Part shown: one piece after another, positions 1 through 64,000 of the stretch
Layout of the letters: every line of letters starts with the position of its first letter
Numbering within the stretch: the stretch's first letter is position 1
DNA from: Planctomyces sp. SH-PL14
GTDB lineage: Bacteria > Planctomycetota > Planctomycetia > Planctomycetales > Planctomycetaceae
NCBI RefSeq assembly: GCF_001610835.1
Contig: NZ_CP011270.1
Span: forward strand, 7,935,256-7,999,255
Direction: 5' to 3'
Length of the DNA: 64,000 nt
Program-made: the position numbers and the translations under genes
Notes under the pieces: model-generated
What the model was told of the DNA's origin: nothing
Database searches by the model: none
Seen by the model: only the letters and a program-made list of their open reading frames with translations

Positions 1-78
1 TCGACGGCGGTAACGTCGTGCTGGCCAGCCCGAGGGAACAGTCGAGGAAACGCGGCGACCGAAGCGGAGGGGAATCGA

Positions 79-762
79 ATGCGCGAAGGCGAACACCCCG
101 TGTATGTCTGCGATCAGGTCCGGGAGGTCGAACGACTCTATCGGGACGTGCTCATCGAGGCCGTCCGACGGCTTCCCATTCGCGACCAGCTGGACCGGCA
201 GGCGAACCGACTCGTCGAGGGGCACCGGGCGGGCGACCGGGCGGTGGTCCCGCAGATCACCTGCTGGCATCCCGGGCTGGCGTGCCGTTCCGCCGACGAC
301 ATCATGAGCAGCGTCTTCACGCTGGATGATGCCCGGCAGACCCTTGCCAGGGAGTATGGCTTCGCCGACTGGTCTCATGCGGAGGCCGAAGGGGTCGCCC
401 CGCCGGACGCGGACTTTGAGCTCGCCGTGGAGACGCTGCTCCGCGGGGATGTCGAGACGCTCCGCGGGCTTCTCGCCGGCGATCCGTCGCTGGTTCACCG
501 GAGATCGCGGTTCGGCCATCGTTCGACCCTGCTGCACTACATCGGCTCGAACGGCGTTGAGACGCACCGCCAGCGGGTGCCGCTCAACCTCGCGGAGGTC
601 ACCCGCCTGCTGATCGAAGCGGGAGCCGACGTGAACGCCACGGCCAGCATGTACGGCGGCGGCTCGACGGCGCTCGGCCTGCTGGTGACGAGCGACCATC
701 CGGCCAAAGCGGGCGTCACCGCGGATGTCCGCAAGGTGCTTGTGGCGGCGGGGGCAAAATGA
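79..762 (+). CDS. Ankyrin-repeat protein (short)
   Basis: This encodes a 227-residue protein whose second half reads as ankyrin repeats: an 'ETLLRGDVETLRGLLAGDP' helix pair from about residue 119, then 'EVTRLLIEAGADVNA' and a final 'VRKVLVAAGA'. Ankyrin repeats mediate protein-protein contacts, and no enzymatic domain is visible. Residues 82-100 resemble the 'AREYGF..W' segment often found before ankyrin repeats in bacterial proteins. A GGAGGGG ribosome site lies just upstream of the ATG. The protein stops inside what would normally be a longer repeat series, so it may be a truncated family member. The partner is unknown. Confidence 0.7.
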   Translation: MREGEHPVYVCDQVREVERLYRDVLIEAVRRLPIRDQLDRQANRLVEGHRAGDRAVVPQITCWHPGLACRSADDIMSSVFTLDDARQTLAREYGFADWSHAEAEGVAPPDADFELAVETLLRGDVETLRGLLAGDPSLVHRRSRFGHRSTLLHYIGSNGVETHRQRVPLNLAEVTRLLIEAGADVNATASMYGGGSTALGLLVTSDHPAKAGVTADVRKVLVAAGAK

Positions 763-805
763 AAGTGAGCGGCGGCGCTTCGTCAAGGACATCGCTTTGC
801 TACGA

Positions 806-955
806 CGCAGCCCCAGAGCCGGGGTCAAGGGCCCCAAGATCACAACACAGCCCCTTGCCGCCGGAGGCGTTTCAATGAGGAACGGTCCAAGCCATTACGG
901 GCGTCGCAGGTCAACGGAAGAGTCCGCAAGCTACGCGCGGGTCACCCGGCGGATG
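806..955 (+). repeat. Intergenic repeat family A, partial copy (left arm)
   Basis: This copy has the left-arm landmarks of family A: a 'CCGGGGTCAAGG' stem, then 'CCGGAGGCGTTTCAATGAGG', then 'GTCCAAGCCATTACGGGC'. The same order occurs at 18326 and, inverted, at 47697. The stem loop contains 'ATCACAACACAG', like the loop insertion in other copies. It lies between the convergent 3' ends of the ankyrin and metalloprotease genes. Confidence 0.65.
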
Positions 956-1156
956 GCAAGGCCACCGCGTTGGCCCGACAAGAAGAGCCCTGCCGCTCGG
1001 GAGCAAAAACGGATGGGTTCGACTCCGAACGAACATCACCCAACTTGGCGTGCTGGCACTGGGGCCAGCAGCGCTCAAACCAAGTCGGGCATCCAATCAC
1101 CGCTGGCCCAGTACTGCCAGCGGGTGGCACCTGGCACTCCTCCCGGTTCCCGACAA

Positions 1157-1182
1157 CATGGCCACACAAGGCTGTGGCCATG
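1157..1182. repeat. Perfect inverted repeat in a convergent gap
   Basis: CATGGCCACA and TGTGGCCATG form a perfect 10-bp stem around a 6-nt loop. It lies just downstream of the metalloprotease stop codon (minus strand) and could act as a terminator or REP-like element, although no T-run follows. The preceding bases (about 1045-1140) resemble the 'CTGG..CCAGCAG' hairpin family also seen near 33550, 41465 and 43300. Confidence 0.6.
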
Positions 1183-1208
1183 CCACCCTTCCGCCTCCGG
1201 ACCTTGAC

Positions 1209-2711
1209 TCAGCCGATTCCACGAGCCCGAAAGACTTGCTTGATCTCACGTTCGTCACGTCCCCCGAAATACAGTTGATTTGCTGCCAGAATATAGGCGG
1301 CCGAGTCCGCAAACGAACAACTCGTTGGCACGTAGTAGAAAAAGCCGATTGCAAGTTTATCGCCCTTCATCGGCCCAAACCGCTCTCTGAGCGCCCAAAG
1401 GCAGCTCGACCAGAACTCGATGGGGTTACTCGTGGCTGAGAGGACCTCGGAGTTGTCTAATCGCCGAAGAAACGGAGGTCGACCTCGTCTTGCTTCTCCT
1501 TTAGCATCCCAACTGGCAATTCCGGGCCTGAAACAGGGCCCCTTGACAGAGTCAAAGTGAGTTGCCGCGAAGTAGTCGCAAAACCCTTCAGCCATCGCGC
1601 GTGACTGTGAGTCTTGTCCGAAGCCGTGCACAACATAGTCGTGAATTGCGTGGCCATACTCGTGCAGGATTATCTCCGCATCTTCGCCGTCAGGCGTGTT
1701 CCCGTCGTAGGCCAATGTGATTGTCTTTGTCGCGGCACTGTACGATGATTCAGTGCCCACACCATATGGGTTGACCGGAACTGAGAATGGCGCAGCCGTC
1801 GCGATTCCTAAATCGCGCACCCGTCTCTGAGCTGCATCGATGTGGTAGTAAGCCATCACTTCGGAGAATCCCGCGTTCGACCGACGGACACGGAAGTCGC
1901 CGGATGGACGGTAGATCCGGCTTCCACGGGGGGCGGCAGCAGTAGTGACCCATGGACCGTCCAGGAACCCAGTCGGTCGCAAATCTCTTAGAACGACCTC
2001 CGAATAGAGACTCGTTGGAACTCCACCGGCCAAATCGAAATCCACGTTGTTTGCCATCACCATTGGATTCGGCGTGAACACGAGCCCCGTTCCGGAAAGA
2101 TCAAACTGCAACCTTTCGGTATAGACAACCGCGCCTCCCCTCGCGTCGAGATACAAGTTATGTGGTGCGCCTTTAGTGTCGACCGAGGGAATCTTCCAAG
2201 TGGTCAGCGCAGACCGCCCCTGCCGAAGCATCGAAAGCCTCGGTTGCTTACAAATACTCCACCGACGATGCCGGACTCCGAAGACTCGCTCGGCGTCAGC
2301 TTGCGTAAGCCGATCTCCGCGAATCGGCACTGCAATGGAGCGCGCGTGCGCCTCCGGAATCCAGCGATTCGAGAAGGCCGCCACGTTTCCATCTAGGTCA
2401 AGGTCAATACGGAGCCATGCCTTACTTACTGGCCTCTCACACACCCGTTGTCGATACAAGAGGTGCTCTCCAGCAGGCCCGGTGATACGCTTCGGGCTGG
2501 AGCGCAGTACTTCCTTCGCATCAATCTGTAACCGTTCTCCCCATTTGGCAAAGAAGGCCCTCAAAGTCGCGATCTCAGTTCGCCGTGCTTTGGTGATGCA
2601 ACGACCGAACGCGAATGATGGAACTCTTCGTGTTCCTGAAGTCAGAACGCACTTCGCATGCTCGACCGCACGGTCATTCCCGGGCATGATGCTTTGGCCC
2701 AAATGATTCAT
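1209..2711 (-). CDS. Fungalysin-like (M36-type) zinc metalloprotease
   Basis: This is a 500-residue predicted zinc endopeptidase. The active site is visible as HEYGH (H350, E351, H354) followed by AIHD, with a likely third ligand at E375 in 'AMAEGFCDYFA', the spacing expected of gluzincins such as M36 or M4. Residues of roughly 90-200 resemble an FTP-like propeptide region ('NLYLDARGGAVVY'). No signal peptide is evident from the ATG at 2711, and a second ATG lies eight codons in, so export is uncertain. The base composition is visibly less GC-rich than most neighbours, which may indicate acquisition. The substrate is unknown. Confidence 0.7.
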   Translation of the reverse strand: MNHLGQSIMPGNDRAVEHAKCVLTSGTRRVPSFAFGRCITKARRTEIATLRAFFAKWGERLQIDAKEVLRSSPKRITGPAGEHLLYRQRVCERPVSKAWLRIDLDLDGNVAAFSNRWIPEAHARSIAVPIRGDRLTQADAERVFGVRHRRWSICKQPRLSMLRQGRSALTTWKIPSVDTKGAPHNLYLDARGGAVVYTERLQFDLSGTGLVFTPNPMVMANNVDFDLAGGVPTSLYSEVVLRDLRPTGFLDGPWVTTAAAPRGSRIYRPSGDFRVRRSNAGFSEVMAYYHIDAAQRRVRDLGIATAAPFSVPVNPYGVGTESSYSAATKTITLAYDGNTPDGEDAEIILHEYGHAIHDYVVHGFGQDSQSRAMAEGFCDYFAATHFDSVKGPCFRPGIASWDAKGEARRGRPPFLRRLDNSEVLSATSNPIEFWSSCLWALRERFGPMKGDKLAIGFFYYVPTSCSFADSAAYILAANQLYFGGRDEREIKQVFRARGIG

Positions 2712-2935
2712 TCACAATGAGTGTAGCCTGCTGCGCAGCGCTAACCGATGTCAAGCGGCGAAACCAACCAAGAGGTGAGAAACCGGGCAAGATGGCGAAA
2801 TTGACCATGCAAGGTCATCTCGGCTTTGCCCGTTGGACGCTGGGGTCTCAAGTTGGAATCTGAAAGTGTCGATCGTCTTCTTCGGGCTGTTCCACATATC
2901 GAGTTTGTGACGGTTGCGCCGACAGGGGGCCAGGT

Positions 2936-3835
2936 ATGCGACGACTTCTACTCACTTGTTTGATCTGCGTTGTATCATTCTCTTGCACTCGTGTTGTGGT
3001 TCACAAGAACCCAACGGCAAAGGACAAGGGTGTTCGGTACTACAGACCGAAGCCTTACCTTTTTGTCTCACTGGACTCTGCCCCTGATGCAGGCAAGCCA
3101 GCGATCACAGCTACGACAACAATCAAGCAGGCTGCACCGCTTCAGTTCCAACAAATGACCGCAGATGTTGGCGGTGCCGGGCGCATTCAGCTCGCGTCGG
3201 GCAACGAGCCTCCAGCGCCACGACCTGGTCAGGCCCCGGAAACTGTCGAACATCCACCAGCACGCCCGGGCGGCGCCGTGCTTGATGGTACGAAACCTAA
3301 GATCTCGATCCAGATGATGTATATGCCAGATTTCGCGGAAGAATATTCAATCCAGTTGCAACCTGGACTTGGTATCGGTGAGCTTAACATAAAGCTTGAC
3401 AATGGCTGGAACCTTACGTCAGTCGGAATAAAGACGGATCAGCAAACGGATGAAATCATCAAGAGCACGGCGGACCTCGTCAGCAGCCTTGGGAGCACAT
3501 TCGGCGAAGGCGGCGGAAGCTCGAAAATGAGCGTTCTCGCCACAAATGTGCCGCTTGGCTTCTACGAAGCTGTCATCGCCACAGACCCTTGTGGTAGGAA
3601 GCAGTTGTACGGGTGGCGATATATTGGATTTATGCCCTTTCAAACGTGCCCCACTGATGCTTGCGGGATGCAAGCCGTATCGTGCAACGACCCATGTGCG
3701 ATCTACGGCCTTGTCGTAGACTCAACTGGTGTGATGCGATTTGAGAGACTCGCGGACATACCTCATATGAAGCAACATACAACACTTGAGCCTCCGGCCT
3801 TCCGAACAATCGAAGAGATTCCACTCCGGCCGTAA
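2936..3835 (+). CDS. Putative lipoprotein, function unknown
   Basis: This encodes a 299-residue protein with a short lipoprotein signal: MRRLLL, a hydrophobic stretch and the lipobox-like VSFSC at residues 13-17. The mature part has a Pro-rich linker (about 85-125) and then a compact domain with several cysteines near the C-terminus ('DPCGRKQLYGWRY', 'CPTDACGMQAVSCNDPC'). I do not recognise the family. It is divergent from the metalloprotease gene across a 224-bp gap and, like it, is less GC-rich than the rest of the window. The two may have arrived together. Confidence 0.65.
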   Translation: MRRLLLTCLICVVSFSCTRVVVHKNPTAKDKGVRYYRPKPYLFVSLDSAPDAGKPAITATTTIKQAAPLQFQQMTADVGGAGRIQLASGNEPPAPRPGQAPETVEHPPARPGGAVLDGTKPKISIQMMYMPDFAEEYSIQLQPGLGIGELNIKLDNGWNLTSVGIKTDQQTDEIIKSTADLVSSLGSTFGEGGGSSKMSVLATNVPLGFYEAVIATDPCGRKQLYGWRYIGFMPFQTCPTDACGMQAVSCNDPCAIYGLVVDSTGVMRFERLADIPHMKQHTTLEPPAFRTIEEIPLRP

Positions 3836-4443
3836 CAATGAGGATGCCGACGTGAATTCGCTCTGTCGCTGACAGAAGCGTGTTCCCCGCGCGAGTTGCA
3901 AAGAGCGCGACGGCCCAGCGGATCGGGTGGCACGCAACGCCGGCGGGGTGGCTGGGGCTCGACTAACGGGAAGCCCCGGCAAGCGTTCCCGATCGTTCCC
4001 TTTGCGAACGCGCGTATCAGGAGACCTGTCCACTCGCGCCCCGTCGCCACTCGGGCCGGGGTATCGCAAAGTCTCCTGTCCCCCGGCCACGTCATCCTTC
4101 ACCTGCCGCGAACCCACCGGGGAGGAGTGAACGCAGCGCGGGCCTTTCTCGACGGCGACGAGCCACTGGCTCGGGACATTGGCGCGGCGGGGTGGCTGGG
4201 ACGCACACCGGCCATACCTCCGGAAAACGCGAGACGGCCCCAGCCGATGGGAGATCGACGGTTATCTTTCGAGGACTGGGACCAGGAGTGCGGCCCTTCA
4301 TGAGCGCTGACGTCACGATCGCCGCCCGATCTCACACCGCGCTGGTCCAGCGCTCCAGCTACCCTGCCTATCCTGAACGCGAAAACTGACCTGAAGCAAG
4401 ATCGAGTGGTCTGCCACCTTCCTTTCCTCGCGGGCCTGTGATC
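3836..4443. other. Long gap with no convincing gene
   Basis: This stretch of about 600 bp has only short ORFs of arginine- and proline-rich composition, typical of shadow frames. It contains a block near 3925-3985 and a better-defined block at 4183-4390 that share a 'GGCGGGGTGGCTGGG' core with the segments at 4860-5060 and 6160-6235. Confidence 0.5.
4183..4390 (+). repeat. Local repeat block, copy 1
   Basis: The block carries 'GGCTGGGACGCACACCGG', then 'CATGAGCGCTGACGTCACGA' and 'CGCCCGATCTCACACCG'. The same order recurs at 4860-5060, and the first part again at 6160-6235. It lies immediately before a broken small gene. Confidence 0.65.
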
Positions 4444-4839
4444 ATGTCCAAACCTCGCTTCACAACCATCGGATTTCTTGTGGCTATTGTTGTTGTAGGC
4501 CTCGGCTGGTTGATCGAGAGGCAGCGGAGACGGGAAGCCGAGCGTCGATTGACGATCACTCAAGTCAGTGCCGACTCACAACAGAGGCTCGCCAGTCAAG
4601 GGGAGATGGAACTGCGGAAGAGCAGAGGCCAGCTCAAGAGCAGCCAGTAGGAATTGAACGCCGTCTTGGCGGCCTTCCTCGGGCAGACTGAGTACCTGGA
4701 GTTCCCGGATCGAGCGCCGCCGATTCGAGAACGACTACTGGAGCTCAAGAGGGATCTTCGGACGCGCCCGCTCATGACTGAGGAAGAGTTGAAACGAACT
4801 CTCGTCGCGCCCTCCGCTCCTCCTCCAGGTCCAAAGTGA
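4444..4839 (+). pseudogene. Small membrane-anchored coiled-coil protein split by an in-frame TAG
   Basis: The reading frame gives an N-terminal membrane segment (GFLVAIVVVGLGWLI) followed by a charged helix that stops at TAG 4648-4650. The same frame then continues without another stop to 4839 with a compatible helix ('ELNAVLAAFLGQTEYLEF', 'LLELKRDLRTRPLMTEEELK'). The bases around the stop read AGC CAG TAG GAA, so a single CAG-to-TAG change would explain it. If intact it would be about 131 residues. No strong ribosome site precedes the ATG. The function is unknown. It could also be two separate short peptides. Confidence 0.5.
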
Positions 4840-4859
4840 CCCGATCGACAGACCGGGGG

Positions 4860-5060
4860 GCATGGCCACCCCGCCGGAGAGACGGCAGGGTGGCTGACGC
4901 GCACATCGATGAAGTCTCTGGAGAACGTGCGACGGGCCGATGACGACCAGTTTCCGAGGACGGGAGCCATGGAAGCCGACCTTCCATGAGCGCAGACGTC
5001 ACGATCGCCGCCCGATCTCGCACCGTGCCGGTCCTCCGCCCCATCCACCGTGCCGCTGCT
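4860..5060 (+). repeat. Local repeat block, copy 2
   Basis: The strongest match to copy 1 is at 4987-5046 ('CATGAGCGCAGACGTCACGA' then 'CGCCCGATCTCGCACCG'), with a looser match before it ('GTGGCTGACGCGCAC', 'GAGAACGTGCGACGGGCC'). It occupies the gap between two broken genes. Confidence 0.65.
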
Positions 5061-5151
5061 GGTGACTGTCCCAAGCGTCGACTACAAACAGACCGATCAA
5101 GGTTTACGTCTCTTCTCCGAGGAAGCGATCAAGCCGGTAGGAGGGTGGCTG

Positions 5152-5665
5152 ATGTGTTCTTACAACACGTGGAGCGTGTTCGTTTGCCTGGTCTGCACCA
5201 GCGCGGCCGCGCAAGAGCCCGCGGCCCGACCGACGCTGAAGTGCTTTCAACAACCGCCCGTCACCGAGCTGGCGCTTAAGTGGGAGACGCGTCGCTGCAA
5301 GTGGATCGCCTTGCCCGGCCTCACCCTGAAGCAGGACGACGCATCCGTCGAAACGGTCGCCGAGCACGTCTACACCAGCAAGGGGCAAGTGTATCGCTAC
5401 AACCTCGCCCAAAGACGCCTCGAAGCTCTTGTTGTCTCCAATGAGGATGGCTCGGCGGCGCCGATGATCGCTCTTGAGGCAACCGTGATCCCTGAGGCGA
5501 AACCCTCGACTCGGGGGGGTAGTGTTCGTTGCGGCCGTAGACGGGGGATACGGCTGGGGCGGGTTTGATGTTGAAGACAAGTGCGTCACCTACTGCAAGG
5601 ACGTCGACGTTCGTCCAGAAAGCGAAGCCTTCGTTAAGCGGTATTTGGAACAACTGCAGAGGTGA
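5152..5665 (+). pseudogene. Secreted hypothetical protein with a frameshift at a G7 run
   Basis: Translation from ATG 5152, preceded by a strong AGGAGGG site, gives a signal peptide (SVFVCLVCTSAAAQE) and a domain running to 'LEATVIPEAKPST'. At the run of seven G (5513-5519) the frame degenerates into 'RCGRRRGIRLGRV' and stops at 5568. Moving one base forward gives a plausible continuation, 'VVFVAAVDGGYGWGGFDVED' to 'FVKRYLEQLQR', ending at TGA 5663-5665. This is either a real frameshift mutation or a homopolymer sequencing error. The intact product would be about 170 residues. I do not recognise a family. Confidence 0.6.
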
Positions 5666-5711
5666 GGCGCCGGGGCGACAACATCATCAGCACACGTGGA
5701 GGCGCATCACC

Positions 5712-6131
5712 GTGCGAGTCTTTAATGAGCAGACTCTCGACATGCTTCGCAACGCCGGATGGAGTGAGCACCGCTACGTCCCTCTGTATGACTTCATCAA
5801 GAACTCGCCGATCCTGTTTCCTCTAGCAAGGTCAATCCTGATTCAATTTGACGGCTTACAAATCGGAACAAGCGGCGCGGGAGTGGATTGTGCGGCGAGC
5901 GATATCAAATTCGACTCATGGCCAGTTTACGATTCTGCCAGCGAAATGGAGGAGTTGTGCGCTGCCAATGGGAAACTGTTCTGTCCACTTGGATATTGCC
6001 ACTGTGACCACGGGCTCGTAGTCATCGACGAAGAAGGAAAGGTGTTCACCTTTTATGATAGCCTCCGTCTCATGGGCTCCTCTTTCGAAGAAGGTATACA
6101 GAACATCCTTGACGGCCGAAGTCCCCGCTGA
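5712..6131 (+). CDS. SUKH-3-like immunity protein
   Basis: This 139-residue protein starts at GTG 5712. It has the hallmarks of SUKH-3 proteins: an N-terminal 'MLRNAGW' helix with 'R.VPL', a central 'ILIQFDGLQI', and a C-terminal 'GLVVIDEEGKVF' followed by 'LRLMGSSFEEGIQNIL'. SUKH proteins bind and neutralise polymorphic toxins in the cytoplasm. No toxin gene is visible nearby, so it would be an orphan immunity gene. It follows a frameshifted gene and has lower GC than its surroundings. Family assignment is by motif recall only. Confidence 0.65.
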   Translation: MRVFNEQTLDMLRNAGWSEHRYVPLYDFIKNSPILFPLARSILIQFDGLQIGTSGAGVDCAASDIKFDSWPVYDSASEMEELCAANGKLFCPLGYCHCDHGLVVIDEEGKVFTFYDSLRLMGSSFEEGIQNILDGRSPR

Positions 6132-6159
6132 ACGGAGATGTCGTGAACAGTCTTTGCTG

Positions 6160-6235
6160 ATCCGGCGGGCCGGTTGGGGCGCACGTCGGGGAGGTCTCCG
6201 AAGACCGCGAGACCGATCCAGGCAATGGGCTTGTG
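6160..6235 (+). repeat. Local repeat block, partial copy 3
   Basis: 'TTGGGGCGCACGTCGGGGAG' followed by 'CGCGAGACCGATCCAGGCAA' parallels the first half of the block at 4183 ('TGGGACGCACACCGG' then 'CGCGAGACGGCCCCAGCCGA'). It sits between the SUKH-like gene and the convergent LRR gene. Confidence 0.45.
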
Positions 6236-6238
6236 CCC

Positions 6239-7765
6239 CTACATCGGCAATTCGATCTTCAGACGATCCGACAGGAAGTCGTACTCCAGCATCTCCGCTT
6301 CCCGGCAGAGTTCGGCACGAATCACGATCCGCGCGTTGACGTCGCGACTGAGGAGCGGGAGTCGTGGGAACAGCTGCTGCAATGTGTCGTTCCGTGGATC
6401 CTGCATCAGCCCCGCCGCATTCAGCCGCCGCAGCGACGGGGGGGCGAGAACCCGCATGTCCACCCCGACCAGGTTGACGCACCTCAGATCGAGAGCCTCA
6501 AGCTGGTGCAGACTTGAGAGGTGAGCCAGTCCGGGCTGAGTCAGTGTTGGCGGAGCGTTGTACACATTCCTTTCACCGAGACAGAGAATGCGGAGGCGTC
6601 GCTGGAGCGGTTCCTGTTTTGCGATTGCCTCGAGGCCGGCGTCCGTGACCAGAGTGCGGCGGAGGTTCAGTTCCGTCAGATTGGGGAGACGAGGGAGTAC
6701 GCTGAGCCCCTGATCGCTCACGAGGTTCTCATCGATCGACAAGGATTGCAGGTGCGGTAGCGACGGGAGCGTCGAGAGAATGTCATCTGTCACGCCTGCG
6801 GAGCCGAGATCGAGAACCTGCAGGACCGGACAACTTGCCAGTTCGCTCAGGGAGAGCTCGGGGGCTGCCTGAGCGATCCGCAGGCAGCCGAGCCGCGGCA
6901 ACGCAGCCAGATGGGCCAGGCCCGGCCCGCGAAGATGTCTCGAGTGGAGTTCCAGAGCCTCCAGATTCACCAGCCGCGTCAGCAGACGGAGCCCCTCGTC
7001 ATCAAAGTCTCCCGCCAGCGACAGTCTCCGCAGGTCCCGCAGCTGGCCGATGTGCCGCAGCGTCTCGTTGGTGAAGGCTCCGTCGAGCTTCAGCGAGAGC
7101 AGGCCGGGCGCTGTCGCCAGGACGTCCATCCCGTCGTCGGTCAGGAGGTCGCTGGAGAGAGACAGCTCTCGAAGCGGTTTCATCTGCCCGAGCGGCTTCA
7201 GCGCTGCCGCGGAGAATGGCGGTCGACGATCGGGCCACGTTGTGGGACTTGAGCGATGGACGCCCGAAAAGAGCCTCAAGACCTCCAGTTCCAGTAACGA
7301 ATCGAGGCAAGCGAGGTCTTCGTTCGTGACGTCTCCATCGTGCTCCAGGGATTCCAGCCGCGGGAGACTCCGGATCCTGTTCCAATGGTCCGCGCACAGG
7401 CCCTGCCCGTACACCGCGCGGACGTCCTCGGTCTCTGGGAAGTCTGCCGCGTCCTCGTCGATGCCGATCCCCAGTGTGAAGCCGCCTCCTGTCTCCAATG
7501 GAAGGGGCAGGAGCGAATATCTCAACAGGCAGTTTCGATCCGACTGATCGTCTGCGGCGGGTTTTGAGCTCCTGGCATCTCCAACAGACAGAACAGCGGG
7601 ATGTCCCTGTGACGGCGAGCGGACGTCCGGCGCCCGAGACAACTCGGCTGGTCCGCTTTCGGACGTCTTCGACAGCCCTTGCCAGGCCAGAATCAACACG
7701 ACGATGCAGGCGGCCACCATACCGATGGCTGGAGCGACCGACGGTCTTTTCGAGCGATGCGGCAC
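6239..7765 (-). CDS. Membrane-anchored leucine-rich-repeat protein
   Basis: This 508-residue protein has an N-terminal transmembrane or uncleaved signal segment (residues 13-29) and then, from about residue 130, a run of leucine-rich repeats of the 'LPxLxxLxLxxxxVTDxGL' type, for example 'LPNLTELNLRRTLVTDAGLE' and 'LRDLRRLSLAGDFDDEGLRL'. LRRs form curved ligand-binding solenoids, and in this arrangement the solenoid is probably outside the cytoplasmic membrane. No enzymatic domain is seen. The C-terminal 60 residues leave the repeat pattern. The ligand is unknown. Confidence 0.8.
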   Translation of the reverse strand: MPHRSKRPSVAPAIGMVAACIVVLILAWQGLSKTSESGPAELSRAPDVRSPSQGHPAVLSVGDARSSKPAADDQSDRNCLLRYSLLPLPLETGGGFTLGIGIDEDAADFPETEDVRAVYGQGLCADHWNRIRSLPRLESLEHDGDVTNEDLACLDSLLELEVLRLFSGVHRSSPTTWPDRRPPFSAAALKPLGQMKPLRELSLSSDLLTDDGMDVLATAPGLLSLKLDGAFTNETLRHIGQLRDLRRLSLAGDFDDEGLRLLTRLVNLEALELHSRHLRGPGLAHLAALPRLGCLRIAQAAPELSLSELASCPVLQVLDLGSAGVTDDILSTLPSLPHLQSLSIDENLVSDQGLSVLPRLPNLTELNLRRTLVTDAGLEAIAKQEPLQRRLRILCLGERNVYNAPPTLTQPGLAHLSSLHQLEALDLRCVNLVGVDMRVLAPPSLRRLNAAGLMQDPRNDTLQQLFPRLPLLSRDVNARIVIRAELCREAEMLEYDFLSDRLKIELPM

Positions 7766-7859
7766 GTCAACTCCTGGCGAACATATTCCGAGGAGGCAGC
7801 CGGAGCTCCGGGCTCACGCCTCGAACGAGTCGTGACGCGACGGAACGGGACCGGCGGCT

Positions 7860-8642
7860 TCAAAGTCGCTTTGGAAAAGTCTCCCAGGGGCCCTCTTCGA
7901 CTTTCGTTACCTTCCGCGTCTCGATGTCGACCCACACGGTGGCCTGGAACTCCCCCGTCTGATCCGTCAGCTCCAGCAGGACTTTCTTCCCGGCCAGCTC
8001 AGCCCGCACGATCTTTGGCGTGCCCCCCTGGGAACTCAATGGGCCGTTGGTGAACATCCACGGGTTCTTGATGGCGGGTCGCAGCCGCGTCACCGTCGCT
8101 TCCCGATCCTTGCGATCGACGGGGTGGATCGCATTCCGCAGGTCGGTCCCCGTGACGTTCCGTTCGAAGTCCGCCGCGATCTCAGGGGCCTCTTTCTGCG
8201 CGCCCTTTACTCCCCTGCCCCCGCCGCCGCGCCCGGGGCTGGTCAAGAGGCTCTCGCACCAGATGAGGCTCCCTCCCAGGACGTGAAAGCCAACGATCCC
8301 GGTCTCGGTCTCCAGATAGAGATCCTGTTCCGGTCCCACCCACGAAGTTCCGGATGCGGGTGCGACGAGGGCCACGACGGGAATCGTCGTCGATCGCCCC
8401 TCGTCATCCAGTTCGTAGATCGCCCGCCTGGCGTTCACCGTCTCCGGCCCTGGCCGGCCCGGACGAAGCAGTTCGACCTTGATGTCCTTCCAGGTCTCTT
8501 TGATGGACTTCGTCATCCTGCCGGGAGAGCTTTGAGTTCCGGCGGACGGGGCCGGTTTCCCTTCATCCGGGAGCTGAGCGTCGCACGGCGAAGAGAGCGA
8601 CAGGAGGAGCACAAGGCCAGCAGCCAGGCGATCCGTCGGCAT
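7860..8642 (-). CDS. Secreted hypothetical protein
   Basis: This 260-residue protein has a signal peptide (residues 1-22, ending 'SSPCDAQ'). The rest contains a Gly-rich loop (about 130-140) and a C-terminal beta-rich segment 'KKVLLELTDQTGEFQATVWV'. I recognise no family. It is encoded 94 bp upstream of the LRR gene on the same strand, so the two could be co-transcribed. Confidence 0.65.
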   Translation of the reverse strand: MPTDRLAAGLVLLLSLSSPCDAQLPDEGKPAPSAGTQSSPGRMTKSIKETWKDIKVELLRPGRPGPETVNARRAIYELDDEGRSTTIPVVALVAPASGTSWVGPEQDLYLETETGIVGFHVLGGSLIWCESLLTSPGRGGGGRGVKGAQKEAPEIAADFERNVTGTDLRNAIHPVDRKDREATVTRLRPAIKNPWMFTNGPLSSQGGTPKIVRAELAGKKVLLELTDQTGEFQATVWVDIETRKVTKVEEGPWETFPKRL

Positions 8643-9039
8643 GGGGCACCTCGATCCGGAATGGGGGTGGTCGTCGCGTCGAACTTCGTCTCGCCGTCGG
8701 GTGGGGTGACGCGCCCGTAGCTTTGCGCTGTCTCCACCCCGCGATTGTCTCGCGCAAGGGGATCGCCTTCCAGGCGGTGGGGAACCTTCGGCGACCTCGG
8801 CCCCCTCCCGCCCCCGCGCAGAATGACCGCGGCGGCGATCTCGTGGTATAACGTCCTCACTCCAGCGAGAAGGGCGTCAGGGCATGAGCGGGTCGCGTCA
8901 GGTGCATTCCCATGCACCGGGTCAGCGTCCAGTCCGATCCGTCGCGCAGTGGCATGAACTCCCCCGGACTTCGCCACAAGCCTACGCAATGCCTCCCCGC
9001 CGGCAGGACGGCCAGGACACCTACAGGACCTCAATCGAA
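8643..9039. other. Leader region with a duplicated promoter block
   Basis: This gap separates two divergent genes. Its main content is the 70-bp block at 8821-8890, described separately. An ATG at 8884 inside that block is in frame with the downstream lipoprotein and would add 52 residues, but the extension lacks protein-like composition and would bury the lipobox. Confidence 0.55.
8821..8890 (+). promoter_or_regulatory. Duplicated promoter/leader block, copy 1
   Basis: This 70-bp segment matches 9809-9878 at about 90 percent by eye. Both copies hold a TATAA hexamer (TATAAC at 8847-8852, TATAAG at 9835-9840) exactly 31 bases before an ATG, and both end 'CAGGGCATGAGCG'. The TATAA hexamers are candidate -10 elements. 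Confidence 0.6.
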
Positions 9040-9666
9040 ATGAACCGCGCCGCACTTTTCACCTTTTGTCTCCTGGCCGGCTGCGGCCAGGAGGCCGTTC
9101 CCCCTCCTGCTCCCTCTGCCCCTCCCCAGCCCGTCGCTGTTCCCGCGAACGCGCCGTGGGCGGTCCCGAATCGGGACGTCACCCGGCCGAAGTCTCGGCG
9201 CCTGAACGCGACCGACATCGCCCTGGATGGGGCGCTTCCGGGGGTGATGACGTTCACGCAGTTTCGGGAGCGGTATCCGGACGCGGAGGGGGGTGAAGAC
9301 GAGAGGGGATTTCAGGTCTGGAGACGTGCCACGACGTTTGCCGGCGCGGAGGCGAAATCGAGTTACCTGTTCATGGACGGAGTCCTGTTCCAGGCGGCTC
9401 TCCAGTCTCCGGCCACCGACAAAGTGGCGGACGCGCTGCAGGAACGATTCGGAGAACCGAGCGAGCGGATCACCGAGGTGACGAGGCTCTGGGAGGGGCC
9501 GGGGGTTGGGGTCCTCCTGCAGGGGAACGGCGACCGCGGCGTCGTCGTGTACTTCACGGACGTGAAGTTGAAGAGCGAAGCGGACCGTCGCGAAGTGGAA
9601 GCCGCCCGACGCAAGCGAGAGCGACCGCTCGAGCCGCGAGACGATGGGAAATCGAAACCGAAGTAG
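9040..9666 (+). CDS. Putative lipoprotein, function unknown
   Basis: From ATG 9040 the product is 208 residues with a lipoprotein signal (FTFCLLAGCG, Cys at 15), a Pro-rich tether, and a compact domain with 'FTQFRERYPDAEGG', 'SYLFMDGVLFQAAL' and 'ALQERFGEPSERI'. The last motif, with the W-containing strand that follows, looks like small domains that compare predicted and observed values in planctomycete lipoproteins, but I cannot name a family. The C-terminus is Lys/Arg-rich. It shares its leader with the gene at 9872. Confidence 0.65.
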   Translation: MNRAALFTFCLLAGCGQEAVPPPAPSAPPQPVAVPANAPWAVPNRDVTRPKSRRLNATDIALDGALPGVMTFTQFRERYPDAEGGEDERGFQVWRRATTFAGAEAKSSYLFMDGVLFQAALQSPATDKVADALQERFGEPSERITEVTRLWEGPGVGVLLQGNGDRGVVVYFTDVKLKSEADRREVEAARRKRERPLEPRDDGKSKPK

Positions 9667-9808
9667 CACGGGTCCGACGGGCTGTTCCCGGCGTGACGGT
9701 GCGACATACCCGTGGCTCTTCGCGGGCACGGAAGAGTTCTCGCGCCCCCTGCTCCCACGAACATGGCGGCGCAAAGGATCGGTCCATGCCACCTCGCCGC
9801 CGGCGACG

Positions 9809-9878
9809 GAATGACCTCGGCGGCGTTCTCGTGGTATAAGGCCTTCACTCCAGCGGGAAGGGCATCAGGGCATGAGCG
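9809..9878 (+). promoter_or_regulatory. Duplicated promoter/leader block, copy 2
   Basis: This is the partner of 8821-8890. Here the ATG within the block (9872) is the natural start of the next gene, so this copy is probably the original and the upstream copy the duplicate. Confidence 0.6.
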
Positions 9879-10657
9879 ACTTTGCGGAGCGGCCCCGGAC
9901 GAAGAAGAAGACCTCCAAGGGGAAGAAAAAGAAGGGGGCGTCGGGGGGCAACGTGGCGGGGACCCTCGCGGCGATCGTGGTCCTGGGAGGGATCGTTGCC
10001 GGGGCGATCGCGCTCGGGCAGTACCTGAGCCGGCCTCCCGAGCTGCAGCCGATCGCCAGGTCCCCCTGGCCCCCGCCGGCGGAGATGCCCCGCGAGCAGC
10101 TCTTTGGCGATCATCCCGGCGAAGCGGTCGTGCCTTACGAGAGCTCCAACTACGGTTTCCCGCTGCGGCGGCGGTTCTGCGACCCGTGGATCCGGCTGTC
10201 CAACGTGCGGTCCGACCCACCGAAGTCGAGCGAGCGGGAGGTGAAGTTCGATCTCGAAGTGGTCACCCCGGCCCCCCCGGGAATCCGGGCGCAGCTCCAT
10301 ATCGAGTTGCCGCCGCAGGCGGGCGAGGGAAATCTGGCCATGCCGTTTTCCTTCCACCTCTACCGGATCGGCGGCCTGGAGGAGGCGCTCCGCAGGGGCC
10401 GCGGAACGGTGACGCTCCAGATCCCGACGGACCGGCCCGGGAAGGACGGGCCGCTGACTCTCGACGGGATGGAGATCTACATGCTGACGATCATTTCGTC
10501 GGGCAGTTTCCCGCGACAGCCGCAGTTCAAGGTCTCGCCGTCGGTGTTCTTCGGAGGGGGAGGCCGGCTCCACTCCCCGCGGGAGTGGACGGAGGAGGAG
10601 GTCGGCCTGATCACGGGCCGGACGAAGAACACGCCCAGTCCCCGGCAGGTTCCGTAG
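9872..10657 (+). CDS. Single-pass membrane protein, function unknown
   Basis: This encodes 261 residues: a Lys-rich cytoplasmic N-terminus (residues 8-22), one transmembrane helix (about 28-50), and an extracytoplasmic beta-rich domain with 'VKFDLEVVTPAPPGIRAQLH' and 'MPFSFHLYRIGGLEEALRR'. The C-terminal domain alternates short strands and ends in 'SVFFGGGGRLHSPREW'. No known family is recognised. The start is supported by its place in the repeated leader block. Confidence 0.6.
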   Translation: MSDFAERPRTKKKTSKGKKKKGASGGNVAGTLAAIVVLGGIVAGAIALGQYLSRPPELQPIARSPWPPPAEMPREQLFGDHPGEAVVPYESSNYGFPLRRRFCDPWIRLSNVRSDPPKSSEREVKFDLEVVTPAPPGIRAQLHIELPPQAGEGNLAMPFSFHLYRIGGLEEALRRGRGTVTLQIPTDRPGKDGPLTLDGMEIYMLTIISSGSFPRQPQFKVSPSVFFGGGGRLHSPREWTEEEVGLITGRTKNTPSPRQVP

Positions 10658-10839
10658 CCCAGGCCGCGGACCGATCCGGGGTCAACTCGCCCTCTCCCCG
10701 GCGATACGGAACGGGTGTTCGCGAAACGGTCTTTGAGGATGCAAGTCGTCCAGTGGCCCGGTGGAGCGCCCGGCTCCGCGTTGTTCTTGGCGCGTTGACG
10801 GAGTGACACGCTCAGTCTGCACTTCGTCGCGAGAGGACG

Positions 10840-11241
10840 TCATCCGGGAGAGAAACCGCCCGATTCCTCGGAGTCGGCGAAGACGGTCCCGCAGTGCGGA
10901 CAGGTAACGGGCTCGCCGTCCGGCCCGATGGCGGATGGCGGGACGCGCTCCCCGCAGTGTCCGCAGGAGCCCGTGAGGCGCGGGCTGGGGGGCCTGTAGT
11001 CCTTCGGCAGCTCTTCGAACCGCTGAAGGATCTGCCGCGCGCCGAGAAGTTTTCGGTGCTTGAGGCGGACGTATTCCATCAGCGGAAAGACCCGCTCCAC
11101 GAGGGGCTCGTTCTCCCGCCACCAGTCCGACCACGGGGGGACGCTCGCCGGGCTGGCGATCGCCCGCCGGAAATAGGCGAGGCACTCCTCGATCTGCGCT
11201 TCCCGCTGCTCTTCGGGTTGTTCGACGTGCTCGTCTTCCAT
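10840..11241 (-). CDS. Small zinc-ribbon protein
   Basis: From ATG 11241 this encodes 133 residues, with an acidic N-terminal helix ('EDEHVEQPEEQREAQIEE'), an aromatic helical middle and a C-terminal four-cysteine zinc ribbon: CGHC at about residues 94-97 and CPHC about 20 residues later, followed by 'GTVF'. Such ribbons bind zinc and often mediate protein or nucleic-acid contacts. Upstream in-frame sequence is Pro/Arg-rich and overlaps the intergenic repeat, so the longer start is unlikely. The role is unknown. Confidence 0.65.
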   Translation of the reverse strand: MEDEHVEQPEEQREAQIEECLAYFRRAIASPASVPPWSDWWRENEPLVERVFPLMEYVRLKHRKLLGARQILQRFEELPKDYRPPSPRLTGSCGHCGERVPPSAIGPDGEPVTCPHCGTVFADSEESGGFSPG

Positions 11242-11399
11242 CCTGTCCGCGCCTCTGCTGGTGGGCCGCCCCGTCCCCCGGAGCGGCTCCCCGTCCACCA
11301 TATCAGGTCGCGGGGCCGGCGTCGGAATCGGAGCCCCCGGGAACTGTGTCTGGGGGGAGGCACTGAATGGTGGCTTGTCCCCCTCGCTCGAATGGCGTC

Positions 11400-11709
11400 C
11401 TTGCCGGCACGACGTGGCTACTTCAACCCCAACGTGCCACGGCAGCCAGGGGGCAAGGGGGCCACGCCCCCTTGCCCCCGGAGGCACTTCCATGAGGAAC
11501 CGTGGTCAGCAACGGATGCCCCCTTTGTGGAACCGGCGATGAGGACTCGCCGCTCGCTCTGGAATCCTGGCGGGTTGGTGAGGGGGCAGACGACACGTTG
11601 TCCGCGTTTGGACACTCACTCCTTCAGATATCTCTCGACGGCCAGGCCTCCGGCGGGCAAAGGGGCGTTGCCCCTCTGCACTCCCCACCAGGGTGCCCCT
11701 GGACCCGGT
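11400..11709 (+). repeat. Intergenic repeat family A, full-length copy
   Basis: The order of landmarks is: 'TGCCGGCACGACGTGG', 'CCCAACGTGCCACGGCAGCC', a GGGCAAGGGGG/CCCCCTTGCCC hairpin, 'GGAGGCACTTCCATGAGGAA', 'GGGTTGGTGAGGGGGCA', 'GGACACTCACTCCTTCAG', 'CGGCCAGGCCTCCGGCGGGC', and a terminal 'CCAGGGTGCCCCTGGACCCGG' hairpin. The same order recurs at 28580-28904 and, inverted, at 31717-32040. It fills the 576-bp gap between two minus-strand genes. Confidence 0.8.
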
Positions 11710-11817
11710 TGGCCAGTATCAGGCGACCATCAGTCGGCGAATGCACTCACCGTGCCCTGAGTACAGTTCGGCCACCGGACTCGGCCGCCACGCCTCTCCC
11801 GCTTACCGAAGAGACCT

Positions 11818-14013
11818 TCATGCCGGGCGGTCCTGGCTCTCACCGGCGCTCGGCACGCCCTGGCACTCTCCCAGCCATCGCAGGAGCTGAGCCCCCCCGT
11901 CCTTGGGCTCGGTCCGCACGTTGTGCCAGGTCACAAAGGCCTCCCCGTTCGCCCCCACCATCACCAGTCCGGTGAGCGCCTTGGCCCGCTTCATCGCGTC
12001 GAGCGCCTGCTGCGGCGACTGGGCGATCGGACCGCCGACGTTGAGCGACGTATTGACCGAGACCTCCGCGCCGACGAGCCGCCCCATCGCCTTCAGATAG
12101 CGATAGACCAGCGGGTGGATCCCTTCCTGCACGATCTGAATCCGGCAGGTCCCGTCGCGATGGACGACGGCCGGAATCTTCTCGTAAGCGAGCGGACGGG
12201 CCATCGCCGTCAGGACCATGTAGCGATAGGCGTTGTACTCGTCATCCGCCGCGCCGGGCGACAGCTCGAAGAACCGCTCCGCCTGCTCGAGCGTCACCAT
12301 CGGCGCGAGCGGCCGGATCAGCTCCCGGAACTTCACCCGCAGGTTGATGTTGCTCAGGGTCTCCGGGTTGCAGGGATTCGCCAGGATCGACCGCTGCCCC
12401 AGCGCCCGCGGGCCGGTCTCGGCCGGCCCCTGGAACAACCCCAGCACGCCGTCCCGGGAGATCACGTACGCCATGAACTCGGCGACGAGGTCCCGTCCGG
12501 CCGCCGTTTCGATGGTCCCCAGCGGACGGAAGTCGATCTCCGGATCCTCCTGGATCGCCGCCCGGATCGCATCGGACGAGGAGGCGACTCCGCAGTACGC
12601 CGCATGCTGCAGCGGCGGTCCCGGACGCACTCCCGCCCGCAGCGCCGCGCTGTACGCCGCGCCGATCGTCACCCCCGCGTCTCCCGGGGTCGGCGGGACC
12701 CACAGGCGGAGCCGCGTCTCGCGGTTGAGATTCCGCTCGTACCAGCCGTGGTCGTACCGGTCGAGGATCTGCATGTTGACCAGGCCGTTCAGCGCGGTCC
12801 CCCCCGAAAGGACCAGCTGGTCGCTCCCCGTCGTGCGGATGAGGTGATCGACGATGTGGAACAGGGCGTCTTCAAACACCATCTGCGTGGCGGCCGCCAG
12901 GTCGACCCGCGACCGCGTGATCTCGGAGTGCTGGACGTTCTCCACGTTCAGGATCGCGTCGGGGTTCCACATCCGCTCGCGGGGAATCGGCGGACCGATC
13001 ATCTCGGTCAGGGCGGCGGTGTACGGTTCAATGGCGCCGGCGTTCTGCCAGTTCGCGAGCCGCCGGTTGACGAAGACCCGCCCCTCGGACTCGAAGTGCA
13101 GGATCTCGCGCAGCCGCCGGTAGTACGGGTTCGTCAGGCGGTCCCGGTCTCCCCAGGCGACCGCTCCCATGTACCGCCCTTCGCTGCTGAGAGTCGTCCA
13201 CCCCCCTTGCGTCGAGCTGATGACGGAATAGAAGACCCCCAGCGAGTCCGCCAGGCTTCCGTTGCTGTAGAGATGACTCAGCGTCCCGTTCTCGCCGAGG
13301 TAGTGGGAGACCGACCCGGCGTCTCCCCAGCCGTCGATGACGGTGATGATCGTCTTGCCGGGGCCGCGGGCGAAGGGGGAGGCCGCGTAGGCAAAGGAGG
13401 CGTGGTTCTCGTGATGCCGCATCATGAGCAGCGGCGGGAAGGGATCGAGCCCCAGTTGCCGCGAGAGCCGCCGCGGACTCATCCGGGCTTCATAGCCGCG
13501 CTCCATGAAGTCCCAGTCCGGGATGCTCCCTTTCCGGCAGAGCTTCCAGCTTCGCGGGAACTCCTCGCAGAGTCCGCGGAGGGCCATGGGGGGGCAGCAC
13601 GAGTAATCCCAGCTGGTGGTCCAGAGCGCGACGTCCGCGGGGGTCAGCCCGAGATCCGCAAGCCGCCGCGCGAGCTCGCCGATCGCCCGCTCGGGGTAGT
13701 CGGCGCAGTGCTTGGTCCCCGTGAAGCGTTCCTCTTCGTCGTTCGAGATCAGCACGATCCCGCCCGCCTGCGACACCTCGACCAGCGAGACCCCGGCGTT
13801 GTGCCCGGAGACCCCCAGGCCGACGACGTAGCACGTCTCCCCCCGCGCGAGGCGGTCCTGAAGCCGCCGCAGCTCCTGCTGAGCCACGACCGAGCCGGCC
13901 GTGTGCATGCCGCAACCGGCAAATCGGCGACGGAAGAGCGGCTCCGCCAGCCGCTGAACGAACCGGCCGAAGCGGGGATGGGAGGGTCCGGATCCGCCGT
14001 AGATGTTGCCCAT
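11818..14013 (-). CDS. Carbamoyltransferase (NodU/CmcH family)
   Basis: This product of about 731 residues (from ATG 14013) carries the family motifs: 'HHENHASFAYAASPF' with the metal-binding histidines, 'VIDGWGDAGSVS', 'VLSGGTALNGLVN', 'GPAETGPRALGQRSIL', and 'VNTSLNVGGPIAQSP' near the C-terminus. These enzymes form carbamoyl-adenylate from carbamoyl phosphate and ATP and move the carbamoyl group to a sugar, antibiotic or Nod factor hydroxyl. The N-terminus is about 70 residues longer than usual. An upstream ATG at 14112 is possible. No glycosyltransferase or biosynthetic cluster adjoins it, so the acceptor is unknown. Confidence 0.88.
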   Translation of the reverse strand: MGNIYGGSGPSHPRFGRFVQRLAEPLFRRRFAGCGMHTAGSVVAQQELRRLQDRLARGETCYVVGLGVSGHNAGVSLVEVSQAGGIVLISNDEEERFTGTKHCADYPERAIGELARRLADLGLTPADVALWTTSWDYSCCPPMALRGLCEEFPRSWKLCRKGSIPDWDFMERGYEARMSPRRLSRQLGLDPFPPLLMMRHHENHASFAYAASPFARGPGKTIITVIDGWGDAGSVSHYLGENGTLSHLYSNGSLADSLGVFYSVISSTQGGWTTLSSEGRYMGAVAWGDRDRLTNPYYRRLREILHFESEGRVFVNRRLANWQNAGAIEPYTAALTEMIGPPIPRERMWNPDAILNVENVQHSEITRSRVDLAAATQMVFEDALFHIVDHLIRTTGSDQLVLSGGTALNGLVNMQILDRYDHGWYERNLNRETRLRLWVPPTPGDAGVTIGAAYSAALRAGVRPGPPLQHAAYCGVASSSDAIRAAIQEDPEIDFRPLGTIETAAGRDLVAEFMAYVISRDGVLGLFQGPAETGPRALGQRSILANPCNPETLSNINLRVKFRELIRPLAPMVTLEQAERFFELSPGAADDEYNAYRYMVLTAMARPLAYEKIPAVVHRDGTCRIQIVQEGIHPLVYRYLKAMGRLVGAEVSVNTSLNVGGPIAQSPQQALDAMKRAKALTGLVMVGANGEAFVTWHNVRTEPKDGGAQLLRWLGECQGVPSAGESQDRPA

Positions 14014-14387
14014 GGGAGAGGTCCGTCCGATGAGGAGAAAGGAGTGGTTGGGCGGACTCTCCCCGCCGCGACGCGATCGCAGGACGTCCGGGCACGTCCC
14101 ATGCCTCAGCACGCTTTCGCCCGTCCCTCATTCGGACTGGACGTTGTTCCGCCCCGTGTCGCTCAAGGGTGATCGGGCTACTTTGTTCCAAGCCACTCGG
14201 CAGACGGCGGAAACAACGAGATCCCAACTTACGTCGCAAATCGACCTGCCACCAGCATCGGGTCGCGAGGAAGCGGTCGAGCAGGGGAATCCGCCAGAGT
14301 CGAGAGACGACCAGGAAATCCCTGGGCCGCCCTGGCGCCTTTGGAGCCCGGCATGAACATCTGTCCCCGCCAGACGGGCTGGCCTCT
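14014..14387. other. Gap between carbamoyltransferase and porin genes
   Basis: I see no gene or recognised repeat here. It should hold the promoter of the carbamoyltransferase and the 3' end of the porin transcript. No clear terminator hairpin is visible. Confidence 0.4.
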
Positions 14388-16028
14388 TCAGAAGTAGACC
14401 TGGAACCGCGTCCAGAACAGGTCGCTGTGACGGTGCGTCCGTCCCGGAGCAAACGCCACCGGACGGTGATACTGCGAATGCTGCCAGTCGAACAGAACCT
14501 TCACGTACTTGTTGAGATACCAGTTCACCCCCGCGTCCACCGTCTCCACGCGGTTCGTCCACCGCGCCGGATCCGCCAGTCCCGCCGTGAACACCCGCTC
14601 GTCGACCTCAAAGTGATCGAACCGGGCCTGCAGCTCGATCGCCCCGCAACCCCGCTGCCCGCTCCCGGGCGCAAAGGGCCGCAACGGCTCGACGAACGTC
14701 CGCCGCTCCACCGTCTCCCCGGTCAGGAAGTAGCCCCCCTGCAGATGCCACCCCTGCGTCGGCAGCCGGATGTTCCCGGACGTATTGTCGAAGCCGTACG
14801 AGTTGGAGCCCCCGTCGATCGCCGCCAGCAGGGACAGCTGTTCGTAGTACCAAGCGGCATGGACTTCCCACAGCTCGCGCAGGCCACGCTCCAGGACGTC
14901 CGGCTCGAATCTCAGAAACGTCGGCACCCCCTCGATCGTCCCGGCACTCTCCGTCGCACTGGCGGACGTGCGGAAGGCGATCGGCAGCGGAAACTGATTC
15001 TGACGGCCGTACGCGAACGACGCCCCCAGGTTCAGGTGGCGGAACGCCTCCCAGCCCTCGACGTTCCGCAGCGGGCGGACGTTCAGGTACCCCAGCAGGT
15101 CCTTGTCGGCGTTGTCGTCGAAGTACGAGTTTCGCGCGCCGTTGACGACCGCCAGGGCATAGTCGACTTCGTCTTGGAGCAGTTCGCCATGGAGCATCAG
15201 GGCGAAGTTCCGGTTATAGCCGTAGTTGAGCGCGAAGACCGACCGCTCCGGTGAGGACAGGAACTGGTTGCTCAGGGCGTACCAGTCGTAGGTGTAGGGA
15301 ACGCGGAAGCGGCCGACGCGGAATTGAAGCCGCTCATCGGTCTTGAAGTTGAGGTACGCGTCAAGCAGGTCGAGGCTGCCGAGCCCCTTGTTGATCGAGA
15401 CGTTGTACTCGATCGGCTCGGTCAGATGGCCGTTGAAGATCAGCCGCATCCGCGGGACATAGAAGCCGACCTGGTTGACCGGATCGGGATGCGGATCGCC
15501 GTAGGCCCGGATGTCGAGCTGCGTCTCGTTGTGGAACTGGAGCTCGTACTCCCCGTCGCCGGTCTCCCACCGGAAGCCTTCGTCGAAGACCCCCTTGAGC
15601 GCCTGGGGATCCGCCTTGCGGGTCACGGGCTCGTCGCCGCGGATGTCGGACGGCTGCGAGTCCAGCGCGGGGAACGCGCCCGGTGCCCCGCCGGGAGCCG
15701 GCGGACCGGTCATTGCGGCTGCAGGAGCCGCCTCGATCTGCTCGCGGAGGAGGGCGTTCTCCTGCTCGACCGCGGAGACCTTCTCCGCAAGCCGGCGGTT
15801 CGTCGCCTCGAGGCGGTCCAGCCGTTCGGCCACGTCCGGCACCGCGATATCCGGCACAGCAGGCGGCGACTCCGGCGACTCCTGGGCGGCCGCGGTGTCG
15901 ACAAGGCTCAGGCACAGAATCACGGTCCAGACCCCTGCCGAAACCGCTCGTCCGAAAGTCCATCTGCAGAAACTCAGACCGACACGTTTTGACGACGGGC
16001 AGTGGAACAATGGGCTGGAACCGGGCAT
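14388..16028 (-). CDS. Porin O/P family outer-membrane channel
   Basis: This 546-residue protein has a signal peptide ('VWTVILCLSLVDTAAAQ'), a coiled-coil N-terminal segment (about 58-88, 'RLDRLEATNRRLAEKVSAVE'), and a beta-barrel with phosphate-selective porin hallmarks: 'VPRMRLIFNGHLTEPIEYNV', 'LNFKTDERLQFRVGRFRVPY' and a terminal 'FWTRFQVYF' ending in aromatic Phe. It would form an anion-preferring channel in the outer membrane. A GGGAG site precedes ATG 16028. There is no adjacent phosphate transport gene, so the substrate is inferred from family only. Confidence 0.8.
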   Translation of the reverse strand: MPGSSPLFHCPSSKRVGLSFCRWTFGRAVSAGVWTVILCLSLVDTAAAQESPESPPAVPDIAVPDVAERLDRLEATNRRLAEKVSAVEQENALLREQIEAAPAAAMTGPPAPGGAPGAFPALDSQPSDIRGDEPVTRKADPQALKGVFDEGFRWETGDGEYELQFHNETQLDIRAYGDPHPDPVNQVGFYVPRMRLIFNGHLTEPIEYNVSINKGLGSLDLLDAYLNFKTDERLQFRVGRFRVPYTYDWYALSNQFLSSPERSVFALNYGYNRNFALMLHGELLQDEVDYALAVVNGARNSYFDDNADKDLLGYLNVRPLRNVEGWEAFRHLNLGASFAYGRQNQFPLPIAFRTSASATESAGTIEGVPTFLRFEPDVLERGLRELWEVHAAWYYEQLSLLAAIDGGSNSYGFDNTSGNIRLPTQGWHLQGGYFLTGETVERRTFVEPLRPFAPGSGQRGCGAIELQARFDHFEVDERVFTAGLADPARWTNRVETVDAGVNWYLNKYVKVLFDWQHSQYHRPVAFAPGRTHRHSDLFWTRFQVYF

Positions 16029-16224
16029 GCGGGGAACTCCCTTCAATATGGAGAGCCACCCTACGCACGATCTTAACAATCAACAAACACCCGCCCGGCG
16101 ATCTTATGTTGTGCGGTTGTTTCTGCCGCCCGGTTCAAAGGCGCGGCTCGCCGACTTACGGAGGCGTAATGTTGAGCACCGAGTCCGCGCTCGGGTACGA
16201 GTGGCGTGCGACAGTTCTCGACGA

Positions 16225-16318
16225 GACGGCATCCGGCGAGCAAGGAGCCCAAAAACACAACACAGCGCCCCCCTGCACTTCCTGCCAGGGCCCCTGCCCT
16301 GGCCCCGGTGCTGACAGG
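16225..16318 (+). repeat. Intergenic repeat family A, degenerate right-end copy
   Basis: 'ATCCGGCGAGCAAGGAGCCC', then 'AAAAACACAACACAG', then 'CCCCCTGCACTTCCTGCCAG' and 'GGCCCCTGCCCTGGCCCCGG' follow the right end of family A, including the loop insertion seen at 28843. It lies between the divergent porin and acetyltransferase genes. Confidence 0.6.
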
Positions 16319-16383
16319 TCGCCCAGTCCACGCCACACTCGCCATCGACGGCAAGAGCTCTGCGGCGATGGGAGGTTGGTGGC

Positions 16384-17238
16384 ATGTCCACGATTCGGAT
16401 GACGCACAGCGAACTGCGGACCCTCGTCGACTGGGCCGGCCGCGAAGGGTGGAACCCGGGACGGAATGACGCCGACCTCTTCTGGGACCTCGACCCCGAC
16501 GGGTTCCTCGCCCTCGAGGTCGACGGCCGCCTCGCCGGAGGGGGAGCGATCATCCGCTACGACGAGCGGTTCGGCTTCATGGGCTTGTTCCTCGTCGATC
16601 CGGCGCATCGCGGCCGGAAACTCGGGACGGAGCTGTGGTACGCCCGCCGCGACCGGCTGCTGGCCCGGATGCAGCCCGGCGCAACGATTGGCCTCGACGC
16701 CGTCGACGCCATGATCCCGTTCTACGAGCGAGGAGAATTCCAGGCCCACTACCGGCACCGTCGGTTTGAGGTCCCCGCCGCCGCGGGGAAAACGCCCCCC
16801 GCCGACGCCAACGTGGTCGAGCTGAGCCGCGTCCCGTGGCCACAGGTCACGGAGCTGGACCGCCGCGGCTTCCCCGCCGACCGGAGCCGCTTCCTCCAGG
16901 CCTGGGTCCGGCAGCCCGGTGCGACGTCGCTGGGGTTGGTCGAAGGGGACCGCCTCCGGGGCTACGGGACGCTGCGGCCGTGCCGGACCGGATGGAAGGT
17001 CGGCCCGCTGCTCGCGGAGGACCGCGACTCGGCGGAGCGTCTGCTGCGGCGCTTTCGGCAGATCGCCGGCGAGGATCCGCTCACCGTCGATCTGCCGGAC
17101 AACAATCCCGCTGCGGTCTCGCTGGCGCGGGATCTCGGGATGCGGGAAGTCTTTGGTTGCGTCCGGATGTATTACGGCCCCGCCCCCCGGATTCACGATT
17201 CGCAGGTCTTCGGGGTCGCGACGCTCGAAGTCGGCTGA
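16384..17238 (+). CDS. GNAT-family N-acetyltransferase, two-domain
   Basis: This encodes 284 residues. The N-terminal GNAT domain has 'GFMGLFLVDPAHRGRKLGTE', where 'RGRKLG' is the acetyl-CoA pyrophosphate loop. The second half ('LGLVEGDRLRGYGTLRPCRTGWKVGPLLAED', 'LTVDLPDNNPAAVSLARDLG') matches the C-terminal domain of YitH/HolE-like tandem GNAT proteins. It would transfer acetyl from acetyl-CoA to an amine of unknown identity in the cytoplasm. It stands alone, with no evident operon. Confidence 0.82.
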   Translation: MSTIRMTHSELRTLVDWAGREGWNPGRNDADLFWDLDPDGFLALEVDGRLAGGGAIIRYDERFGFMGLFLVDPAHRGRKLGTELWYARRDRLLARMQPGATIGLDAVDAMIPFYERGEFQAHYRHRRFEVPAAAGKTPPADANVVELSRVPWPQVTELDRRGFPADRSRFLQAWVRQPGATSLGLVEGDRLRGYGTLRPCRTGWKVGPLLAEDRDSAERLLRRFRQIAGEDPLTVDLPDNNPAAVSLARDLGMREVFGCVRMYYGPAPRIHDSQVFGVATLEVG

Positions 17239-17424
17239 GTATGAGGGGCGGACCACCGCGACCGTCGCCACGCCCTCAACCGGCGGCGCTCGGTCGTTGA
17301 CGACGTCCGAGCGCCGCCGGGGCGCGTGGCGTTTGAGATCGTAGCCGCGTAAGGTGCGGGCGTTGGCCGGTTGGCGGGTTTCACTTGGCGACAGCGTCAC
17401 ATCCTTTGCGCGGGGGTGAGTGCG

Positions 17425-18255
17425 ATGGCGAACGGGCAGCCGATGACGGCGGAGCGGGCGGTGGAGATCGAGGAGCTGGGGGAGCCGACCAGCGTTCACC
17501 CACCGGCCCAGTGGTTGCGGACTCTCGATCAGTTTTCGGACCCGGAGCGGGTCGTGCCGTGGGTGCTGGCGGGGCTCTTCATCGTGGTCGCGGGAGTGTT
17601 GTTCCAGCAGTACTGGAGCGGGGCCTGGGGGGCGGGAGGTCCGGCGGTGGCGCTGCCGATCGGCGGGGCGGTCAGCCTGGCGCTGGCGGTCGGTTCGGCG
17701 GCGTACGGATGGCGGGCGATCCGGAGGCCGGTGAAGGTGGTCGACCGGCCGACCTATTACTTCTACCCCGACGCTCTGGTGGTCGAGACCGCCGCGAGCA
17801 CGGAGGTCTTTCGCTGGGAGGATGTGGACGAGTTGCTGGCTCCGGCAGCGACTGCGAAGGGGTTCCGGCTTGTGGCGCGGGATGGGCGGCAGGTGGACTT
17901 CTTCCAGTCGGTGGAGGAGTGGGGGCAGTTGATCCAGTCGACGATTGCGCGGGTGACGGCGGAAAAGTTGCCGGCGGCGCTGGAGGCCCTGGCCGCGGGT
18001 GAGACGCTGCGTTTCCGGAACCTGGGGATCCGGCGGGAGGGGCTGAGCAACAAGGACAAGCAGATCGACTGGTCGGAGGTGACGGCGATGGTGCTGCTGG
18101 TCCGTCCCGGGGCGAGCCTGTTGACGGTCCGGAAGAGCGGGTCGCTCTTGAACTGGTGTTCGATGGATCTGCTGGAGATGCCGAACAACCAGCTCGTTTA
18201 CGAACTGCTGGTGCGGACGGCGCCGAAGCATTTGTTGAAGGAGGAGACGGCTTAG
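17425..18255 (+). CDS. Two-TM membrane protein with PH-like cytoplasmic domain
   Basis: From ATG 17425 this encodes 276 residues with two adjacent transmembrane helices (about 44-61 and 72-92), then 'YYFYPDALVVETAASTEVFRWEDV', a pattern like the DUF6585 group of PH-like domains that begins after paired helices. A second similar strand set follows at about 190-250. The function is unknown. It runs codirectionally with the acetyltransferase gene but 186 bp away. Confidence 0.65.
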   Translation: MANGQPMTAERAVEIEELGEPTSVHPPAQWLRTLDQFSDPERVVPWVLAGLFIVVAGVLFQQYWSGAWGAGGPAVALPIGGAVSLALAVGSAAYGWRAIRRPVKVVDRPTYYFYPDALVVETAASTEVFRWEDVDELLAPAATAKGFRLVARDGRQVDFFQSVEEWGQLIQSTIARVTAEKLPAALEALAAGETLRFRNLGIRREGLSNKDKQIDWSEVTAMVLLVRPGASLLTVRKSGSLLNWCSMDLLEMPNNQLVYELLVRTAPKHLLKEETA

Positions 18256-18325
18256 CCCCCCCCCCAGCCTCGCTCGATGACGTCCATGCCGGCGAATCAT
18301 TCACCAGCGAAGCCAGAGTGATTCG

Positions 18326-18440
18326 GCAGCCGGGGTCAAGGGGGTCACCCCTTGACCCCGGAGGCGCTTCCACGAGGAACGTTCCAAGCCATTACGGAAA
18401 CTGTAGGCCAACGAGAGACTCCGTAAGCCAGGCGTGGTCC
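18326..18440 (+). repeat. Intergenic repeat family A, left-arm copy
   Basis: 'GCAGCCGGGGTCAAGGGGGT' and 'CCCCTTGACCCCGGAGGCGC' form a long hairpin, followed by 'TTCCACGAGGAACGTTCCAA' and 'GCCATTACGGAAACTG'. It lacks the right arm. It precedes the SRAP gene by about 125 bp. Confidence 0.7.
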
Positions 18441-18564
18441 GTAGCACCCCGATTTGGCGCGATGAACGTCGCGCGAGAATCGAAGCTGGTGCGGCGGCCC
18501 TCCCCTCAACGCCTGCGGTACACTCCGCTGGTGGCAAACTGATTCATCGATCCCGGAGGCTCTG

Positions 18565-19221
18565 GTGTGTGCACGGTACGAATTCATTGGCACCCCAGAA
18601 CAGCTGATCGAGGCGTTCCAAGTGCTTCGTGAGGTCGAGATCGTTCCCCGACACGATATCCGCCCGACGACACAGGTCGTCGCCATCCGCCAGGCGCCGA
18701 ACGGGAACCGCCAGGCGGATCTGCTCCGGTGGGGACTAATTCCGAGCTGGTCCAAGGACACCAAGGCTGCGGCGACGATGATCAACGCCCGCGGAGAGAC
18801 GGTCGCTACGAAGCCATCCTTCCGTTCGGCCTTCAAGCGGCGTCGCTGCGTCCTCCCCGCCACCAGCTTCTACGAGTGGGAAAAGCTGACTGCCAAGGAC
18901 AAGCAGAGGTGGCGCATTCACCGCGTTGACGAGACACCCCTCGCATTCGCTGGCCTCTGGGAGCATTGGGAGAAGGACGGTCAGGTGATCGACTCATGCT
19001 CGATTGTGACCACGGAGGCAAACGGGTTCATGCAGCGGATTCACGACCGCATGCCCGTGATCCTCGAGTTGGACGAGATCGGAGCGTGGCTGGACTCGGA
19101 CAATGAGGCCCCTGGCGAACTCATCAGACCGTGTCCGGAAGACTGCCTGACGATGGAAACCGTCCCGCGGTTCATCGGAGACCGTACGGGAGACGGATCC
19201 GAAGTCGCACAGCCCGACTGA
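18565..19221 (+). CDS. SRAP-family DNA-protein crosslink protein (HMCES/YedK-like)
   Basis: The 218-residue product begins at GTG so that Cys is residue 2, the invariant nucleophile of SRAP proteins after Met removal. The other key residues are present: N74 in 'INARGET', E104 in 'FYEW' and H160 in 'HDRMPV'. SRAP proteins form a thiazolidine crosslink with abasic sites in single-stranded DNA, shielding them during replication and repair. Length is typical. It is a single gene, with the next gene convergent. Confidence 0.92.
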   Translation: MCARYEFIGTPEQLIEAFQVLREVEIVPRHDIRPTTQVVAIRQAPNGNRQADLLRWGLIPSWSKDTKAAATMINARGETVATKPSFRSAFKRRRCVLPATSFYEWEKLTAKDKQRWRIHRVDETPLAFAGLWEHWEKDGQVIDSCSIVTTEANGFMQRIHDRMPVILELDEIGAWLDSDNEAPGELIRPCPEDCLTMETVPRFIGDRTGDGSEVAQPD

Positions 19222-19292
19222 ATGGAGCTGTTCGCGACTTGGTTCGATCGGAGGCGACGCGGCTCGTGGCATCCCGCGGTTCAGTCTCGTAG

Positions 19293-19376
19293 GGGTGCGT
19301 TGAGGCTTTGCGAAACGCTCCTGCATTCGTGTGGCTGCCACGGTGCGTTGCGGAGACTCAACGCACGCTGCATTCA
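19293..19376. repeat. Intergenic repeat family B, full copy
   Basis: 'GGGTGCGTTGAGGCTTTGCG' and 'AAACGC', then 'GCATTCGTGTGGC', then the inverted half 'GGTGCGTTGCGGAGACTCAA' and 'CGCACGC'. The element is an imperfect palindrome that recurs at 21045, 43222 and 63561. It is in the convergent gap after the SRAP gene. Confidence 0.65.
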
Positions 19377-20990
19377 CTGCCACAGCGTCGCCGCGATGTC
19401 GTTGGGGCCGTCGATGCCGTTGGCGGGTTGGCCCTCGTCGTCCCTTCCGTTCGGTCCGACGCTATAGATCATGACGCCCTCTTCGGACTGGCGAAATCGA
19501 AGGGGTTGTTCGGTGAAGGGGTCGATGTTCTCTGCCGGGTCGCGGAAGAGGACGTCCAGGGAATCGGGGAGGGCGTGTCCGCGGGCGATGTGGGATTTCA
19601 GGAGGAAGACCGCTCGTAGTGTCGCCACTGCGGCTTCCGCAGTGGTCTGAGCGTTTTCGGTTTCGCTCACGCCTGTCACGAACTCAGCCGCCAGGGCCCG
19701 GCCGGCGAGCTCACTCGCCTGGTCGGGATGGGTGAGGAGCGACGCGGCGAAGAAGAGCCCCGGGGTCCCGCGGAAGGCCGCTTCACGGCTGTAGCGATTT
19801 TTCAGCTTTTCGAGATTCTCAGCTCGGAGGCGGTGTGATGCGGGAGTCCAGGCGTTCTCCAGGTCCAGGCAGGCCTGGTTGGCGGTCCGGAGGGTCGTGT
19901 TGACGTTGGAGTTTGCGAACACCAACTCCGTTGCCGCATGGTCCAGGCGTCGTCGGAGCTGCTTCATAGCCCGGGTGATCGGGGGATCGTCGCTCTCCAG
20001 CAGCGCAGCGAGGGCGCTCGACTCGCCGATCAGCTCCCCCAAAGGGGCCCGCCCCGAAAGGCACGCCAGGAGTCCGTCGGGAACCATGAACCGCTCGCGC
20101 TCCAGAACAGCGGCGACGGGGCGGACCTTGAGGAGCGGGGCCAACTCCTTCCAACGGGCGTCAATCTGTTCGGGCGTCAGGTCGGCACGGGAGACCCATT
20201 GAGCGAGTCCGTCGATCGCCTGTCGGCGGCAGGCCAGGCCGATGAGGTATTCGATCAGACACCAGCCGTTCTCCTGATGCCGCGCCATGTGGACGGCCGT
20301 CAGGAGGTCGCCCCAGGAGCCTTCGAGATCCTTTTCCTGCAGCCGCAGCATCGCGCGGGTCGTCGTGAGCCGGACGGCGTCCCGGAACTCCACGATGGTC
20401 ATCAGGAGCGCCCCGCTCAGCGGCGGCTCGGATGTGCTCACCAGGGGCGTAAAGGCCTTGGGACGCCGTGCCGCTGCCTGCAGGAGATCCAGGGCCCGCG
20501 CGTTGGTATCGACCCATCGCGCGGCCTCGCGGCAGTCCGTCCGGCTCCAGGGTGTGGTCGCGATTCTCCGCTCGAGCATTCCGAATTGATCGAAGTCTTC
20601 TGGCGATGAGGTCTCGGGATATTCCAGGCGCTTCAGAATCCGGGTCTCCGGAATCCGGATCTGAAGCACGGTCTCGATCGTCTCCCGTTCCTTTTCAAGA
20701 CGCCGGGCTTCCCCGATCACCTGCCACATCAGGACCCAGAAGTTCTCGTCGCGCTCGACCCCGCGGCCGAGCGTTTCATTGAGAGAGGCGACGTAATCCG
20801 GAAAGCCATCCGGCCGCAAAGGACGGGTGATGACCGTCGTTTCCGGCGAGATTTCGAGTCCGATCTCTTTGGCAGTTTTCGGCATCTCTGCGAAGACCCG
20901 TGGGGAGAGCCAGCTCCCGATGGTGATGAGCGCCGTCAGGACGGACAAAACCGACGACTCGTTGCAAAACCTCCACCGCCGCTCAGCCAT
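19374..20990 (-). CDS. Large secreted or membrane-anchored helical protein
   Basis: From ATG 20990, with a CGGGAG site, this encodes 538 residues: an N-terminal hydrophobic signal or anchor ('VLSVLTALITIGSWLSPRVFA'), a long alpha-helical region with Arg-rich heptads, and a C-terminal 'GVMIYSVGPNGRDDEGQPAN' motif. The 'YSVGPNG.DDEG' ending is common at the C-terminus of planctomycete secreted proteins and of pseudopilins. The middle part has no recognised family. Its 3' end overlaps the family B repeat by a few bases. Confidence 0.65.
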   Translation of the reverse strand: MAERRWRFCNESSVLSVLTALITIGSWLSPRVFAEMPKTAKEIGLEISPETTVITRPLRPDGFPDYVASLNETLGRGVERDENFWVLMWQVIGEARRLEKERETIETVLQIRIPETRILKRLEYPETSSPEDFDQFGMLERRIATTPWSRTDCREAARWVDTNARALDLLQAAARRPKAFTPLVSTSEPPLSGALLMTIVEFRDAVRLTTTRAMLRLQEKDLEGSWGDLLTAVHMARHQENGWCLIEYLIGLACRRQAIDGLAQWVSRADLTPEQIDARWKELAPLLKVRPVAAVLERERFMVPDGLLACLSGRAPLGELIGESSALAALLESDDPPITRAMKQLRRRLDHAATELVFANSNVNTTLRTANQACLDLENAWTPASHRLRAENLEKLKNRYSREAAFRGTPGLFFAASLLTHPDQASELAGRALAAEFVTGVSETENAQTTAEAAVATLRAVFLLKSHIARGHALPDSLDVLFRDPAENIDPFTEQPLRFRQSEEGVMIYSVGPNGRDDEGQPANGIDGPNDIAATLWQ

Positions 20991-21044
20991 GGCCCGCTCC
21001 CGCAGAAGGTTGGGATCGTGCAAAGGATAGCGGGTCGCGATGAG

Positions 21045-21118
21045 TCTCGCAGGTTGCATTGAGGCTTTGCGAAACGCACGCGCGTTCGTGCCGGGGTCGC
21101 GGTGCATTGGCCTGCATC
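21045..21118. repeat. Intergenic repeat family B copy
   Basis: 'GCAGGTTGCATTGAGGCTTT' then 'GCGAAACGCACGCGCGTTCG' and 'TGCCGGGGTCGCGGTGCATT' follow the family B order with the right half eroded. Confidence 0.6.
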
Positions 21119-21502
21119 CTCTCCGACTGCACCACACGGCACGCTCGGACAGGGTGGTCCATGGAGCCTATGAAAAGGGGCTGGCGCCCGGAGGCCCTGC
21201 CCTGCGGACGGTCTCACGCCACCCGTTGGCCGTGAGCATCCCTGCATATCTTTCAAAAGCGCCACGCCGGGGAGGCGAAGACCGGAGCGTGAGCGCGGGG
21301 CAGTGAGACCGGAACGGTTCGCTCCCCGGAAGTCGCGGCGGTCGTTGGGGTTAATCCCCTTCTGACCGGCGCGGGGCGGTCTCGCATGGGGGTTTGGCCG
21401 AAGGCGCCGCGACTTGGCTGGATCGGGAAATTCGGGCCGCGAATTGTCCTTGTTCGAAGAGGGAGTGAAGCGTAAAACGAACCTGTCCGAATTGTAATGT
21501 TC

Positions 21503-21528
21503 GTAGGCGTGCCACCCGGCACGCCTAC
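21503..21528. repeat. Perfect 11-bp inverted repeat
   Basis: GTAGGCGTGCC and GGCACGCCTAC flank a 4-base ACCC loop. It is 235 bp upstream of the export operon start. It could be a regulator site or a REP-like hairpin. Confidence 0.6.
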
Positions 21529-21762
21529 AGCGTCTCAGAGTGGCGACAGCGAAAGACACTTCACCGTAACAGGTTGCGTCAAAACACCGTTGTCGCCGAT
21601 CCGCCCCCGGCGGCTCTCCGTGGCGGGGGGTTCCTCGCCCCGCCCTAGGGACACCGGGAACGTCCCGCCGACTGCCTCACGTCCGCAGCCGCGGACGCCG
21701 ACTTGCCCTCTCCAACCCAGGACCGAGTGGCGGAAACACCAACGAGCCCTGGGAGCGTGTTC

Positions 21763-24012
21763 ATGATTGCCTCTCGCCGCCACGATTCGAAATGGCCCGA
21801 GTCCCCCCTGCTCGCCGGCTGGCTGGAGCGGATCGGCCGCGATCTGCGGGTGGACGTGGACGCCCATCAGGCGAGCCGCCTGCTCGATGACGCTCGCGAC
21901 GGGAGCGCGGCCTCCGGTTCCGGAACCGACGACTGGCCGACCTGGATGGCGGACGCGGCCAGTCACTTCCGCCTCTCCGTCCGGCCGGTCGACTGCAGCG
22001 GGAACGAACTCGTCGAACTCGCCCGGAGCCGCGTCTCCTACATCGCGCGGCTCGTCGATCAGGATGTCTGGATCGCCTGCTCCGGACCGGCCTCGCAGGT
22101 CACCCGGTCGCACGGCCCGGACCACCGGACGACGACCTGGGAGTCCGTCGGGAGCCTCGCTCCCCTTTGGAAGGAGGGGGGGGCCGACCGCGCGGTGTGC
22201 GTCGTCGTCCAGGCCCGGCTTCTCGACCACAGCGACCACGATCCGCACTTCCACCCGAAGCCGCAGGCCCGGCTCCGGGCGTGGCTCCGTCCGGAGATGC
22301 CGGACATCCTGATGATTCTGATCTACGCGCTCGTCGCGGGGGCCCTGTCGCTGGCGACGCCGCTGGCGGTCGAGGCGCTCGTCAACACGGTCGCCTTTGG
22401 CCGGCTGCTGACGCCGGTCGTGGTCCTGGCACTCATCCTGTTTGCGTTCCTCGTGTTCTCGGCCGCCATGAAGGTCCTGCAGACCATGGTGGTGGAAATC
22501 CTGCAGCAGCGGCTGTTCGTCCGGGTCGCGGGGGACCTGTCGGCCCGGCTCCCGAACCTTCGCGCCGATGCCATGGGATCGCTCGAGGGACGGGAGACCG
22601 TGAACCGCTTCCTGGACGTGGCGATCGCCCAGAAGGCGATCGCGGCGCTCCTGCTCGATGGAATCTCGCTCGTTCTCTCGATGCTGATCGGGATGGCGGT
22701 CCTCGCCTTCTACCACCCGTGGCTGCTCGGCTTTGACCTCGTGCTCGTCGCGGCCCTGGTCGTCACGGTCTGGATTATGGGACGGGGGGCGATCCGGACC
22801 GCCATTGCGGAGTCCCGCACGAAGTACCGCGTGACCGCCTGGCTGGAGGACCTGGCGGGCTGCCGGACGGCGTTCCGGTATCCGGGCGGGGCGGACTACG
22901 CGATGATGCGGACCGACCGGCTCGTCCACGAGTACATCTCGGACCGGAAGGACCACTTCGCGATCCTGCTGCGGCAGATCACCGTGTCCCTCGCTATCCA
23001 GGCGATCGCCAGCACGGCGCTCCTGGGGCTGGGAGGCTGGCTCGTGATCTCCGGCCAGCTCAGCCTGGGGCAGCTCGTTGCCGCGGAGCTGATCGTGGCC
23101 GTCGTGGTCGGCGCCTTCACGAAGCTCGGCAAGCACCTCGAGAGCTTCTACGACCTGATGGGAGCGGTCGACAAGATCGGCCACCTCGTCGACCTGCCGA
23201 TGGAGCAGGCGAGCGGGGTCCTCAGCCTGCCGACCGAAGGGGCACTCCCGGTGCGGCTCTATCGCGTCGCCACCGGGCACGCCGACCATCACCCGGAACA
23301 GGAGACCGAAGACGATCCGCACAGGATCGAGGTTCACCCCGCGGATTCCCACGGCGGTGCGGCCGGCGCGCATGGCGGGCCGGTGACACTGCACTTTGAA
23401 GCGGGATCGCGGTGGGCCGTCCTCGACACCGAGGGGGCGGGACAGTCGCCGCTGGGAGACGTGGTGTTCGGCCTGCGGACCCCGATCTCCGGCTACCTCT
23501 CGATCAACCGTTACGGGCTGCGGGACATCCGGCTGGAGTCGCTCCGCCGGCGGGTTGCGCTCGCCCGCGACAACGAGCTGTTCGTCGGCAGTATCGCGGA
23601 GAACATCCACGTCGGCCGGACCGACATCCCCTCCGAGGCGCTGCACGACGCCCTGGAAGAAGTGGGACTCATCGAAGACGTGCTGACCGCCCCGCACGGC
23701 CTGGAGACGGTCCTCTCGACCGGCGGCCTCCCCCTGCTGGGACATCAGCGGACGAAGCTGCTGATCGCCCGGGCGATGGCGGGCCGGCCGGGGGTCCTGA
23801 TCGTCGACGGCCTGCTCGACGCGCTCCCCGACGACGAGGCGCTCGAGATCCTGCGGCGGCTCGTCGATCCCGTCCACGACTGGACGCTGATCGTCATCAC
23901 GGCCCGGGCCTCGCTGGCCGAGCACCTGCCCAGGGCGTTTTCCCTGCAGGGGACGGCGCTCGTTCCCGACACGATTTCTCACGCGGTTTCCGAGGTCGGC
24001 CACCATGCCTGA
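21763..24012 (+). CDS. Degenerate ABC exporter half-molecule
   Basis: From ATG 21763, with a GGGAG site, this encodes 749 residues. An N-terminal cytoplasmic segment (1-175) precedes a six-helix ABC exporter membrane domain (about 180-465, opening 'MPDILMILIYALVAGALSLA') and a nucleotide-binding domain (about 540-735). The fold follows HlyB-like transporters, but each catalytic motif is altered: Walker A reads GAGQS (558-562, Lys to Gln), the signature reads LLGHQ (658-662), Walker B ends VDG (Glu to Gly at 683), and the switch His is Ala 714. It overlaps the next gene by 8 bp. It may export nothing alone and need a canonical partner, or have another role. Confidence 0.85.
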   Translation: MIASRRHDSKWPESPLLAGWLERIGRDLRVDVDAHQASRLLDDARDGSAASGSGTDDWPTWMADAASHFRLSVRPVDCSGNELVELARSRVSYIARLVDQDVWIACSGPASQVTRSHGPDHRTTTWESVGSLAPLWKEGGADRAVCVVVQARLLDHSDHDPHFHPKPQARLRAWLRPEMPDILMILIYALVAGALSLATPLAVEALVNTVAFGRLLTPVVVLALILFAFLVFSAAMKVLQTMVVEILQQRLFVRVAGDLSARLPNLRADAMGSLEGRETVNRFLDVAIAQKAIAALLLDGISLVLSMLIGMAVLAFYHPWLLGFDLVLVAALVVTVWIMGRGAIRTAIAESRTKYRVTAWLEDLAGCRTAFRYPGGADYAMMRTDRLVHEYISDRKDHFAILLRQITVSLAIQAIASTALLGLGGWLVISGQLSLGQLVAAELIVAVVVGAFTKLGKHLESFYDLMGAVDKIGHLVDLPMEQASGVLSLPTEGALPVRLYRVATGHADHHPEQETEDDPHRIEVHPADSHGGAAGAHGGPVTLHFEAGSRWAVLDTEGAGQSPLGDVVFGLRTPISGYLSINRYGLRDIRLESLRRRVALARDNELFVGSIAENIHVGRTDIPSEALHDALEEVGLIEDVLTAPHGLETVLSTGGLPLLGHQRTKLLIARAMAGRPGVLIVDGLLDALPDDEALEILRRLVDPVHDWTLIVITARASLAEHLPRAFSLQGTALVPDTISHAVSEVGHHA

Positions 24013-25495
24013 CGCCCTGCATACGCTCCGAACGGCCGCCACCGCCGCTCCCCCCGTCCCCGCGGCCAAGCCCCGCTCACGGATGACGCTGGCGGAGGTC
24101 GATCTCCCCGCGCTTCAGCTCGTGCGGACCTCCCGTCTGACGCGGCGGATCGCCCGGAGTCTCGTCGCGCTGATGATCCTGGGGGCGGTGTTGATGACCG
24201 TCATGCCGTGGCAGCAGTCCGTGAAGGGATCGGGGAACGTCGTGGCGTTCTCCACGCTCGAGCGGACCCAGGTGATCGAGGCGCCGGTGAAGGGCCGGAT
24301 CGTCGAGTGGGGGGAGAACATCTTCGAGAACGCCCACGTCACCAAGGGGCAGATGATCGTCGAGATCCGGGACCTGGACGAGGCGTACGCGAGCCGCCTG
24401 CAGGACCAGTTGCGGAACAGCGAGATCCAGGTGACCGCCTCCCGCCAGCAGCTCGACGCGAGCCGCCGGGCGCTCGTGGCGGCCGAGACGATCGTCGGTG
24501 CGCTGGAGGCCCAGGTACGGGCCTATCAGGTCGTGAAGGAAGAGACGATCGCCTCGCAGAACGCCTACGTCACGATGGCCAGGGAAAAGATCCGCGCGGA
24601 ACAGCAGCAGCTCAGCGAGTACGAGGCGGCGGTGCCGCAGCTCCAGGCGGAGCTCGAACGCTCCCGGCTGCTGCAGGCCAACGGCAACCTGGCGCTGCAG
24701 AAGGTCCAGGAGGTGGAGCGGAAGTTCAACGAGGCGAATGCCAAGGTGAGCCGCGCCGAGGCCTACGTCTCGTCCGCTTCGGCCGACCTCGAAGGGAAGA
24801 TCCGCGAGCGGGAGGCGAAGGCCCAGAAGGCCCAGGTCGACATCGACTACGCCAACGCGACCCTGCAGAAGGCGGAAGGGGACATCGCCAAGGCCGAGGG
24901 GGACATCGCCAAGGTCCAGCAGGAGCTGAGCAAGACCGAGAAGGAGCTGCTGGAGTACCAGGTGAAGGTCGCCCGCCAGGACAACCAGGTGGTCCGGGCG
25001 CCGTTCGACGGCATCCTGACGCAGATCACCCCCAGCCTGGCGAGCGGCGTCATCAAGGAAGGGGATCCGCTGTGCACGATCGTCCCCGAGACCGCCGACC
25101 GGGCGGTGCAGGTGTGGCTGCCGGGGAACGACGCGCCGCTGGTGCAGGTCGGCCGGCACGTCCGGCTGCAGTTCGAAGGGTGGCCGGCGATCCAGTTCGC
25201 CGGATGGCCCTCGGTGGCGATCGGGACGTTCGGCGGAGAAGTCATCTCGGTAGACGCGACCGACAACGGGAAGGGGCAGTTCCGGGTTCTGGTCCGCCCC
25301 GACGCGGACGACCAGTCCTGGCCGTCCGATCGGTTTCTGCGGCAGGGGGTCCGGGCGAACGCCTGGGTCCTGCTCGATCAGGTTCCGCTGTGGTACGAGT
25401 TCTGGCGGCAGCTCAACGGCTTCCCGCCGGTCGTGGACGTCGAAGAACCGACGGACAACAAGAAAGTCAAAAAGGGACCGAAGCTCCCGAAATGA
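24005..25495 (+). CDS. HlyD-family membrane fusion protein
   Basis: This 496-residue periplasmic adaptor has one N-terminal membrane helix (about 50-72), a lipoyl-like '[20 protein letters not shown]' half-motif, a long periplasmic coiled-coil hairpin (about 120-330, Gln/Ala/Glu-rich with '[20 protein letters not shown]'), the second lipoyl half '[20 protein letters not shown]' and a beta-barrel tail. In type I secretion and related efflux it links the inner-membrane ABC protein to the outer-membrane channel. It overlaps the ABC gene by 8 bp and is followed 244 bp on by the TolC-like gene. Confidence 0.88.
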
Positions 25496-25738
25496 CCTGT
25501 CGCTCCGGTCCGGCAGACTTTCCGGTCTGACCGGATCGAGGCCGGAGAACCCGGCGAGATTTTCGCCATGTCCCCGGTGAAGGTCGCCCCTCCCCCGCTT
25601 CGAGGACGAAGGAACCGGAGCGTGGCGCGGGTGGTTTCGCCGGGAACCCTCTGGCAGCAGAGACGGGAACGAGACAGCACGCCTCCGGGAAGCGGACGGC
25701 GGCTCCGACGATCCGATGACGGTCCAGGGAGGGACCCG

Positions 25739-27511
25739 GTGGCGAGAACGCGCAAACTCACGGCTCTTCTGATGCTCCTCGCGCTGGGATGCGCCTCATC
25801 CCGCGGCCGGACCAGCGCCACATCGAACGAGACTACGAAGGCCGGGGCGGCCGAAATCGCCGACGCCCATTCCGATGCCGATGACGAGTCGGCGTCGACC
25901 GTCGCCTCCCGCCAGGAGACCCGCTTCCGTCCGGAGTCCGCGTCCGGTCGGGAAGCGGCCGCGGTCGCCGGTCGTCTTGCCCGCTCCCAGCCGCGGAACG
26001 AAGCCGCCGCCCCCCCGGCCGCTGCCGCGGTCCGCGAGATCTCGCTGACCGCTTCGGAAGACGAAGCCGACGACGCTTCTCCGAACCGGGCCGACGCGAT
26101 CCCCGTCGAACCCGCCCCCGCCGATGCTGCGGCGAAGGACGCGGAGGAGATCCCGGTCCGCGAGGTGCCGCGGGCCGACGTCCTGGTGCTTGATGACGTC
26201 ATCGGCGGGGTCTACACCTCGTTCCCGCTGCTGCAGGCGGCGTTCTTTTCCCGGAACGTCGCGGCGGGGGACCAGATCGCCGCGCAGGGGGGCTTCGACC
26301 TGAAGCTCAAGGCGGCCAGCGAGACCGGCCCCACCGGATACTACGAGACCTATCGCCACTCCGCCGGGATGTTGCAGCCGCTCTACAACGGGGCGGACGT
26401 CTTTGCCGGATACCGCGTCGGGCGGGGCTACTACCAGCCGTGGTACCTGGAGCGGCAGACGAACGACGGCGGAGAGTTCAAGGCGGGGGTCGTGATCCCG
26501 TTTGCCCGGAACCGTTCGATCGACGAGCGGCGGGCGAACCTGTGGCGGGCCGAGTACGACGTCCAGATCGTCGAGCCCGAGATCCAGTCGCAGCTCATCT
26601 CGTTCGTGCAGGACGCCTCCTACGCCTATTGGGACTGGGTCTCGGCGGTCGACAAGCTGCGGATCGCCGAGCGGGTCCTGAGCCTGGCGGTCGATCGCAC
26701 GGAGCGGATCGAGAGTCAGGTCGAAGCGGGCCTGATCGACCCGCCGGAGCTGACCGACAACCTCCGTCTCGTGGCGGAGCGGCGGGGCTATGTGGCGGTC
26801 GCGACCCGGATGGTCCGCGAGAAGGCGGTCAAGCTGTCGCTCTTCTCGCGCGACGCCGCCGGCGCGCCGCTCGTGCCGACGATCGAGCAGAGTCCCGGTT
26901 TCCCGGAGCCGCACGTCGTCGATCCCGAGCTGGTGGGGGTGGACTCGACGCTGGCGATCGGAGCCCGTCCGGAGCTGCGGACCCTGGCGCTGACGCGGCG
27001 GAAGTATGAAGTCGACTTCCAGCAGGCGCGGAACGACACTCGCGCGAATGTCGACGGGGTGCTGGCCGGTTCGCAGGACGTCGGTGCGCCGACGAGTTCC
27101 AAGCGGGACAAGTCGCAGTTCGAGACCGAGGCGTCGATCTTCGTCGAGGCTCCGCTCCAGCGGCGGAAGGGCTACGGCAAGATGCAGGCGATCGAAGGGA
27201 AGATCGCCCAGGTGAATGCGAAGACGCGGATGGTGGAGGACAAGATCGTGGCCGAAGTGCAGGCGGTCTACGCGGCGCTGATCGCCACCGTCGAGCAGCT
27301 CCATCAGGCCCGGCTGGCGGTGAAGTACGCGGAAGACCTGGCTGCCCGCGAGCGGCAGAACTTCGAGCTGGGGGCGTCGGACCTCCTGAAGGTGACGCTG
27401 CGGGAGCAATACGCCGCGGAATCGGCCCTCAAGCAGATCGAAGCCCACCAGCAGCACCAGAACGCCCGCGCGGACTACCGGGCGATCCTGGCGCAGGACG
27501 GCGTGCCGTGA
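25739..27511 (+). CDS. TolC-family outer-membrane efflux lipoprotein
   Basis: Translation from GTG 25739, preceded by GGGAGG, gives 590 residues with a lipobox (LLMLLALGC) and an Ala/Asp/Glu-rich linker (about 20-145). The TolC-like domain follows, with 'SYAYWDWVSAVDKLRIAERV', 'LRLVAERRGYVAVATRMVRE' and a helix ending 'RERQNFELGASDLLKVTLRE', the usual C-terminal TolC signature region. It would form the outer-membrane and periplasmic tunnel for the adaptor and ABC protein encoded upstream. An ATG at 25568 is in frame but yields an Arg/Pro-rich extension and hides the lipobox. Confidence 0.85.
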   Translation: MARTRKLTALLMLLALGCASSRGRTSATSNETTKAGAAEIADAHSDADDESASTVASRQETRFRPESASGREAAAVAGRLARSQPRNEAAAPPAAAAVREISLTASEDEADDASPNRADAIPVEPAPADAAAKDAEEIPVREVPRADVLVLDDVIGGVYTSFPLLQAAFFSRNVAAGDQIAAQGGFDLKLKAASETGPTGYYETYRHSAGMLQPLYNGADVFAGYRVGRGYYQPWYLERQTNDGGEFKAGVVIPFARNRSIDERRANLWRAEYDVQIVEPEIQSQLISFVQDASYAYWDWVSAVDKLRIAERVLSLAVDRTERIESQVEAGLIDPPELTDNLRLVAERRGYVAVATRMVREKAVKLSLFSRDAAGAPLVPTIEQSPGFPEPHVVDPELVGVDSTLAIGARPELRTLALTRRKYEVDFQQARNDTRANVDGVLAGSQDVGAPTSSKRDKSQFETEASIFVEAPLQRRKGYGKMQAIEGKIAQVNAKTRMVEDKIVAEVQAVYAALIATVEQLHQARLAVKYAEDLAARERQNFELGASDLLKVTLREQYAAESALKQIEAHQQHQNARADYRAILAQDGVP

Positions 27512-27651
27512 GAGATCGCCGTCGAGGCCCAGCACACCCTGCTTCGCATAACGCCACACCCCGTCAACGCCGATCACCGCACCGCGAACTCGGCGGCACC
27601 CGACACCTTGACGGTCATGACTCCGACGTCCGTTGACCGGGACAGGAACAT

Positions 27652-27699
27652 GTCACCCGGGTCATTCTCCGTCACCCGGGTCATTCTCCGTCACCCGGG
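27652..27699. repeat. 19-bp tandem repeat, about 2.5 units
   Basis: The unit GTCACCCGGGTCATTCTCC occurs at 27652-27670 and 27671-27689, with a further partial unit to 27699. It overlaps the 3' end of the possible small gene at 27662-27880, so the C-terminus of that frame would be repeat-derived. Confidence 0.75.
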
Positions 27700-27880
27700 C
27701 CTCGAAGGAGGTCTTCACCCCCTCGGGGCCGCGAAGCGAAAGCTCCCCCTTCCAGCTGTCCCTCAGGCGGGAGAGCGAGACAAGCTCCGCCGACCGAAGG
27801 AGCGGCAGCAACCGGATGAGCTCCGCATCCTCCAGCTCGCGCGTCCCTTTGTCCGACCACACCTCGGCGGCCGGAAACAC
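27662..27880 (-). CDS. Possible small protein downstream of 27910-28455
   Basis: This frame (GTG 27880, about 72 residues) has protein-like composition: 'AEVWSDKGTRELEDAELIRL', 'LPLLRSAELVSLSRLRDSW', 'GELSLRGPEGVKTSFEARVT'. It starts 30 bp after the stop of the gene at 27910 and is in a different frame, so it could be translationally coupled. The end runs into the 19-bp tandem repeat. No ribosome site is clear and no family is recognised. It may be a remnant. Confidence 0.3.
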   Translation of the reverse strand: MFPAAEVWSDKGTRELEDAELIRLLPLLRSAELVSLSRLRDSWKGELSLRGPEGVKTSFEARVTENDPGDGE

Positions 27881-27909
27881 GACGGGCGAGGACGCACCCG
27901 GAAACGACG

Positions 27910-28455
27910 TCAGTCCACGAACCACGTTAGGCGGCCCCGCTCCGACATCACTTTGAGCTTGAACTTCGACGTCGGGGAGAGGGCGAGTTCCCGCACGGTG
28001 GAGTCGCTCCCGCGTTCGGTGTCTGGAAGCAGCCGCAGTTTCGTCCCGTCCCGCCACAAGCAGTCTTGGAACAGCGGCTGCGTGCCGCTGCTGCTCACCG
28101 CGATCCAGTCGATCTTCTGAGCGGGGATTTCGAACGCTCCGAAGATGGCGACTTCACCGGGCTCCAGCGTGAAGGCTCCGGGATGGCTCTTCGGCGGCGC
28201 GGCGGCCTTGAAGACCTGGCACGTCTGGTCATGGTCAACAAGTTCGGCCGCCGTCACGACGGCGAAGAGGCCGATGTCCTTGGGCTCGAACTTCATGGGA
28301 AGCTTCGCGGCGAAGAAGTGCACCTGCTGCGTGCCAGCCGAAAGGAAGCCCTCGACGCGCGGCCCCTGGATGGCTGACGGATCCCAGCGAAACAGCGGCG
28401 GTGCGGCCTGGCCCGCCGCGATGGCCACGAAGAGAATGAGCAGGAGGGCTTTCAT
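27910..28455 (-). CDS. Secreted hypothetical protein
   Basis: From ATG 28455 this encodes 181 residues with a clear signal peptide (KALLLILFVAIAAGQA). The mature part is beta-rich: 'VEGFLSAGTQQVHFFAAKLP', 'FTLEPGEVAIFGAFEIPAQK' and a terminal 'FKLKVMSERGRLTWFVD'. It resembles small secreted proteins of unknown function. An upstream in-frame ATG (28509) would hide the signal. Confidence 0.65.
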   Translation of the reverse strand: MKALLLILFVAIAAGQAAPPLFRWDPSAIQGPRVEGFLSAGTQQVHFFAAKLPMKFEPKDIGLFAVVTAAELVDHDQTCQVFKAAAPPKSHPGAFTLEPGEVAIFGAFEIPAQKIDWIAVSSSGTQPLFQDCLWRDGTKLRLLPDTERGSDSTVRELALSPTSKFKLKVMSERGRLTWFVD

Positions 28456-28579
28456 CGGAGCACCCGCGGGGCCTCGAGGCGACGAACGGAAGTGTCCAGT
28501 CTCGCTCACTCCCCGGTCAAGTCGCAGCCACTTGGACCAGCAAGGTGCGTTGAGTGCTCGAATGCACGGTGAGCCGCGT

Positions 28580-28904
28580 CCCGGCCGGCACGGCGGCCAT
28601 AGCTCAAACCCAACGTGCGACGGCAGCCGGGGTCAAGGGGGTCTCACCCCCTTGCCGCCGGAGGCGCTTCCACGAGGAACCGTGGTAAACAACGGATGTC
28701 CCCTTTGTGGGACCGGCGTTGAGAACTCACCGCTCGCTTTGCAATCCCCGCGGGTTGGTGAGGGGGCATGCGGCACGTCGTCCGCGCTTGGACACTCACT
28801 CCTTCAGCTATCTCTCGACGGCCAGGCCTCCGGCGGGCAAAGGGCCAGAAAAACAACACAGGCCCCTCTGCACTCCCCACCAGGGTCCCCCTGGACCCGG
28901 TGGA
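28580..28904 (+). repeat. Intergenic repeat family A, full-length copy
   Basis: This has the same landmark order as 11400-11709, including a CAAGGGGGT/ACCCCCTTG hairpin, 'GGAGGCGCTTCCACGAGGAA', 'GGGTTGGTGAGGGGGCATG' and a terminal 'CCAGGGTCCCCCTGGACCCGG'. An insertion reading CCAGAAAAACAACACAGG sits in the right-hand hairpin loop where the copy at 11400 has only a few bases. It lies between two minus-strand genes. Confidence 0.8.
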
Positions 28905-28929
28905 CGGAGAGGTGAGTGACGTCGCGCCC

Positions 28930-30447
28930 TTATGGCGACGGCAGACGGATCAGCGACATCTGCACCGGCGCCTGCCCCTCACCTGGATGCACCAGGATCG
29001 TCGTCGCGTCCTTCGTCAGGTTCGCCACCCCCGCCTCATAAACCGGGTACTTGTCCGTCCCGATCGTCCACGCCGCCCGCTGCGTCTCTTTGTCGACCGA
29101 ACCGTACATCGCCTCGACCTGGTCCGACTTCCGGTTGTGATAGTTCCCCCGGATCGCCCCGTTGGGATTCAGCGCGAGCTGGAAGATGTCGTCCGACGTC
29201 GTCTCGTCCCCCGTACAGACCGCAAACACCCCCAGCGGCACCCACGCCGTGTCCTGCGCCGACGTGACGTTCAGGAAATCGTCCGACTGCCCGAGGGCCG
29301 CGATCTCGCTCGCCTGCTGGCTATAGGTCTGCGGCGTGCCCGCCACATCCCCGTTGACATACACCGCGTTCGACTGCGCCACGACGTTGGCACCGTAGTC
29401 GTACGCCACCGGCGCGGCGGCCAGGCCCAGAGTCGTCGCGACCGCGCCGTACCCCGGATTCCCGTAAACGGCGGTCGAGGTCAGGTTCCTCGGGACCCAG
29501 GCTCCCGGATGACTCCCCCACATCTCGGAGCTGTAGGTCGGATAGACCGCCGCCGACGCCCGGAACGCGTTCGACTGCGCATTGAGCGCCGTTGACGACC
29601 GGTAGTACGTCCCCGAGACATTGTTGACGTTGTTGACGTTGATGCTGTTGTTGTTGACGCGGGCGTTGTTGAACTGATTGCCGCTGATGTTGTTCGCGTT
29701 GATGTTGTTGACCGTATTGTCAGGTCGACGACCGGGGTACCCCGCCGGATTCCCCCCCGTGCCGGGCCGTGCCACGGCGCCGCCGGCGGGAACCCCCGTC
29801 CCGCCGCCGCCGATCCCCGGCCGGAAGCCCGGTCCGCCAGCCGGCCCACCGCTCGTTCCCCCTCCGCCGATTCCCGGCCGGACGCCGGTCCCTCCCGCGG
29901 GGCGCTCGACGCCGCTTCCGCCTTCACCCGGGCGAGTGCCGCCCGCCGGTCTTTCGGCCGGTCGCTCTGCACCCCCGCCCGCTCCCGGCCGCCCGCCGGT
30001 TCCACCGCCCGGCCGCTCGGTTCCACTGCCGCCCATGCCGGGCCGAGGGCCGCCGCCTCCCGCGCCCGGTCGTGGGCCGCCTCCTCCGCCGCCGATCCCG
30101 CCAAACGAGAAGTCGCTGTGACCGGCTCCTCCCGCATGCCCCGGTCCCCCGGGCGAAGCGCCGCCGGGCTCGCGTCCCGCGCCCCCCTTGTTCGAGAGAC
30201 CGCCGCCAAAGCCTCCGGCCGGTTGGCGTCCCCCGCCGGCCCCGCCGCCAAACCCGCCTCCGCGGGCTTCACCACCGCCGAAGCCCCCGCCCCCGCCGCC
30301 GCCCCGTTGCGGTCCTCCTCCACCGAATCCGCCCCCGCCCCCGCCCGGTCCGCCCCGGCCGCCTCCGCCCCGTTGGGCGAAGGCCGGGGATTGCGTCAAC
30401 AGGAGCGAGAGGACGATCGCCCGGAGGGCAAGTTTTTTGAGCAGCAT
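28930..30447 (-). CDS. Glycine-rich secreted surface protein
   Basis: This 505-residue protein has a signal peptide ('AIVLSLLLTQSPAFAQ') followed by about 210 residues of Gly/Pro/Arg-rich low complexity, an Asn/Val-rich repeat ('NNINANNISGNQFNNARVNN'), and a folded C-terminal domain (about 275-505) with 'YGANVVAQSNAVYVNGDVAG' and 'WVPLGVFAVCTGDETTSDD'. This layout matches planctomycete proteins sometimes labelled mu-protocadherin-like. It is probably a cell-surface protein, with unknown ligand. It is 149 bp downstream of the SnoaL-like gene on the same strand, a pairing I recall from other planctomycetes. Confidence 0.75.
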   Translation of the reverse strand: MLLKKLALRAIVLSLLLTQSPAFAQRGGGGRGGPGGGGGGFGGGGPQRGGGGGGGFGGGEARGGGFGGGAGGGRQPAGGFGGGLSNKGGAGREPGGASPGGPGHAGGAGHSDFSFGGIGGGGGGPRPGAGGGGPRPGMGGSGTERPGGGTGGRPGAGGGAERPAERPAGGTRPGEGGSGVERPAGGTGVRPGIGGGGTSGGPAGGPGFRPGIGGGGTGVPAGGAVARPGTGGNPAGYPGRRPDNTVNNINANNISGNQFNNARVNNNSINVNNVNNVSGTYYRSSTALNAQSNAFRASAAVYPTYSSEMWGSHPGAWVPRNLTSTAVYGNPGYGAVATTLGLAAAPVAYDYGANVVAQSNAVYVNGDVAGTPQTYSQQASEIAALGQSDDFLNVTSAQDTAWVPLGVFAVCTGDETTSDDIFQLALNPNGAIRGNYHNRKSDQVEAMYGSVDKETQRAAWTIGTDKYPVYEAGVANLTKDATTILVHPGEGQAPVQMSLIRLPSP

Positions 30448-30596
30448 GATGTGGTTCTCGGGGCGGTTTTGTCGGGCTTCCGTCCGCGGGACGGGAGTGG
30501 ATGTGTCGAGGTCGATCGGATGAATCTCCGGAGCGGCGGGCTGTCCCCGCCGACCGGACCAGGCTCGATGATGTCTCTGGGGTTGCGCTCGGCCTG

Positions 30597-31526
30597 CTAC
30601 TTGGCGGCCGGAATCCGGGTCACCTTGACCGGGGCCAGATCGGCGATTTCGTTGCCGTTGAGGAGGCGGTTCGTCGACTGCCAGGTGAGGGTGTCGGCGT
30701 TCACCCGCCGCAGGATGTTGGTCTCCTCCAGCGTCGCCCCGTTTGGAAGCGAGCCGGCCGCGGAGAGGATCCAGTCGTGGCCGTCGGGGCTCCAGTCCGC
30801 TTCACCGACGCCGCCGTTGGCTTCAAAGGTCCAGGAGTGCAGCTTTCCGGTGGCGGGATCGATGCCGATCACCTGGCGTCCGGTGAGGGTGCGGTCCCCT
30901 TCCTGAAGGCGGAACGTCACGTCGATGAATTTCTTGTTGGCGTCCCAGGCGTAGCGGGTGTGGATCTCGGCTCCTCCGCCGACGGTCGACTTCCATTCAC
31001 CAATCAGCCAGTCGAGGTCAGCGATCAAGACCCCTTCTTCGGCGGATTCACTGAGGCTGGCGATGCGCCACTGGTTCTCTTCCTGGACCAGGAGGGCTTC
31101 GTAGCGGGCCTTGGTCGCGGCCTCGGCGGCTCCTTTGCGGATCGTGACTGTTCCCTGTTCGATCGCGGCGGCGCTGGAGAGGAACCTCAGGGATTCGGGT
31201 TGGATTTCGGCGGTGAGTTCGGGGGTGGCCGCGAAGAACTCGGTGAAGCCGGTTTCGAGGGCGGGTCGGCCGTGGACCGTCAGGCCGCGGACGGTGGCGT
31301 GTTCTCCTTCGGTCGTCCAGTGGTTCGCGAGGGCTTTGGCGTCGCGGGCCTGGAAGGCTTTGACGAAGGAGGCCATGGTGTCGCGGATCGCCTGTCGGTC
31401 GGCGGGTCGGGATTCTGCCGCGGGGGCGTTGGCGGCCGCGGCGGGCTGAGGTTTTGGTTCCTGGGCGTGGGTGATGGCCGGTGTGATGAGGGCGATCAGT
31501 GTGAGGGACAGGGTGAGGCGGATCAT
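30597..31526 (-). CDS. Secreted SnoaL/SgcJ-like protein
   Basis: From ATG 31526 the product is 309 residues: a signal peptide ('LSLTLIALITPAITHAQ'), an Ala/Pro linker, and an NTF2-like domain of the SgcJ/EcaC type ('AIRDTMASFVKAFQARDAKALANHWTTEGE' region, about 45-165), then a second beta-rich domain (about 172-300, 'LIGEWKSTVGGGAEIHTRYA'). NTF2-like folds bind small ligands in a conical pocket; an enzymatic role cannot be seen here. Likely co-transcribed with the surface-protein gene downstream. Confidence 0.75.
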   Translation of the reverse strand: MIRLTLSLTLIALITPAITHAQEPKPQPAAAANAPAAESRPADRQAIRDTMASFVKAFQARDAKALANHWTTEGEHATVRGLTVHGRPALETGFTEFFAATPELTAEIQPESLRFLSSAAAIEQGTVTIRKGAAEAATKARYEALLVQEENQWRIASLSESAEEGVLIADLDWLIGEWKSTVGGGAEIHTRYAWDANKKFIDVTFRLQEGDRTLTGRQVIGIDPATGKLHSWTFEANGGVGEADWSPDGHDWILSAAGSLPNGATLEETNILRRVNADTLTWQSTNRLLNGNEIADLAPVKVTRIPAAK

Positions 31527-31716
31527 GGGGTGCGACTCCAGCACGAAAGAGCGGCCGCGCGGACGGGGGCCGTATGTTGCGCGGTCGAGAACAGGACCAG
31601 CGGGGACTGGGAAAGGGCAGCCGTTGAAGAATCGGACGCGATTCCATCGCGCCCGCCCGATGACGGGTTGAGGCGCAGGTTACCACTCGCATTCCAACGG
31701 AACCAGCCTCCATGTC

Positions 31717-32040
31717 ACCGGGCCCAGGGGCACCCTGGTCAGGGGATGCAAGGGGGAGAATCCCCTTTGCCCGCCGGAGGCCTGGCCTGTCTCGATCTGT
31801 CTGAAGGAGCGAGTGCCCAAGCGCGGACAACGTGCCGTATGCCCCCCTCACCAACCCGCTCGGAGTGCAAAGCGAGCGGTGTACGTTGAGGGAGTTCTCA
31901 ACACGGAATTCACAAAGCGGACGTCCGTCGCTTGCCACGGTTCCTCATCGAAGCGCCTCCGGCGGCAAGGGGGCGAGGCCCCCTTGACCCCAGCGGCCGT
32001 GGCACGATGGGTTTGAGCGAGCACCGCTGTGCCGGCAAGG
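31717..32040 (-). repeat. Intergenic repeat family A, full-length copy, inverted
   Basis: Read on the minus strand, this repeats the order seen at 11400 and 28580. On the plus strand it begins 'ACCGGGCCCAGGGGCACCCT' and ends 'CCGCTGTGCCGGCAAGG'. It lies in the divergent promoter region between the SnoaL-like gene and the serine hydrolase, so it could carry or interrupt regulatory signals. Confidence 0.8.
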
Positions 32041-32126
32041 ACGATGGGCAACATTGGCGTCCCGCATGCTCCGTTCGGTAGTGTTTCGCTCTACGACACC
32101 TCCCCCTCATGACAGGACCGCCACGG

Positions 32127-33287
32127 ATGAGACGCCCTCTTTCCTTCGTCGCGCTCGCCCTCGCGCTGATGCTCCTCACGGCATCCACCGCCATCGCAGA
32201 CGAACCACCCGCCAGCCCCGAAGTCGCGGCGGCTCTGCAGCCCTACTTCGACCAGCACAAAATCGCCGGGGTCATCAGCATCGTGGCGGACCGCACCGGC
32301 AAAGTGCACTACCGCAACCTCATCGGCCACGCGGACGTCGAGGCCGGGAAACCGATCCGTGAAGACAACGTCTTCTGGATCGCCTCGATGACCAAGATGT
32401 TCGCCGGCGCCTCGATCATGATGCTCGTGGGCGAAGGCCGCGTCCGCCTGGACGACCCCGTCACCAAGTTCATCCCCGAACTCAACAAGTGGATGGTCGT
32501 CGAGGAGCGAGACGACTCACACCTCCTGCTGAAGCCGCCCGTCCGCCCCGTGACGGTGCGGCATCTCCTGAGCCACACCAGCGGCCTGACCGGCTCGTCG
32601 GAACTGCAGCAGACAACCGGCGCCGACAGCGCGTCCCTCAAGGCCCGGGCGATCAGCTCGGTGACGGGCCCCCTGCAATGGCATCCCGGCGACAAGTACA
32701 AGTATGGGAACCAGGGAATGAACATCGCCGCGCGGATCGTCGAGATCGTCAGCGGGCAGCCCTACGAGGAGTTCCTGCAAAAGCGGTTCTTCGATCCGCT
32801 CGGAATGACGGAGACGACCTTCTGGCCGACCGAGGCCCAGATCGCGCGGCTGGCGGGAGCCTACGGTCCGAACAAGGACGGAACCGGCTACACCCGCGGC
32901 GACGTCGGCTTCCTGACCAAGCCCTGGAGCGACCGGACCCGCCGTTATCCCGAGGCGGGTGGCGGACTGTTTTCGACCACGCACGACATCTTCCGCTACG
33001 GCTTGATGCTGGCGAACGACGGGGAGCTGGAGGGGAAGCGGTACCTCTCGTCCAAGGCAATCAAGGAGCTGCAAACGGTTCAGACCGGGGCGACGGGGGT
33101 GAACTACAGCCTGGGCTACCATCTGCGGAACGGGATGTTTGGGCACGACGGCGCTTATGGAACGGACCTGTCGGTCCATCCCGAGACGGGGATGGTGGCG
33201 ATCTTCATGGTTCAGTGCACCAGTGGAGACCAGTGGGCGGCGCGGGATTTGTTTCTGAAGACCGCGTCGCAGATTTTCCCGAAGTAG
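32127..33287 (+). CDS. Class C beta-lactamase-like serine hydrolase
   Basis: From ATG 32127 this encodes 386 residues with a signal peptide ('LALALMLLTASTAIAD'). The active site is SMTK (Ser 87, Lys 90), with a YGN tyrosine motif in 'YKYGNQGMN' and a HDGAYG element replacing the KTG box. These mark the beta-lactamase/D-alanyl-D-alanine peptidase and esterase (EstB) group. It is probably periplasmic. The HDG variant argues for an esterase or peptidase over a lactamase. The native substrate is unknown. Confidence 0.85.
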   Translation: MRRPLSFVALALALMLLTASTAIADEPPASPEVAAALQPYFDQHKIAGVISIVADRTGKVHYRNLIGHADVEAGKPIREDNVFWIASMTKMFAGASIMMLVGEGRVRLDDPVTKFIPELNKWMVVEERDDSHLLLKPPVRPVTVRHLLSHTSGLTGSSELQQTTGADSASLKARAISSVTGPLQWHPGDKYKYGNQGMNIAARIVEIVSGQPYEEFLQKRFFDPLGMTETTFWPTEAQIARLAGAYGPNKDGTGYTRGDVGFLTKPWSDRTRRYPEAGGGLFSTTHDIFRYGLMLANDGELEGKRYLSSKAIKELQTVQTGATGVNYSLGYHLRNGMFGHDGAYGTDLSVHPETGMVAIFMVQCTSGDQWAARDLFLKTASQIFPK

Positions 33288-33336
33288 CCTGCAAGCGGGA
33301 TAACACATCCGACCTTCGATCCACGCTCGCCACGCA

Positions 33337-33538
33337 ACCGGGTCCAGGGGCACCCTGGTGGGGGATGCAAGGGGGTCACACCCCCTTGCCCGCCGGAGGC
33401 CTGGCCTCTCTCGCTCTCGCTGAAGGAGCGAGTGTCCAGGCGCGGACGACGTGTCGGATGCCCCCTCACCAACCCGCTGCGATGGCAAAGCAAGCGTCGA
33501 AGGGTGAGGGAGTTTTCAATACCCGTTCCCTGAAGCGG
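33337..33538 (-). repeat. Intergenic repeat family A, right-end partial copy, inverted
   Basis: On the plus strand this has 'ACCGGGTCCAGGGGCACCCT', 'CCCGCCGGAGGCCTGGCC', 'AAGGAGCGAGTGTCCAGGCG' and 'ATGCCCCCTCACCAACCCGC', then it breaks off. A different repeat (33545-33640) follows directly. It is in the convergent gap after the serine hydrolase. Confidence 0.75.
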
Positions 33539-33544
33539 CCGGGT

Positions 33545-33640
33545 AGCACTGCTGGCAGTTTTGGGACAGCAGTAAGCAGACGTCCAACTCGAGCTCGGCA
33601 CTGCTCGTCAAAGTACGAGCAGTGACACCCTGCACCACAT
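33545..33640 (+). repeat. Paired-hairpin repeat family E copy
   Basis: 'GCACTGCTGGCAGTTTTGGG' and 'ACAGCAGT' form the first hairpin, and 'CACTGCTCGTCAAAGTACGA' plus 'GCAGTG' form a second with a perfect 8-bp stem. The same pair recurs at 41462-41556 and, inverted, at 43298-43400. Confidence 0.65.
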
Positions 33641-33691
33641 CGGCGTCGGATGTCATCCGTGGTGCATTCCCCTGCACCCTGCCCGGCTCAG

Positions 33692-34543
33692 TCACGCCAT
33701 CCAAGGGAGCGCGGCGACGTGGAACCGGATGTCGCGGTCCAGATGCAGCCCGAAGTGCTCCGCCAGGACGCTCAGGAGTTCGTCCCGCGAGGTCAGCGTC
33801 CGCTTGTTCGGCGTCCCGTCCGCCTCGCGGATCGTAAACTCGTTGTCGAGGAGGGTAACGCGGCGGCCTCCGGGGGCGGCGCGGGCGACGAGCAGGCGGC
33901 CCTTCATGTGGGACTGAGGGTGGGTGCAGGTGAACCAGCTTGCGACTTCGCAATCGATGAGGGGCATCTCTTCGAGGGTGAAGTCGCAGACGTCGGTCCA
34001 CGCGCCGGCGACGCGGGCCTGGTGGTAGTAGAGGGAGCCTTCGCGGATGAGGCGGCGGGGCTCGTGGGGAGTGGGCTGTTCGGTGTCGAGTTCGAGGCGG
34101 AGCGCGGCCGTCGGGCTGAGGCGGCCGATGCCGGCATCCGCGAGCCAGGAGACTCCGTCGAGCTCGACGCGGCAGAAGAGGTGGGTTCGGGGCGGGATGC
34201 TGTGCCGTTCGCGGCCGACGCGGGCCCGGGCGCTGAGCGGCCGGACGTGGAAGCCGAGGGATTCCAGGACAAAGAGCAGGAGTCCGTTCTGCTCGAAGCA
34301 GTAGCCGCCGCGGCGGTCGTGGATCAGTTTGCGCTGCAGGGAGGCGGGGTCGAGGAGGACCGGGCGATTCAGCAGCGAGTCGAAGTTCTCGAACGGGATC
34401 TGCTCGACGTGGGCGGCGACGACGCCGTTGAGAGTCGCGAGGGTCGGCTCGCGCGGACCGGTGTAGCGGATGCGGTCGAAGTAGGCGTCGAGATCGATCG
34501 ACGGGGAAGGAGACGCGGAGGGCGATGTCGGAGACGCGGACAT
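33692..34543 (-). CDS. nat: Arylamine N-acetyltransferase
   Basis: This 283-residue protein has the NAT catalytic triad: Cys 82 in 'RRGGYCFEQN', His 121 in 'PRTHLFCRVELDG' and Asp 136 in 'WLADAGIG'. The conserved 'HVEQIPFENFDSLL' segment is at 45-58. NATs transfer acetyl groups from acetyl-CoA to arylamines and hydrazines through an acyl-cysteine intermediate in the cytoplasm. The first 15 residues are a Ser/Pro-rich extension and the true start could be slightly internal. Length fits the family. No linked biosynthetic genes are seen. Confidence 0.92.
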   Translation of the reverse strand: MSASPTSPSASPSPSIDLDAYFDRIRYTGPREPTLATLNGVVAAHVEQIPFENFDSLLNRPVLLDPASLQRKLIHDRRGGYCFEQNGLLLFVLESLGFHVRPLSARARVGRERHSIPPRTHLFCRVELDGVSWLADAGIGRLSPTAALRLELDTEQPTPHEPRRLIREGSLYYHQARVAGAWTDVCDFTLEEMPLIDCEVASWFTCTHPQSHMKGRLLVARAAPGGRRVTLLDNEFTIREADGTPNKRTLTSRDELLSVLAEHFGLHLDRDIRFHVAALPWMA

Positions 34544-34894
34544 GGGGCGCTCAGGGGGCTGATCGTTCGGAGTTCGGCTCGGGAGCCCTCGCCAGATCTG
34601 TCGTCAGGAGGCGGGCAATTCGGACAGGTGAGCCATCCCTTTCATCTATGTCTCAACATCACTGCGCCACAGATAGACACAGATGAACACAGATTCAAGC
34701 GGGAATGCCGCGGCTCTGAAGCAGGGGCGAGCGACAGCCGGCGCCGCTTGTCGCTGGATCAGCCAGCGTTGACGACTCCTCCACTCCACATCGTGTGCCG
34801 GGCATCGCCGCGGCGTTGACGAGGGGGGATTCGGCGTGTTGTCGGCGCTTGGACAAGGTTGCTTTTCGACGATACCCGCGCGCCTGAGTACCAC
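34544..34894. other. Gap with short repeats, no gene
   Basis: This contains a small cluster of near-repeated ACACAGAT words (34671-34700) and, at 34817-34860, a fragment resembling the family A core ('GGCGTGTTGTCGGCGCTTGG'). Nothing coding is supported. The NAT promoter should lie at its left edge. Confidence 0.4.
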
Positions 34895-36289
34895 TCACCG
34901 CGGCGTCGGGGACCACGCCTTCAGCTTCGACCGCATTGCCTCGACGCGCGGGAGGTCTGACTCCGCCAGGTTCTTCGACTCGGCCGGGTCGAGAGCGAGA
35001 TCGTAGAGCTGGGGCCCCGTCCCGTCCTCCTGCATCAGCAGCTTCCACTGCCCTTCGCGGATCGCGAGGTCCGGTGCCGCATTGTCGCCGTCTTTGGGAC
35101 GGTCAGGAGGACGACGCCAGAACAGCGGGCCGCTTCGTTTCCAGGAACCCTTCTCCGTGATCGCCTCGCTTGCGTTCTCGCCATCGTAGGATGCGGTCGC
35201 CTCACCTCCTGCGAGCGCCAGGATCGACGGAGCAAGGTCGAGGGCCGAGAGGACTGACTCGGTGTCCGTCGTCCCCCGTCGCTCCGGATCGACGAGGCCC
35301 CCCCAGGCCAGGAACGCTTCGCGGATCCCCCCTTCATAGAGGAGCCCCTTGTGGCCCCGCAGGCCCGCCGTCTTGCCGGCTCCCGGTTCGGGACCGTTGT
35401 CGCCGGCGACGAGGACCAGCGTGTTGGCCCACAGCTCCTTGTCGGACCGGATCCGCTCGAACAGCGGCGCGAGCTGCCGGTCCAGATTCTCCAGCACGCT
35501 CCGGTACCGCGCCTCCTTGGTCTCCGCCGCCGCACCGGGAGGGGGCGAGAACGGCGAGTGAACATCGTCCGGCCACAGGTTGATGTAGAACGGCTTCCGC
35601 TGCGCGCGGGCCTCGTCGAGGAACGCCAGGCTCCGGTCGACGAACCGCGCCGTCACCTCGTGCCGCGGCGCCCAGGTAATCTCCCCCCGTCCCAGCTTCT
35701 CGCTCCCCAGGCCGAGCCGCAGCTTCTCGCGGGGGCGGCCGTCAAAGCCCCCCATCACCGGCAGCACCCGGTCGCCGAGCCCTTCGAAGTTCGTCAGCGA
35801 GGCATCGAAGCCGTACTCCGAGATCAGAGGCGCCTCGCCGACATCCCGCTGCCCGCCGAGGTGCCACTTTCCGAAGTGGCCAGTTGCGTAGCCGAGAGCC
35901 TTCAGGCTCCGGGCGAGACTGGGGGCCTGGGGATCGAGCCACTGGGCCATCCCCCGCCGCTCGTTGGACTCGCGCGTCTCCAGAAACGACGTGATCCGCC
36001 ACCGCTGCGGCCACTGTCCCGTGAGCAACCCGCACCGGGACGGCGAGCAGATGGGAGCGGCGACGTAGAACTGCGTGAACCGGATCCCCTCGCGGGCGAC
36101 GCCGTCCAGCACCGGCGTCCTGGCGGCCCCGCCGTAACAACCCAGGTCGCCGTAGCCGAGATCGTCGATGAACGCGATCACGACGTTCGGCGGCGTTTTC
36201 CGCTCAGCCGCCGACACACGATCGCCGGCCGGGAGAAAGCCGAGGACGACGGCAAACGCGGTCACAAATCGAAGGAGCAGGAGCTGCAT
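34895..36289 (-). CDS. Secreted sulfatase
   Basis: This 464-residue protein has a signal peptide (about residues 1-27), the metal-binding 'IDDLGYGD' (Asp 42, 43), and the formylglycine motif CSPSR at 81-85 within 'CSPSRCGLLTGQ'. 'HFGKWHLGG' and 'VAGDNGPE' further mark the sulfatase catalytic domain. Cys 81 would be converted to formylglycine, and the enzyme would hydrolyse sulfate esters in the periplasm or outside the cell. Sulfated polysaccharide is a likely but unproven substrate. No anaerobic maturase or other sulfatase gene is nearby. Confidence 0.93.
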   Translation of the reverse strand: MQLLLLRFVTAFAVVLGFLPAGDRVSAAERKTPPNVVIAFIDDLGYGDLGCYGGAARTPVLDGVAREGIRFTQFYVAAPICSPSRCGLLTGQWPQRWRITSFLETRESNERRGMAQWLDPQAPSLARSLKALGYATGHFGKWHLGGQRDVGEAPLISEYGFDASLTNFEGLGDRVLPVMGGFDGRPREKLRLGLGSEKLGRGEITWAPRHEVTARFVDRSLAFLDEARAQRKPFYINLWPDDVHSPFSPPPGAAAETKEARYRSVLENLDRQLAPLFERIRSDKELWANTLVLVAGDNGPEPGAGKTAGLRGHKGLLYEGGIREAFLAWGGLVDPERRGTTDTESVLSALDLAPSILALAGGEATASYDGENASEAITEKGSWKRSGPLFWRRPPDRPKDGDNAAPDLAIREGQWKLLMQEDGTGPQLYDLALDPAESKNLAESDLPRVEAMRSKLKAWSPTPR

Positions 36290-36414
36290 GAGATCGCTTC
36301 GAGACGTTCGGTGGACGAATGTTGCCGACCGGCTGCACTGTGTCGTTCTCGTGCCCGGCCGTCGAGACAGGGGACCGATGGGCGAACGAGGAGGAACTGT
36401 GCTCGCGCCGACTG

Positions 36415-36810
36415 TCAGTCGTAGTAGCCCATTCGGTGTGCCGCAACACCTTCGACCACCCCAGACGGTGCGTAAACTGCAATGCCTGCTTCCGGGAACT
36501 TGGCACCGACATCCGTACGGACATCCTGAAGTCCGAGGCGGTTCATGTCTTGCGATACGGCGGACATGTCCCGGTCGAGAAGACGAATGCCCCGAAACGA
36601 GATGTCCGCCGGCGAAAATGCCTCCACGAAATCCAGCCGCCCTTCCTCATCGAAGTCGAGATGGAGGCCGATCTCGTCGAACGCGTCGGTTTCGTTCTGG
36701 CCGCGAACTTTCGTGAAGGTCGAAGGCCGAGCATTGAGCTTGGCTCGGGCGTCCTTGCGAGCATCGCCAAATGCCAGAGGCCCGACAAAACGGAAGGGTA
36801 TGATTTCCAT
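36415..36810 (-). CDS. Small hypothetical protein
   Basis: From ATG 36810, with a GAGGAGG site, this encodes 131 residues. It opens 'MEIIPFRFVGPLAFGDARKD' and has 'IGLHLDFDEEGRLDFVEAFS'. The pattern of an N-terminal strand with 'FG..R', an acidic strand after 'IGL', then 'GIRLLDRD' resembles small proteins that accompany toxin-immunity loci, but I cannot name a family and no toxin is nearby. It diverges from the next gene at 37009. Confidence 0.6.
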   Translation of the reverse strand: MEIIPFRFVGPLAFGDARKDARAKLNARPSTFTKVRGQNETDAFDEIGLHLDFDEEGRLDFVEAFSPADISFRGIRLLDRDMSAVSQDMNRLGLQDVRTDVGAKFPEAGIAVYAPSGVVEGVAAHRMGYYD

Positions 36811-37008
36811 TGTGACCTCCTCTTCCGGGTCGGGTAGGATCCAGGCCAATACACCATTCGAACCTGCTTCTTACTCGCGGGTGCAATGGCAGGTTACATA
36901 AGGTCGGTCGACTCGTCGAAAGGCACTGCGACGACGGCACGAATTCGAACGAGTGCGCATGGCCTTTTCGCACGCGAAATTGTTGCTCAGGAAACGAGGA
37001 GGGTCACG

Positions 37009-37740
37009 ATGACGCGCTCGCTGCTGATACTTGTGGTTCTGGCGGCCGGCCCGCTGGCTGGCGATGAGCCGAAAAAGCCCGTGGCTCCTGCTCCCGAGAG
37101 TCAGGGCGACGCCGGCTCCGCGAAACGAGCGGAGGAATGGACAAAGAGGATCGACTCGCTCGCCAGCAAGAATACCGCTCCCCGCCTGACAAGAAACAAC
37201 GTCATTTACGAGCCCTCCTTCCCGCATGACTATGACTGGGAGGATCAGGAGAGGGTCCTGGAGGCGCTGAATGCACTCGCTCAGTGCAGTGATCCGGAAC
37301 TGTGGGACATCCTGATTGCGCATGGCGAGGATCAGCGGTATTCGTTCACGGCGCGACGGTTTGGCCCGAACGCCTACAACTTCTCCGTGGGCTCTGCGTG
37401 CCGGATGCTGGCTGGCGAGCAGTTACTCTGGATCGGCCGGATGAACTCCGATCCGGACTCGCGCGGGAGGCCCGATGTGATCGTGAATCTGGGCCTTCGT
37501 GATCTGGACAAGTGGCGTAGTGAGCGGCGGGAGAAGGCCCTTTGGGAACTGCAGGTGGAGCTTCTGGATAAGGCGGCACTTGAGGTCGGGAAGTTGGAGC
37601 GACTCTCCGACGATCAGAAAAAGGCTTTGATTGCACAGATCGAGCGTAGGAAGGATGGCATTTCCCGATCCCGAAAGGCGATCTTCATCCGGGTCCACCT
37701 CGACAGTTTCGACTTCTACTCCAAGGCTTCGCAAAAGTAA
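37009..37740 (+). CDS. Secreted hypothetical protein
   Basis: From ATG 37009, with a GAGGAGG site, this encodes 243 residues with a signal peptide ('SLLILVVLAAGPLAGDE'). The mature protein is helical and charged, with 'LEALNALAQCSDPELWDILI' and 'WELQVELLDKAALEVGKLER'. I recognise no family. An upstream in-frame ATG at 36886 gives an unlikely extension. The stop lies within about 75 bp of a family A fragment. Confidence 0.6.
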   Translation: MTRSLLILVVLAAGPLAGDEPKKPVAPAPESQGDAGSAKRAEEWTKRIDSLASKNTAPRLTRNNVIYEPSFPHDYDWEDQERVLEALNALAQCSDPELWDILIAHGEDQRYSFTARRFGPNAYNFSVGSACRMLAGEQLLWIGRMNSDPDSRGRPDVIVNLGLRDLDKWRSERREKALWELQVELLDKAALEVGKLERLSDDQKKALIAQIERRKDGISRSRKAIFIRVHLDSFDFYSKASQK

Positions 37741-37769
37741 GCCGGTGGCGACGAGGCTTGGGGCCGGTC

Positions 37770-37806
37770 CGCAACGTGCCTTGAGCCTTCGAAACGTACC
37801 GTGACG
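37770..37806. repeat. Family B repeat fragment
   Basis: 'CAACGTGCCTTGAGCCTTCG' and 'AAACGTACCGTGACGAC' match the left half of family B. It directly precedes a family A left-arm copy. Confidence 0.5.
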
Positions 37807-37821
37807 ACAGCTCACTCTGCT

Positions 37822-37935
37822 TGTGAGGCCCCTTGCCCCCCTGCGATTTCCGTTGTGGCTTGCACCGTTCATCCATCGCAAACGCCTCCGGCGTCCAGGG
37901 CTGCCCGCCCTGGCCTCGGGGTTCTGGGGCGCTTC
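37822..37935 (-). repeat. Family A left-arm copy, inverted
   Basis: 'TTGTGAGGCCCCTTGC', 'CCGTTGTGGCTTGCACCGTT', 'CGCCTCCGGCGTCCAGGGCT' and 'GCCCGCCCTGG' closely follow 47697-47805. On the other strand this is the left-arm order seen at 806 and 18326. It is in a convergent gap. Confidence 0.65.
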
Positions 37936-37958
37936 GCCATCTCACGGCCGCTTCGCCC

Positions 37959-39695
37959 TCAGAACTGAATTCTCGAGAACCGGTTCTGGCCCGCTCCGAA
38001 CAGCCAGTTGAACATGACCCGGAACTCGCCGTCGAACTGCCTGTCCGCCGCGGTCAGCGGGGCGACATAGGCCAGCGTCAGGCTGGCATCCCGTCCCAAG
38101 AGAGTCTGCACCCCCACAACTCCATTCAGAAGCTGAATCCCCTGGGGATCCCCGAAGTCGTACTGCGTTCCGCTCACGTTCCCCGCCACCCGGTCCCCAC
38201 CGTTCATCGAGCCGCTGTAGTGCAGCTCGGCCATCAGAGCGATGCCGGTGATGCCCCCTTCATTCGCCGGGTCCTGATAGATCCAGTAGCCGAGGCTCGC
38301 TCCCACGAACGCGTAATGGAAATCGTTCGCCCGCCCCAGGCTGGTTAGCTCGCCGGTCGGTTGACCGGAGGTGAAACTGGTCGCCGAGACCGGGTTGCCG
38401 TTCGTGTCGAAGTCGTACTGCAGGAGCCCCTGCAGGAAGAACCGGTCGTTCGGCGTGTACAGGAAACCGAGGAATGGCAGCAGATGCAACGATTCGTTCT
38501 CGACCCGCACGATGGTGGTGCCGGTCCCCGCGTCCCGGACCGTGACGTCGCTGGCGGTCGGCAGCCCCAGTCCGAGCCCCGCCGAGAGGGCTAGGCGATT
38601 CTCGTGATTCAGCAACAGTCCCTTGAGATAGACGGACATGTTGCCGAATTCGGTGTCGCTCGTGTTCGTGAGCCCTCCCGACACGACGTTGCTGTCGAGC
38701 GTGGTCGCGAAGGGCATGCGGACTTCGACAGAGCCGCGACCGCCAAGGAACGTCTTCTCGAAGCCGGGGGTCACCCGGTTGACGTTGAGGTCCCCCTGGT
38801 GCAGAGGCGTGTTTTTGAAGTAGCTGTAGTTGACGTACACCCGGTCCCGGGGAATGGGGCTGGTGTTCTCCGCGAGCTTGACCCGTCCCACATTGGCGCC
38901 GGGCGCGGCCCCCACGTTGCCGCCGCCAGCCAGAGTGACCCTCTGAATGGGCCCGTAGATCGAATAGACATCGGCGTTGGGCCCCGTCGAAAAGAAGACG
39001 AAGGTGACACCGTCGAACCAGCTGTACAGGAGAGAGTTGGTAATGGATTCCGAAGTCCGCACCGCTGTGAATTCCCCCGGCAGAGGCATGGCTCCGTTCG
39101 TCGTCACCTCCTGAACCCCCACCACAAGACTTCCAGCGGGGTATTCGCCACCAGCGAGCGGCCCGTTCCCATCCGTGAAGAACAGCTGTCCCAGAGCAGT
39201 CCCCACATTTCCGACACGAGTAATCCCCCCGAAGCCTGAGACGGTTGGTCCTCCAACCCATTCAACCGCTTCCGCGTAGAAGGGAGTGACGACAAGCTGC
39301 TCGCCTCCCCCGTTGCCAGTGCCAAAGAGGTCGCCGATGAAGTTGGGGGCGATCGACTGCGGCGAAGTCCCCGGAAGGCCGGAGCGGAAGGCCGGCCTGG
39401 CGAAGTCCTGGTTGCCCCGAGCGGTCCGGCCCGGAAACGGGCCGCCGTCCCACTCCAGTGCCCCGGGCGCCATTCCCTGCGGGGAAAGCGGATTCACGGG
39501 ATCACAATATTGTCCGAACGGCGATTCGGAGGGAGCGGCCGGCGGGCCCTGCACCGGGTCCTGCGGGACCGCCGATTCCAGACGAGTTCCGTCGCCGGAA
39601 CGGCTCCCGTCCTGTTCAGCCTGGAGGAAGCCGGTCAGAAGCGCGGCCGACAAACAGACGATAGCACGTCGTTTGAGAATGAAGATTCCTTGCAT
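37959..39695 (-). CDS. Outer-membrane beta-barrel protein
   Basis: This protein of about 578 residues (from ATG 39695) has an N-terminal signal ('AIVCLSAALLTGFLQAEQ'), a Pro/Gly-rich segment, then alternating strands with 'ALSAGLGLGLPTASDVTV', 'LPFLGFLYTPNDRFFLQGLL' and 'HYAFVGASLGYWIYQDPA'. It ends 'FRVMFNWLFGAGQNRFSRIQF', with a C-terminal Phe as expected for barrel insertion. It is probably a transporter or structural porin. An ATG at 39740 is also possible. No family is named with confidence. Confidence 0.7.
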   Translation of the reverse strand: MQGIFILKRRAIVCLSAALLTGFLQAEQDGSRSGDGTRLESAVPQDPVQGPPAAPSESPFGQYCDPVNPLSPQGMAPGALEWDGGPFPGRTARGNQDFARPAFRSGLPGTSPQSIAPNFIGDLFGTGNGGGEQLVVTPFYAEAVEWVGGPTVSGFGGITRVGNVGTALGQLFFTDGNGPLAGGEYPAGSLVVGVQEVTTNGAMPLPGEFTAVRTSESITNSLLYSWFDGVTFVFFSTGPNADVYSIYGPIQRVTLAGGGNVGAAPGANVGRVKLAENTSPIPRDRVYVNYSYFKNTPLHQGDLNVNRVTPGFEKTFLGGRGSVEVRMPFATTLDSNVVSGGLTNTSDTEFGNMSVYLKGLLLNHENRLALSAGLGLGLPTASDVTVRDAGTGTTIVRVENESLHLLPFLGFLYTPNDRFFLQGLLQYDFDTNGNPVSATSFTSGQPTGELTSLGRANDFHYAFVGASLGYWIYQDPANEGGITGIALMAELHYSGSMNGGDRVAGNVSGTQYDFGDPQGIQLLNGVVGVQTLLGRDASLTLAYVAPLTAADRQFDGEFRVMFNWLFGAGQNRFSRIQF

Positions 39696-40030
39696 CGGCA
39701 AATGCTGATGGGCCCCAAACTTCATGAAAAACGTCGGCATCCTCCAAGGACTTCCTGAACCGCTTGATCATTCGCTACCACAAGATCGCAACTCACAGAC
39801 GCGGCGGGCGGGTCAGACTCCCCAGATTGCCTATCCGCTTGATGCCGAACGGCAACGTGACAGACGACCAGGCACGTGCTCCCCGCCCCGGCCTCAGGGG
39901 GCCGCGCCTCCGCCGCAGTCGACACCTGGCATGCCGCGCCGTCGCGTCCCGAGATGCCTGTCGCAATCGAGCGAAACGGGGGGTATCGTGGACAGTACAT
40001 CTTGGCTCCACATCTTGAAGAGGTTTCCCC
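39696..40030. other. Divergent promoter gap
   Basis: This lies between the barrel gene and the DUF2252 gene. I see no gene or repeat in it. It should hold both promoters. Confidence 0.4.
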
Positions 40031-41401
40031 ATGAGTGCGGCGACCTACGTCCCCCGGGCTGAACGGACTGAAGCAGGCAAGAGCCTGCGCGCGTCCGTCC
40101 CGCGGTCGATCCACCGCGACTGGAAAGCGCCCCCCGACCGCCGCAATCCGGTCGACGTCCTGATCGACTCCAACGTCGGCCGGATGCCGGAGCTGATTCC
40201 CATTCGATACGGCCGAATGCTCACCTCGCCGTTCACGTTCTTTCGCGGAGCGGCGGCGGTCATGGCGGCGGACCTGTCGCAGGGCCCCGTGACTGGGATC
40301 CGCGTGCAGGCGTGCGGCGATTGCCATCTGCTGAACTTCGGCCTCTTTGCAACCCCCGAGCGGAACCTCATCTTCGACGTGAACGACTTCGATGAGACCC
40401 TCCCCGCGCCGTGGGAGTGGGACATCAAGCGGCTGGCGGCCAGCTTTGTGCTCGCCGGACGCGACAACCGTTTCCGGGCCGCGGACGCGCGGGAGTCCGC
40501 CGTTGCGGTCGTGCGGGCCTATCGGGAACGGCTGGCCGAACTCGCCACGATGACCGTCCTCGAAGCGTGGTACTCCCGGCTCGACGTGCTCAAGATTCTG
40601 AAGGAGACCGAGGACCCCGAGATGCGGGAGTTCCGCGAAAAGCGACTGAAGAAAGCGCAGTCCCGGACCACCATCGATCACGAGTACCCCAAGCTGGTGG
40701 AGGAGGTCGGCGGCGAGCCGCGGATCAAGGACGACCCGCCGTTCATCTTCCATCACGCCAGCACGGAGACCGACGAGGCGCGGGAGATCATCGAGGAGGC
40801 GTTCCTGGCGTATCGCGAGACGCTGCGATTCGACCATCGGTTTCTGCTCGACAAGTTCCACATGAAGGACATCGCCGTCAAAGTCGTGGGGGTGGGGAGC
40901 GTCGGGACGTTCTGCGGGATCATCCTGATGCTCTCCGAGACGGACGATCCGCTGTTCCTGCAGTTGAAGCAGGCGACCCGTTCGGTGCTGGAGCCGTACG
41001 CCGGCCCCAGCCAGTTCGAGCATCACGGGCAGCGGGTGGTGGCGGGGCAGCGGCTGATGCAGGCGGCGAGCGACCTGTTCCTGGGCTGGACCACGGGACG
41101 CCATGGCCGGCAGTACTATCTGCGGCAGCTCCGCGACATGAAGATCAAGCCGATGGTCGAGATCTACCGACCGCGGCACATGGTGGAGTACGCCGGCTTC
41201 TGCGGACAGGCGCTGGCGAACGCGCACAGCCGCTCCGGCGACGCCGCGACGTTGAGCGGCTACCTCGGCAATCTGGACAACTTTGACGAGGCGATCGCGG
41301 ACTTCGGGGTCGCTTACGCGGACCAGACGGAGCAGGACCACGCGGCGCTGGTGGAAGCGGTCCGGACCGGGAAGATCGAGGCCGTCAGCGACGAACGGTG
41401 A
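40031..41401 (+). CDS. DUF2252 protein
   Basis: This 456-residue protein matches the DUF2252 pattern: 'RYGRMLTSPFTFFRGAAAVM', 'VQACGDCHLLNFGLFATPER', 'VNDFDETLPAPWEWDIKRLA', and later 'RVVAGQRLMQAASDLFLGW'. These proteins have a kinase-like or phosphotransferase-like fold in outline, but their substrate is unknown. An AGAGG site precedes the ATG. It appears monocistronic. Confidence 0.88.
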   Translation: MSAATYVPRAERTEAGKSLRASVPRSIHRDWKAPPDRRNPVDVLIDSNVGRMPELIPIRYGRMLTSPFTFFRGAAAVMAADLSQGPVTGIRVQACGDCHLLNFGLFATPERNLIFDVNDFDETLPAPWEWDIKRLAASFVLAGRDNRFRAADARESAVAVVRAYRERLAELATMTVLEAWYSRLDVLKILKETEDPEMREFREKRLKKAQSRTTIDHEYPKLVEEVGGEPRIKDDPPFIFHHASTETDEAREIIEEAFLAYRETLRFDHRFLLDKFHMKDIAVKVVGVGSVGTFCGIILMLSETDDPLFLQLKQATRSVLEPYAGPSQFEHHGQRVVAGQRLMQAASDLFLGWTTGRHGRQYYLRQLRDMKIKPMVEIYRPRHMVEYAGFCGQALANAHSRSGDAATLSGYLGNLDNFDEAIADFGVAYADQTEQDHAALVEAVRTGKIEAVSDER

Positions 41402-41705
41402 GCCTCCTCCGGTGTCCGTGCCGGCAAAGCCTCCATAGCGCAACCCAACGTGATTCGGCTGGGTGGCACTGCTGGCAGCTTTGGGCCAGCAGTGACTGGA
41501 CGCCGGGCTGACAACGGCACTGTTCGTCAAAGCACGGGCAACGGCACCCTGCGGAACTGTCCCAGCCATAACGGGCACGGGAGGGCAACGAGAACGTTCG
41601 CAAGCCATGCGCGGGACAGTCGCGGCCGAGACCATGGGTGCTTGTGCCACGATTTGCCGTTACAAGACGGGACAGTTCAGGGAACACCGGTACGGAGGAG
41701 GGGCC
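41402..41705. other. Repeat-rich gap after DUF2252
   Basis: 41409-41460 ('GTGCCGGCAAAGCCTCCATA', 'CCCAACGTGATTCGG') resembles the outer left end of family A. It is followed by a paired-hairpin repeat (41462-41556) and by 'CCAGCCATAACGGGCACGGG' with 'CAAGCCATGCGCGGGAC' (41559-41620), which resembles the inner left arm of family A. The paired hairpins appear inserted inside, or recombined with, a family A element. Confidence 0.55.
41462..41556 (+). repeat. Paired-hairpin repeat family E copy
   Basis: 'GGCACTGCTGGCAGCTTTGG', 'GCCAGCAGTGAC', then 'GCACTGTTCGTCAAAGCACG' and 'GGCAACGGCACC' follow the same two-hairpin order as 33545-33640. Confidence 0.65.
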
Positions 41706-41981
41706 ATGGCAAAGGCGGTCGTCTGGACACTGACGGTGGTCGGCCTTCTGCCGTCGATCCTTCTGGTGCTGGCCTCGCTGGACGCAATCCGTTCACAGTC
41801 GCAGGCACTGGCGGCGGCCGGGCGGGAGAAGGCGGATTTCCTCCAGTTCATCCACATGATTCGCTTCCGAAGCTGGAGCCTGACCTTCTATCCACGCGTC
41901 TGGCCGCTGGTTCTCATTGGCACGGGCGCGATCTTCCTCCTCGCGGGGCTCTTCGCGCTCCTGCACGTCGGCGCAGACTGA
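41706..41981 (+). CDS. Small two-TM membrane protein
   Basis: From ATG 41706, with a GGAGGGG site, this encodes 91 residues with two hydrophobic helices: 'VVWTLTVVGLLPSILLVLAS' (about 4-23) and 'VWPLVLIGTGAIFLLAGLFA' (about 64-84), separated by a polar loop. It resembles small planctomycete membrane proteins of unknown function. The next gene, 101 bp on, is also a small membrane protein. Confidence 0.65.
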   Translation: MAKAVVWTLTVVGLLPSILLVLASLDAIRSQSQALAAAGREKADFLQFIHMIRFRSWSLTFYPRVWPLVLIGTGAIFLLAGLFALLHVGAD

Positions 41982-42082
41982 CACATTGGGGGAAAAACCG
42001 TGTCGGCCGCGGTATTCTTCGACCCGCACCGCGACGGCGAGCTGGCCAGATAAGATAGAGAGGAGCAAAGTGAGGCGATCGC

Positions 42083-42499
42083 GTGTCAGACCCCAGCGAA
42101 GAACCCGATCGAGGACTTGCAGAAATCCGGATGTATCCTGGAGCGTTCTGGCGGAACGTCCTGATCATTGCCCCTTACCTGGGGTCGCTTTCTCTCGCGC
42201 TGCTCCTCCACATCTGGCTGAATAGTGAAGAGCCTTGGCCTCACCCGTGGCTCAGACTGATCGTAACTCTCTTGGTGGTGTTTCCCCTTGTGTTCCTGGT
42301 CTTTGATCGGCGAAACAGCAGCCTGACCTGTCCGCGGTGCCAGCGGATCCTCGACTCTCCGGGCGATAAGGGGGTGGGCCGAGGCGAATATCCCGTCTAT
42401 GTGTGCCCTGCCTGCAACGTGGCCTGGAAGACGGGAGAGTCCGCGATTCGATACACAGGACGCGGCTGGGGGCCAAGAGAATCCCCGAACGATCCATGA
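42083..42499 (+). CDS. Membrane protein with a C-terminal zinc ribbon
   Basis: Starting at GTG 42083 the product is 138 residues, with two transmembrane helices (about 24-45 and 56-75) followed by a cytoplasmic zinc ribbon: 'CPRC' at about 83-86 and 'CPAC' at about 108-111. An internal ATG at 42131 is an alternative start. The function is unknown. It may form a unit with the membrane protein encoded just upstream. Confidence 0.65.
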   Translation: MSDPSEEPDRGLAEIRMYPGAFWRNVLIIAPYLGSLSLALLLHIWLNSEEPWPHPWLRLIVTLLVVFPLVFLVFDRRNSSLTCPRCQRILDSPGDKGVGRGEYPVYVCPACNVAWKTGESAIRYTGRGWGPRESPNDP

Positions 42500-42748
42500 G
42501 AGTGCCCCCAAGGGGTGAGGGCGATGGCCGAAGGGCGATTCTTCGTTCCGGCCGCCAGCCTGCTGGGGGGCACGGCTGAATGGCACTGCACGTCAAAGCA
42601 AGAGCACTGGCACCCGGCGGAGCTCGCCGGGTGCACTGGCCAGAGTCTTGTGCGACCATGAAGCCGGGGCGAAGTGACGGCTGCCCCGACATGCCCATGC
42701 GAAGCCATGAGCATGCCACCCCGCCGCCAGGACAGTGAGGAGCCCATC

Positions 42749-43150
42749 ATGGGGCGCGAAGATGCTGCTGTTCGACTCGTACTTCTGGTAGACGACTACG
42801 ACAGGGCAATTGACTTCTATTGCAAACAGACCGGCCTGTTTTCCATCGATGTCGACTTTGAGCTTGGTCCGAAGGAACGAAATGTGGTCCTGAGTTACAA
42901 TAATCCCCGGTCGCCGTTTTACTTAGTACCGCGTCGAGCTATCACCGCGAAAACGCGAGCCTCGATCGGGCAGCAGGCCGGCGATTTTCTTTTTTTTGTC
43001 TTACCAGTGGACGACTGCCTACGGAGTTACGACCTACTCCAGAACGCTGGGGTGCAGTTTGCTGATGAACTGGCAGAGCTTCCGTATGGTTGTCAAGCCA
43101 CTCTGCTTGACCCATTTGGCAACCGGGTGTGTCTATTCCAGTATTATTGA
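42749..43150 (+). CDS. VOC/glyoxalase-superfamily protein
   Basis: From ATG 42749 this encodes 133 residues with the VOC fold order: 'VRLVLLVDDYDRAIDFYCKQ' strand-helix opening, 'VVLSYNNPRSPFYLVP', 'DFLFFVLPVDDCLRSYDLLQ', and the closing 'PYGCQATLLDPFGNRVCLFQ' with its DP.GN signature. VOC proteins bind a metal at paired beta-alpha modules, and include glyoxalases, dioxygenases and resistance proteins. The specific activity is not apparent. The sequence just upstream (42655-42725) carries inverted CATG-type repeats. Confidence 0.82.
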   Translation: MGREDAAVRLVLLVDDYDRAIDFYCKQTGLFSIDVDFELGPKERNVVLSYNNPRSPFYLVPRRAITAKTRASIGQQAGDFLFFVLPVDDCLRSYDLLQNAGVQFADELAELPYGCQATLLDPFGNRVCLFQYY

Positions 43151-43221
43151 ACAATCTGGCTGGGTGTGAACTGAACGATGACGTCATTCTGCATTGCCGA
43201 ACGCCATGGCCGCAACATTGA

Positions 43222-43312
43222 GTTATGCAGGGTGCGTTGAGTCTTCGAAACGCCCCGTGAGGACGACACGAATGCCGGTGCGTTTCGCAAAGCCTCCCCG
43301 GATGCCACTGCT
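43222..43312. repeat. Intergenic repeat family B, full copy
   Basis: 'GCAGGGTGCGTTGAGTCTTC' then 'GAAACGCCCCGTGAGGACGA' and 'CACGAATGCCGGTGCGTTTC' then 'GCAAAGCCTCC' show both halves of the palindrome. A family E copy and a family A fragment follow at once. Confidence 0.7.
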
Positions 43313-43400
43313 CGTGCTTTGACGAGCAGTGGCGAGTTCGAGCCGGAAGTCCAATCACTGCTGGTCCAAAGCTGCCAGCAGTGCCACCCGGCGCCAGCGC
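43298..43400 (-). repeat. Paired-hairpin repeat family E copy, inverted
   Basis: 'CCACTGCTCGTGCTTTGACG' and 'AGCAGTGG' form one hairpin, and 'CACTGCTGGTCCAAAGCTGC' with 'CAGCAGTG' the other. This is the inverse of the copies at 33545 and 41462. Confidence 0.65.
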
Positions 43401-43448
43401 TGCCGACGGACCCTCTGCTCACGGTTCGTGACCGCAGACCGCGCCAAG

Positions 43449-43592
43449 GTGAGGGGGCATGCCACATCAGTCCGCGCTCGGACACAGGCCGCTTTCCATG
43501 GTTCTCGACGGTCAGCCTCCGGCGGGCAAAGGGGCGTCGCCCCCTGGCATCCCCACCAGGGCCCCCGCCCTGGAACCGGTGGACAAGACATA
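43449..43592 (+). repeat. Family A right-end partial copy
   Basis: 'GTGAGGGGGCATGCCACATC', 'AGTCCGCGCTCGGACACAGG', 'CAGCCTCCGGCGGGCAAAGG' and 'CCAGGGCCCCCGCCCTGG' follow the right end of family A. It completes a row of three different repeats upstream of the kinase-nicotinamidase gene. Confidence 0.7.
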
Positions 43593-43766
43593 CTTCGTAT
43601 GAGCTACGTAGACTGCCGGAATATGGACGAGACACCCCTCTGCCCACTCTTGAACCGCTCGCCCGGTCGTCGATTTCCTCCCGAGGTCCGTTGGCCCGTT
43701 CCGCCCGCCTAGCTCGTCTTGCCCGTCCGGCCCGCTTCGTGACTGTTCCGCGCAGATTGACGTTTT

Positions 43767-45317
43767 ATGTCTGATGATCCCTTTCTCCGCCTGGCCGCTG
43801 TCGGCCGCTGTCAGCTTCAGTCCCGCCTTGGTGAAGGGGGGATGGGAACGGTCTATCGCGGGCGGCACCGCGACCTCGACCTCGATGTGGCGGTCAAGTT
43901 CCTGCATCCGCATCTGGCCCGGCAAGGGAACACGTCGGAACGCTTTCTTCGCGAGGCCCGCCTTGCCGCCCGGCTGGCCCATCCGGGGATCGTCCGAGTC
44001 TATGACTGCGGCGAGACCGAGGGGCATTTCTACATGGTGATGGAGCTGGTCGACGGCCAGCCTCTGTCGGACGCCATCGCCGAAGCAGGCCCGTTCCCGG
44101 TCTCGCGGGCGCTTCAGATCGTGGAATCGGTTGCGGGAGCGCTGCGCGAGGCGCTCGACCAGGCGGGACTGATCCATCGCGACATCAAGCCGGCCAACAT
44201 CCTGGTGACGACCTCCGGCCAGCCGAAGCTCGTCGACCTGGGTCTGGCCAAAGTCATCTCCGCCGCCGAGATGCCGACCGCCCAGACCGCTGCCGGCACC
44301 GTGATGGGGACGCCGCAGTACATGCCCCCCGAGCAGTTCCGGGACGCCAGCACCGTCGATCACCGGGCGGACATCTATTCGCTCGGCGCGACCCTGTACC
44401 ACATGCTCACGGGGCGTCCTCCGTTCGACGGAGACTCCTTCTTCTCGCTCCTGAAGCAGGTCGAGGAGACCGAGCCCGAGCCGTTCCCATCGCATATCCC
44501 GCTGGCGGTGGAGGAGCTTGTCGCCCGGATGCTCTCGAAGCGGGCCGATCAGCGGTTCCAGACCTACGAGGATCTGATCGAGGCGATCCGGAGTCTCGAC
44601 CGGCCGGCCGACACGGCGACGAAGCTCCCCTCCGCGACGATCGTGGCTCCGGCCGACCCGTCGTCGCTGATCCCCGCGATCAAGACCGCCGGACGGGTCC
44701 TTCGCCCCGCGACGCCGGCCGAGAACCGCGTGCTGCTGGTGGTCGATATCCAGAACGACTTCTGTCCCGGCGGGGCGCTCGCGGTGCCGCGGGGGGATGA
44801 GATCATTCCGCGGATCAACAAGCTGGCCCGCAAGTTCGCCCATGTGATTCTGACGCAGGACTGGCACAACGAGGACCATCTCTCGTTCGCGTCCTCGCAT
44901 CCGGGCCGCAAGCCGATGGAGCACATCGAGCTCCCGTATGGCCATCAGATCCTGTGGCCCGAGCACTGCGTGCAGGGGACCGAGGGGGCGGAGTTCCACC
45001 CGGCCCTCAAGATCCCGCACTGCGAGCTGGTGATCCGGAAGGGTTATCACCATGAGATCGACAGTTACTCGGCGTTCTTTGAGAACGACCGGCAGACGCC
45101 GACGGGCCTGGCGGGGTATCTTCGGGAGCGGGGTCTGTCGCGGTTGTTCGTGGTGGGGTTGGCGACCGATTTCTGTGTCGCCTATACGGCTCTGGATGGT
45201 CGGCGGCTGGGGTTTGATGTGACGGTTGTTGAGGAGAGTTGTGCCGGGATTGATTATGCGGGGTCGTTGGCGAGTGCGTGGCAGCAGATGGAGGAGGCGG
45301 GGGTTGTGCGGGCGTGA
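43767..45317 (+). CDS. Ser/Thr protein kinase fused to a nicotinamidase domain
   Basis: This encodes 516 residues. The Hanks-type kinase domain (about 14-285) has the Gly-rich loop LGEGGMG (21-27), Lys 44, HRDIKPAN with Asp 139, DLG in place of DFG (157-159) and GTPQYMPPEQ (181-190). The nicotinamidase domain (about 320-516) has the full PncA catalytic set: Asp 327, Lys 425 and Cys 470, with likely metal ligands in DWHNEDH (Asp 365, His 367, His 371) and 'WPEHCVQGTEGAEF' (His 400). No membrane segment joins them, so both are cytoplasmic. Nicotinamidase makes nicotinic acid for NAD salvage. Confidence 0.92.
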   Translation: MSDDPFLRLAAVGRCQLQSRLGEGGMGTVYRGRHRDLDLDVAVKFLHPHLARQGNTSERFLREARLAARLAHPGIVRVYDCGETEGHFYMVMELVDGQPLSDAIAEAGPFPVSRALQIVESVAGALREALDQAGLIHRDIKPANILVTTSGQPKLVDLGLAKVISAAEMPTAQTAAGTVMGTPQYMPPEQFRDASTVDHRADIYSLGATLYHMLTGRPPFDGDSFFSLLKQVEETEPEPFPSHIPLAVEELVARMLSKRADQRFQTYEDLIEAIRSLDRPADTATKLPSATIVAPADPSSLIPAIKTAGRVLRPATPAENRVLLVVDIQNDFCPGGALAVPRGDEIIPRINKLARKFAHVILTQDWHNEDHLSFASSHPGRKPMEHIELPYGHQILWPEHCVQGTEGAEFHPALKIPHCELVIRKGYHHEIDSYSAFFENDRQTPTGLAGYLRERGLSRLFVVGLATDFCVAYTALDGRRLGFDVTVVEESCAGIDYAGSLASAWQQMEEAGVVRA

Positions 45318-45336
45318 AGTTGCCAAAGCTCTTTTC

Positions 45337-45540
45337 ACCGGGTCCAGGGGGACCCTGGTCAGGGGATGCAAGGGGCAGAATGCCCTTTGCCCGCCGGAGG
45401 CCTGACCGTCGAGAGATGTCTGAAGGAGGCTGTGTCCAAGCGCGGACACCGTGCCGTATGCCCTCTCACCAACCCGCGGGGAGTGCAATGCAAGCGATGT
45501 GGTGTGAGGGAGTGCTCAACGCCGGTTCTCCAAACGCCGC
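45337..45540 (-). repeat. Family A partial copy, inverted
   Basis: 'ACCGGGTCCAGGGGGACCCT', 'CCCGCCGGAGGCCTGACC', 'GCTGTGTCCAAGCGCGGACA' and 'CCGTATGCCCTCTCACCAAC' match the inverted right end of family A. It begins 20 bp after the kinase-nicotinamidase stop. Confidence 0.75.
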
Positions 45541-45628
45541 CGTCCGGTTCGAATTGCCCGCTGGCATCGATCCGGCGATCATGACCGGCCGGCGATTCCA
45601 CAGGGCAGTTTCGAATCGAGAGGGCTGT

Positions 45629-47011
45629 ATGACATCCCGGATCACAACGCGTCGCGGCTGGCTGGGGGGACTCCTGGCCGTACTGCTCGGAACGATGGCT
45701 TGGCCCGCGATGGGGGATGAGCCGGCATCGAAGCCGGCGAAGGCGGTGCTGACCGGGCTGATCGAGGACCAGGCGGGGGAGCCTCTGGCGGAGGCGCGGG
45801 TGCGGGTCGGAATTCCGGCGATCGACATGCGGTTCATCGACGAGAAACCCAATCTCCATCTGTTCGAGGCGGTCACGGACGCCAAGGGGCGCTATCGCCT
45901 GGAGCTCGACGTCCTGGCGGAACCGGCGCGGGTCTCCATTGACGTCCTGAAGCCGGGATACCAGCGGTCCTCCGGCACGCCGATGGGGGGTGGCGATTTC
46001 CGGAGAGTCGAGATGGCTCCGGGGCGCGAGGCCGAAGCCTCCTTCAAGCTCACGCCGGCGGCGTACTATCGCGGTGTCGTCGTGGACGAAGCGGGCAAGC
46101 CGCTGCCCCCGCTCAGGTTCCGAGCCTACATCCGGTTCGCGGGGGGCGGCACGGGGTGGGTGGAAGGGACCACGACTGCGGCCGATGGGACGTTCGAGAT
46201 CTTCAACTACGAGGAGCCGCGGCAGCCGGCCGATGAGGACGCGGACAAAGGGTCGATCTCGATCTCGCATCCGGACTACGTCGACGTCTCGATCGAGGAC
46301 CTGTTCCAGACCAAGGGGGCGGAGCGGACCGCCCTGCGGGTTGTGATGCCCCGCGGCTGCCAGATCACCGGCACGGTCGTCAACCTGGTCGGTCGTCCGG
46401 TCCCGGGGGTGGTGGTCGTCTGCCAGCGGAAGGGGGGCGAGGGTCGGAAGGGAGCGCTGACGGACGAACACGGCCGCTTTGCGATCAAGGGGGTGACCAA
46501 GGGGACGAATCAGGTCTCTGTCCGTTCGCTGCCGCTGAAACAGAAGGCGGACCTGACGGTCGACTTCAACGAGGACCGGGACTTGCCGATCCGGCTCCAG
46601 CTCATGCCGCCGTTCGATGAGCCAGAGCGCTATGACGTTCTGGGGATGCAGGTGGGGGACTTGACGCCGCAGATCAGGAAGGCGTGCGACCTGCGTTTTG
46701 ACCAGGGAGTGCTGATTCTGGATCCGGGTGCGGACTCAAAGCGGCTGGGGATCGGCGAGCTGAAAGTGGGGGACCACTTCTGGATGGTGGGACTCCACCG
46801 GGTGAGGAGCACGCGCGAGTTCGTGGACCGGATCCTGGCCGAGGCGGCGGAGCAGGACGGAGAGCGGGTCTCGATCCGGGTGGTCTACGCGATGAGCCGT
46901 CCGGAGTTCGATGCGAACAACACGCAGTACCTTGACCTCAGCCGGGAGGATCTCCGGGAGTTGGAGGAGGTTCGGCGGAAGGCGTTTGGCGACGGAGCGG
47001 GCGAGAAGTAG
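45629..47011 (+). CDS. Secreted carboxypeptidase-regulatory-like/PDZ protein
   Basis: From ATG 45629 this encodes 460 residues with a twin-Arg-like start ('TTRRGWLGGLLAVLLGTMAW'). It has three carboxypeptidase-regulatory-like beta-sandwich segments ('LTGLIEDQAGEPLAEARVRV', 'YYRGVVVDEAGKPLPPLRFR', 'ITGTVVNLVGRPVPGVVVVC'), and a C-terminal PDZ-like region ('ILDPGADSKRLGIGELKVGD', 'RSTREFVDRILAEAA'). Such proteins are usually exported and bind ligands or proteins. An in-frame extension upstream to 45278 is translated repeat and is not believed. Confidence 0.75.
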   Translation: MTSRITTRRGWLGGLLAVLLGTMAWPAMGDEPASKPAKAVLTGLIEDQAGEPLAEARVRVGIPAIDMRFIDEKPNLHLFEAVTDAKGRYRLELDVLAEPARVSIDVLKPGYQRSSGTPMGGGDFRRVEMAPGREAEASFKLTPAAYYRGVVVDEAGKPLPPLRFRAYIRFAGGGTGWVEGTTTAADGTFEIFNYEEPRQPADEDADKGSISISHPDYVDVSIEDLFQTKGAERTALRVVMPRGCQITGTVVNLVGRPVPGVVVVCQRKGGEGRKGALTDEHGRFAIKGVTKGTNQVSVRSLPLKQKADLTVDFNEDRDLPIRLQLMPPFDEPERYDVLGMQVGDLTPQIRKACDLRFDQGVLILDPGADSKRLGIGELKVGDHFWMVGLHRVRSTREFVDRILAEAAEQDGERVSIRVVYAMSRPEFDANNTQYLDLSREDLRELEEVRRKAFGDGAGEK

Positions 47012-47268
47012 GAGGCCGCGCTTTCTTTTCAGAGCATCATCCCGCCGAGTGCCATCGCCCCCCGCTTCGCCACAACAAAGCGTGCAAACTGTTCGCACGC
47101 TCAGAGAATGCCGCGTTATCCGGGAGCGGGGCGTCCTCGAAAAACTTCGGCTCCGCGCGAAAAATGGGGCTAGTCAGGAGCCGACCTCCCGACACAATGG
47201 GGCCCGCTGAAACTGTGGCCTGCCGGGGTCGCTGCTGCCGGTAGTCAGAAGGAAGTCTTGGGGTCGCC

Positions 47269-47616
47269 ATGGCCGGCGATGACACGACGGGCGACGATAC
47301 GGTCGGGATGAGAAGGGTCTTGGGGTCGCGGATGGGGAATCTGGTGTTGTTGGGGGACGAAGTCTCCCTGTTGAAGGCGGCAACCGTCCAGGGGACGGTG
47401 AGCTCGCGGGGGAGAACATTGGGCGATGACGTGGCCTGCGACTTTTTCTGCGAAGCGGGGCTGGTCCAACGGGCCGGCGACGAACTGCGGCTGACGGATC
47501 TGGGCTGGCGCGTGGCGCGGAAGCTGATCGACAGCGGGGCGCGGGGCGTTGTCGCGATCCCGGCTTCGGAACTCATGGCCGAGCCAGTGGCCTCCGAACC
47601 CGCTTCGGCGGCCTGA
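47269..47616 (+). CDS. Small hypothetical protein with HTH-like C-terminus
   Basis: This 115-residue protein has 'SLLKAATVQGTVSSRGRTLG' and 'LVQRAGDELRLTDLGWRVAR', where the last segment looks like the second half of a winged-helix domain ('LRLTDLGWRVARKL'). It may be a small regulator, but no family is recognised. It is codirectional with the gene upstream, separated by 257 bp. Confidence 0.45.
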   Translation: MAGDDTTGDDTVGMRRVLGSRMGNLVLLGDEVSLLKAATVQGTVSSRGRTLGDDVACDFFCEAGLVQRAGDELRLTDLGWRVARKLIDSGARGVVAIPASELMAEPVASEPASAA

Positions 47617-47696
47617 CCTTCCGCGTCGACGGATCGGGCGGCACGTGCCGGAGGGGGCTTGAGAGATCTTGAGGCTGCGGGCCGGTGTGGCCCCGC

Positions 47697-47805
47697 TTGT
47701 GAGGCCCCTCGCGGACCTGCGTTGCCCGTTGTGGCTTGGACCGTTCCTCGAAGGAAGCGCCTCCGGCGGCCAGGGCTTCCCGCCCTGGACCCGGGGCTCT
47801 GGCTC
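47697..47805 (-). repeat. Family A left-arm copy, inverted
   Basis: 'TTGTGAGGCCCCTCGCGGAC', 'CCGTTGTGGCTTGGACCGTT', 'CTCGAAGGAAGCGCCTCCGG' and 'CCAGGGCTTCCCGCCCTGGA' match 37822-37935. The rest of the 546-bp gap up to the acyltransferase gene has no supported gene. Confidence 0.65.
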
Positions 47806-48162
47806 TCTCCAAAGGATCACGTCTCCCAACCAGGGATTTCCCGGGTGTCAGGGACTCTACCGGCGGCGGTATGTTCTCTTCCTGGAGCGCCTGCATGGGA
47901 CCGGCAGCCCCGGACGCTCCTGCCCGGACAGTTGAAGACAGCGCTGTCCGGGCTCTTCTTTGCGCGCTCCGCAATAGTCAGCCCAGCCTCCCTGATCCAC
48001 GAAGGTCGTCCATCGAGACAACCGACGCCGGCAGCCCCTTCCCCGCGAACCGCGATCCTCGCAAGCCGAGGATTGCGGACGGTCGAGCCACGTGAAATCA
48101 TTTCCGCCGAAACGTGTGCCGGCACGTATGTGACTGCAAGCCCGAACGCGGGAATCTGCCAC

Positions 48163-50172
48163 ATGCATGCACGAACGTATCGGGCCGATATCGACGGGCT
48201 GCGCGGGCTGGCCGTCCTGTTCGTGCTCTTCTTTCATGCCGGTCTCGGCTGCTCCGGGGGCTATGTCGGCGTCGACGTCTTCTTCGTCCTTTCGGGCTAC
48301 CTGATCACTCCGCTCATCCTCGAAGAGATCGAAGCGGGGACGTTCCGCCTCGCCTCCTTCTGGGAACGACGCATCCGCCGGATCCTTCCGGCGCTGTCCC
48401 TCGTGATGCTCGGCACGCTGGGCCTGGGATGGTTCCTGCTGCTTCCGACGGAGTTCCGGGACCTCGGCCGATCCCTCGTTGCGCAGGCCGGCATGGCCTC
48501 CAACGTCTACTTCTGGCTCACCTCGGGATACTTCGACGCCGCCGCGGACTCACGGCCCCTTCTGCACCTGTGGTCCCTGGCTGTGGAGGAACAGTTCTAC
48601 GTCCTGCTGCCGCTGGCGCTGCTCGTCCTCAGCCGGTTCGGCCGGATCGGGACGGCGGCCGGCCTCGTCGCGATGCTGGGGGTCTCGTTCGCGCTCAACC
48701 TCATGGGCATCGGCCGGTATCCCTCGGCGACCTACTTCCTCCTCCCCACGCGAGCGTGGGAACTGCTCGTCGGCTCGCTCGTCTGCCTGCTTCCCGCTCC
48801 GAAGGCGAAGTGGAGAGGTTTCGCCGAAGGGACCGCGGCGATCGGACTCGGCGGCATCATCGCCGCGGCGTTCCTGTTCGACAGGACGACGGCGTTCCCC
48901 GGCGCGGCGGCGCTGCTGCCGTGCCTGGGAACCGCGGCGGTGCTCTGGGCGGGATCGCGCCGCGGTCCCGAAGGGAGCGAACGGGGCGCGGGAGAGATCG
49001 GGGACATCGGGGACGGACGAGCAACCTGGATCGGCCGGGCGCTGGCCGGGCCGTGGCTGCGGCTCGTGGGGCTGATTTCCTATTCGCTGTATCTATGGCA
49101 CTGGCCTCTGCTGGTGCTGGCCCGGCAATGGGGCTTTCGCGAACTCACCGTGGCCGAGCGGGTCGCGTGCCTGATGGCCAGCGTGGTTCTCGCCTGGGGG
49201 TCGTGGATCCTGGTCGAACGCCCGCTTCGATCCCGTCGGCTGATGCCGGATCGCCGGATGGTGCTCACGGCCGGAGGAGCCTGCATGGCGATGTTCCTGC
49301 TGGCCGGCGGACTGCTGGCGATCTCGGACGGACTCCTCTGGCGGTTCCCCGACAGGACGCAGCGCTACCTGGAAGTGACACGGAACCGGATGCGGTACTT
49401 CCAGGTGACGCCGGAGGATGTGCTGAACGAGCGGCTCGTCGAAGTCGGCGGCAATCCCAACGGGCCGGTCCACTGCCTGGTCTGGGGAGACAGCCACGCC
49501 GCGGCCCTCTTTCCGGCCCTGAAGGACCGCGCGGACCGGACCGGGATGCGGTGCGTCTCCGCGACCTACCCGTCGACGACCCCGCTCCTGGGGTTCACGA
49601 GTCTGGGGCCGGCGTCGCTGAAGGATCGTTCGGTCCCGTTCAACGACGCTGTCGTCGCCTATGCCGGGCAGCGCCACGTGCCGCATGTGCTGATCGTGGC
49701 CTACTGGGGAAAGACGTCCTTCGAGGAGGGTCCGGTCGGCGGACTTTCGCGGATGCAGGACTGCTTTGCCGAGACGGTGGCCCGGCTGCGGCGCGGGGGG
49801 GCGCGGGTCTGGATCATGAAGCAGGTCCCCGCCTATCCGATCGAGATTCCGCAGGCGCTCGCCCGGCTCTCGGTCCTGGGCCGGGATCCCGACGCGTTGC
49901 GGATGCCGCTTCAGCATCACCGGGAGCAGCAGGCTCCTTATGATCGGATCATCGACGCCATGACGGCGCACGGCGCGACGGTGCTCGATCCGGCGACGTG
50001 GCTTTCCGATGAGACGCAGCGGACGGTTGTTGAGGCGGAGGGGCGCGTTCTTTACCGGGATGCCCATCACCTGACGCCGGAGGGGGCGATGCAGTTGTCG
50101 CCATTGTTTGAGACGATCTTCCCAACGCGCGCCGCTGAGGAAAGCACGAGCAGCACCACGCTGCGCCGCTGA
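48163..50172 (+). CDS. Acyltransferase-3/SGNH fusion (OafA-like)
   Basis: From ATG 48163 this encodes 669 residues. The N-terminal acyltransferase-3 domain opens 'YRADIDGLRGLAVLFVLFFH' with the catalytic His 25, followed by about ten transmembrane helices including 'LISYSLYLWHWPLLVLARQW' and 'WSLAVEEQFYVLLPLALL'. The C-terminal SGNH domain has GDSH at about residue 442 and a DAHH motif at about 633. OafA-like enzymes move acetyl groups across the membrane and onto cell-surface glycans. The acceptor is unknown. In-frame sequence upstream is repeat-derived. Confidence 0.88.
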   Translation: MHARTYRADIDGLRGLAVLFVLFFHAGLGCSGGYVGVDVFFVLSGYLITPLILEEIEAGTFRLASFWERRIRRILPALSLVMLGTLGLGWFLLLPTEFRDLGRSLVAQAGMASNVYFWLTSGYFDAAADSRPLLHLWSLAVEEQFYVLLPLALLVLSRFGRIGTAAGLVAMLGVSFALNLMGIGRYPSATYFLLPTRAWELLVGSLVCLLPAPKAKWRGFAEGTAAIGLGGIIAAAFLFDRTTAFPGAAALLPCLGTAAVLWAGSRRGPEGSERGAGEIGDIGDGRATWIGRALAGPWLRLVGLISYSLYLWHWPLLVLARQWGFRELTVAERVACLMASVVLAWGSWILVERPLRSRRLMPDRRMVLTAGGACMAMFLLAGGLLAISDGLLWRFPDRTQRYLEVTRNRMRYFQVTPEDVLNERLVEVGGNPNGPVHCLVWGDSHAAALFPALKDRADRTGMRCVSATYPSTTPLLGFTSLGPASLKDRSVPFNDAVVAYAGQRHVPHVLIVAYWGKTSFEEGPVGGLSRMQDCFAETVARLRRGGARVWIMKQVPAYPIEIPQALARLSVLGRDPDALRMPLQHHREQQAPYDRIIDAMTAHGATVLDPATWLSDETQRTVVEAEGRVLYRDAHHLTPEGAMQLSPLFETIFPTRAAEESTSSTTLRR

Positions 50173-50183
50173 ATGCGCCTCTC

Positions 50184-50375
50184 ACCGGGTCCCGGGGCAC
50201 CCTGGTGGGGAGTGCAGAGGGGCCTGTGTTGTTTTTCTGGCCCATTGCCCGCCGGAGGCCTGGCCGTCGAGAGATGTCTGAAGGAGCCAGTGTCCAAACG
50301 CGGACAACGTGCGGTATGCCCCCTCACCAACCCGCGGGACGACAAAGCGAGTGATGCAGGGTGAGGGAGTCAATC
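50184..50375 (-). repeat. Family A partial copy, inverted
   Basis: 'ACCGGGTCCCGGGGCACCCT', 'GGCCTGTGTTGTTTTTCTGG', 'CCCGCCGGAGGCCTGGCC' and 'ATGCCCCCTCACCAACCCGC'. The second block is the reverse complement of the loop insertion at 28843. It fills the convergent gap after the acyltransferase gene. Confidence 0.75.
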
Positions 50376-50464
50376 CGGGACGGGTCGGCCGGCAGAGTGT
50401 TTGACAACCACCGCCCTCGCCCCGCAGGTCCGGCACTCACTCCACAGTCGGTTCGCTTCGCCCC

Positions 50465-51061
50465 TCAAGGGGTAGAGGCGTTGCCGGCCTGCACGCGAAA
50501 CGGCCGCGTGGCAATCACCCGCTCGTCCGTCCACTCCTGTACGAACACAAGCTGCGTGAGACGCAGTGAGCCGAAGAGCAGCCGCAACTCATACACCCCC
50601 GGCCGCGCGGGGGCTCGGATCTCGGTCCGAAAGCGAGCGGCCCCCTTTCCATCGGGCCGCAGCTTCAACCGATAGCTGGCCGCCACGAACTCTCCCGAAT
50701 CAAGAGACGAACGACTGACCAGTTCCGCGCGCAAGAGCGGCACCGGCTTGTGCTGGTTCGCCTTGGCATGACGGCCCCAATCGCCTGAGCTGCGGCTCGG
50801 GTTCCACCACCAGCGATCCACGTCGAGCGGGATCGTCCCTGACAGCAGGAATTTCTCGCCGGCCGGCACGCCGCGATCCGCCCCCGCGGCCGTTTCGCCG
50901 GTGCCCCATGCGAGTGCCTGGACTCCGTCCTTCGAGGTCGTCGCCGCGACGGCGGGAGGGACCGCGTCGCCATAGGCGTACCAGTCCGTCGACACGGCGA
51001 AGTACATAAGCGCGATCGTCAAAAGACCCGCCCCGCACAGCAGCGCACTTCGTCTGGACAT
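50465..51061 (-). CDS. Secreted or anchored hypothetical protein
   Basis: This 198-residue protein has an N-terminal hydrophobic segment ('SALLCGAGLLTIALMYFAV') that could be a signal or anchor. It continues with 'WWWNPSRSSGDWGRHAKANQ', beta strands ('FVAASYRLKLRPDGKGAARF', 'PGVYELRLLFGSLRLTQLVF') resembling an Ig-like domain. It lies downstream of the DUF1559 gene on the same strand, 77 bp apart, so co-transcription is likely. Confidence 0.65.
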   Translation of the reverse strand: MSRRSALLCGAGLLTIALMYFAVSTDWYAYGDAVPPAVAATTSKDGVQALAWGTGETAAGADRGVPAGEKFLLSGTIPLDVDRWWWNPSRSSGDWGRHAKANQHKPVPLLRAELVSRSSLDSGEFVAASYRLKLRPDGKGAARFRTEIRAPARPGVYELRLLFGSLRLTQLVFVQEWTDERVIATRPFRVQAGNASTP

Positions 51062-51138
51062 CGCGTGACTCCGCCACGGAAGAGCTCACCCGCGCCGGAG
51101 AGGACTCCGGTCGCGTCGAGCGGATTGTCGATCCCCGT

Positions 51139-52059
51139 TCAAAAGGGCCCCACGATGTCGTTTCCGTTCCGGGAGCCGAGATGCCGCCAGGTCTTCTGGT
51201 CAATGGCGTCGGAAACGAACCGCACGCCGCCATCGCACAACAGCAGAGTCACACCCCCCGTATGAAAACTCGTGGGCGTGCGGGCTGCGGTGAACGACAG
51301 CAACTCATCGGGCGGGGTGTTCAGGCAGCCGGGACGATTGGGCGGCACGAGGTGGTTGTAGCGTCTCTCGTCCCCGCCTGAGACCATCGTGAAGCCTTGC
51401 AACAGGCCAGGCACGGACGTCAGATGATTGCTGGGGTCCAGGCACTGCTCAGTGAAAAGATGCTCTTCACCGGCTTTCCAGGAACGGTCCAGGTGCCACA
51501 GATACCGGTTCGGGTCCCGCCGCGCCACCGCAACGTCCCGCTGTTTGTACGGATGGTCGTTCGCCCCGATCACCCCCTCGGAAAACATTGCGGTCGCCGA
51601 CAGTCCGTCAGTGACATCGCGGAATCGGAATCGTTCGTATCCCATGTAGAAACCGTCGTGGGCAAAGTCGCTTCCCTCGTTGATCCGATAGTTCACGTGG
51701 AGATGACCGGCGAGGGCATACGGGTCGTCCGGGCAGCGATACAGCGGAGGACTGAGGAAGGGGCCGACGCGGGCGGCGGGAGGCTTGCCAAGCTCGGCGT
51801 GCAGCGCCGCCTGCTCGACATAGGGGAGGAGGTCGTAAAGCGGATTGCTGGCGAAGGGAAGCTCTTCCCGCGCCTGATGGAAATTCTGCGTGGCGACGCC
51901 GATCTCCTGCAGATGCGCCGCGCACTCGGTCCGCCGCGCCGCGGCTCGGGCGGCGTGCACGGCCGGCAGGACGATCGCCATCAGAAGGGACAGCACGCCG
52001 ATTGCGACGAGCAGTTCCACCAGAGTCACTCCGGCCCGGAGAGGACGCTTCAAACACAT
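51139..52059 (-). CDS. DUF1559 prepilin-like protein
   Basis: This 306-residue protein has the class III prepilin N-terminus GVTLVELLVAIGVLSLLMAI (residues 10-29) with the +5 Glu, followed by 'ARAAARRTECAAHLQEIGVA', then the planctomycete-specific DUF1559 body and the closing H-x-G-G...DG motif, 'HTGGVTLLLCDGGVRFVSDA'. It would be a pseudopilin of a type II secretion-like or surface appendage. It is typical of the family in length and layout. Confidence 0.93.
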   Translation of the reverse strand: MCLKRPLRAGVTLVELLVAIGVLSLLMAIVLPAVHAARAAARRTECAAHLQEIGVATQNFHQAREELPFASNPLYDLLPYVEQAALHAELGKPPAARVGPFLSPPLYRCPDDPYALAGHLHVNYRINEGSDFAHDGFYMGYERFRFRDVTDGLSATAMFSEGVIGANDHPYKQRDVAVARRDPNRYLWHLDRSWKAGEEHLFTEQCLDPSNHLTSVPGLLQGFTMVSGGDERRYNHLVPPNRPGCLNTPPDELLSFTAARTPTSFHTGGVTLLLCDGGVRFVSDAIDQKTWRHLGSRNGNDIVGPF

Positions 52060-52096
52060 CGTTTTGTCACTCCCTGAAGGGGACAGTGAATGCCCG

Positions 52097-52190
52097 GTCG
52101 GCCTGCGATGTCCGTTCTGGCTCTTCCCGTTCCTCGGTGGAATCCGGTGGCCCGGGCCGGCCCCCTGGACCCGGGGCCCGAGCTTCGAGT
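52097..52190 (-). repeat. Family A left-arm relic, inverted
   Basis: 'GATGTCCGTTCTGGCTCTTC', 'CCGTTCCTCGGTGGAATCCG' and 'CCCCCTGGACCCGGGGC' correspond to 47697-47805. A second, shorter relic is at 52400-52460 ('GTGCCTCCGCCGGCC', 'CCGCCCTGGCCCCGGGC'). The remainder of the 446-bp gap up to 52505 has no supported gene. Confidence 0.5.
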
Positions 52191-52505
52191 CACATCGGGT
52201 CCGGAAGGTCGAAACCGGTGGTGAAGTGGTTTCCTCCGGCGATCACCGAAACGGCCGTCAGCGCCCAAAGACCCTTTTTCATGACCGGCCCCTCCGTGTC
52301 GTCCCCATCCTGTCATGGGAGAACAGAGAGTTAGCTTACCGATGCCGGCCGCTCGTTGCGAAGACGAGGTGCCCCGACGGCCTACGGTCGACGCCGCTCC
52401 TGACTTGGGCGGTTCCGCAAGAAAGTGCCTCCGCCGGCCAACGCGGTCCGCCCTGGCCCCGGGCTACGATCCTCACTGCGCTGGGACGACGCGACCCGTG
52501 GGAGG

Positions 52506-53966
52506 TCAGTTCCCTTCCGCGACCGCCACCGCGGGACGGGCGATCCGGTAGCAGGCCAGACCGGTCTTCAGCCGAAGGATCAGCCGTCCGTCGGCCATTG
52601 CGGGGGAAGTGCATTCCACGAGACCGCGGTCGAGCACCTCGGATTTCCAGACGGTCTCGCGCTTCGTCGAATCCAGCTTGCCGAGGCCGATCCATTCGCG
52701 GTGCTGGTCGGGAGTCGCCATGACGCCGGCGGCGTTGAAGCGGGCTTCGATCGCCTGATCCCCCTTCCCCGCCGTCGGCCGCACAATCCATAGACCCTGG
52801 TCGGCCAGGATCACGCGATCGCCGACGATGAGCGGGGAACTGAACTCCGATTTCGCGAGATCGAGCCGGTCGCTGCGGATCGGCTTGCCCGTCTCCAGAT
52901 CGAGGCAGGTCAGCGTCGCATCGCCCGCGACCACGACGGTCTCGCCGGAGACCGACGGGCTCGAGCCCGGGTCGGCGGCGCGATGGTAGGACCAGAGCTT
53001 CCGGGGCGTCGCGCCAAGCTCGTAGCAGCCCACGCCCCCTTTGCGGCTGGTCCCGTAGGTGACCATCCGGTCGCCGGAGATCACCGGAGTCGAGTTCTCC
53101 GCGCCGGTGTCGAGCCGCCACAGCTCGCGGCCGTCCGAGGCACGAACGCCGACCGTCTTGTTCCCCTTGATGTTGACCACGGCGACCGCTCCCTCGGGGC
53201 CCTGCCAGAGGGATGGACTCGAATGAACGCCCGGGCAGCTCTCGCCGGCGTCCCAAGCGAGATCCCCCGTCTTCAGGTCAAAGGCCCGGAGCGTGTCGAG
53301 GAGGACGATCGCCTTCCCTTCGGCAAGCGCGACGGAGGAGGAGACCGGCTCGTCGAGGTCGGGGCCCGACTGCCGCGTGACCCACACGACCGCGCCGTCC
53401 GCTTCCGCGACGGCATGGACCTGCCGGTCCGATCCGACGACGTAGAGCACTCCCTCGCGGGCCGCCGGGGTGCTGGACTGCCCCCACCGGACATACCGTC
53501 CCTCCCACTGCGTCTCCCACAGCGGCTCGCCGGTTCTCAGATCGAAGCAGTGGAGCCGGTCCTCAAAGAGGGTCGAGGCCCGGGCCCGGACGGCCGCTTC
53601 CCGCGCCTGGTCCGCGTCGTACCGGGAGAGTTCCGTGGGAGACATCTCCGCTTTCTTCTCGGGCGTCAGGGACGGGTATTCCGGCTCGTCGAGCGTGACC
53701 CCTGGACGCGGCCGCGAGTGATAGGTGAACAGAAACACGCGGTCGCCGGAGACGATGGGACTCCCCCACCCTCCCGCGAGGGCATCGCCAGTCCGCCATT
53801 CGGGCACTAGTCCAGTCGCGGGCAACCGGTCGATGACGTCGAGCCGTTCCGCCGGCACGACGCCGGTCCGGGTCGGCCCCAGCCACTGCGGCCAGTCGTC
53901 GGCGGACGCGGTCGAGTTCCAGAGGGCATTCACCGTCAGGACAAGGCACAGGACAGACCGCGACAT
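52506..53966 (-). CDS. Secreted PQQ-like beta-propeller protein
   Basis: From ATG 53966, with GGAGGGA, this encodes 486 residues with a signal peptide ('VLCLVLTVNALWNSTASAD'). The mature start 'WPQWLGPTRTGV' and repeated 'L..G...W......G.....SP...' blades ('CFDLRTGEPLWETQW', 'AFDLKTGDLAWDAGESC', 'RASDGRELWRLDTGAEN') mark a PQQ/quinoprotein-like beta-propeller. It is more likely a binding or scaffold protein than a dehydrogenase, because no dehydrogenase active-site motif is seen. Confidence 0.85.
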   Translation of the reverse strand: MSRSVLCLVLTVNALWNSTASADDWPQWLGPTRTGVVPAERLDVIDRLPATGLVPEWRTGDALAGGWGSPIVSGDRVFLFTYHSRPRPGVTLDEPEYPSLTPEKKAEMSPTELSRYDADQAREAAVRARASTLFEDRLHCFDLRTGEPLWETQWEGRYVRWGQSSTPAAREGVLYVVGSDRQVHAVAEADGAVVWVTRQSGPDLDEPVSSSVALAEGKAIVLLDTLRAFDLKTGDLAWDAGESCPGVHSSPSLWQGPEGAVAVVNIKGNKTVGVRASDGRELWRLDTGAENSTPVISGDRMVTYGTSRKGGVGCYELGATPRKLWSYHRAADPGSSPSVSGETVVVAGDATLTCLDLETGKPIRSDRLDLAKSEFSSPLIVGDRVILADQGLWIVRPTAGKGDQAIEARFNAAGVMATPDQHREWIGLGKLDSTKRETVWKSEVLDRGLVECTSPAMADGRLILRLKTGLACYRIARPAVAVAEGN

Positions 53967-54224
53967 ATCGTTCCCTCCGAGATGCGGTTCAGGCGGTGCA
54001 GTTCGCGTGCCCGGGCGATCCGCACTGCGGATCGCTGAAGGTCGGGGGAGCCCGGTTCCCAACGAGGGGGCATGCCCTTTGCGAACTGTCCGGTCACAGC
54101 GCAGCCGGAAATCGAATCCGCGATCGACGGTCCCTCACCCGCCCCGAGGCTGTGCTCACGGGTGGCGACCGTCCTCGACACGAGATTGCTGGCCGCTCGA
54201 CGGGTCAGCCGGAGGGAGGCTCTG

Positions 54225-55388
54225 ATGAATCGGCTGATCGGAACGACGCTGGTGGCCCTGATGATTCCCGCCGTTGCCTTGGGCGACGACTGGAAGGGGG
54301 GCGGGAAGGGATGGAAGGACAAGGACTGGAAAGGTTCGAAAGAAGGTGGATGGAAGGCGAAGGACTGGAAGGACGGAGATGGGGACTGGGACGATGACGA
54401 TGGCCCCCCGGGCTGGTCGCGCGGTCGCGGTTCGTGGGATGGGCAATGGTCTCCATCGGCCCCGTACGGCCAGGTCCCGTTTAGCGGACAACGCATCGAC
54501 ATCGGCGGAGCCAGTCTGTGGATCGAGTCCAATCGGTCCAGCCTCATTCCGTGGTCCACGGAAACGCCCCAGGAAGTCCAGCCGGCGCGCGGTCTCTCTC
54601 CGGAGCAGGAACTGGCCGAAGCCGATGATGGAGCGCTGCGACGGGTGGGCTACGAGTCGCTCGTCGCCTTCGACGGGTGGCTGGCTCAGATCCCGGCCGG
54701 CGAGTTGTGGCGGCGCCATTTCGGGACCCGCGCCGGTCTCGAGCTGCTGAGTCCAAACCGCGACGCGGCCCGGTTCCCCGAAGACCAGGCGGCCTTCGCT
54801 GGGATGCTCGCGACGTTCGACGAGGCGGTCGAGAACGCCGACCTGGCCGCCATCACGCAAACGGACGAATTCCGGAGGTCTCGCGCAGCCCTCCGCGAGC
54901 TGGCCGCGCCGGCGGACGAACGACTCGTGCGGCAGTTGTCATTCCGTGCCCGGGATCTGAATCGCTCGCTGGCGAGGCTCAACACCGGTCCGAAGTGGCA
55001 GCGCTACCTCGCCCTCCCCGACGACATTGTCGCCGCCGCCGACCGGCCCTCCGACATCACGCGGCCCACTCGCGGAGTCGACCGGGCCGCGCTGATTCCT
55101 GTGCTGGAGCGTTTTGAGGTCGTGAGCCGCAGTCCCGAGTTCCGGAGCGTCGCGGCGCTGCCGGCGTTTGCCGCGACCCACGAGAAGCTGACTGCCCTCC
55201 TCCGTCCGCAGCCCGCGGCGCAGCTGGCACCCCAACCGGCACCTCAGCCGGCGCCTCAACTGGCGCCGGAACCCGCTCCCCCTCCGGCCCTGGAAGCGGC
55301 CCCCCAGCCCGCCCGTCAAGCCGCGCCGCAGCCGACGCTGGAAGCGGCCGGGCCGCCCCTGCTCCCGGCGGCGCCACAGCCTCGCTAG
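54225..55388 (+). CDS. Secreted hypothetical protein with W/K-rich and Pro-rich ends
   Basis: From ATG 54225, with GGAGGGAGG, this encodes 387 residues with a signal peptide ('MNRLIGTTLVALMIPAVALG'). A Lys/Trp/Gly/Asp-rich segment (about 22-75) is followed by a helical domain (about 125-310, 'LVAFDGWLAQIPAGELWRRH') and then a Pro/Ala/Gln-rich tail (about 330-387, 'QPAPQPAPQLAPEPAPPPAL'). No family is recognised for the helical domain. It is divergent from the propeller gene. Confidence 0.65.
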   Translation: MNRLIGTTLVALMIPAVALGDDWKGGGKGWKDKDWKGSKEGGWKAKDWKDGDGDWDDDDGPPGWSRGRGSWDGQWSPSAPYGQVPFSGQRIDIGGASLWIESNRSSLIPWSTETPQEVQPARGLSPEQELAEADDGALRRVGYESLVAFDGWLAQIPAGELWRRHFGTRAGLELLSPNRDAARFPEDQAAFAGMLATFDEAVENADLAAITQTDEFRRSRAALRELAAPADERLVRQLSFRARDLNRSLARLNTGPKWQRYLALPDDIVAAADRPSDITRPTRGVDRAALIPVLERFEVVSRSPEFRSVAALPAFAATHEKLTALLRPQPAAQLAPQPAPQPAPQLAPEPAPPPALEAAPQPARQAAPQPTLEAAGPPLLPAAPQPR

Positions 55389-55635
55389 GTCCAGCTCCGG
55401 ACACGTATCGCGACGCCTGGCAGGCAACTCCTGCACTGATCTGCCGCGGCTGGCGCCGGACATAGCCTCCTCGCACAATCGTCCCGACCGGCAAAGTCCC
55501 TGGCAGACTTTTCGGGCCTGCCCGGAGATGGCACTCGGTCGATTCGGCGAATGTTCCGATGAATCCAGTGGAGCGGTCTCTCCGGAGGAGAGGCCCCGCA
55601 GCATTCGTCCGGCGGCCTCGAAACGGAATTTGGCC

Positions 55636-56592
55636 ATGCGCTCTCGTTGGCGGTTCGTCGTCGCGGCCCCCGCCCCCGCCCCCGCCCCCGCCCCCGCCCC
55701 CGCTGCCGTTCTGGCTCTGGCGATCGTCGCGTGTCTCGTAGCCGCCCCCGCGCCGGTGTCGGCCCAGTCGCTTCCCGGCCCGTCGCTCGAAGACCTCTTT
55801 GAAGACCCGGCACCTCCCTGGTTCGGTCAGGCTGAGTCGCGGTCCAGGCAAGGCGAAGGGGATGCGGCCGAGGAGCCGCTGGAGACCGACCGGGACTCGT
55901 TCACCTTTGCGACGAACACGGTGGGACGGGGGCGGCTGCTGCTGGAGGCGGCTCACTCCTATCTCGACAACCGTCGGGATGTCGACTCCCACAGCTATCC
56001 GGAGTTCATCGCCCGTTACGGCCTGACGGAGCGTCTCGAAGCGCGGCTGGGCTGGAACCACGAAGTTGGCGGCGGCGGGGACGTCACAGGCTCCGACGCG
56101 ACGGGGGACGAGGAGACGCCGGGCTCGGTCTCGGAGTCGAAGATCACGTACGGGCTCAAGTACGCCCTCACGGACCAGGAGCGCTGGGTCCCCGAGAGTG
56201 CCGTGATCCTGCAGGGCTCGACGCCGACGGAAGGGCCGGAGAGCTCGAGCCAGTTGATCGTGGGGTATGCCTTCGGGTGGACGTTCTTTGAGGAGTGGAA
56301 GCTCGACGCCGCGGTCCGCTACGGGAACGCGCTGGAAGGGGACGATCGCTTCAATCAGTGGGCGCCGTCGATCGTCCTGAAGGTTCCGGTCGGCGAGCGG
56401 TGGAACGTGCATGGCGAGTACTTCGGGATCTTCACCGACGGCAAGGCCAACGAGTCCAACGCGCAGTACTTCAGCCCCGGGGTTCACTACCTGCTGACGC
56501 CCCGTTGCGAGATCGGCGTCCGGGTCGGCTGGGGGCTGAGCCAGGACGCGGCCAACTTCTTCAGCAACGTGGGGATCGGGCTGATGTTTTAA
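55636..56592 (+). CDS. Outer-membrane transporter-like barrel
   Basis: From ATG 55636 this encodes 318 residues. The signal region contains an APAPAPAPAPA run encoded by six hexanucleotide repeats. The mature protein has 'DSFTFATNTVGRGRLLLEAA', 'LTERLEARLGWNHEVGGGGD', 'WTFFEEWKLDAAVRYGNALE' and a barrel ending 'NFFSNVGIGLMF'. This matches the Phenol_MetA_deg/transporter-like outer-membrane barrel group. The substrate is unknown. Confidence 0.7.
   Translation: MRSRWRFVVAAPAPAPAPAPAPAAVLALAIVACLVAAPAPVSAQSLPGPSLEDLFEDPAPPWFGQAESRSRQGEGDAAEEPLETDRDSFTFATNTVGRGRLLLEAAHSYLDNRRDVDSHSYPEFIARYGLTERLEARLGWNHEVGGGGDVTGSDATGDEETPGSVSESKITYGLKYALTDQERWVPESAVILQGSTPTEGPESSSQLIVGYAFGWTFFEEWKLDAAVRYGNALEGDDRFNQWAPSIVLKVPVGERWNVHGEYFGIFTDGKANESNAQYFSPGVHYLLTPRCEIGVRVGWGLSQDAANFFSNVGIGLMF
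55666..55701. repeat. Hexanucleotide microsatellite in a signal-peptide region
   Basis: Six copies of GCCCCC run consecutively and encode Ala-Pro pairs. Gain or loss of units would keep the reading frame and change the length of the signal-proximal segment. Confidence 0.85.
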
Positions 56593-56605
56593 GGCGGCGC
56601 GCCCC

Positions 56606-56899
56606 TCAGGCGTCGAAGAACGTGAGCGGCGAATCCCCACTGCGGAGGACGCCGCCGAGGCGGACCCATTGGCGTTCGCCGCCGGGATGGCGGACGAGGC
56701 CCCAGCAGTCCCCTTTGCGGTTGCGGAGCCAGTACTTGAGCGGGGGCATCCCGGCCTTCTCCAGAACCAGGCCGGCGCGGGTTTCGTCGTTGTGTTTCTG
56801 AAGCGCCTTTTCGAGGTAGGAGCGTTTGAGGCGGAAGAGCCAGGGAAGGCCGAAGACGGCGGCCAGCACCATGAGAACAATCGGAATCACGCCTTCCAT
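56606..56899 (-). CDS. Small single-TM protein
   Basis: From ATG 56899, with GGAGGAT, this encodes 97 residues: an N-terminal transmembrane helix ('VIPIVLMVLAAVFGLPWLF'), then 'RSYLEKALQKHNDETRAGLV', and a C-terminal beta-rich 'KGDCWGLVRHPGGERQWVRL'. It is convergent with the barrel gene 14 bp away. The function is unknown. A much longer minus-strand reading frame through this region is a shadow of the kinase gene. Confidence 0.65.
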   Translation of the reverse strand: MEGVIPIVLMVLAAVFGLPWLFRLKRSYLEKALQKHNDETRAGLVLEKAGMPPLKYWLRNRKGDCWGLVRHPGGERQWVRLGGVLRSGDSPLTFFDA

Positions 56900-57121
56900 C
56901 AAAATCCTCCCGTAACGGCCCTGATCGTCTGCCCAGCCCGCAGTCGCCGGTGATTCTATCCGGTCGTTCGTCGATGGCCACCTTCCCCCGGACGACCAAC
57001 CTCGGGGCGGCCCGATATTACGGTAGGCAACCGGGCAAAATTTGAAGTAACCTGCACCCTGCAGGTTCGCGGGCGGCAGCCGGGTCCGATTCGTTCGTAC
57101 GGCTGATAACTCTTGGCAGAG

Positions 57122-59632
57122 ATGAACAAACCAGATCCCTCTCGTTCCCACTCCCACGACTTCGAACCCGGGTCGGATGCCACCCGGGCGGGAGCGGATC
57201 AGGAGACCAATCCCGGGGCCCGGACCCACACCGGACCGCCGGGAGCGGGGCCGGAGAGCGGGGCCGGACGATTGCAGGGTTTTGCTGCGGTGCACGAAGG
57301 GGGGACGCTGGGGCCGTACCGGCTGGTGAGCCACCTCGGTTCCGGCGGAATGGGGACTGTCTACCGGGCGGAGCACGTCCACCTGGAAAAGATCGTCGCC
57401 CTCAAGATCCTCCCCGCGGCGATGATGCAGAACCCGCTCGCCCTGGGACGCTTCAAGCGGGAGATGAAGGCGGTCGGGAAGCTCTCCCACCCGCACATCG
57501 TCCAGGCGTTCGACGCCGGGGAAGTCGGCGGAGTCCACTATCTGGCGATGGAGTTCATCGACGGGATCGACCTGCAGCGGTTCGTCCGCAAAAACGGACC
57601 GATGAACCCGGTCAACGCGGCCAAGTCGATCCGCCAGGCGGCCCTGGGCCTCAGCGCGGCGCACGCCCAGCAGCTCTACCATCGCGATATCAAGCCGGCC
57701 AACCTGCTCGTCACCAAGGGGGGCCAGATCAAGGTCCTGGACCTGGGACTGGCCCGGCTCGGCGAGGAGTCCGCGGGACCGGGAGGCGAGCTGACGGCCC
57801 TCGGCGAGACCATGGGGACGCCGGACTACATGGCCCCCGAGCAGTGGTCCGATTCCCGCAGCACCGATGCGCGGACCGACCTCTACGCCCTCGGCTGCAC
57901 GCTGTTCTTTCTGCTCACGGGCCGCGCCCCGTTTGCCGGCGAAGGGACGAAATCGACGGCGACCAAGATGAAGGCCCATCTCTTCAACGCGCCTCCCGAT
58001 CTCCAGACGCTTCGCAGCGACGTGCCGGCTGAACTCGTCGACGTCTGCCGGAAGCTGCTGGCCAAGGACCCGGCGGACCGTTACCAGACCGCCATGGAAC
58101 TGGCCGACGTCCTCGCGTCGATGGCCTCCTCCCAAGGACCGCAGTCGGCCCTGGTGGAACGGCCCTCCTCGGTCCCCAGGACCCCCTCGCTCGCGAAGGG
58201 GGCGTCCTCCCGCGCTTCCGATTCTCCCGCCAAGCCCGGTCGCCCCGCCGGCGACGGGCGCCGGCCCCCCGCGACGCCCCGATGGAAGGTCGCGGCGGGC
58301 GGACTCGGCGCGGCGGCGGTGCTGCTGGGAGTCATCGTCATCACGATCACGAATCGGGACGGCACCCAGACCCGGATCGAGGTCCCCGCCACTGCCGACG
58401 TGAAGGTGACCTACCCGGATTCCTCCACGAAGCCCTCCCCGCCCCCTGCGGCCACCTCCTCCTCCGCCACGCCGTCGGACGGCGCGCCGCGACCCCCCGC
58501 CCCCGCCCCGGCCCCCATCCCCTGGAAGCTCCCCGCGGCCCTGCCGGACCGGGAGATCGCGGAGTGGGTCCTGCGGCGCGGCGGGAGCGTCGTCATCGAG
58601 CCGGCCTGGAAGAGTGTGGCCCGCGTGGACAACCTCCCCGCCGGTTCCGTCGTGCTCCGGGACATCGCCTTCACGCACCTCAACAAGCCGCTCGATCTCG
58701 GCGACATCCGTTCGGTCTGCCGGGCCGTTCATCTGCGGGAGCTCGCCGCCCCCACGGTCGGGAGTCTCGGCCCCATCGCCGAGGAGCTGGCCCGGCTCCC
58801 GCGCCTGCACGTGCTGGGACTCGGCGCGGCGGGGCAATCGCTGGAGGCACTCGCACCGATCGGCCGCAACAAGGCGCTCGTCTTCCTGTCCCTCTCGTCG
58901 GAGGACATCGGAGACGGCTGGCCGTTTCTGGCCGCTCTTCCGACGGTCCGAACGCTGAAGGTGTGGGGCGCTCACGCGACCACGTTCGACAAGTTCGGGA
59001 CCTACCCCGGTCTGAAAACCCTGTTCCTCACCGGAGACGGTTTCCCCACGGAAGTCGCGGCGGCGATGCAGGCGAAGAACCCGAACCTGCGGATCGCGCT
59101 CGAAGGTCCGGGGGGCGCGCGTCTCATCGGGAACAATCCCCTGCGGGAACCGACGCTGCAGCTTCTGCGGCGGGGCGTCGAACTGCACGGCGGCCACTTC
59201 GGGGGACCGCGGGAGACGCCGCTGACCGAACAGATGGTGGCGGAAGACGATCGCGGCTGGCAGATCGGCCAGATCCGCTGCCCGGCCAAAGTCTCCCTGG
59301 ACGATCCGGCCCGCGCGCTGATTCCGGCGCTGACCGACGGGGACTACGTGGAGCTCGATTTCAGCGGCCAGGTGCGGGCGGACCGGCTGGCGGTGCACCT
59401 CGGCGAGATCAGCCGCATCTGGGGCCTCAACCTCAACGGTTCCGACATCACCGACGAAGGCCTCAAAGCCCTCGCCCACGTGATCGACATCCGCAACGTC
59501 CAGCTCAAGCACACGCGCGTAACCGCAGCGGGCATCCAGACCTTCCGGCAGTTCCATCCGACGTGCATCGTCATCAGCGACTTCGGGGAGATCCTCGGCG
59601 ACTTCACGACGGTCCCAGGCTACCCGCACTGA
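57122..59632 (+). CDS. Membrane Ser/Thr kinase with leucine-rich C-terminus
   Basis: From ATG 57122 this encodes 836 residues. The kinase domain (about 66-340) has LGSGGMG (72-78), Lys 95, HRDIKPAN, DLGLAR and GTPDYMAPEQW. A Pro/Ala-rich juxtamembrane stretch is followed by one transmembrane helix ('AAVLLGVIVITI', about 400) and an extracytoplasmic part with LRR-like motifs ('LPRLHVLGLGAAGQSLEALA', 'LPTVRTLKVW', 'ISRIWGLNLNGSDITDEGLK'). The receptor-like layout suggests it senses an external ligand and phosphorylates cytoplasmic targets. A TTG start at 57113 is possible. Confidence 0.9.
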   Translation: MNKPDPSRSHSHDFEPGSDATRAGADQETNPGARTHTGPPGAGPESGAGRLQGFAAVHEGGTLGPYRLVSHLGSGGMGTVYRAEHVHLEKIVALKILPAAMMQNPLALGRFKREMKAVGKLSHPHIVQAFDAGEVGGVHYLAMEFIDGIDLQRFVRKNGPMNPVNAAKSIRQAALGLSAAHAQQLYHRDIKPANLLVTKGGQIKVLDLGLARLGEESAGPGGELTALGETMGTPDYMAPEQWSDSRSTDARTDLYALGCTLFFLLTGRAPFAGEGTKSTATKMKAHLFNAPPDLQTLRSDVPAELVDVCRKLLAKDPADRYQTAMELADVLASMASSQGPQSALVERPSSVPRTPSLAKGASSRASDSPAKPGRPAGDGRRPPATPRWKVAAGGLGAAAVLLGVIVITITNRDGTQTRIEVPATADVKVTYPDSSTKPSPPPAATSSSATPSDGAPRPPAPAPAPIPWKLPAALPDREIAEWVLRRGGSVVIEPAWKSVARVDNLPAGSVVLRDIAFTHLNKPLDLGDIRSVCRAVHLRELAAPTVGSLGPIAEELARLPRLHVLGLGAAGQSLEALAPIGRNKALVFLSLSSEDIGDGWPFLAALPTVRTLKVWGAHATTFDKFGTYPGLKTLFLTGDGFPTEVAAAMQAKNPNLRIALEGPGGARLIGNNPLREPTLQLLRRGVELHGGHFGGPRETPLTEQMVAEDDRGWQIGQIRCPAKVSLDDPARALIPALTDGDYVELDFSGQVRADRLAVHLGEISRIWGLNLNGSDITDEGLKALAHVIDIRNVQLKHTRVTAAGIQTFRQFHPTCIVISDFGEILGDFTTVPGYPH

Positions 59633-59707
59633 AGACCGGAGCCCGGAAGCGACGTCTCGCGGCGGCCGGGCGGGCTTTCGCGGCCCGCAGCGGTCAGTCC
59701 GATCAGG

Positions 59708-60148
59708 ATGGGCGAAATGACGAAGGAATCGCGCCAGCTGCTGATCGATCTGATGTCCCGGAGAGGTCAAACTTCGGATCCCGTCGAAACGCTGGCGGCG
59801 GAGATCCTCCCCGACCTGGGTCATGAGGGGCGCCGGCTCACCACCCGCGATCTGGTGACCATGATCAACGGCGGGAACGTCGCACAGGCGACTCGCGACG
59901 ATGTGGGACAGGCGTGCGTCGAAAACCTCTGGGGCCACATGGCGACGAAGGAACTCTCGGAGGCCACGTTCTCCATCGCCGTGGGCGAAATCCTGCTGGC
60001 CGCGGACTCGGTCCGTGCCGGCAACGACGTCCTGCTTCCACGGCTGCTGCACCAGACGATGGGAATCCTGTCTCAGAATCCGTTCCGGTGCGACATCGCC
60101 GAGACCGTCCACATCCTTCATTGTGTGCTGCCGAAGACCCAGGATTGA
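59708..60148 (+). CDS. Hypothetical helical protein
   Basis: This 146-residue, mostly helical protein has 'LLIDLMSRRGQTSDPVETLA', 'DLVTMINGGNVAQATRDDVG' and 'IAVGEILLAADSVRAGNDVL'. A second ATG three codons in (59717) is an alternative start. It begins 75 bp after the kinase gene and may be co-transcribed with it. No family is recognised. Confidence 0.5.
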   Translation: MGEMTKESRQLLIDLMSRRGQTSDPVETLAAEILPDLGHEGRRLTTRDLVTMINGGNVAQATRDDVGQACVENLWGHMATKELSEATFSIAVGEILLAADSVRAGNDVLLPRLLHQTMGILSQNPFRCDIAETVHILHCVLPKTQD

Positions 60149-60196
60149 CCACCGAAGTCCATCGGTCAGGGATGGCAATCCTGTTGCCTCCCTGCA

Positions 60197-60415
60197 GTGA
60201 AATTGGGTGTGTTGAGTCTGAGAAACGCACTCTGCGGGACTTGCCACGCCGCTCTACGAGAGAGAGTCGCAGATGACGAAGCGAGCGAGGACGGCCTGGG
60301 ATCAGACGAACTCGACGACATCGATGGGCCGTGGGACAACGCTTTCGCCATTGGAGCCGCGGTGATCGGGACGATGGCCGCGGTCGTTCGTCTGGCGATC
60401 TCTTACAACAGCTAG
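60197..60415 (+). CDS. Possible small single-TM protein overlapping a repeat
   Basis: The frame gives 'DELDDIDGPWDNAFAIGAAV' and 'IGTMAAVVRLAISYNS', which look like an acidic segment and a membrane helix, but the N-terminal half is translated family B repeat and no ATG with a ribosome site opens it. It could be a gene remnant. Listed because the C-terminal half looks protein-like. Confidence 0.25.
   Translation: MKLGVLSLRNALCGTCHAALRERVADDEASEDGLGSDELDDIDGPWDNAFAIGAAVIGTMAAVVRLAISYNS
60206..60240. repeat. Family B fragment
   Basis: 'GGGTGTGTTGAGTCTGAGAA' and 'ACGCACTCTGCGGGAC' match the left half of family B. It lies in the gap after the helical protein. Confidence 0.5.
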
Positions 60416-60476
60416 CGGGTGGCACACCACAGAGCCAGGAGCGTTGAGCGGAAGCACAGCAAGAGGAATGAGCGAG

Positions 60477-60890
60477 ATGATTCTGTCGCAGATCGACTTC
60501 TCTGCCGACTTCGGGGGCCGGGACGCGGCAACGGCCGTGCTGCCTCACTTCAAAGCGCTGAAGACGGCCTGCAACGGGCTACGGTTCCAAGGATTCCCCT
60601 TTCCCAAACTGGCTTACATTCTTCGAGTCGATGGCGAAGTCAATCAGTACGGACTCTCGGGAGTCGGCTATCTGGACATCGACCGAAAGGGAGAATACTT
60701 GTCGCTCGACATCGGGATCGAGCGCGACGACCGGGAACGAATTCCGCACGTCATCTGCGATGGACTCCTCGGGAGCATGGAGTACCTCCAGGCGGTCAAT
60801 AAAAAGATCTCGAAACGAATCGAATTCCAGCCGATGCAGGAGTGCCTGCTGGAACTGGTCGGTCGTTACAGAAGGGAGTTGTCCCATTGA
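60477..60890 (+). CDS. Hypothetical protein, possibly immunity-like
   Basis: From ATG 60477 this encodes 137 residues; AGAGGA lies about 10 bases upstream. An ATG at 60468 is an alternative but sits almost on top of that site. It has 'FPFPKLAYILRVDGEVNQYG', 'YLDIDRKGEYLSLDIGIERD' and a helical C-terminus. The composition and size resemble small immunity-type proteins, but I cannot name a family. It is less GC-rich than the kinase gene upstream. Confidence 0.5.
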   Translation: MILSQIDFSADFGGRDAATAVLPHFKALKTACNGLRFQGFPFPKLAYILRVDGEVNQYGLSGVGYLDIDRKGEYLSLDIGIERDDRERIPHVICDGLLGSMEYLQAVNKKISKRIEFQPMQECLLELVGRYRRELSH

Positions 60891-61470
60891 GATCTCGAAT
60901 GTCAGAGCCGAACTGACTGCCGAAGCCAAGCCCCAAGCTAGCGATTGAGAATCGTCTAGATCTGCTCCGAATTGGAGACCCGGAGGCGCTCGAAAGGGAG
61001 CGAACTGGCCCGCCTGCTTCGTTCCGTTTGCGCGCCTCCGGGCGGTCGTCTCAGCTCAGAAACTACGATCGAGCTCCAAGAACTCCTTCTGTTCTCGTCA
61101 CAGACGAAGTGAAGCCTCTCAAGAGACATGTGGTTCTCGGAAGACGCCACGAATGCCGGAACGGGTAGGATGCCTGGGCCATATCGTGCCCTCCGCTGCG
61201 ACTACTGGGTAGGACGGTTTGACGATCAGCAACCTGATGAAGAATGAAGAGGAGAGTCGTGCCAACCTGTGACACATGATTTAGCAAGATTTTGCTCGCG
61301 ACTCGCCTTGAGCAGGCTTCGTGCCGCCCAAATCAGAAAATCTTTCATGAGCAATGACTTCCCCTGTCATGACGTGGCAGCAATGGTGCACTGAGTAGTG
61401 GACGGCGCCTAACGTCTGCCAAAGCAGCGGTATCGAACGATCCAGCGAGGAGCAACCAGAGGAGGTTGTC
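60891..61470. other. Gap upstream of the sigma/FHA pair
   Basis: I see no gene in this 580-bp gap. A short stretch at 61139-61166 ('AAGACGCCACGAATGCCGGA') resembles part of family B. It presumably contains the promoter of the sigma factor gene. Confidence 0.4.
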
Positions 61471-62016
61471 TTGTCGGACAATCCCGAGCGTGACGACTTA
61501 AGTCGGTTTGATCAGGAGCGGGTATTCAAGAAGCTCATCTTCCCGGTAATCCGCTGCCTGCGAAACCTGGGCGCGTCCATCGAGGATGCGGAGGAAATTG
61601 GGGCAGACGCCATCCGAATCGTCTTTCGAAAGTTGGCTGAGAATCCCAGTTTCATCCACTGCCACCGATCATACGCCATCGCTGTTTGCCGCCGGTTGTT
61701 CTTCAAGTCTCTCAAGAAGAAGATCGGACATTCGAGGATTGGCCTTTTGCCTGAAGCGCAGCTCAAGCTGTCATACGTCGATCCCATTCCGAAGATCGAG
61801 CTGGAGGAGATCCTCCTCAAACACTCGTGCGAAGTCATGAAGGACTTGACGCCTCGCCAGGTCGAGATCATTCAGATGGTGGAGAGCGGTACCCCGGTGC
61901 TCCACATCGCTCAGCAGTTCGGTATCACGGAGGCAAATGTCCGGACCGAACTGTGCCGAGCTCGCGTAAAGATTGATCGAAGCATCCGCGCGATCTGGAG
62001 ACGGTATCATGACTGA
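61471..62016 (+). CDS. ECF-like sigma factor
   Basis: This 181-residue protein starts at TTG 61471, preceded by GGAGG at suitable spacing. It has sigma region 2 ('FPVIRCLRNLGASIEDAEEI' to 'YAIAVCRRLFFKSLKKK') and region 4 with a helix-turn-helix ('LTPRQVEIIQMVESGTPVLH', 'IAQQFGITEANVRTELCRAR'). It would direct RNA polymerase to a specific promoter set. No anti-sigma gene adjoins it. Instead it overlaps by 8 bp a gene for an FHA protein, implying coupled translation. Confidence 0.85.
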   Translation: MSDNPERDDLSRFDQERVFKKLIFPVIRCLRNLGASIEDAEEIGADAIRIVFRKLAENPSFIHCHRSYAIAVCRRLFFKSLKKKIGHSRIGLLPEAQLKLSYVDPIPKIELEEILLKHSCEVMKDLTPRQVEIIQMVESGTPVLHIAQQFGITEANVRTELCRARVKIDRSIRAIWRRYHD

Positions 62017-62995
62017 TCAATCTGAAATCGAGCGCCTCGCAGCGGCCTTGAGATGCGAGGCCGAAGAATCGGATGTCGACTGGCTTCGTCGTGAGGTGGA
62101 CGAACTGGACGATCTGCAACCAACCGCGGACGAAGGCGCGATCGCCCAAAGAATCGCGGAACGCCTCGGCATCGACGAAGTCCACACTCTGAGCAGTCCG
62201 CCAGAAGAGGAAGCTGGCGTCGAGTTGACTCTTCGGGAAGCGCGGCACATCAATTCCACGAGCGAGGAGTTGAGTCTTGCGGGACGAATCGCAAGTCGCC
62301 TCAGGATGAAGGACATCCAGCCGTCGAGCGTCGGAGTCAAGCGGTTGCCGCTACACGAAGGTATCCAAACAATTGGTCGGCTTCCTGAGTGTGACGTTCA
62401 CCTTCCTCATCTGTCGGTGTCGCGTGCTCACGCAACGTTATTCATCTCCTGTTTCGGTGTGCACGTGATCGACAGTGGAAGTCGAAATGGGACATTTGTG
62501 AACGGCCGGAGTGTCAATGGCGGTCCAGTGTCAATCCACGATTCTGTCCGTTTCGGAAGGGTGGAGGCGAAGCTGGCGGCGCTGCTCAACGGCACGTCCG
62601 TTTCGCTGGAACTGGTAGTCGAGCTCCCAGAAGCGGACGAAGGTCATGAAGAATTGACACGCGGGGCGGTTCCTGGGTCGATGAGGCTGTTGGCGGGGAG
62701 AGTGGAGACCATCGGAGGGGGACATTGCGACGACACGCACCCGTTCGCGTCTCCAGTACCCAAGTCCGCGACGCCGATCTCGCCCCTCTCCGACTCGAAC
62801 AAGCTTTCCGGGATTGCGTGGCTGATGTCACTCCTCAATGACGACACAACACGGAGAATTGCCGTCCTTGCCATCGAACGCTTCTCAACTCGGGAAATCG
62901 CCCAGGAATTAGACCTTCAGGTTTCCACAGTCCGCCGGAAACTTCACATGATCACTCGAATTTGGTCGCACACGTTCGATCGTGACAAGTTGTGA
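62009..62995 (+). CDS. FHA-domain protein with a sigma-4-like C-terminus
   Basis: From ATG 62009 this encodes 328 residues. A helical N-terminus (about 1-105) with two similar segments, 'GAIAQRIAERLGIDEVHTLS' and 'LSLAGRIASRLRMKDIQPSS', precedes an FHA domain (about 112-195: 'IGRLPECDVHLPHLSVSRAH', 'VIDSGSRNGTFVNGRSV') that binds phosphothreonine. A Ser/Pro-rich linker follows, then a helix-turn-helix (about 285-320: 'FSTREIAQELDLQVSTVRRK') of the type at the C-terminus of planctomycete ECF sigma factors. There is no sigma region 2. It overlaps the upstream sigma gene. Confidence 0.85.
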   Translation: MTDQSEIERLAAALRCEAEESDVDWLRREVDELDDLQPTADEGAIAQRIAERLGIDEVHTLSSPPEEEAGVELTLREARHINSTSEELSLAGRIASRLRMKDIQPSSVGVKRLPLHEGIQTIGRLPECDVHLPHLSVSRAHATLFISCFGVHVIDSGSRNGTFVNGRSVNGGPVSIHDSVRFGRVEAKLAALLNGTSVSLELVVELPEADEGHEELTRGAVPGSMRLLAGRVETIGGGHCDDTHPFASPVPKSATPISPLSDSNKLSGIAWLMSLLNDDTTRRIAVLAIERFSTREIAQELDLQVSTVRRKLHMITRIWSHTFDRDKL

Positions 62996-63143
62996 CGCGC
63001 GGCGAGATGGCATCGCACAGCTTTGTGTCGCCACGTGTCGTGGCATCGCAGCAAGCGTCAATCTTTTCCAGGCCCGTGCAGAGCCGCGGGCATGCTACGC
63101 TGCCCATGCAATCCGCAGTAATGAGGCCGGAGTTCCCCGCGTC

Positions 63144-63362
63144 ATGCCAGGCACGAAGAACGAAGTCGACGGGAACGCCGTCCGTTCGGCCGAGGCCTTC
63201 CGCTCCGCGCGATGGTCGGCCTGGAACTCGTTGACGACGGCTCTTCTCGGACTCGGGCTTCCGATCGTGGCCGCCGCGCTCCACCGATTCTCAGATGCTG
63301 AGTCGGCCGTTTTTCAGCGCGCCGTTCGGGACTGTTCCTGGCGAGTCCTCTTCTGCTTGTGA
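63144..63362 (+). CDS. Small membrane protein, N-terminal part (possible frameshift)
   Basis: From ATG 63144 this gives 72 residues with one hydrophobic helix ('LTTALLGLGLPIVAAAL'). The end, 'RAVRDCSWRVLFCL', leaves the membrane-protein pattern. The next frame continues with two more helices, so this may be the first part of a three-helix protein broken near 63305-63330. Alternatively it is a separate gene whose stop (63360-63362) overlaps the next ATG in a TGATG arrangement. Confidence 0.4.
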   Translation: MPGTKNEVDGNAVRSAEAFRSARWSAWNSLTTALLGLGLPIVAAALHRFSDAESAVFQRAVRDCSWRVLFCL

Positions 63363-63538
63363 TGAGTGTGATTTATGGCCTCTTCGCCCTGAACGCGGTT
63401 CGTCGATTCGGGCCCGGCCCGCTTCTGCCTCTGGCGATCGGCGGCTTGGCGATCAGCGCTCCGATCTGCCTGTACGGAGCGTTCGTCGCAGCCCGGTTCC
63501 TGTTCTGGTGGACGACGTCTCCGGGATGGAAGAGTTGA
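63362..63538 (+). CDS. Small membrane protein, C-terminal part (possible frameshift)
   Basis: This frame encodes 58 residues, 'MSVIYGLFALNAVRRFGPGP' and 'AIGGLAISAPICLYGAFVAA', with two hydrophobic stretches. Reading the same frame upstream gives 'GLFLASPLLLVM', which would extend the first helix. It is either translated from the overlapping ATG or is the 3' half of a frameshifted gene that begins at 63144. Confidence 0.4.
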   Translation: MSVIYGLFALNAVRRFGPGPLLPLAIGGLAISAPICLYGAFVAARFLFWWTTSPGWKS

Positions 63539-64000
63539 GCGACGTCGCCGAGTTCCGTCTCCGAGACGCACGTGACGGCAGCACGAGTGCCGGTGCGGCT
63601 CGCAAAGGCTCAACGCATCCGATGGGGCGTCTCGCTGGTTCAGCGGCGGTCGCGCGGCCGGGCTTTCCGCAGCACTCCATGGCCTGCGTGCAGCGCGCGG
63701 GGATTCCCGGCGGAATCTTGCGTGACGCAGCTTGAGGCATGTTGACGCGTCGCCACGCTCCGGGCGTTGAAGGGAGGCAACAGGACTCGCGGGTTCCGGG
63801 AAGACCCGGACTTTCTGGCGCTTCGGCGGGAAATGGTGGCTGTGTCGCGTCGGTGCGGTCCCTAGATTCTCCCCGCGTCGCCCCGGCGGACTTTCGCCGA
63901 GGGGGACCGTTTGATGGAGAGACCATGGGGGGCGATGCTGTGAGCTGCGTGTCGGGATGTCTGTCGGATCAGGTCAGGGACGAGTCACCACAGGCCGGGC
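63539..64000. other. Right-hand gap, no supported gene
   Basis: This contains a family B repeat copy (63561-63626). The rest shows only short Arg/Pro-rich frames. The window ends before another gene can be recognised. Confidence 0.4.
63561..63626. repeat. Family B copy
   Basis: 'GAGACGCACGTGACGGCAGC', 'ACGAGTGCCGGTGCGGCTCG' and 'CAAAGGCTCAACGCATCC' follow the right half of family B. Confidence 0.6.

Follow-up and report, generated by a model that had tools for sequence, protein, structure and literature searches.

Ser/Thr kinases with several domains are characteristic of the Planctomycetota. A 2024 survey counts 132 accessory Pfam domains and 307 architectures among the Ser/Thr kinases of this phylum and its outgroups (PMC11032199). 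Proteins in which the kinase domain precedes an accessory domain at the C-terminus are common there, and the protein described here is built in the same way, but the kinases of the survey are mostly membrane proteins, and WD40 and TPR are their commonest accessory domains. Neither nicotinamidase nor isochorismatase is mentioned in its main text.

A nicotinamidase domain inside a larger protein is known from Entamoeba ERM-BP (PMC6207428). This protein is itself regulatory and combines catalysis with ligand sensing: its nicotinamidase domain hydrolyses nicotinamide and binds NAD+, altering DNA binding. It follows that a nicotinamidase domain can bind NAD+, control another activity and still hydrolyse nicotinamide. 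ERM-BP is, however, a DNA-binding transcription factor of a protist and has no kinase domain. In the searched literature no description of a nicotinamidase-kinase fusion was found, so that the sequence-only reading, which knew of no characterised protein with such an architecture, still holds.

Architecture of the fusion protein

The fusion gene is located in the window, a stretch of 64,000 nucleotides from the complete, single-contig 8.44-Mb genome of Planctomyces sp. SH-PL14 (G000). Its features are presented in Table 1. The protein of 516 residues begins with a PknB-like Ser/Thr kinase and ends with a full-length PncA nicotinamidase; the linker between them is disordered and about 40 residues long. 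Pfam assigns Pkinase to residues 17-265 (E 2e-51) and Isochorismatase to residues 322-511 (E 1e-27). The translation start is backed by the N-terminus MSDDPYLRL..GRC, which is kept in most fusion orthologues. The kinase-nicotinamidase architecture with intact active sites, proposed earlier from the sequence alone, is upheld by the single open frame, the Pfam and NCBIfam matches and the motifs, and the residues named in that proposal (K44, D139, D157-L-G, D327, K425 and C470) are found exactly where it placed them.

Table 1. Features of the fusion gene in the window and the loci with an intact fusion
Feature	Position in window	Strand	Basis
Whole fusion gene	43767..45317	+	ATG start, 516 aa plus stop, no internal stops
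Hanks-type (PknB-like) Ser/Thr kinase domain, residues 12-276	43800..44594	+	Pfam Pkinase; structure match to PknB
Lys44, ATP-anchoring lysine (VAVK)	43896..43898	+	invariant in 16 fusions
Catalytic loop HRDIKPAN, residues 137-144 (Asp139)	44175..44198	+	invariant but for I/V in 16 fusions
DLG metal-binding motif, residues 157-159	44235..44243	+	invariant in 16 fusions
Thr174, candidate activation-loop autophosphorylation site	44286..44288	+	Thr in 16/16 fusions; phosphorylation inferred
Disordered linker with Ser/Thr, residues 277-318	44595..44720	+	pLDDT <50 for residues 282-318
Nicotinamidase (PncA) domain, residues 319-516	44721..45314	+	PRK11609 above cut-off; 2wt9 structure match
Catalytic Asp327	44745..44747	+	invariant in 16 fusions; counterpart of Asp10 in P. 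horikoshii PncA (1ilw) by alignment
Metal-site Asp365, His367, His371 (DWHNEDH)	44859..44879	+	invariant in 16 fusions; motif also in solved nicotinamidases
Metal-site His400 (WPEHC)	44964..44966	+	invariant in 16 fusions; comparison with solved nicotinamidases
Catalytic Lys425	45039..45041	+	invariant in 16 fusions
Catalytic nucleophile Cys470 (ATDFC)	45174..45176	+	invariant in 16 fusions
Intact fusions			window, L118, L038, L150, L010, L151, L152, L153, L154, L155, L011
Intact fusions, continued			L157 (=L041, Aquisphaera insulae), L156 (=L040), L158, L159 (=L042), L160 (=L043)

It is useful to compare the kinase half with PknB of M. tuberculosis. The two kinase domains have about 40% identity and share the RD-kinase motifs and the fold (model against 5u94: Z 33.5, rmsd 1.8, 255 residues). 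The Hanks-type motif set of the fusion is complete, with the Gly-rich loop, VAxK, the alpha-C Glu, HRDxKxxN, DxG and GTPxY/PE. PknB, however, crosses the membrane by a helix and carries PASTA domains outside the cell, while the fusion kinase is joined instead to a predicted cytosolic enzyme and has no strong hydrophobic segment. The highest 19-residue mean hydropathy is 1.42, below the usual threshold of 1.6 for a transmembrane helix, and it falls inside the folded nicotinamidase core. No PASTA repeats were matched in the Pfam/NCBIfam profile search, and the profile of the PASTA kinase Stk1/PknB (NF033483) reaches only 288.7 bits against a cut-off of 450, with the match confined to the kinase part. 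Dozens more Hanks-type kinase domains are present in the 8.4-Mb genome, one of them inside the window at about 57296-58171.

The C-terminal half scores 208.1 bits with the nicotinamidase/pyrazinamidase equivalog NF008623 / PRK11609 (NCBIfam), for which the curated cut-off is 174, and contains both the Asp-Lys-Cys triad and the Asp/His metal site of PncA. The model of this half superimposes on the nicotinamidase of A. baumannii (2wt9) with Z 35.6 and an rmsd of 0.8 over 201 residues, at 59% identity. The fold and the catalytic and metal residues are shared with this enzyme and with alphaproteobacterial PncAs; those, however, stand alone without a kinase domain. Residue D370 (nucleotides 44874-44876), which adjoins the metal-site His371, is Asp in 16/16 fusions; at this position most proteobacterial PncAs have Gly, and the kinase-less relatives have either Asn or Gly. 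Like N320 and R321, D370 is constant in the fusions and rare in proteobacterial PncAs. From these alignments, D370 may reflect a tuning of the active site that is specific to the fusions.

The structure predicted by AlphaFold2 (alignment of 32 rows) has two confident domains with a mean pLDDT of 86, a disordered segment 282-318 and a pTM of 0.60. The last value indicates that the mutual placement of the two domains is not fixed by the model. A fixed domain interface, a feature for which the sequence-only reading had looked to structure prediction, is thus not supported. The linker itself is only 19-51% identical between the orthologues and the window. With so little conservation in the linker and no fixed interface in the model, control of one domain by the other in cis is without structural support.

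Distribution and evolutionary origin

Intact fusions were found in 16 independent planctomycete assemblies, and all catalytic residues are invariant in them. The orthologues with named records are planctomycetes. Compared with the window, their identity is 60-76% in the kinase and 75-88% in the nicotinamidase. Both domains are under purifying selection, with dN/dS well below 1 in two genome pairs: 0.16/0.98 (kinase) and 0.09/1.83 (nicotinamidase) for the window and L118, and 0.027/0.316 and 0.022/0.467, respectively, for L155 and L158. The 16 intact fusions exclude that two genes are separated by a stop or frameshift within residues 285-320, and together with the selection on both domains they rule out an artefact or a readthrough of two genes. 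As judged from sequence comparison and the predicted structure, a complete PknB-like RD kinase is flexibly tethered to a complete nicotinamidase, and the two have been kept as a unit through planctomycete evolution.

In a class-wide sample an intact fusion is present in 15 of 397 genomes, while in a phylum-wide sample of 392 genomes it was found in G000 and G161 only. The fusion therefore recurs within its class, which bears out one half of the earlier concern that it might prove common and already characterised; the searched papers gave nothing for the other half. Three more copies (L039, L044 and L163), all from metagenome assemblies, are cut or frame-broken. A plasmid search returned matches to the PncA half only, none of which covers 80% of the query.

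The fusion group of the nicotinamidase tree has 22 rows and support 97/91. It branches within the stand-alone PncAs of proteobacteria, chiefly alphaproteobacteria, and is separate from the other PncAs of planctomycetes. This nesting suggests that the nicotinamidase was probably acquired laterally and then fused once. A kinase-less planctomycete PncA (L162) is sister to the rest of the fusion group and may, by its position in the tree, represent the state before the fusion. Two other kinase-less PncAs, L161 and L045, fall inside the fusion clade with moderate support within the group, each from one assembly. They begin with MPDD.., as in the fusions, and are therefore read as kinase losses, so that at least two lineages appear to have lost the kinase later. 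In planctomycete family f110 a distinct stand-alone PncA (L164-L167, in G645, G648, G670 and G632) forms a separate branch among the proteobacterial PncAs, and this position suggests a second lateral transfer.

The fusion kinases form one clade with support 100/100. When 198 genomes of the class were searched with the kinase domain only, all 14 members found at E<=1e-66 were in fusions, and none was without a nicotinamidase. This exclusive pairing could be a mere trace of the single fusion event. The nicotinamidase has been kept after loss of the kinase but the kinase was never found alone, and this favours the nicotinamidase as the core function.

NAD pathway and genomic surroundings

The fusion is the sole nicotinamidase of G000. 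Five other proteins of the isochorismatase fold (PF00857) were considered and rejected, since the metal motif DWH..H is missing from them. The gaps in the pathway of this genome were tested family by family. Nicotinate phosphoribosyltransferase (NAPRTase) was not found in G000 with PF04095, with TIGR01513 or with a homologue from the same bacterial family, and the TIGR01513 search was also negative in the carriers G161 and G457. A NAPRTase of another type was considered as well, but the single QRPTase_C protein of G000 reads as NadC by its sequence. All three of these genomes encode NadA as well as a QRPTase of the NadC type. With no NAPRTase detected, G000 has no recognised way of turning the nicotinamidase product into NAD, although the missing step may be carried out by an undetected non-orthologous enzyme. 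The idea of the sequence-only reading that the fusion could control NAD salvage is not supported for G000, where the de novo enzymes are present, but may hold for the eight of 11 tested carriers in which TIGR01513 detects NAPRTase.

A different picture is seen for the stand-alone PncAs of planctomycetes. Among 59 relatives, NAPRTase is present in 10/12 genomes with such a PncA versus 4/44 without PncA (Fisher p 1.6e-6, uncorrected for relatedness), and the two genes are often within 5 kb of each other (for example in G039, G040, G048, G049 and G057). No NAPRTase lies within 5 kb of any of the fusion genes tested. Four genomes of family f2 (G037, G042, G052 and G058) present the converse of G000, with NAPRTase and no clear nicotinamidase homologue.

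Operon context was dropped as a clue to the pathway because no neighbour is common to 11 fusion loci; apart from the gene, only its antisense frames and other kinases, paralogous to its own, recur there. The copy in the window is surrounded by genes for a DUF2252 protein, an acyltransferase, a protein of the glyoxalase fold and a carboxypeptidase-regulatory-like protein, none of them linked to NAD. The gene is flanked by inverted copies, at 43515-43554 (+) and 45362-45401 (-), of a dispersed repeat with the core CTCCGGCGGGCAAAGGG. This repeat has 7 copies in the window (the others at 11648, 28828, 31763, 33382 and 50241), 797 in the genome and one in G161, of the same family, and resembles an intergenic REP or MITE-like element specific to the lineage. 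A second inverted pair, 41458-41509 / 43341-43392 (52 nt, 88% complementary), is located upstream of the gene.

Possible functions of the fusion

Our tentative preference, which falls somewhat short of probable, is that the fusion is a kinase-regulated nicotinamidase that sets the nicotinamide level. It would be a cytosolic bifunctional enzyme, with hydrolysis of nicotinamide to nicotinate as the presumed core function. The PncA domain probably dimerises, by analogy with other PncAs, and would thereby pair two kinase domains. Paired kinases could undergo trans-autophosphorylation at Thr174 of the activation loop, and perhaps in the Ser/Thr-containing linker, and the kinase state might then tune the output of the nicotinamidase or its partners. 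In G000 the relevant output would be the nicotinamide level and not the refilling of NAD, and lowered nicotinamide may relieve the inhibition of putative NAD-consuming targets such as sirtuins. In carriers with NAPRTase the fusion could also gate salvage. In E. coli, cells that have lost PncA contain more nicotinamide and behave as if the sirtuin CobB had been lost (PMC5734772), which indicates that the amount of nicotinamide can in itself be an output with physiological effect.

Close behind the predicted regulated enzyme comes the possible, if doubtful, reading that information flows in the opposite direction, an option for which the sequence-only reading had named nicotinamide as the signal: the nicotinamidase pocket would read nicotinamide, nicotinate or NAD+ and switch the kinase, and hydrolysis would reset the signal to other proteins. 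According to the survey (PMC11032199), bacterial kinases can have accessory domains that bind ligands or proteins; ERM-BP provides a precedent, and a purely metabolic role would be odd in the three carriers from which NAPRTase is missing. Against this, the catalytic residues of the nicotinamidase are all retained, kinase-less descendants persist, and the fusion loci show no link to a kinase substrate or partner gene. Somewhat more doubtful still is the specific version with a nicotinamide/NAD-sensing Ser/Thr kinase whose active nicotinamidase input both reads and erases the ligand, outside salvage in the organisms without NAPRTase.

It is unlikely that the fusion merely co-localises or co-expresses two independently useful enzymes without mutual control. 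Planctomycete kinases gain C-terminal domains promiscuously, as the architectures counted in the survey illustrate, and the linker is disordered and variable; the pairing, however, has outlasted a divergence of the kinase to about 60% identity over several families, and this kinase was never found elsewhere. A general role as a regulator of Preiss-Handler salvage of NAD is less likely again. Most tested carriers do have NAPRTase, but three do not, and it is the stand-alone PncA that tracks this enzyme in presence and position. An anti-phage defence kinase reacting to NAD breakdown is highly improbable: the distribution is patchy and the kinase domain matches the PADLOC PD-T4-6 models, but these cover the kinase domain only and would do so with any Hanks kinase, the neighbours scanned include no recognised defence gene, and the protein is conserved and evolves slowly.

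The carriers without NAPRTase pose a question of their own, namely what purpose is served by a nicotinamidase whose product cannot join the known salvage route. The fusion may connect protein signalling with NAD chemistry. If this is true, it would be a direct physical link, within one gene, from bacterial Ser/Thr phosphorylation to pyridine-nucleotide chemistry.
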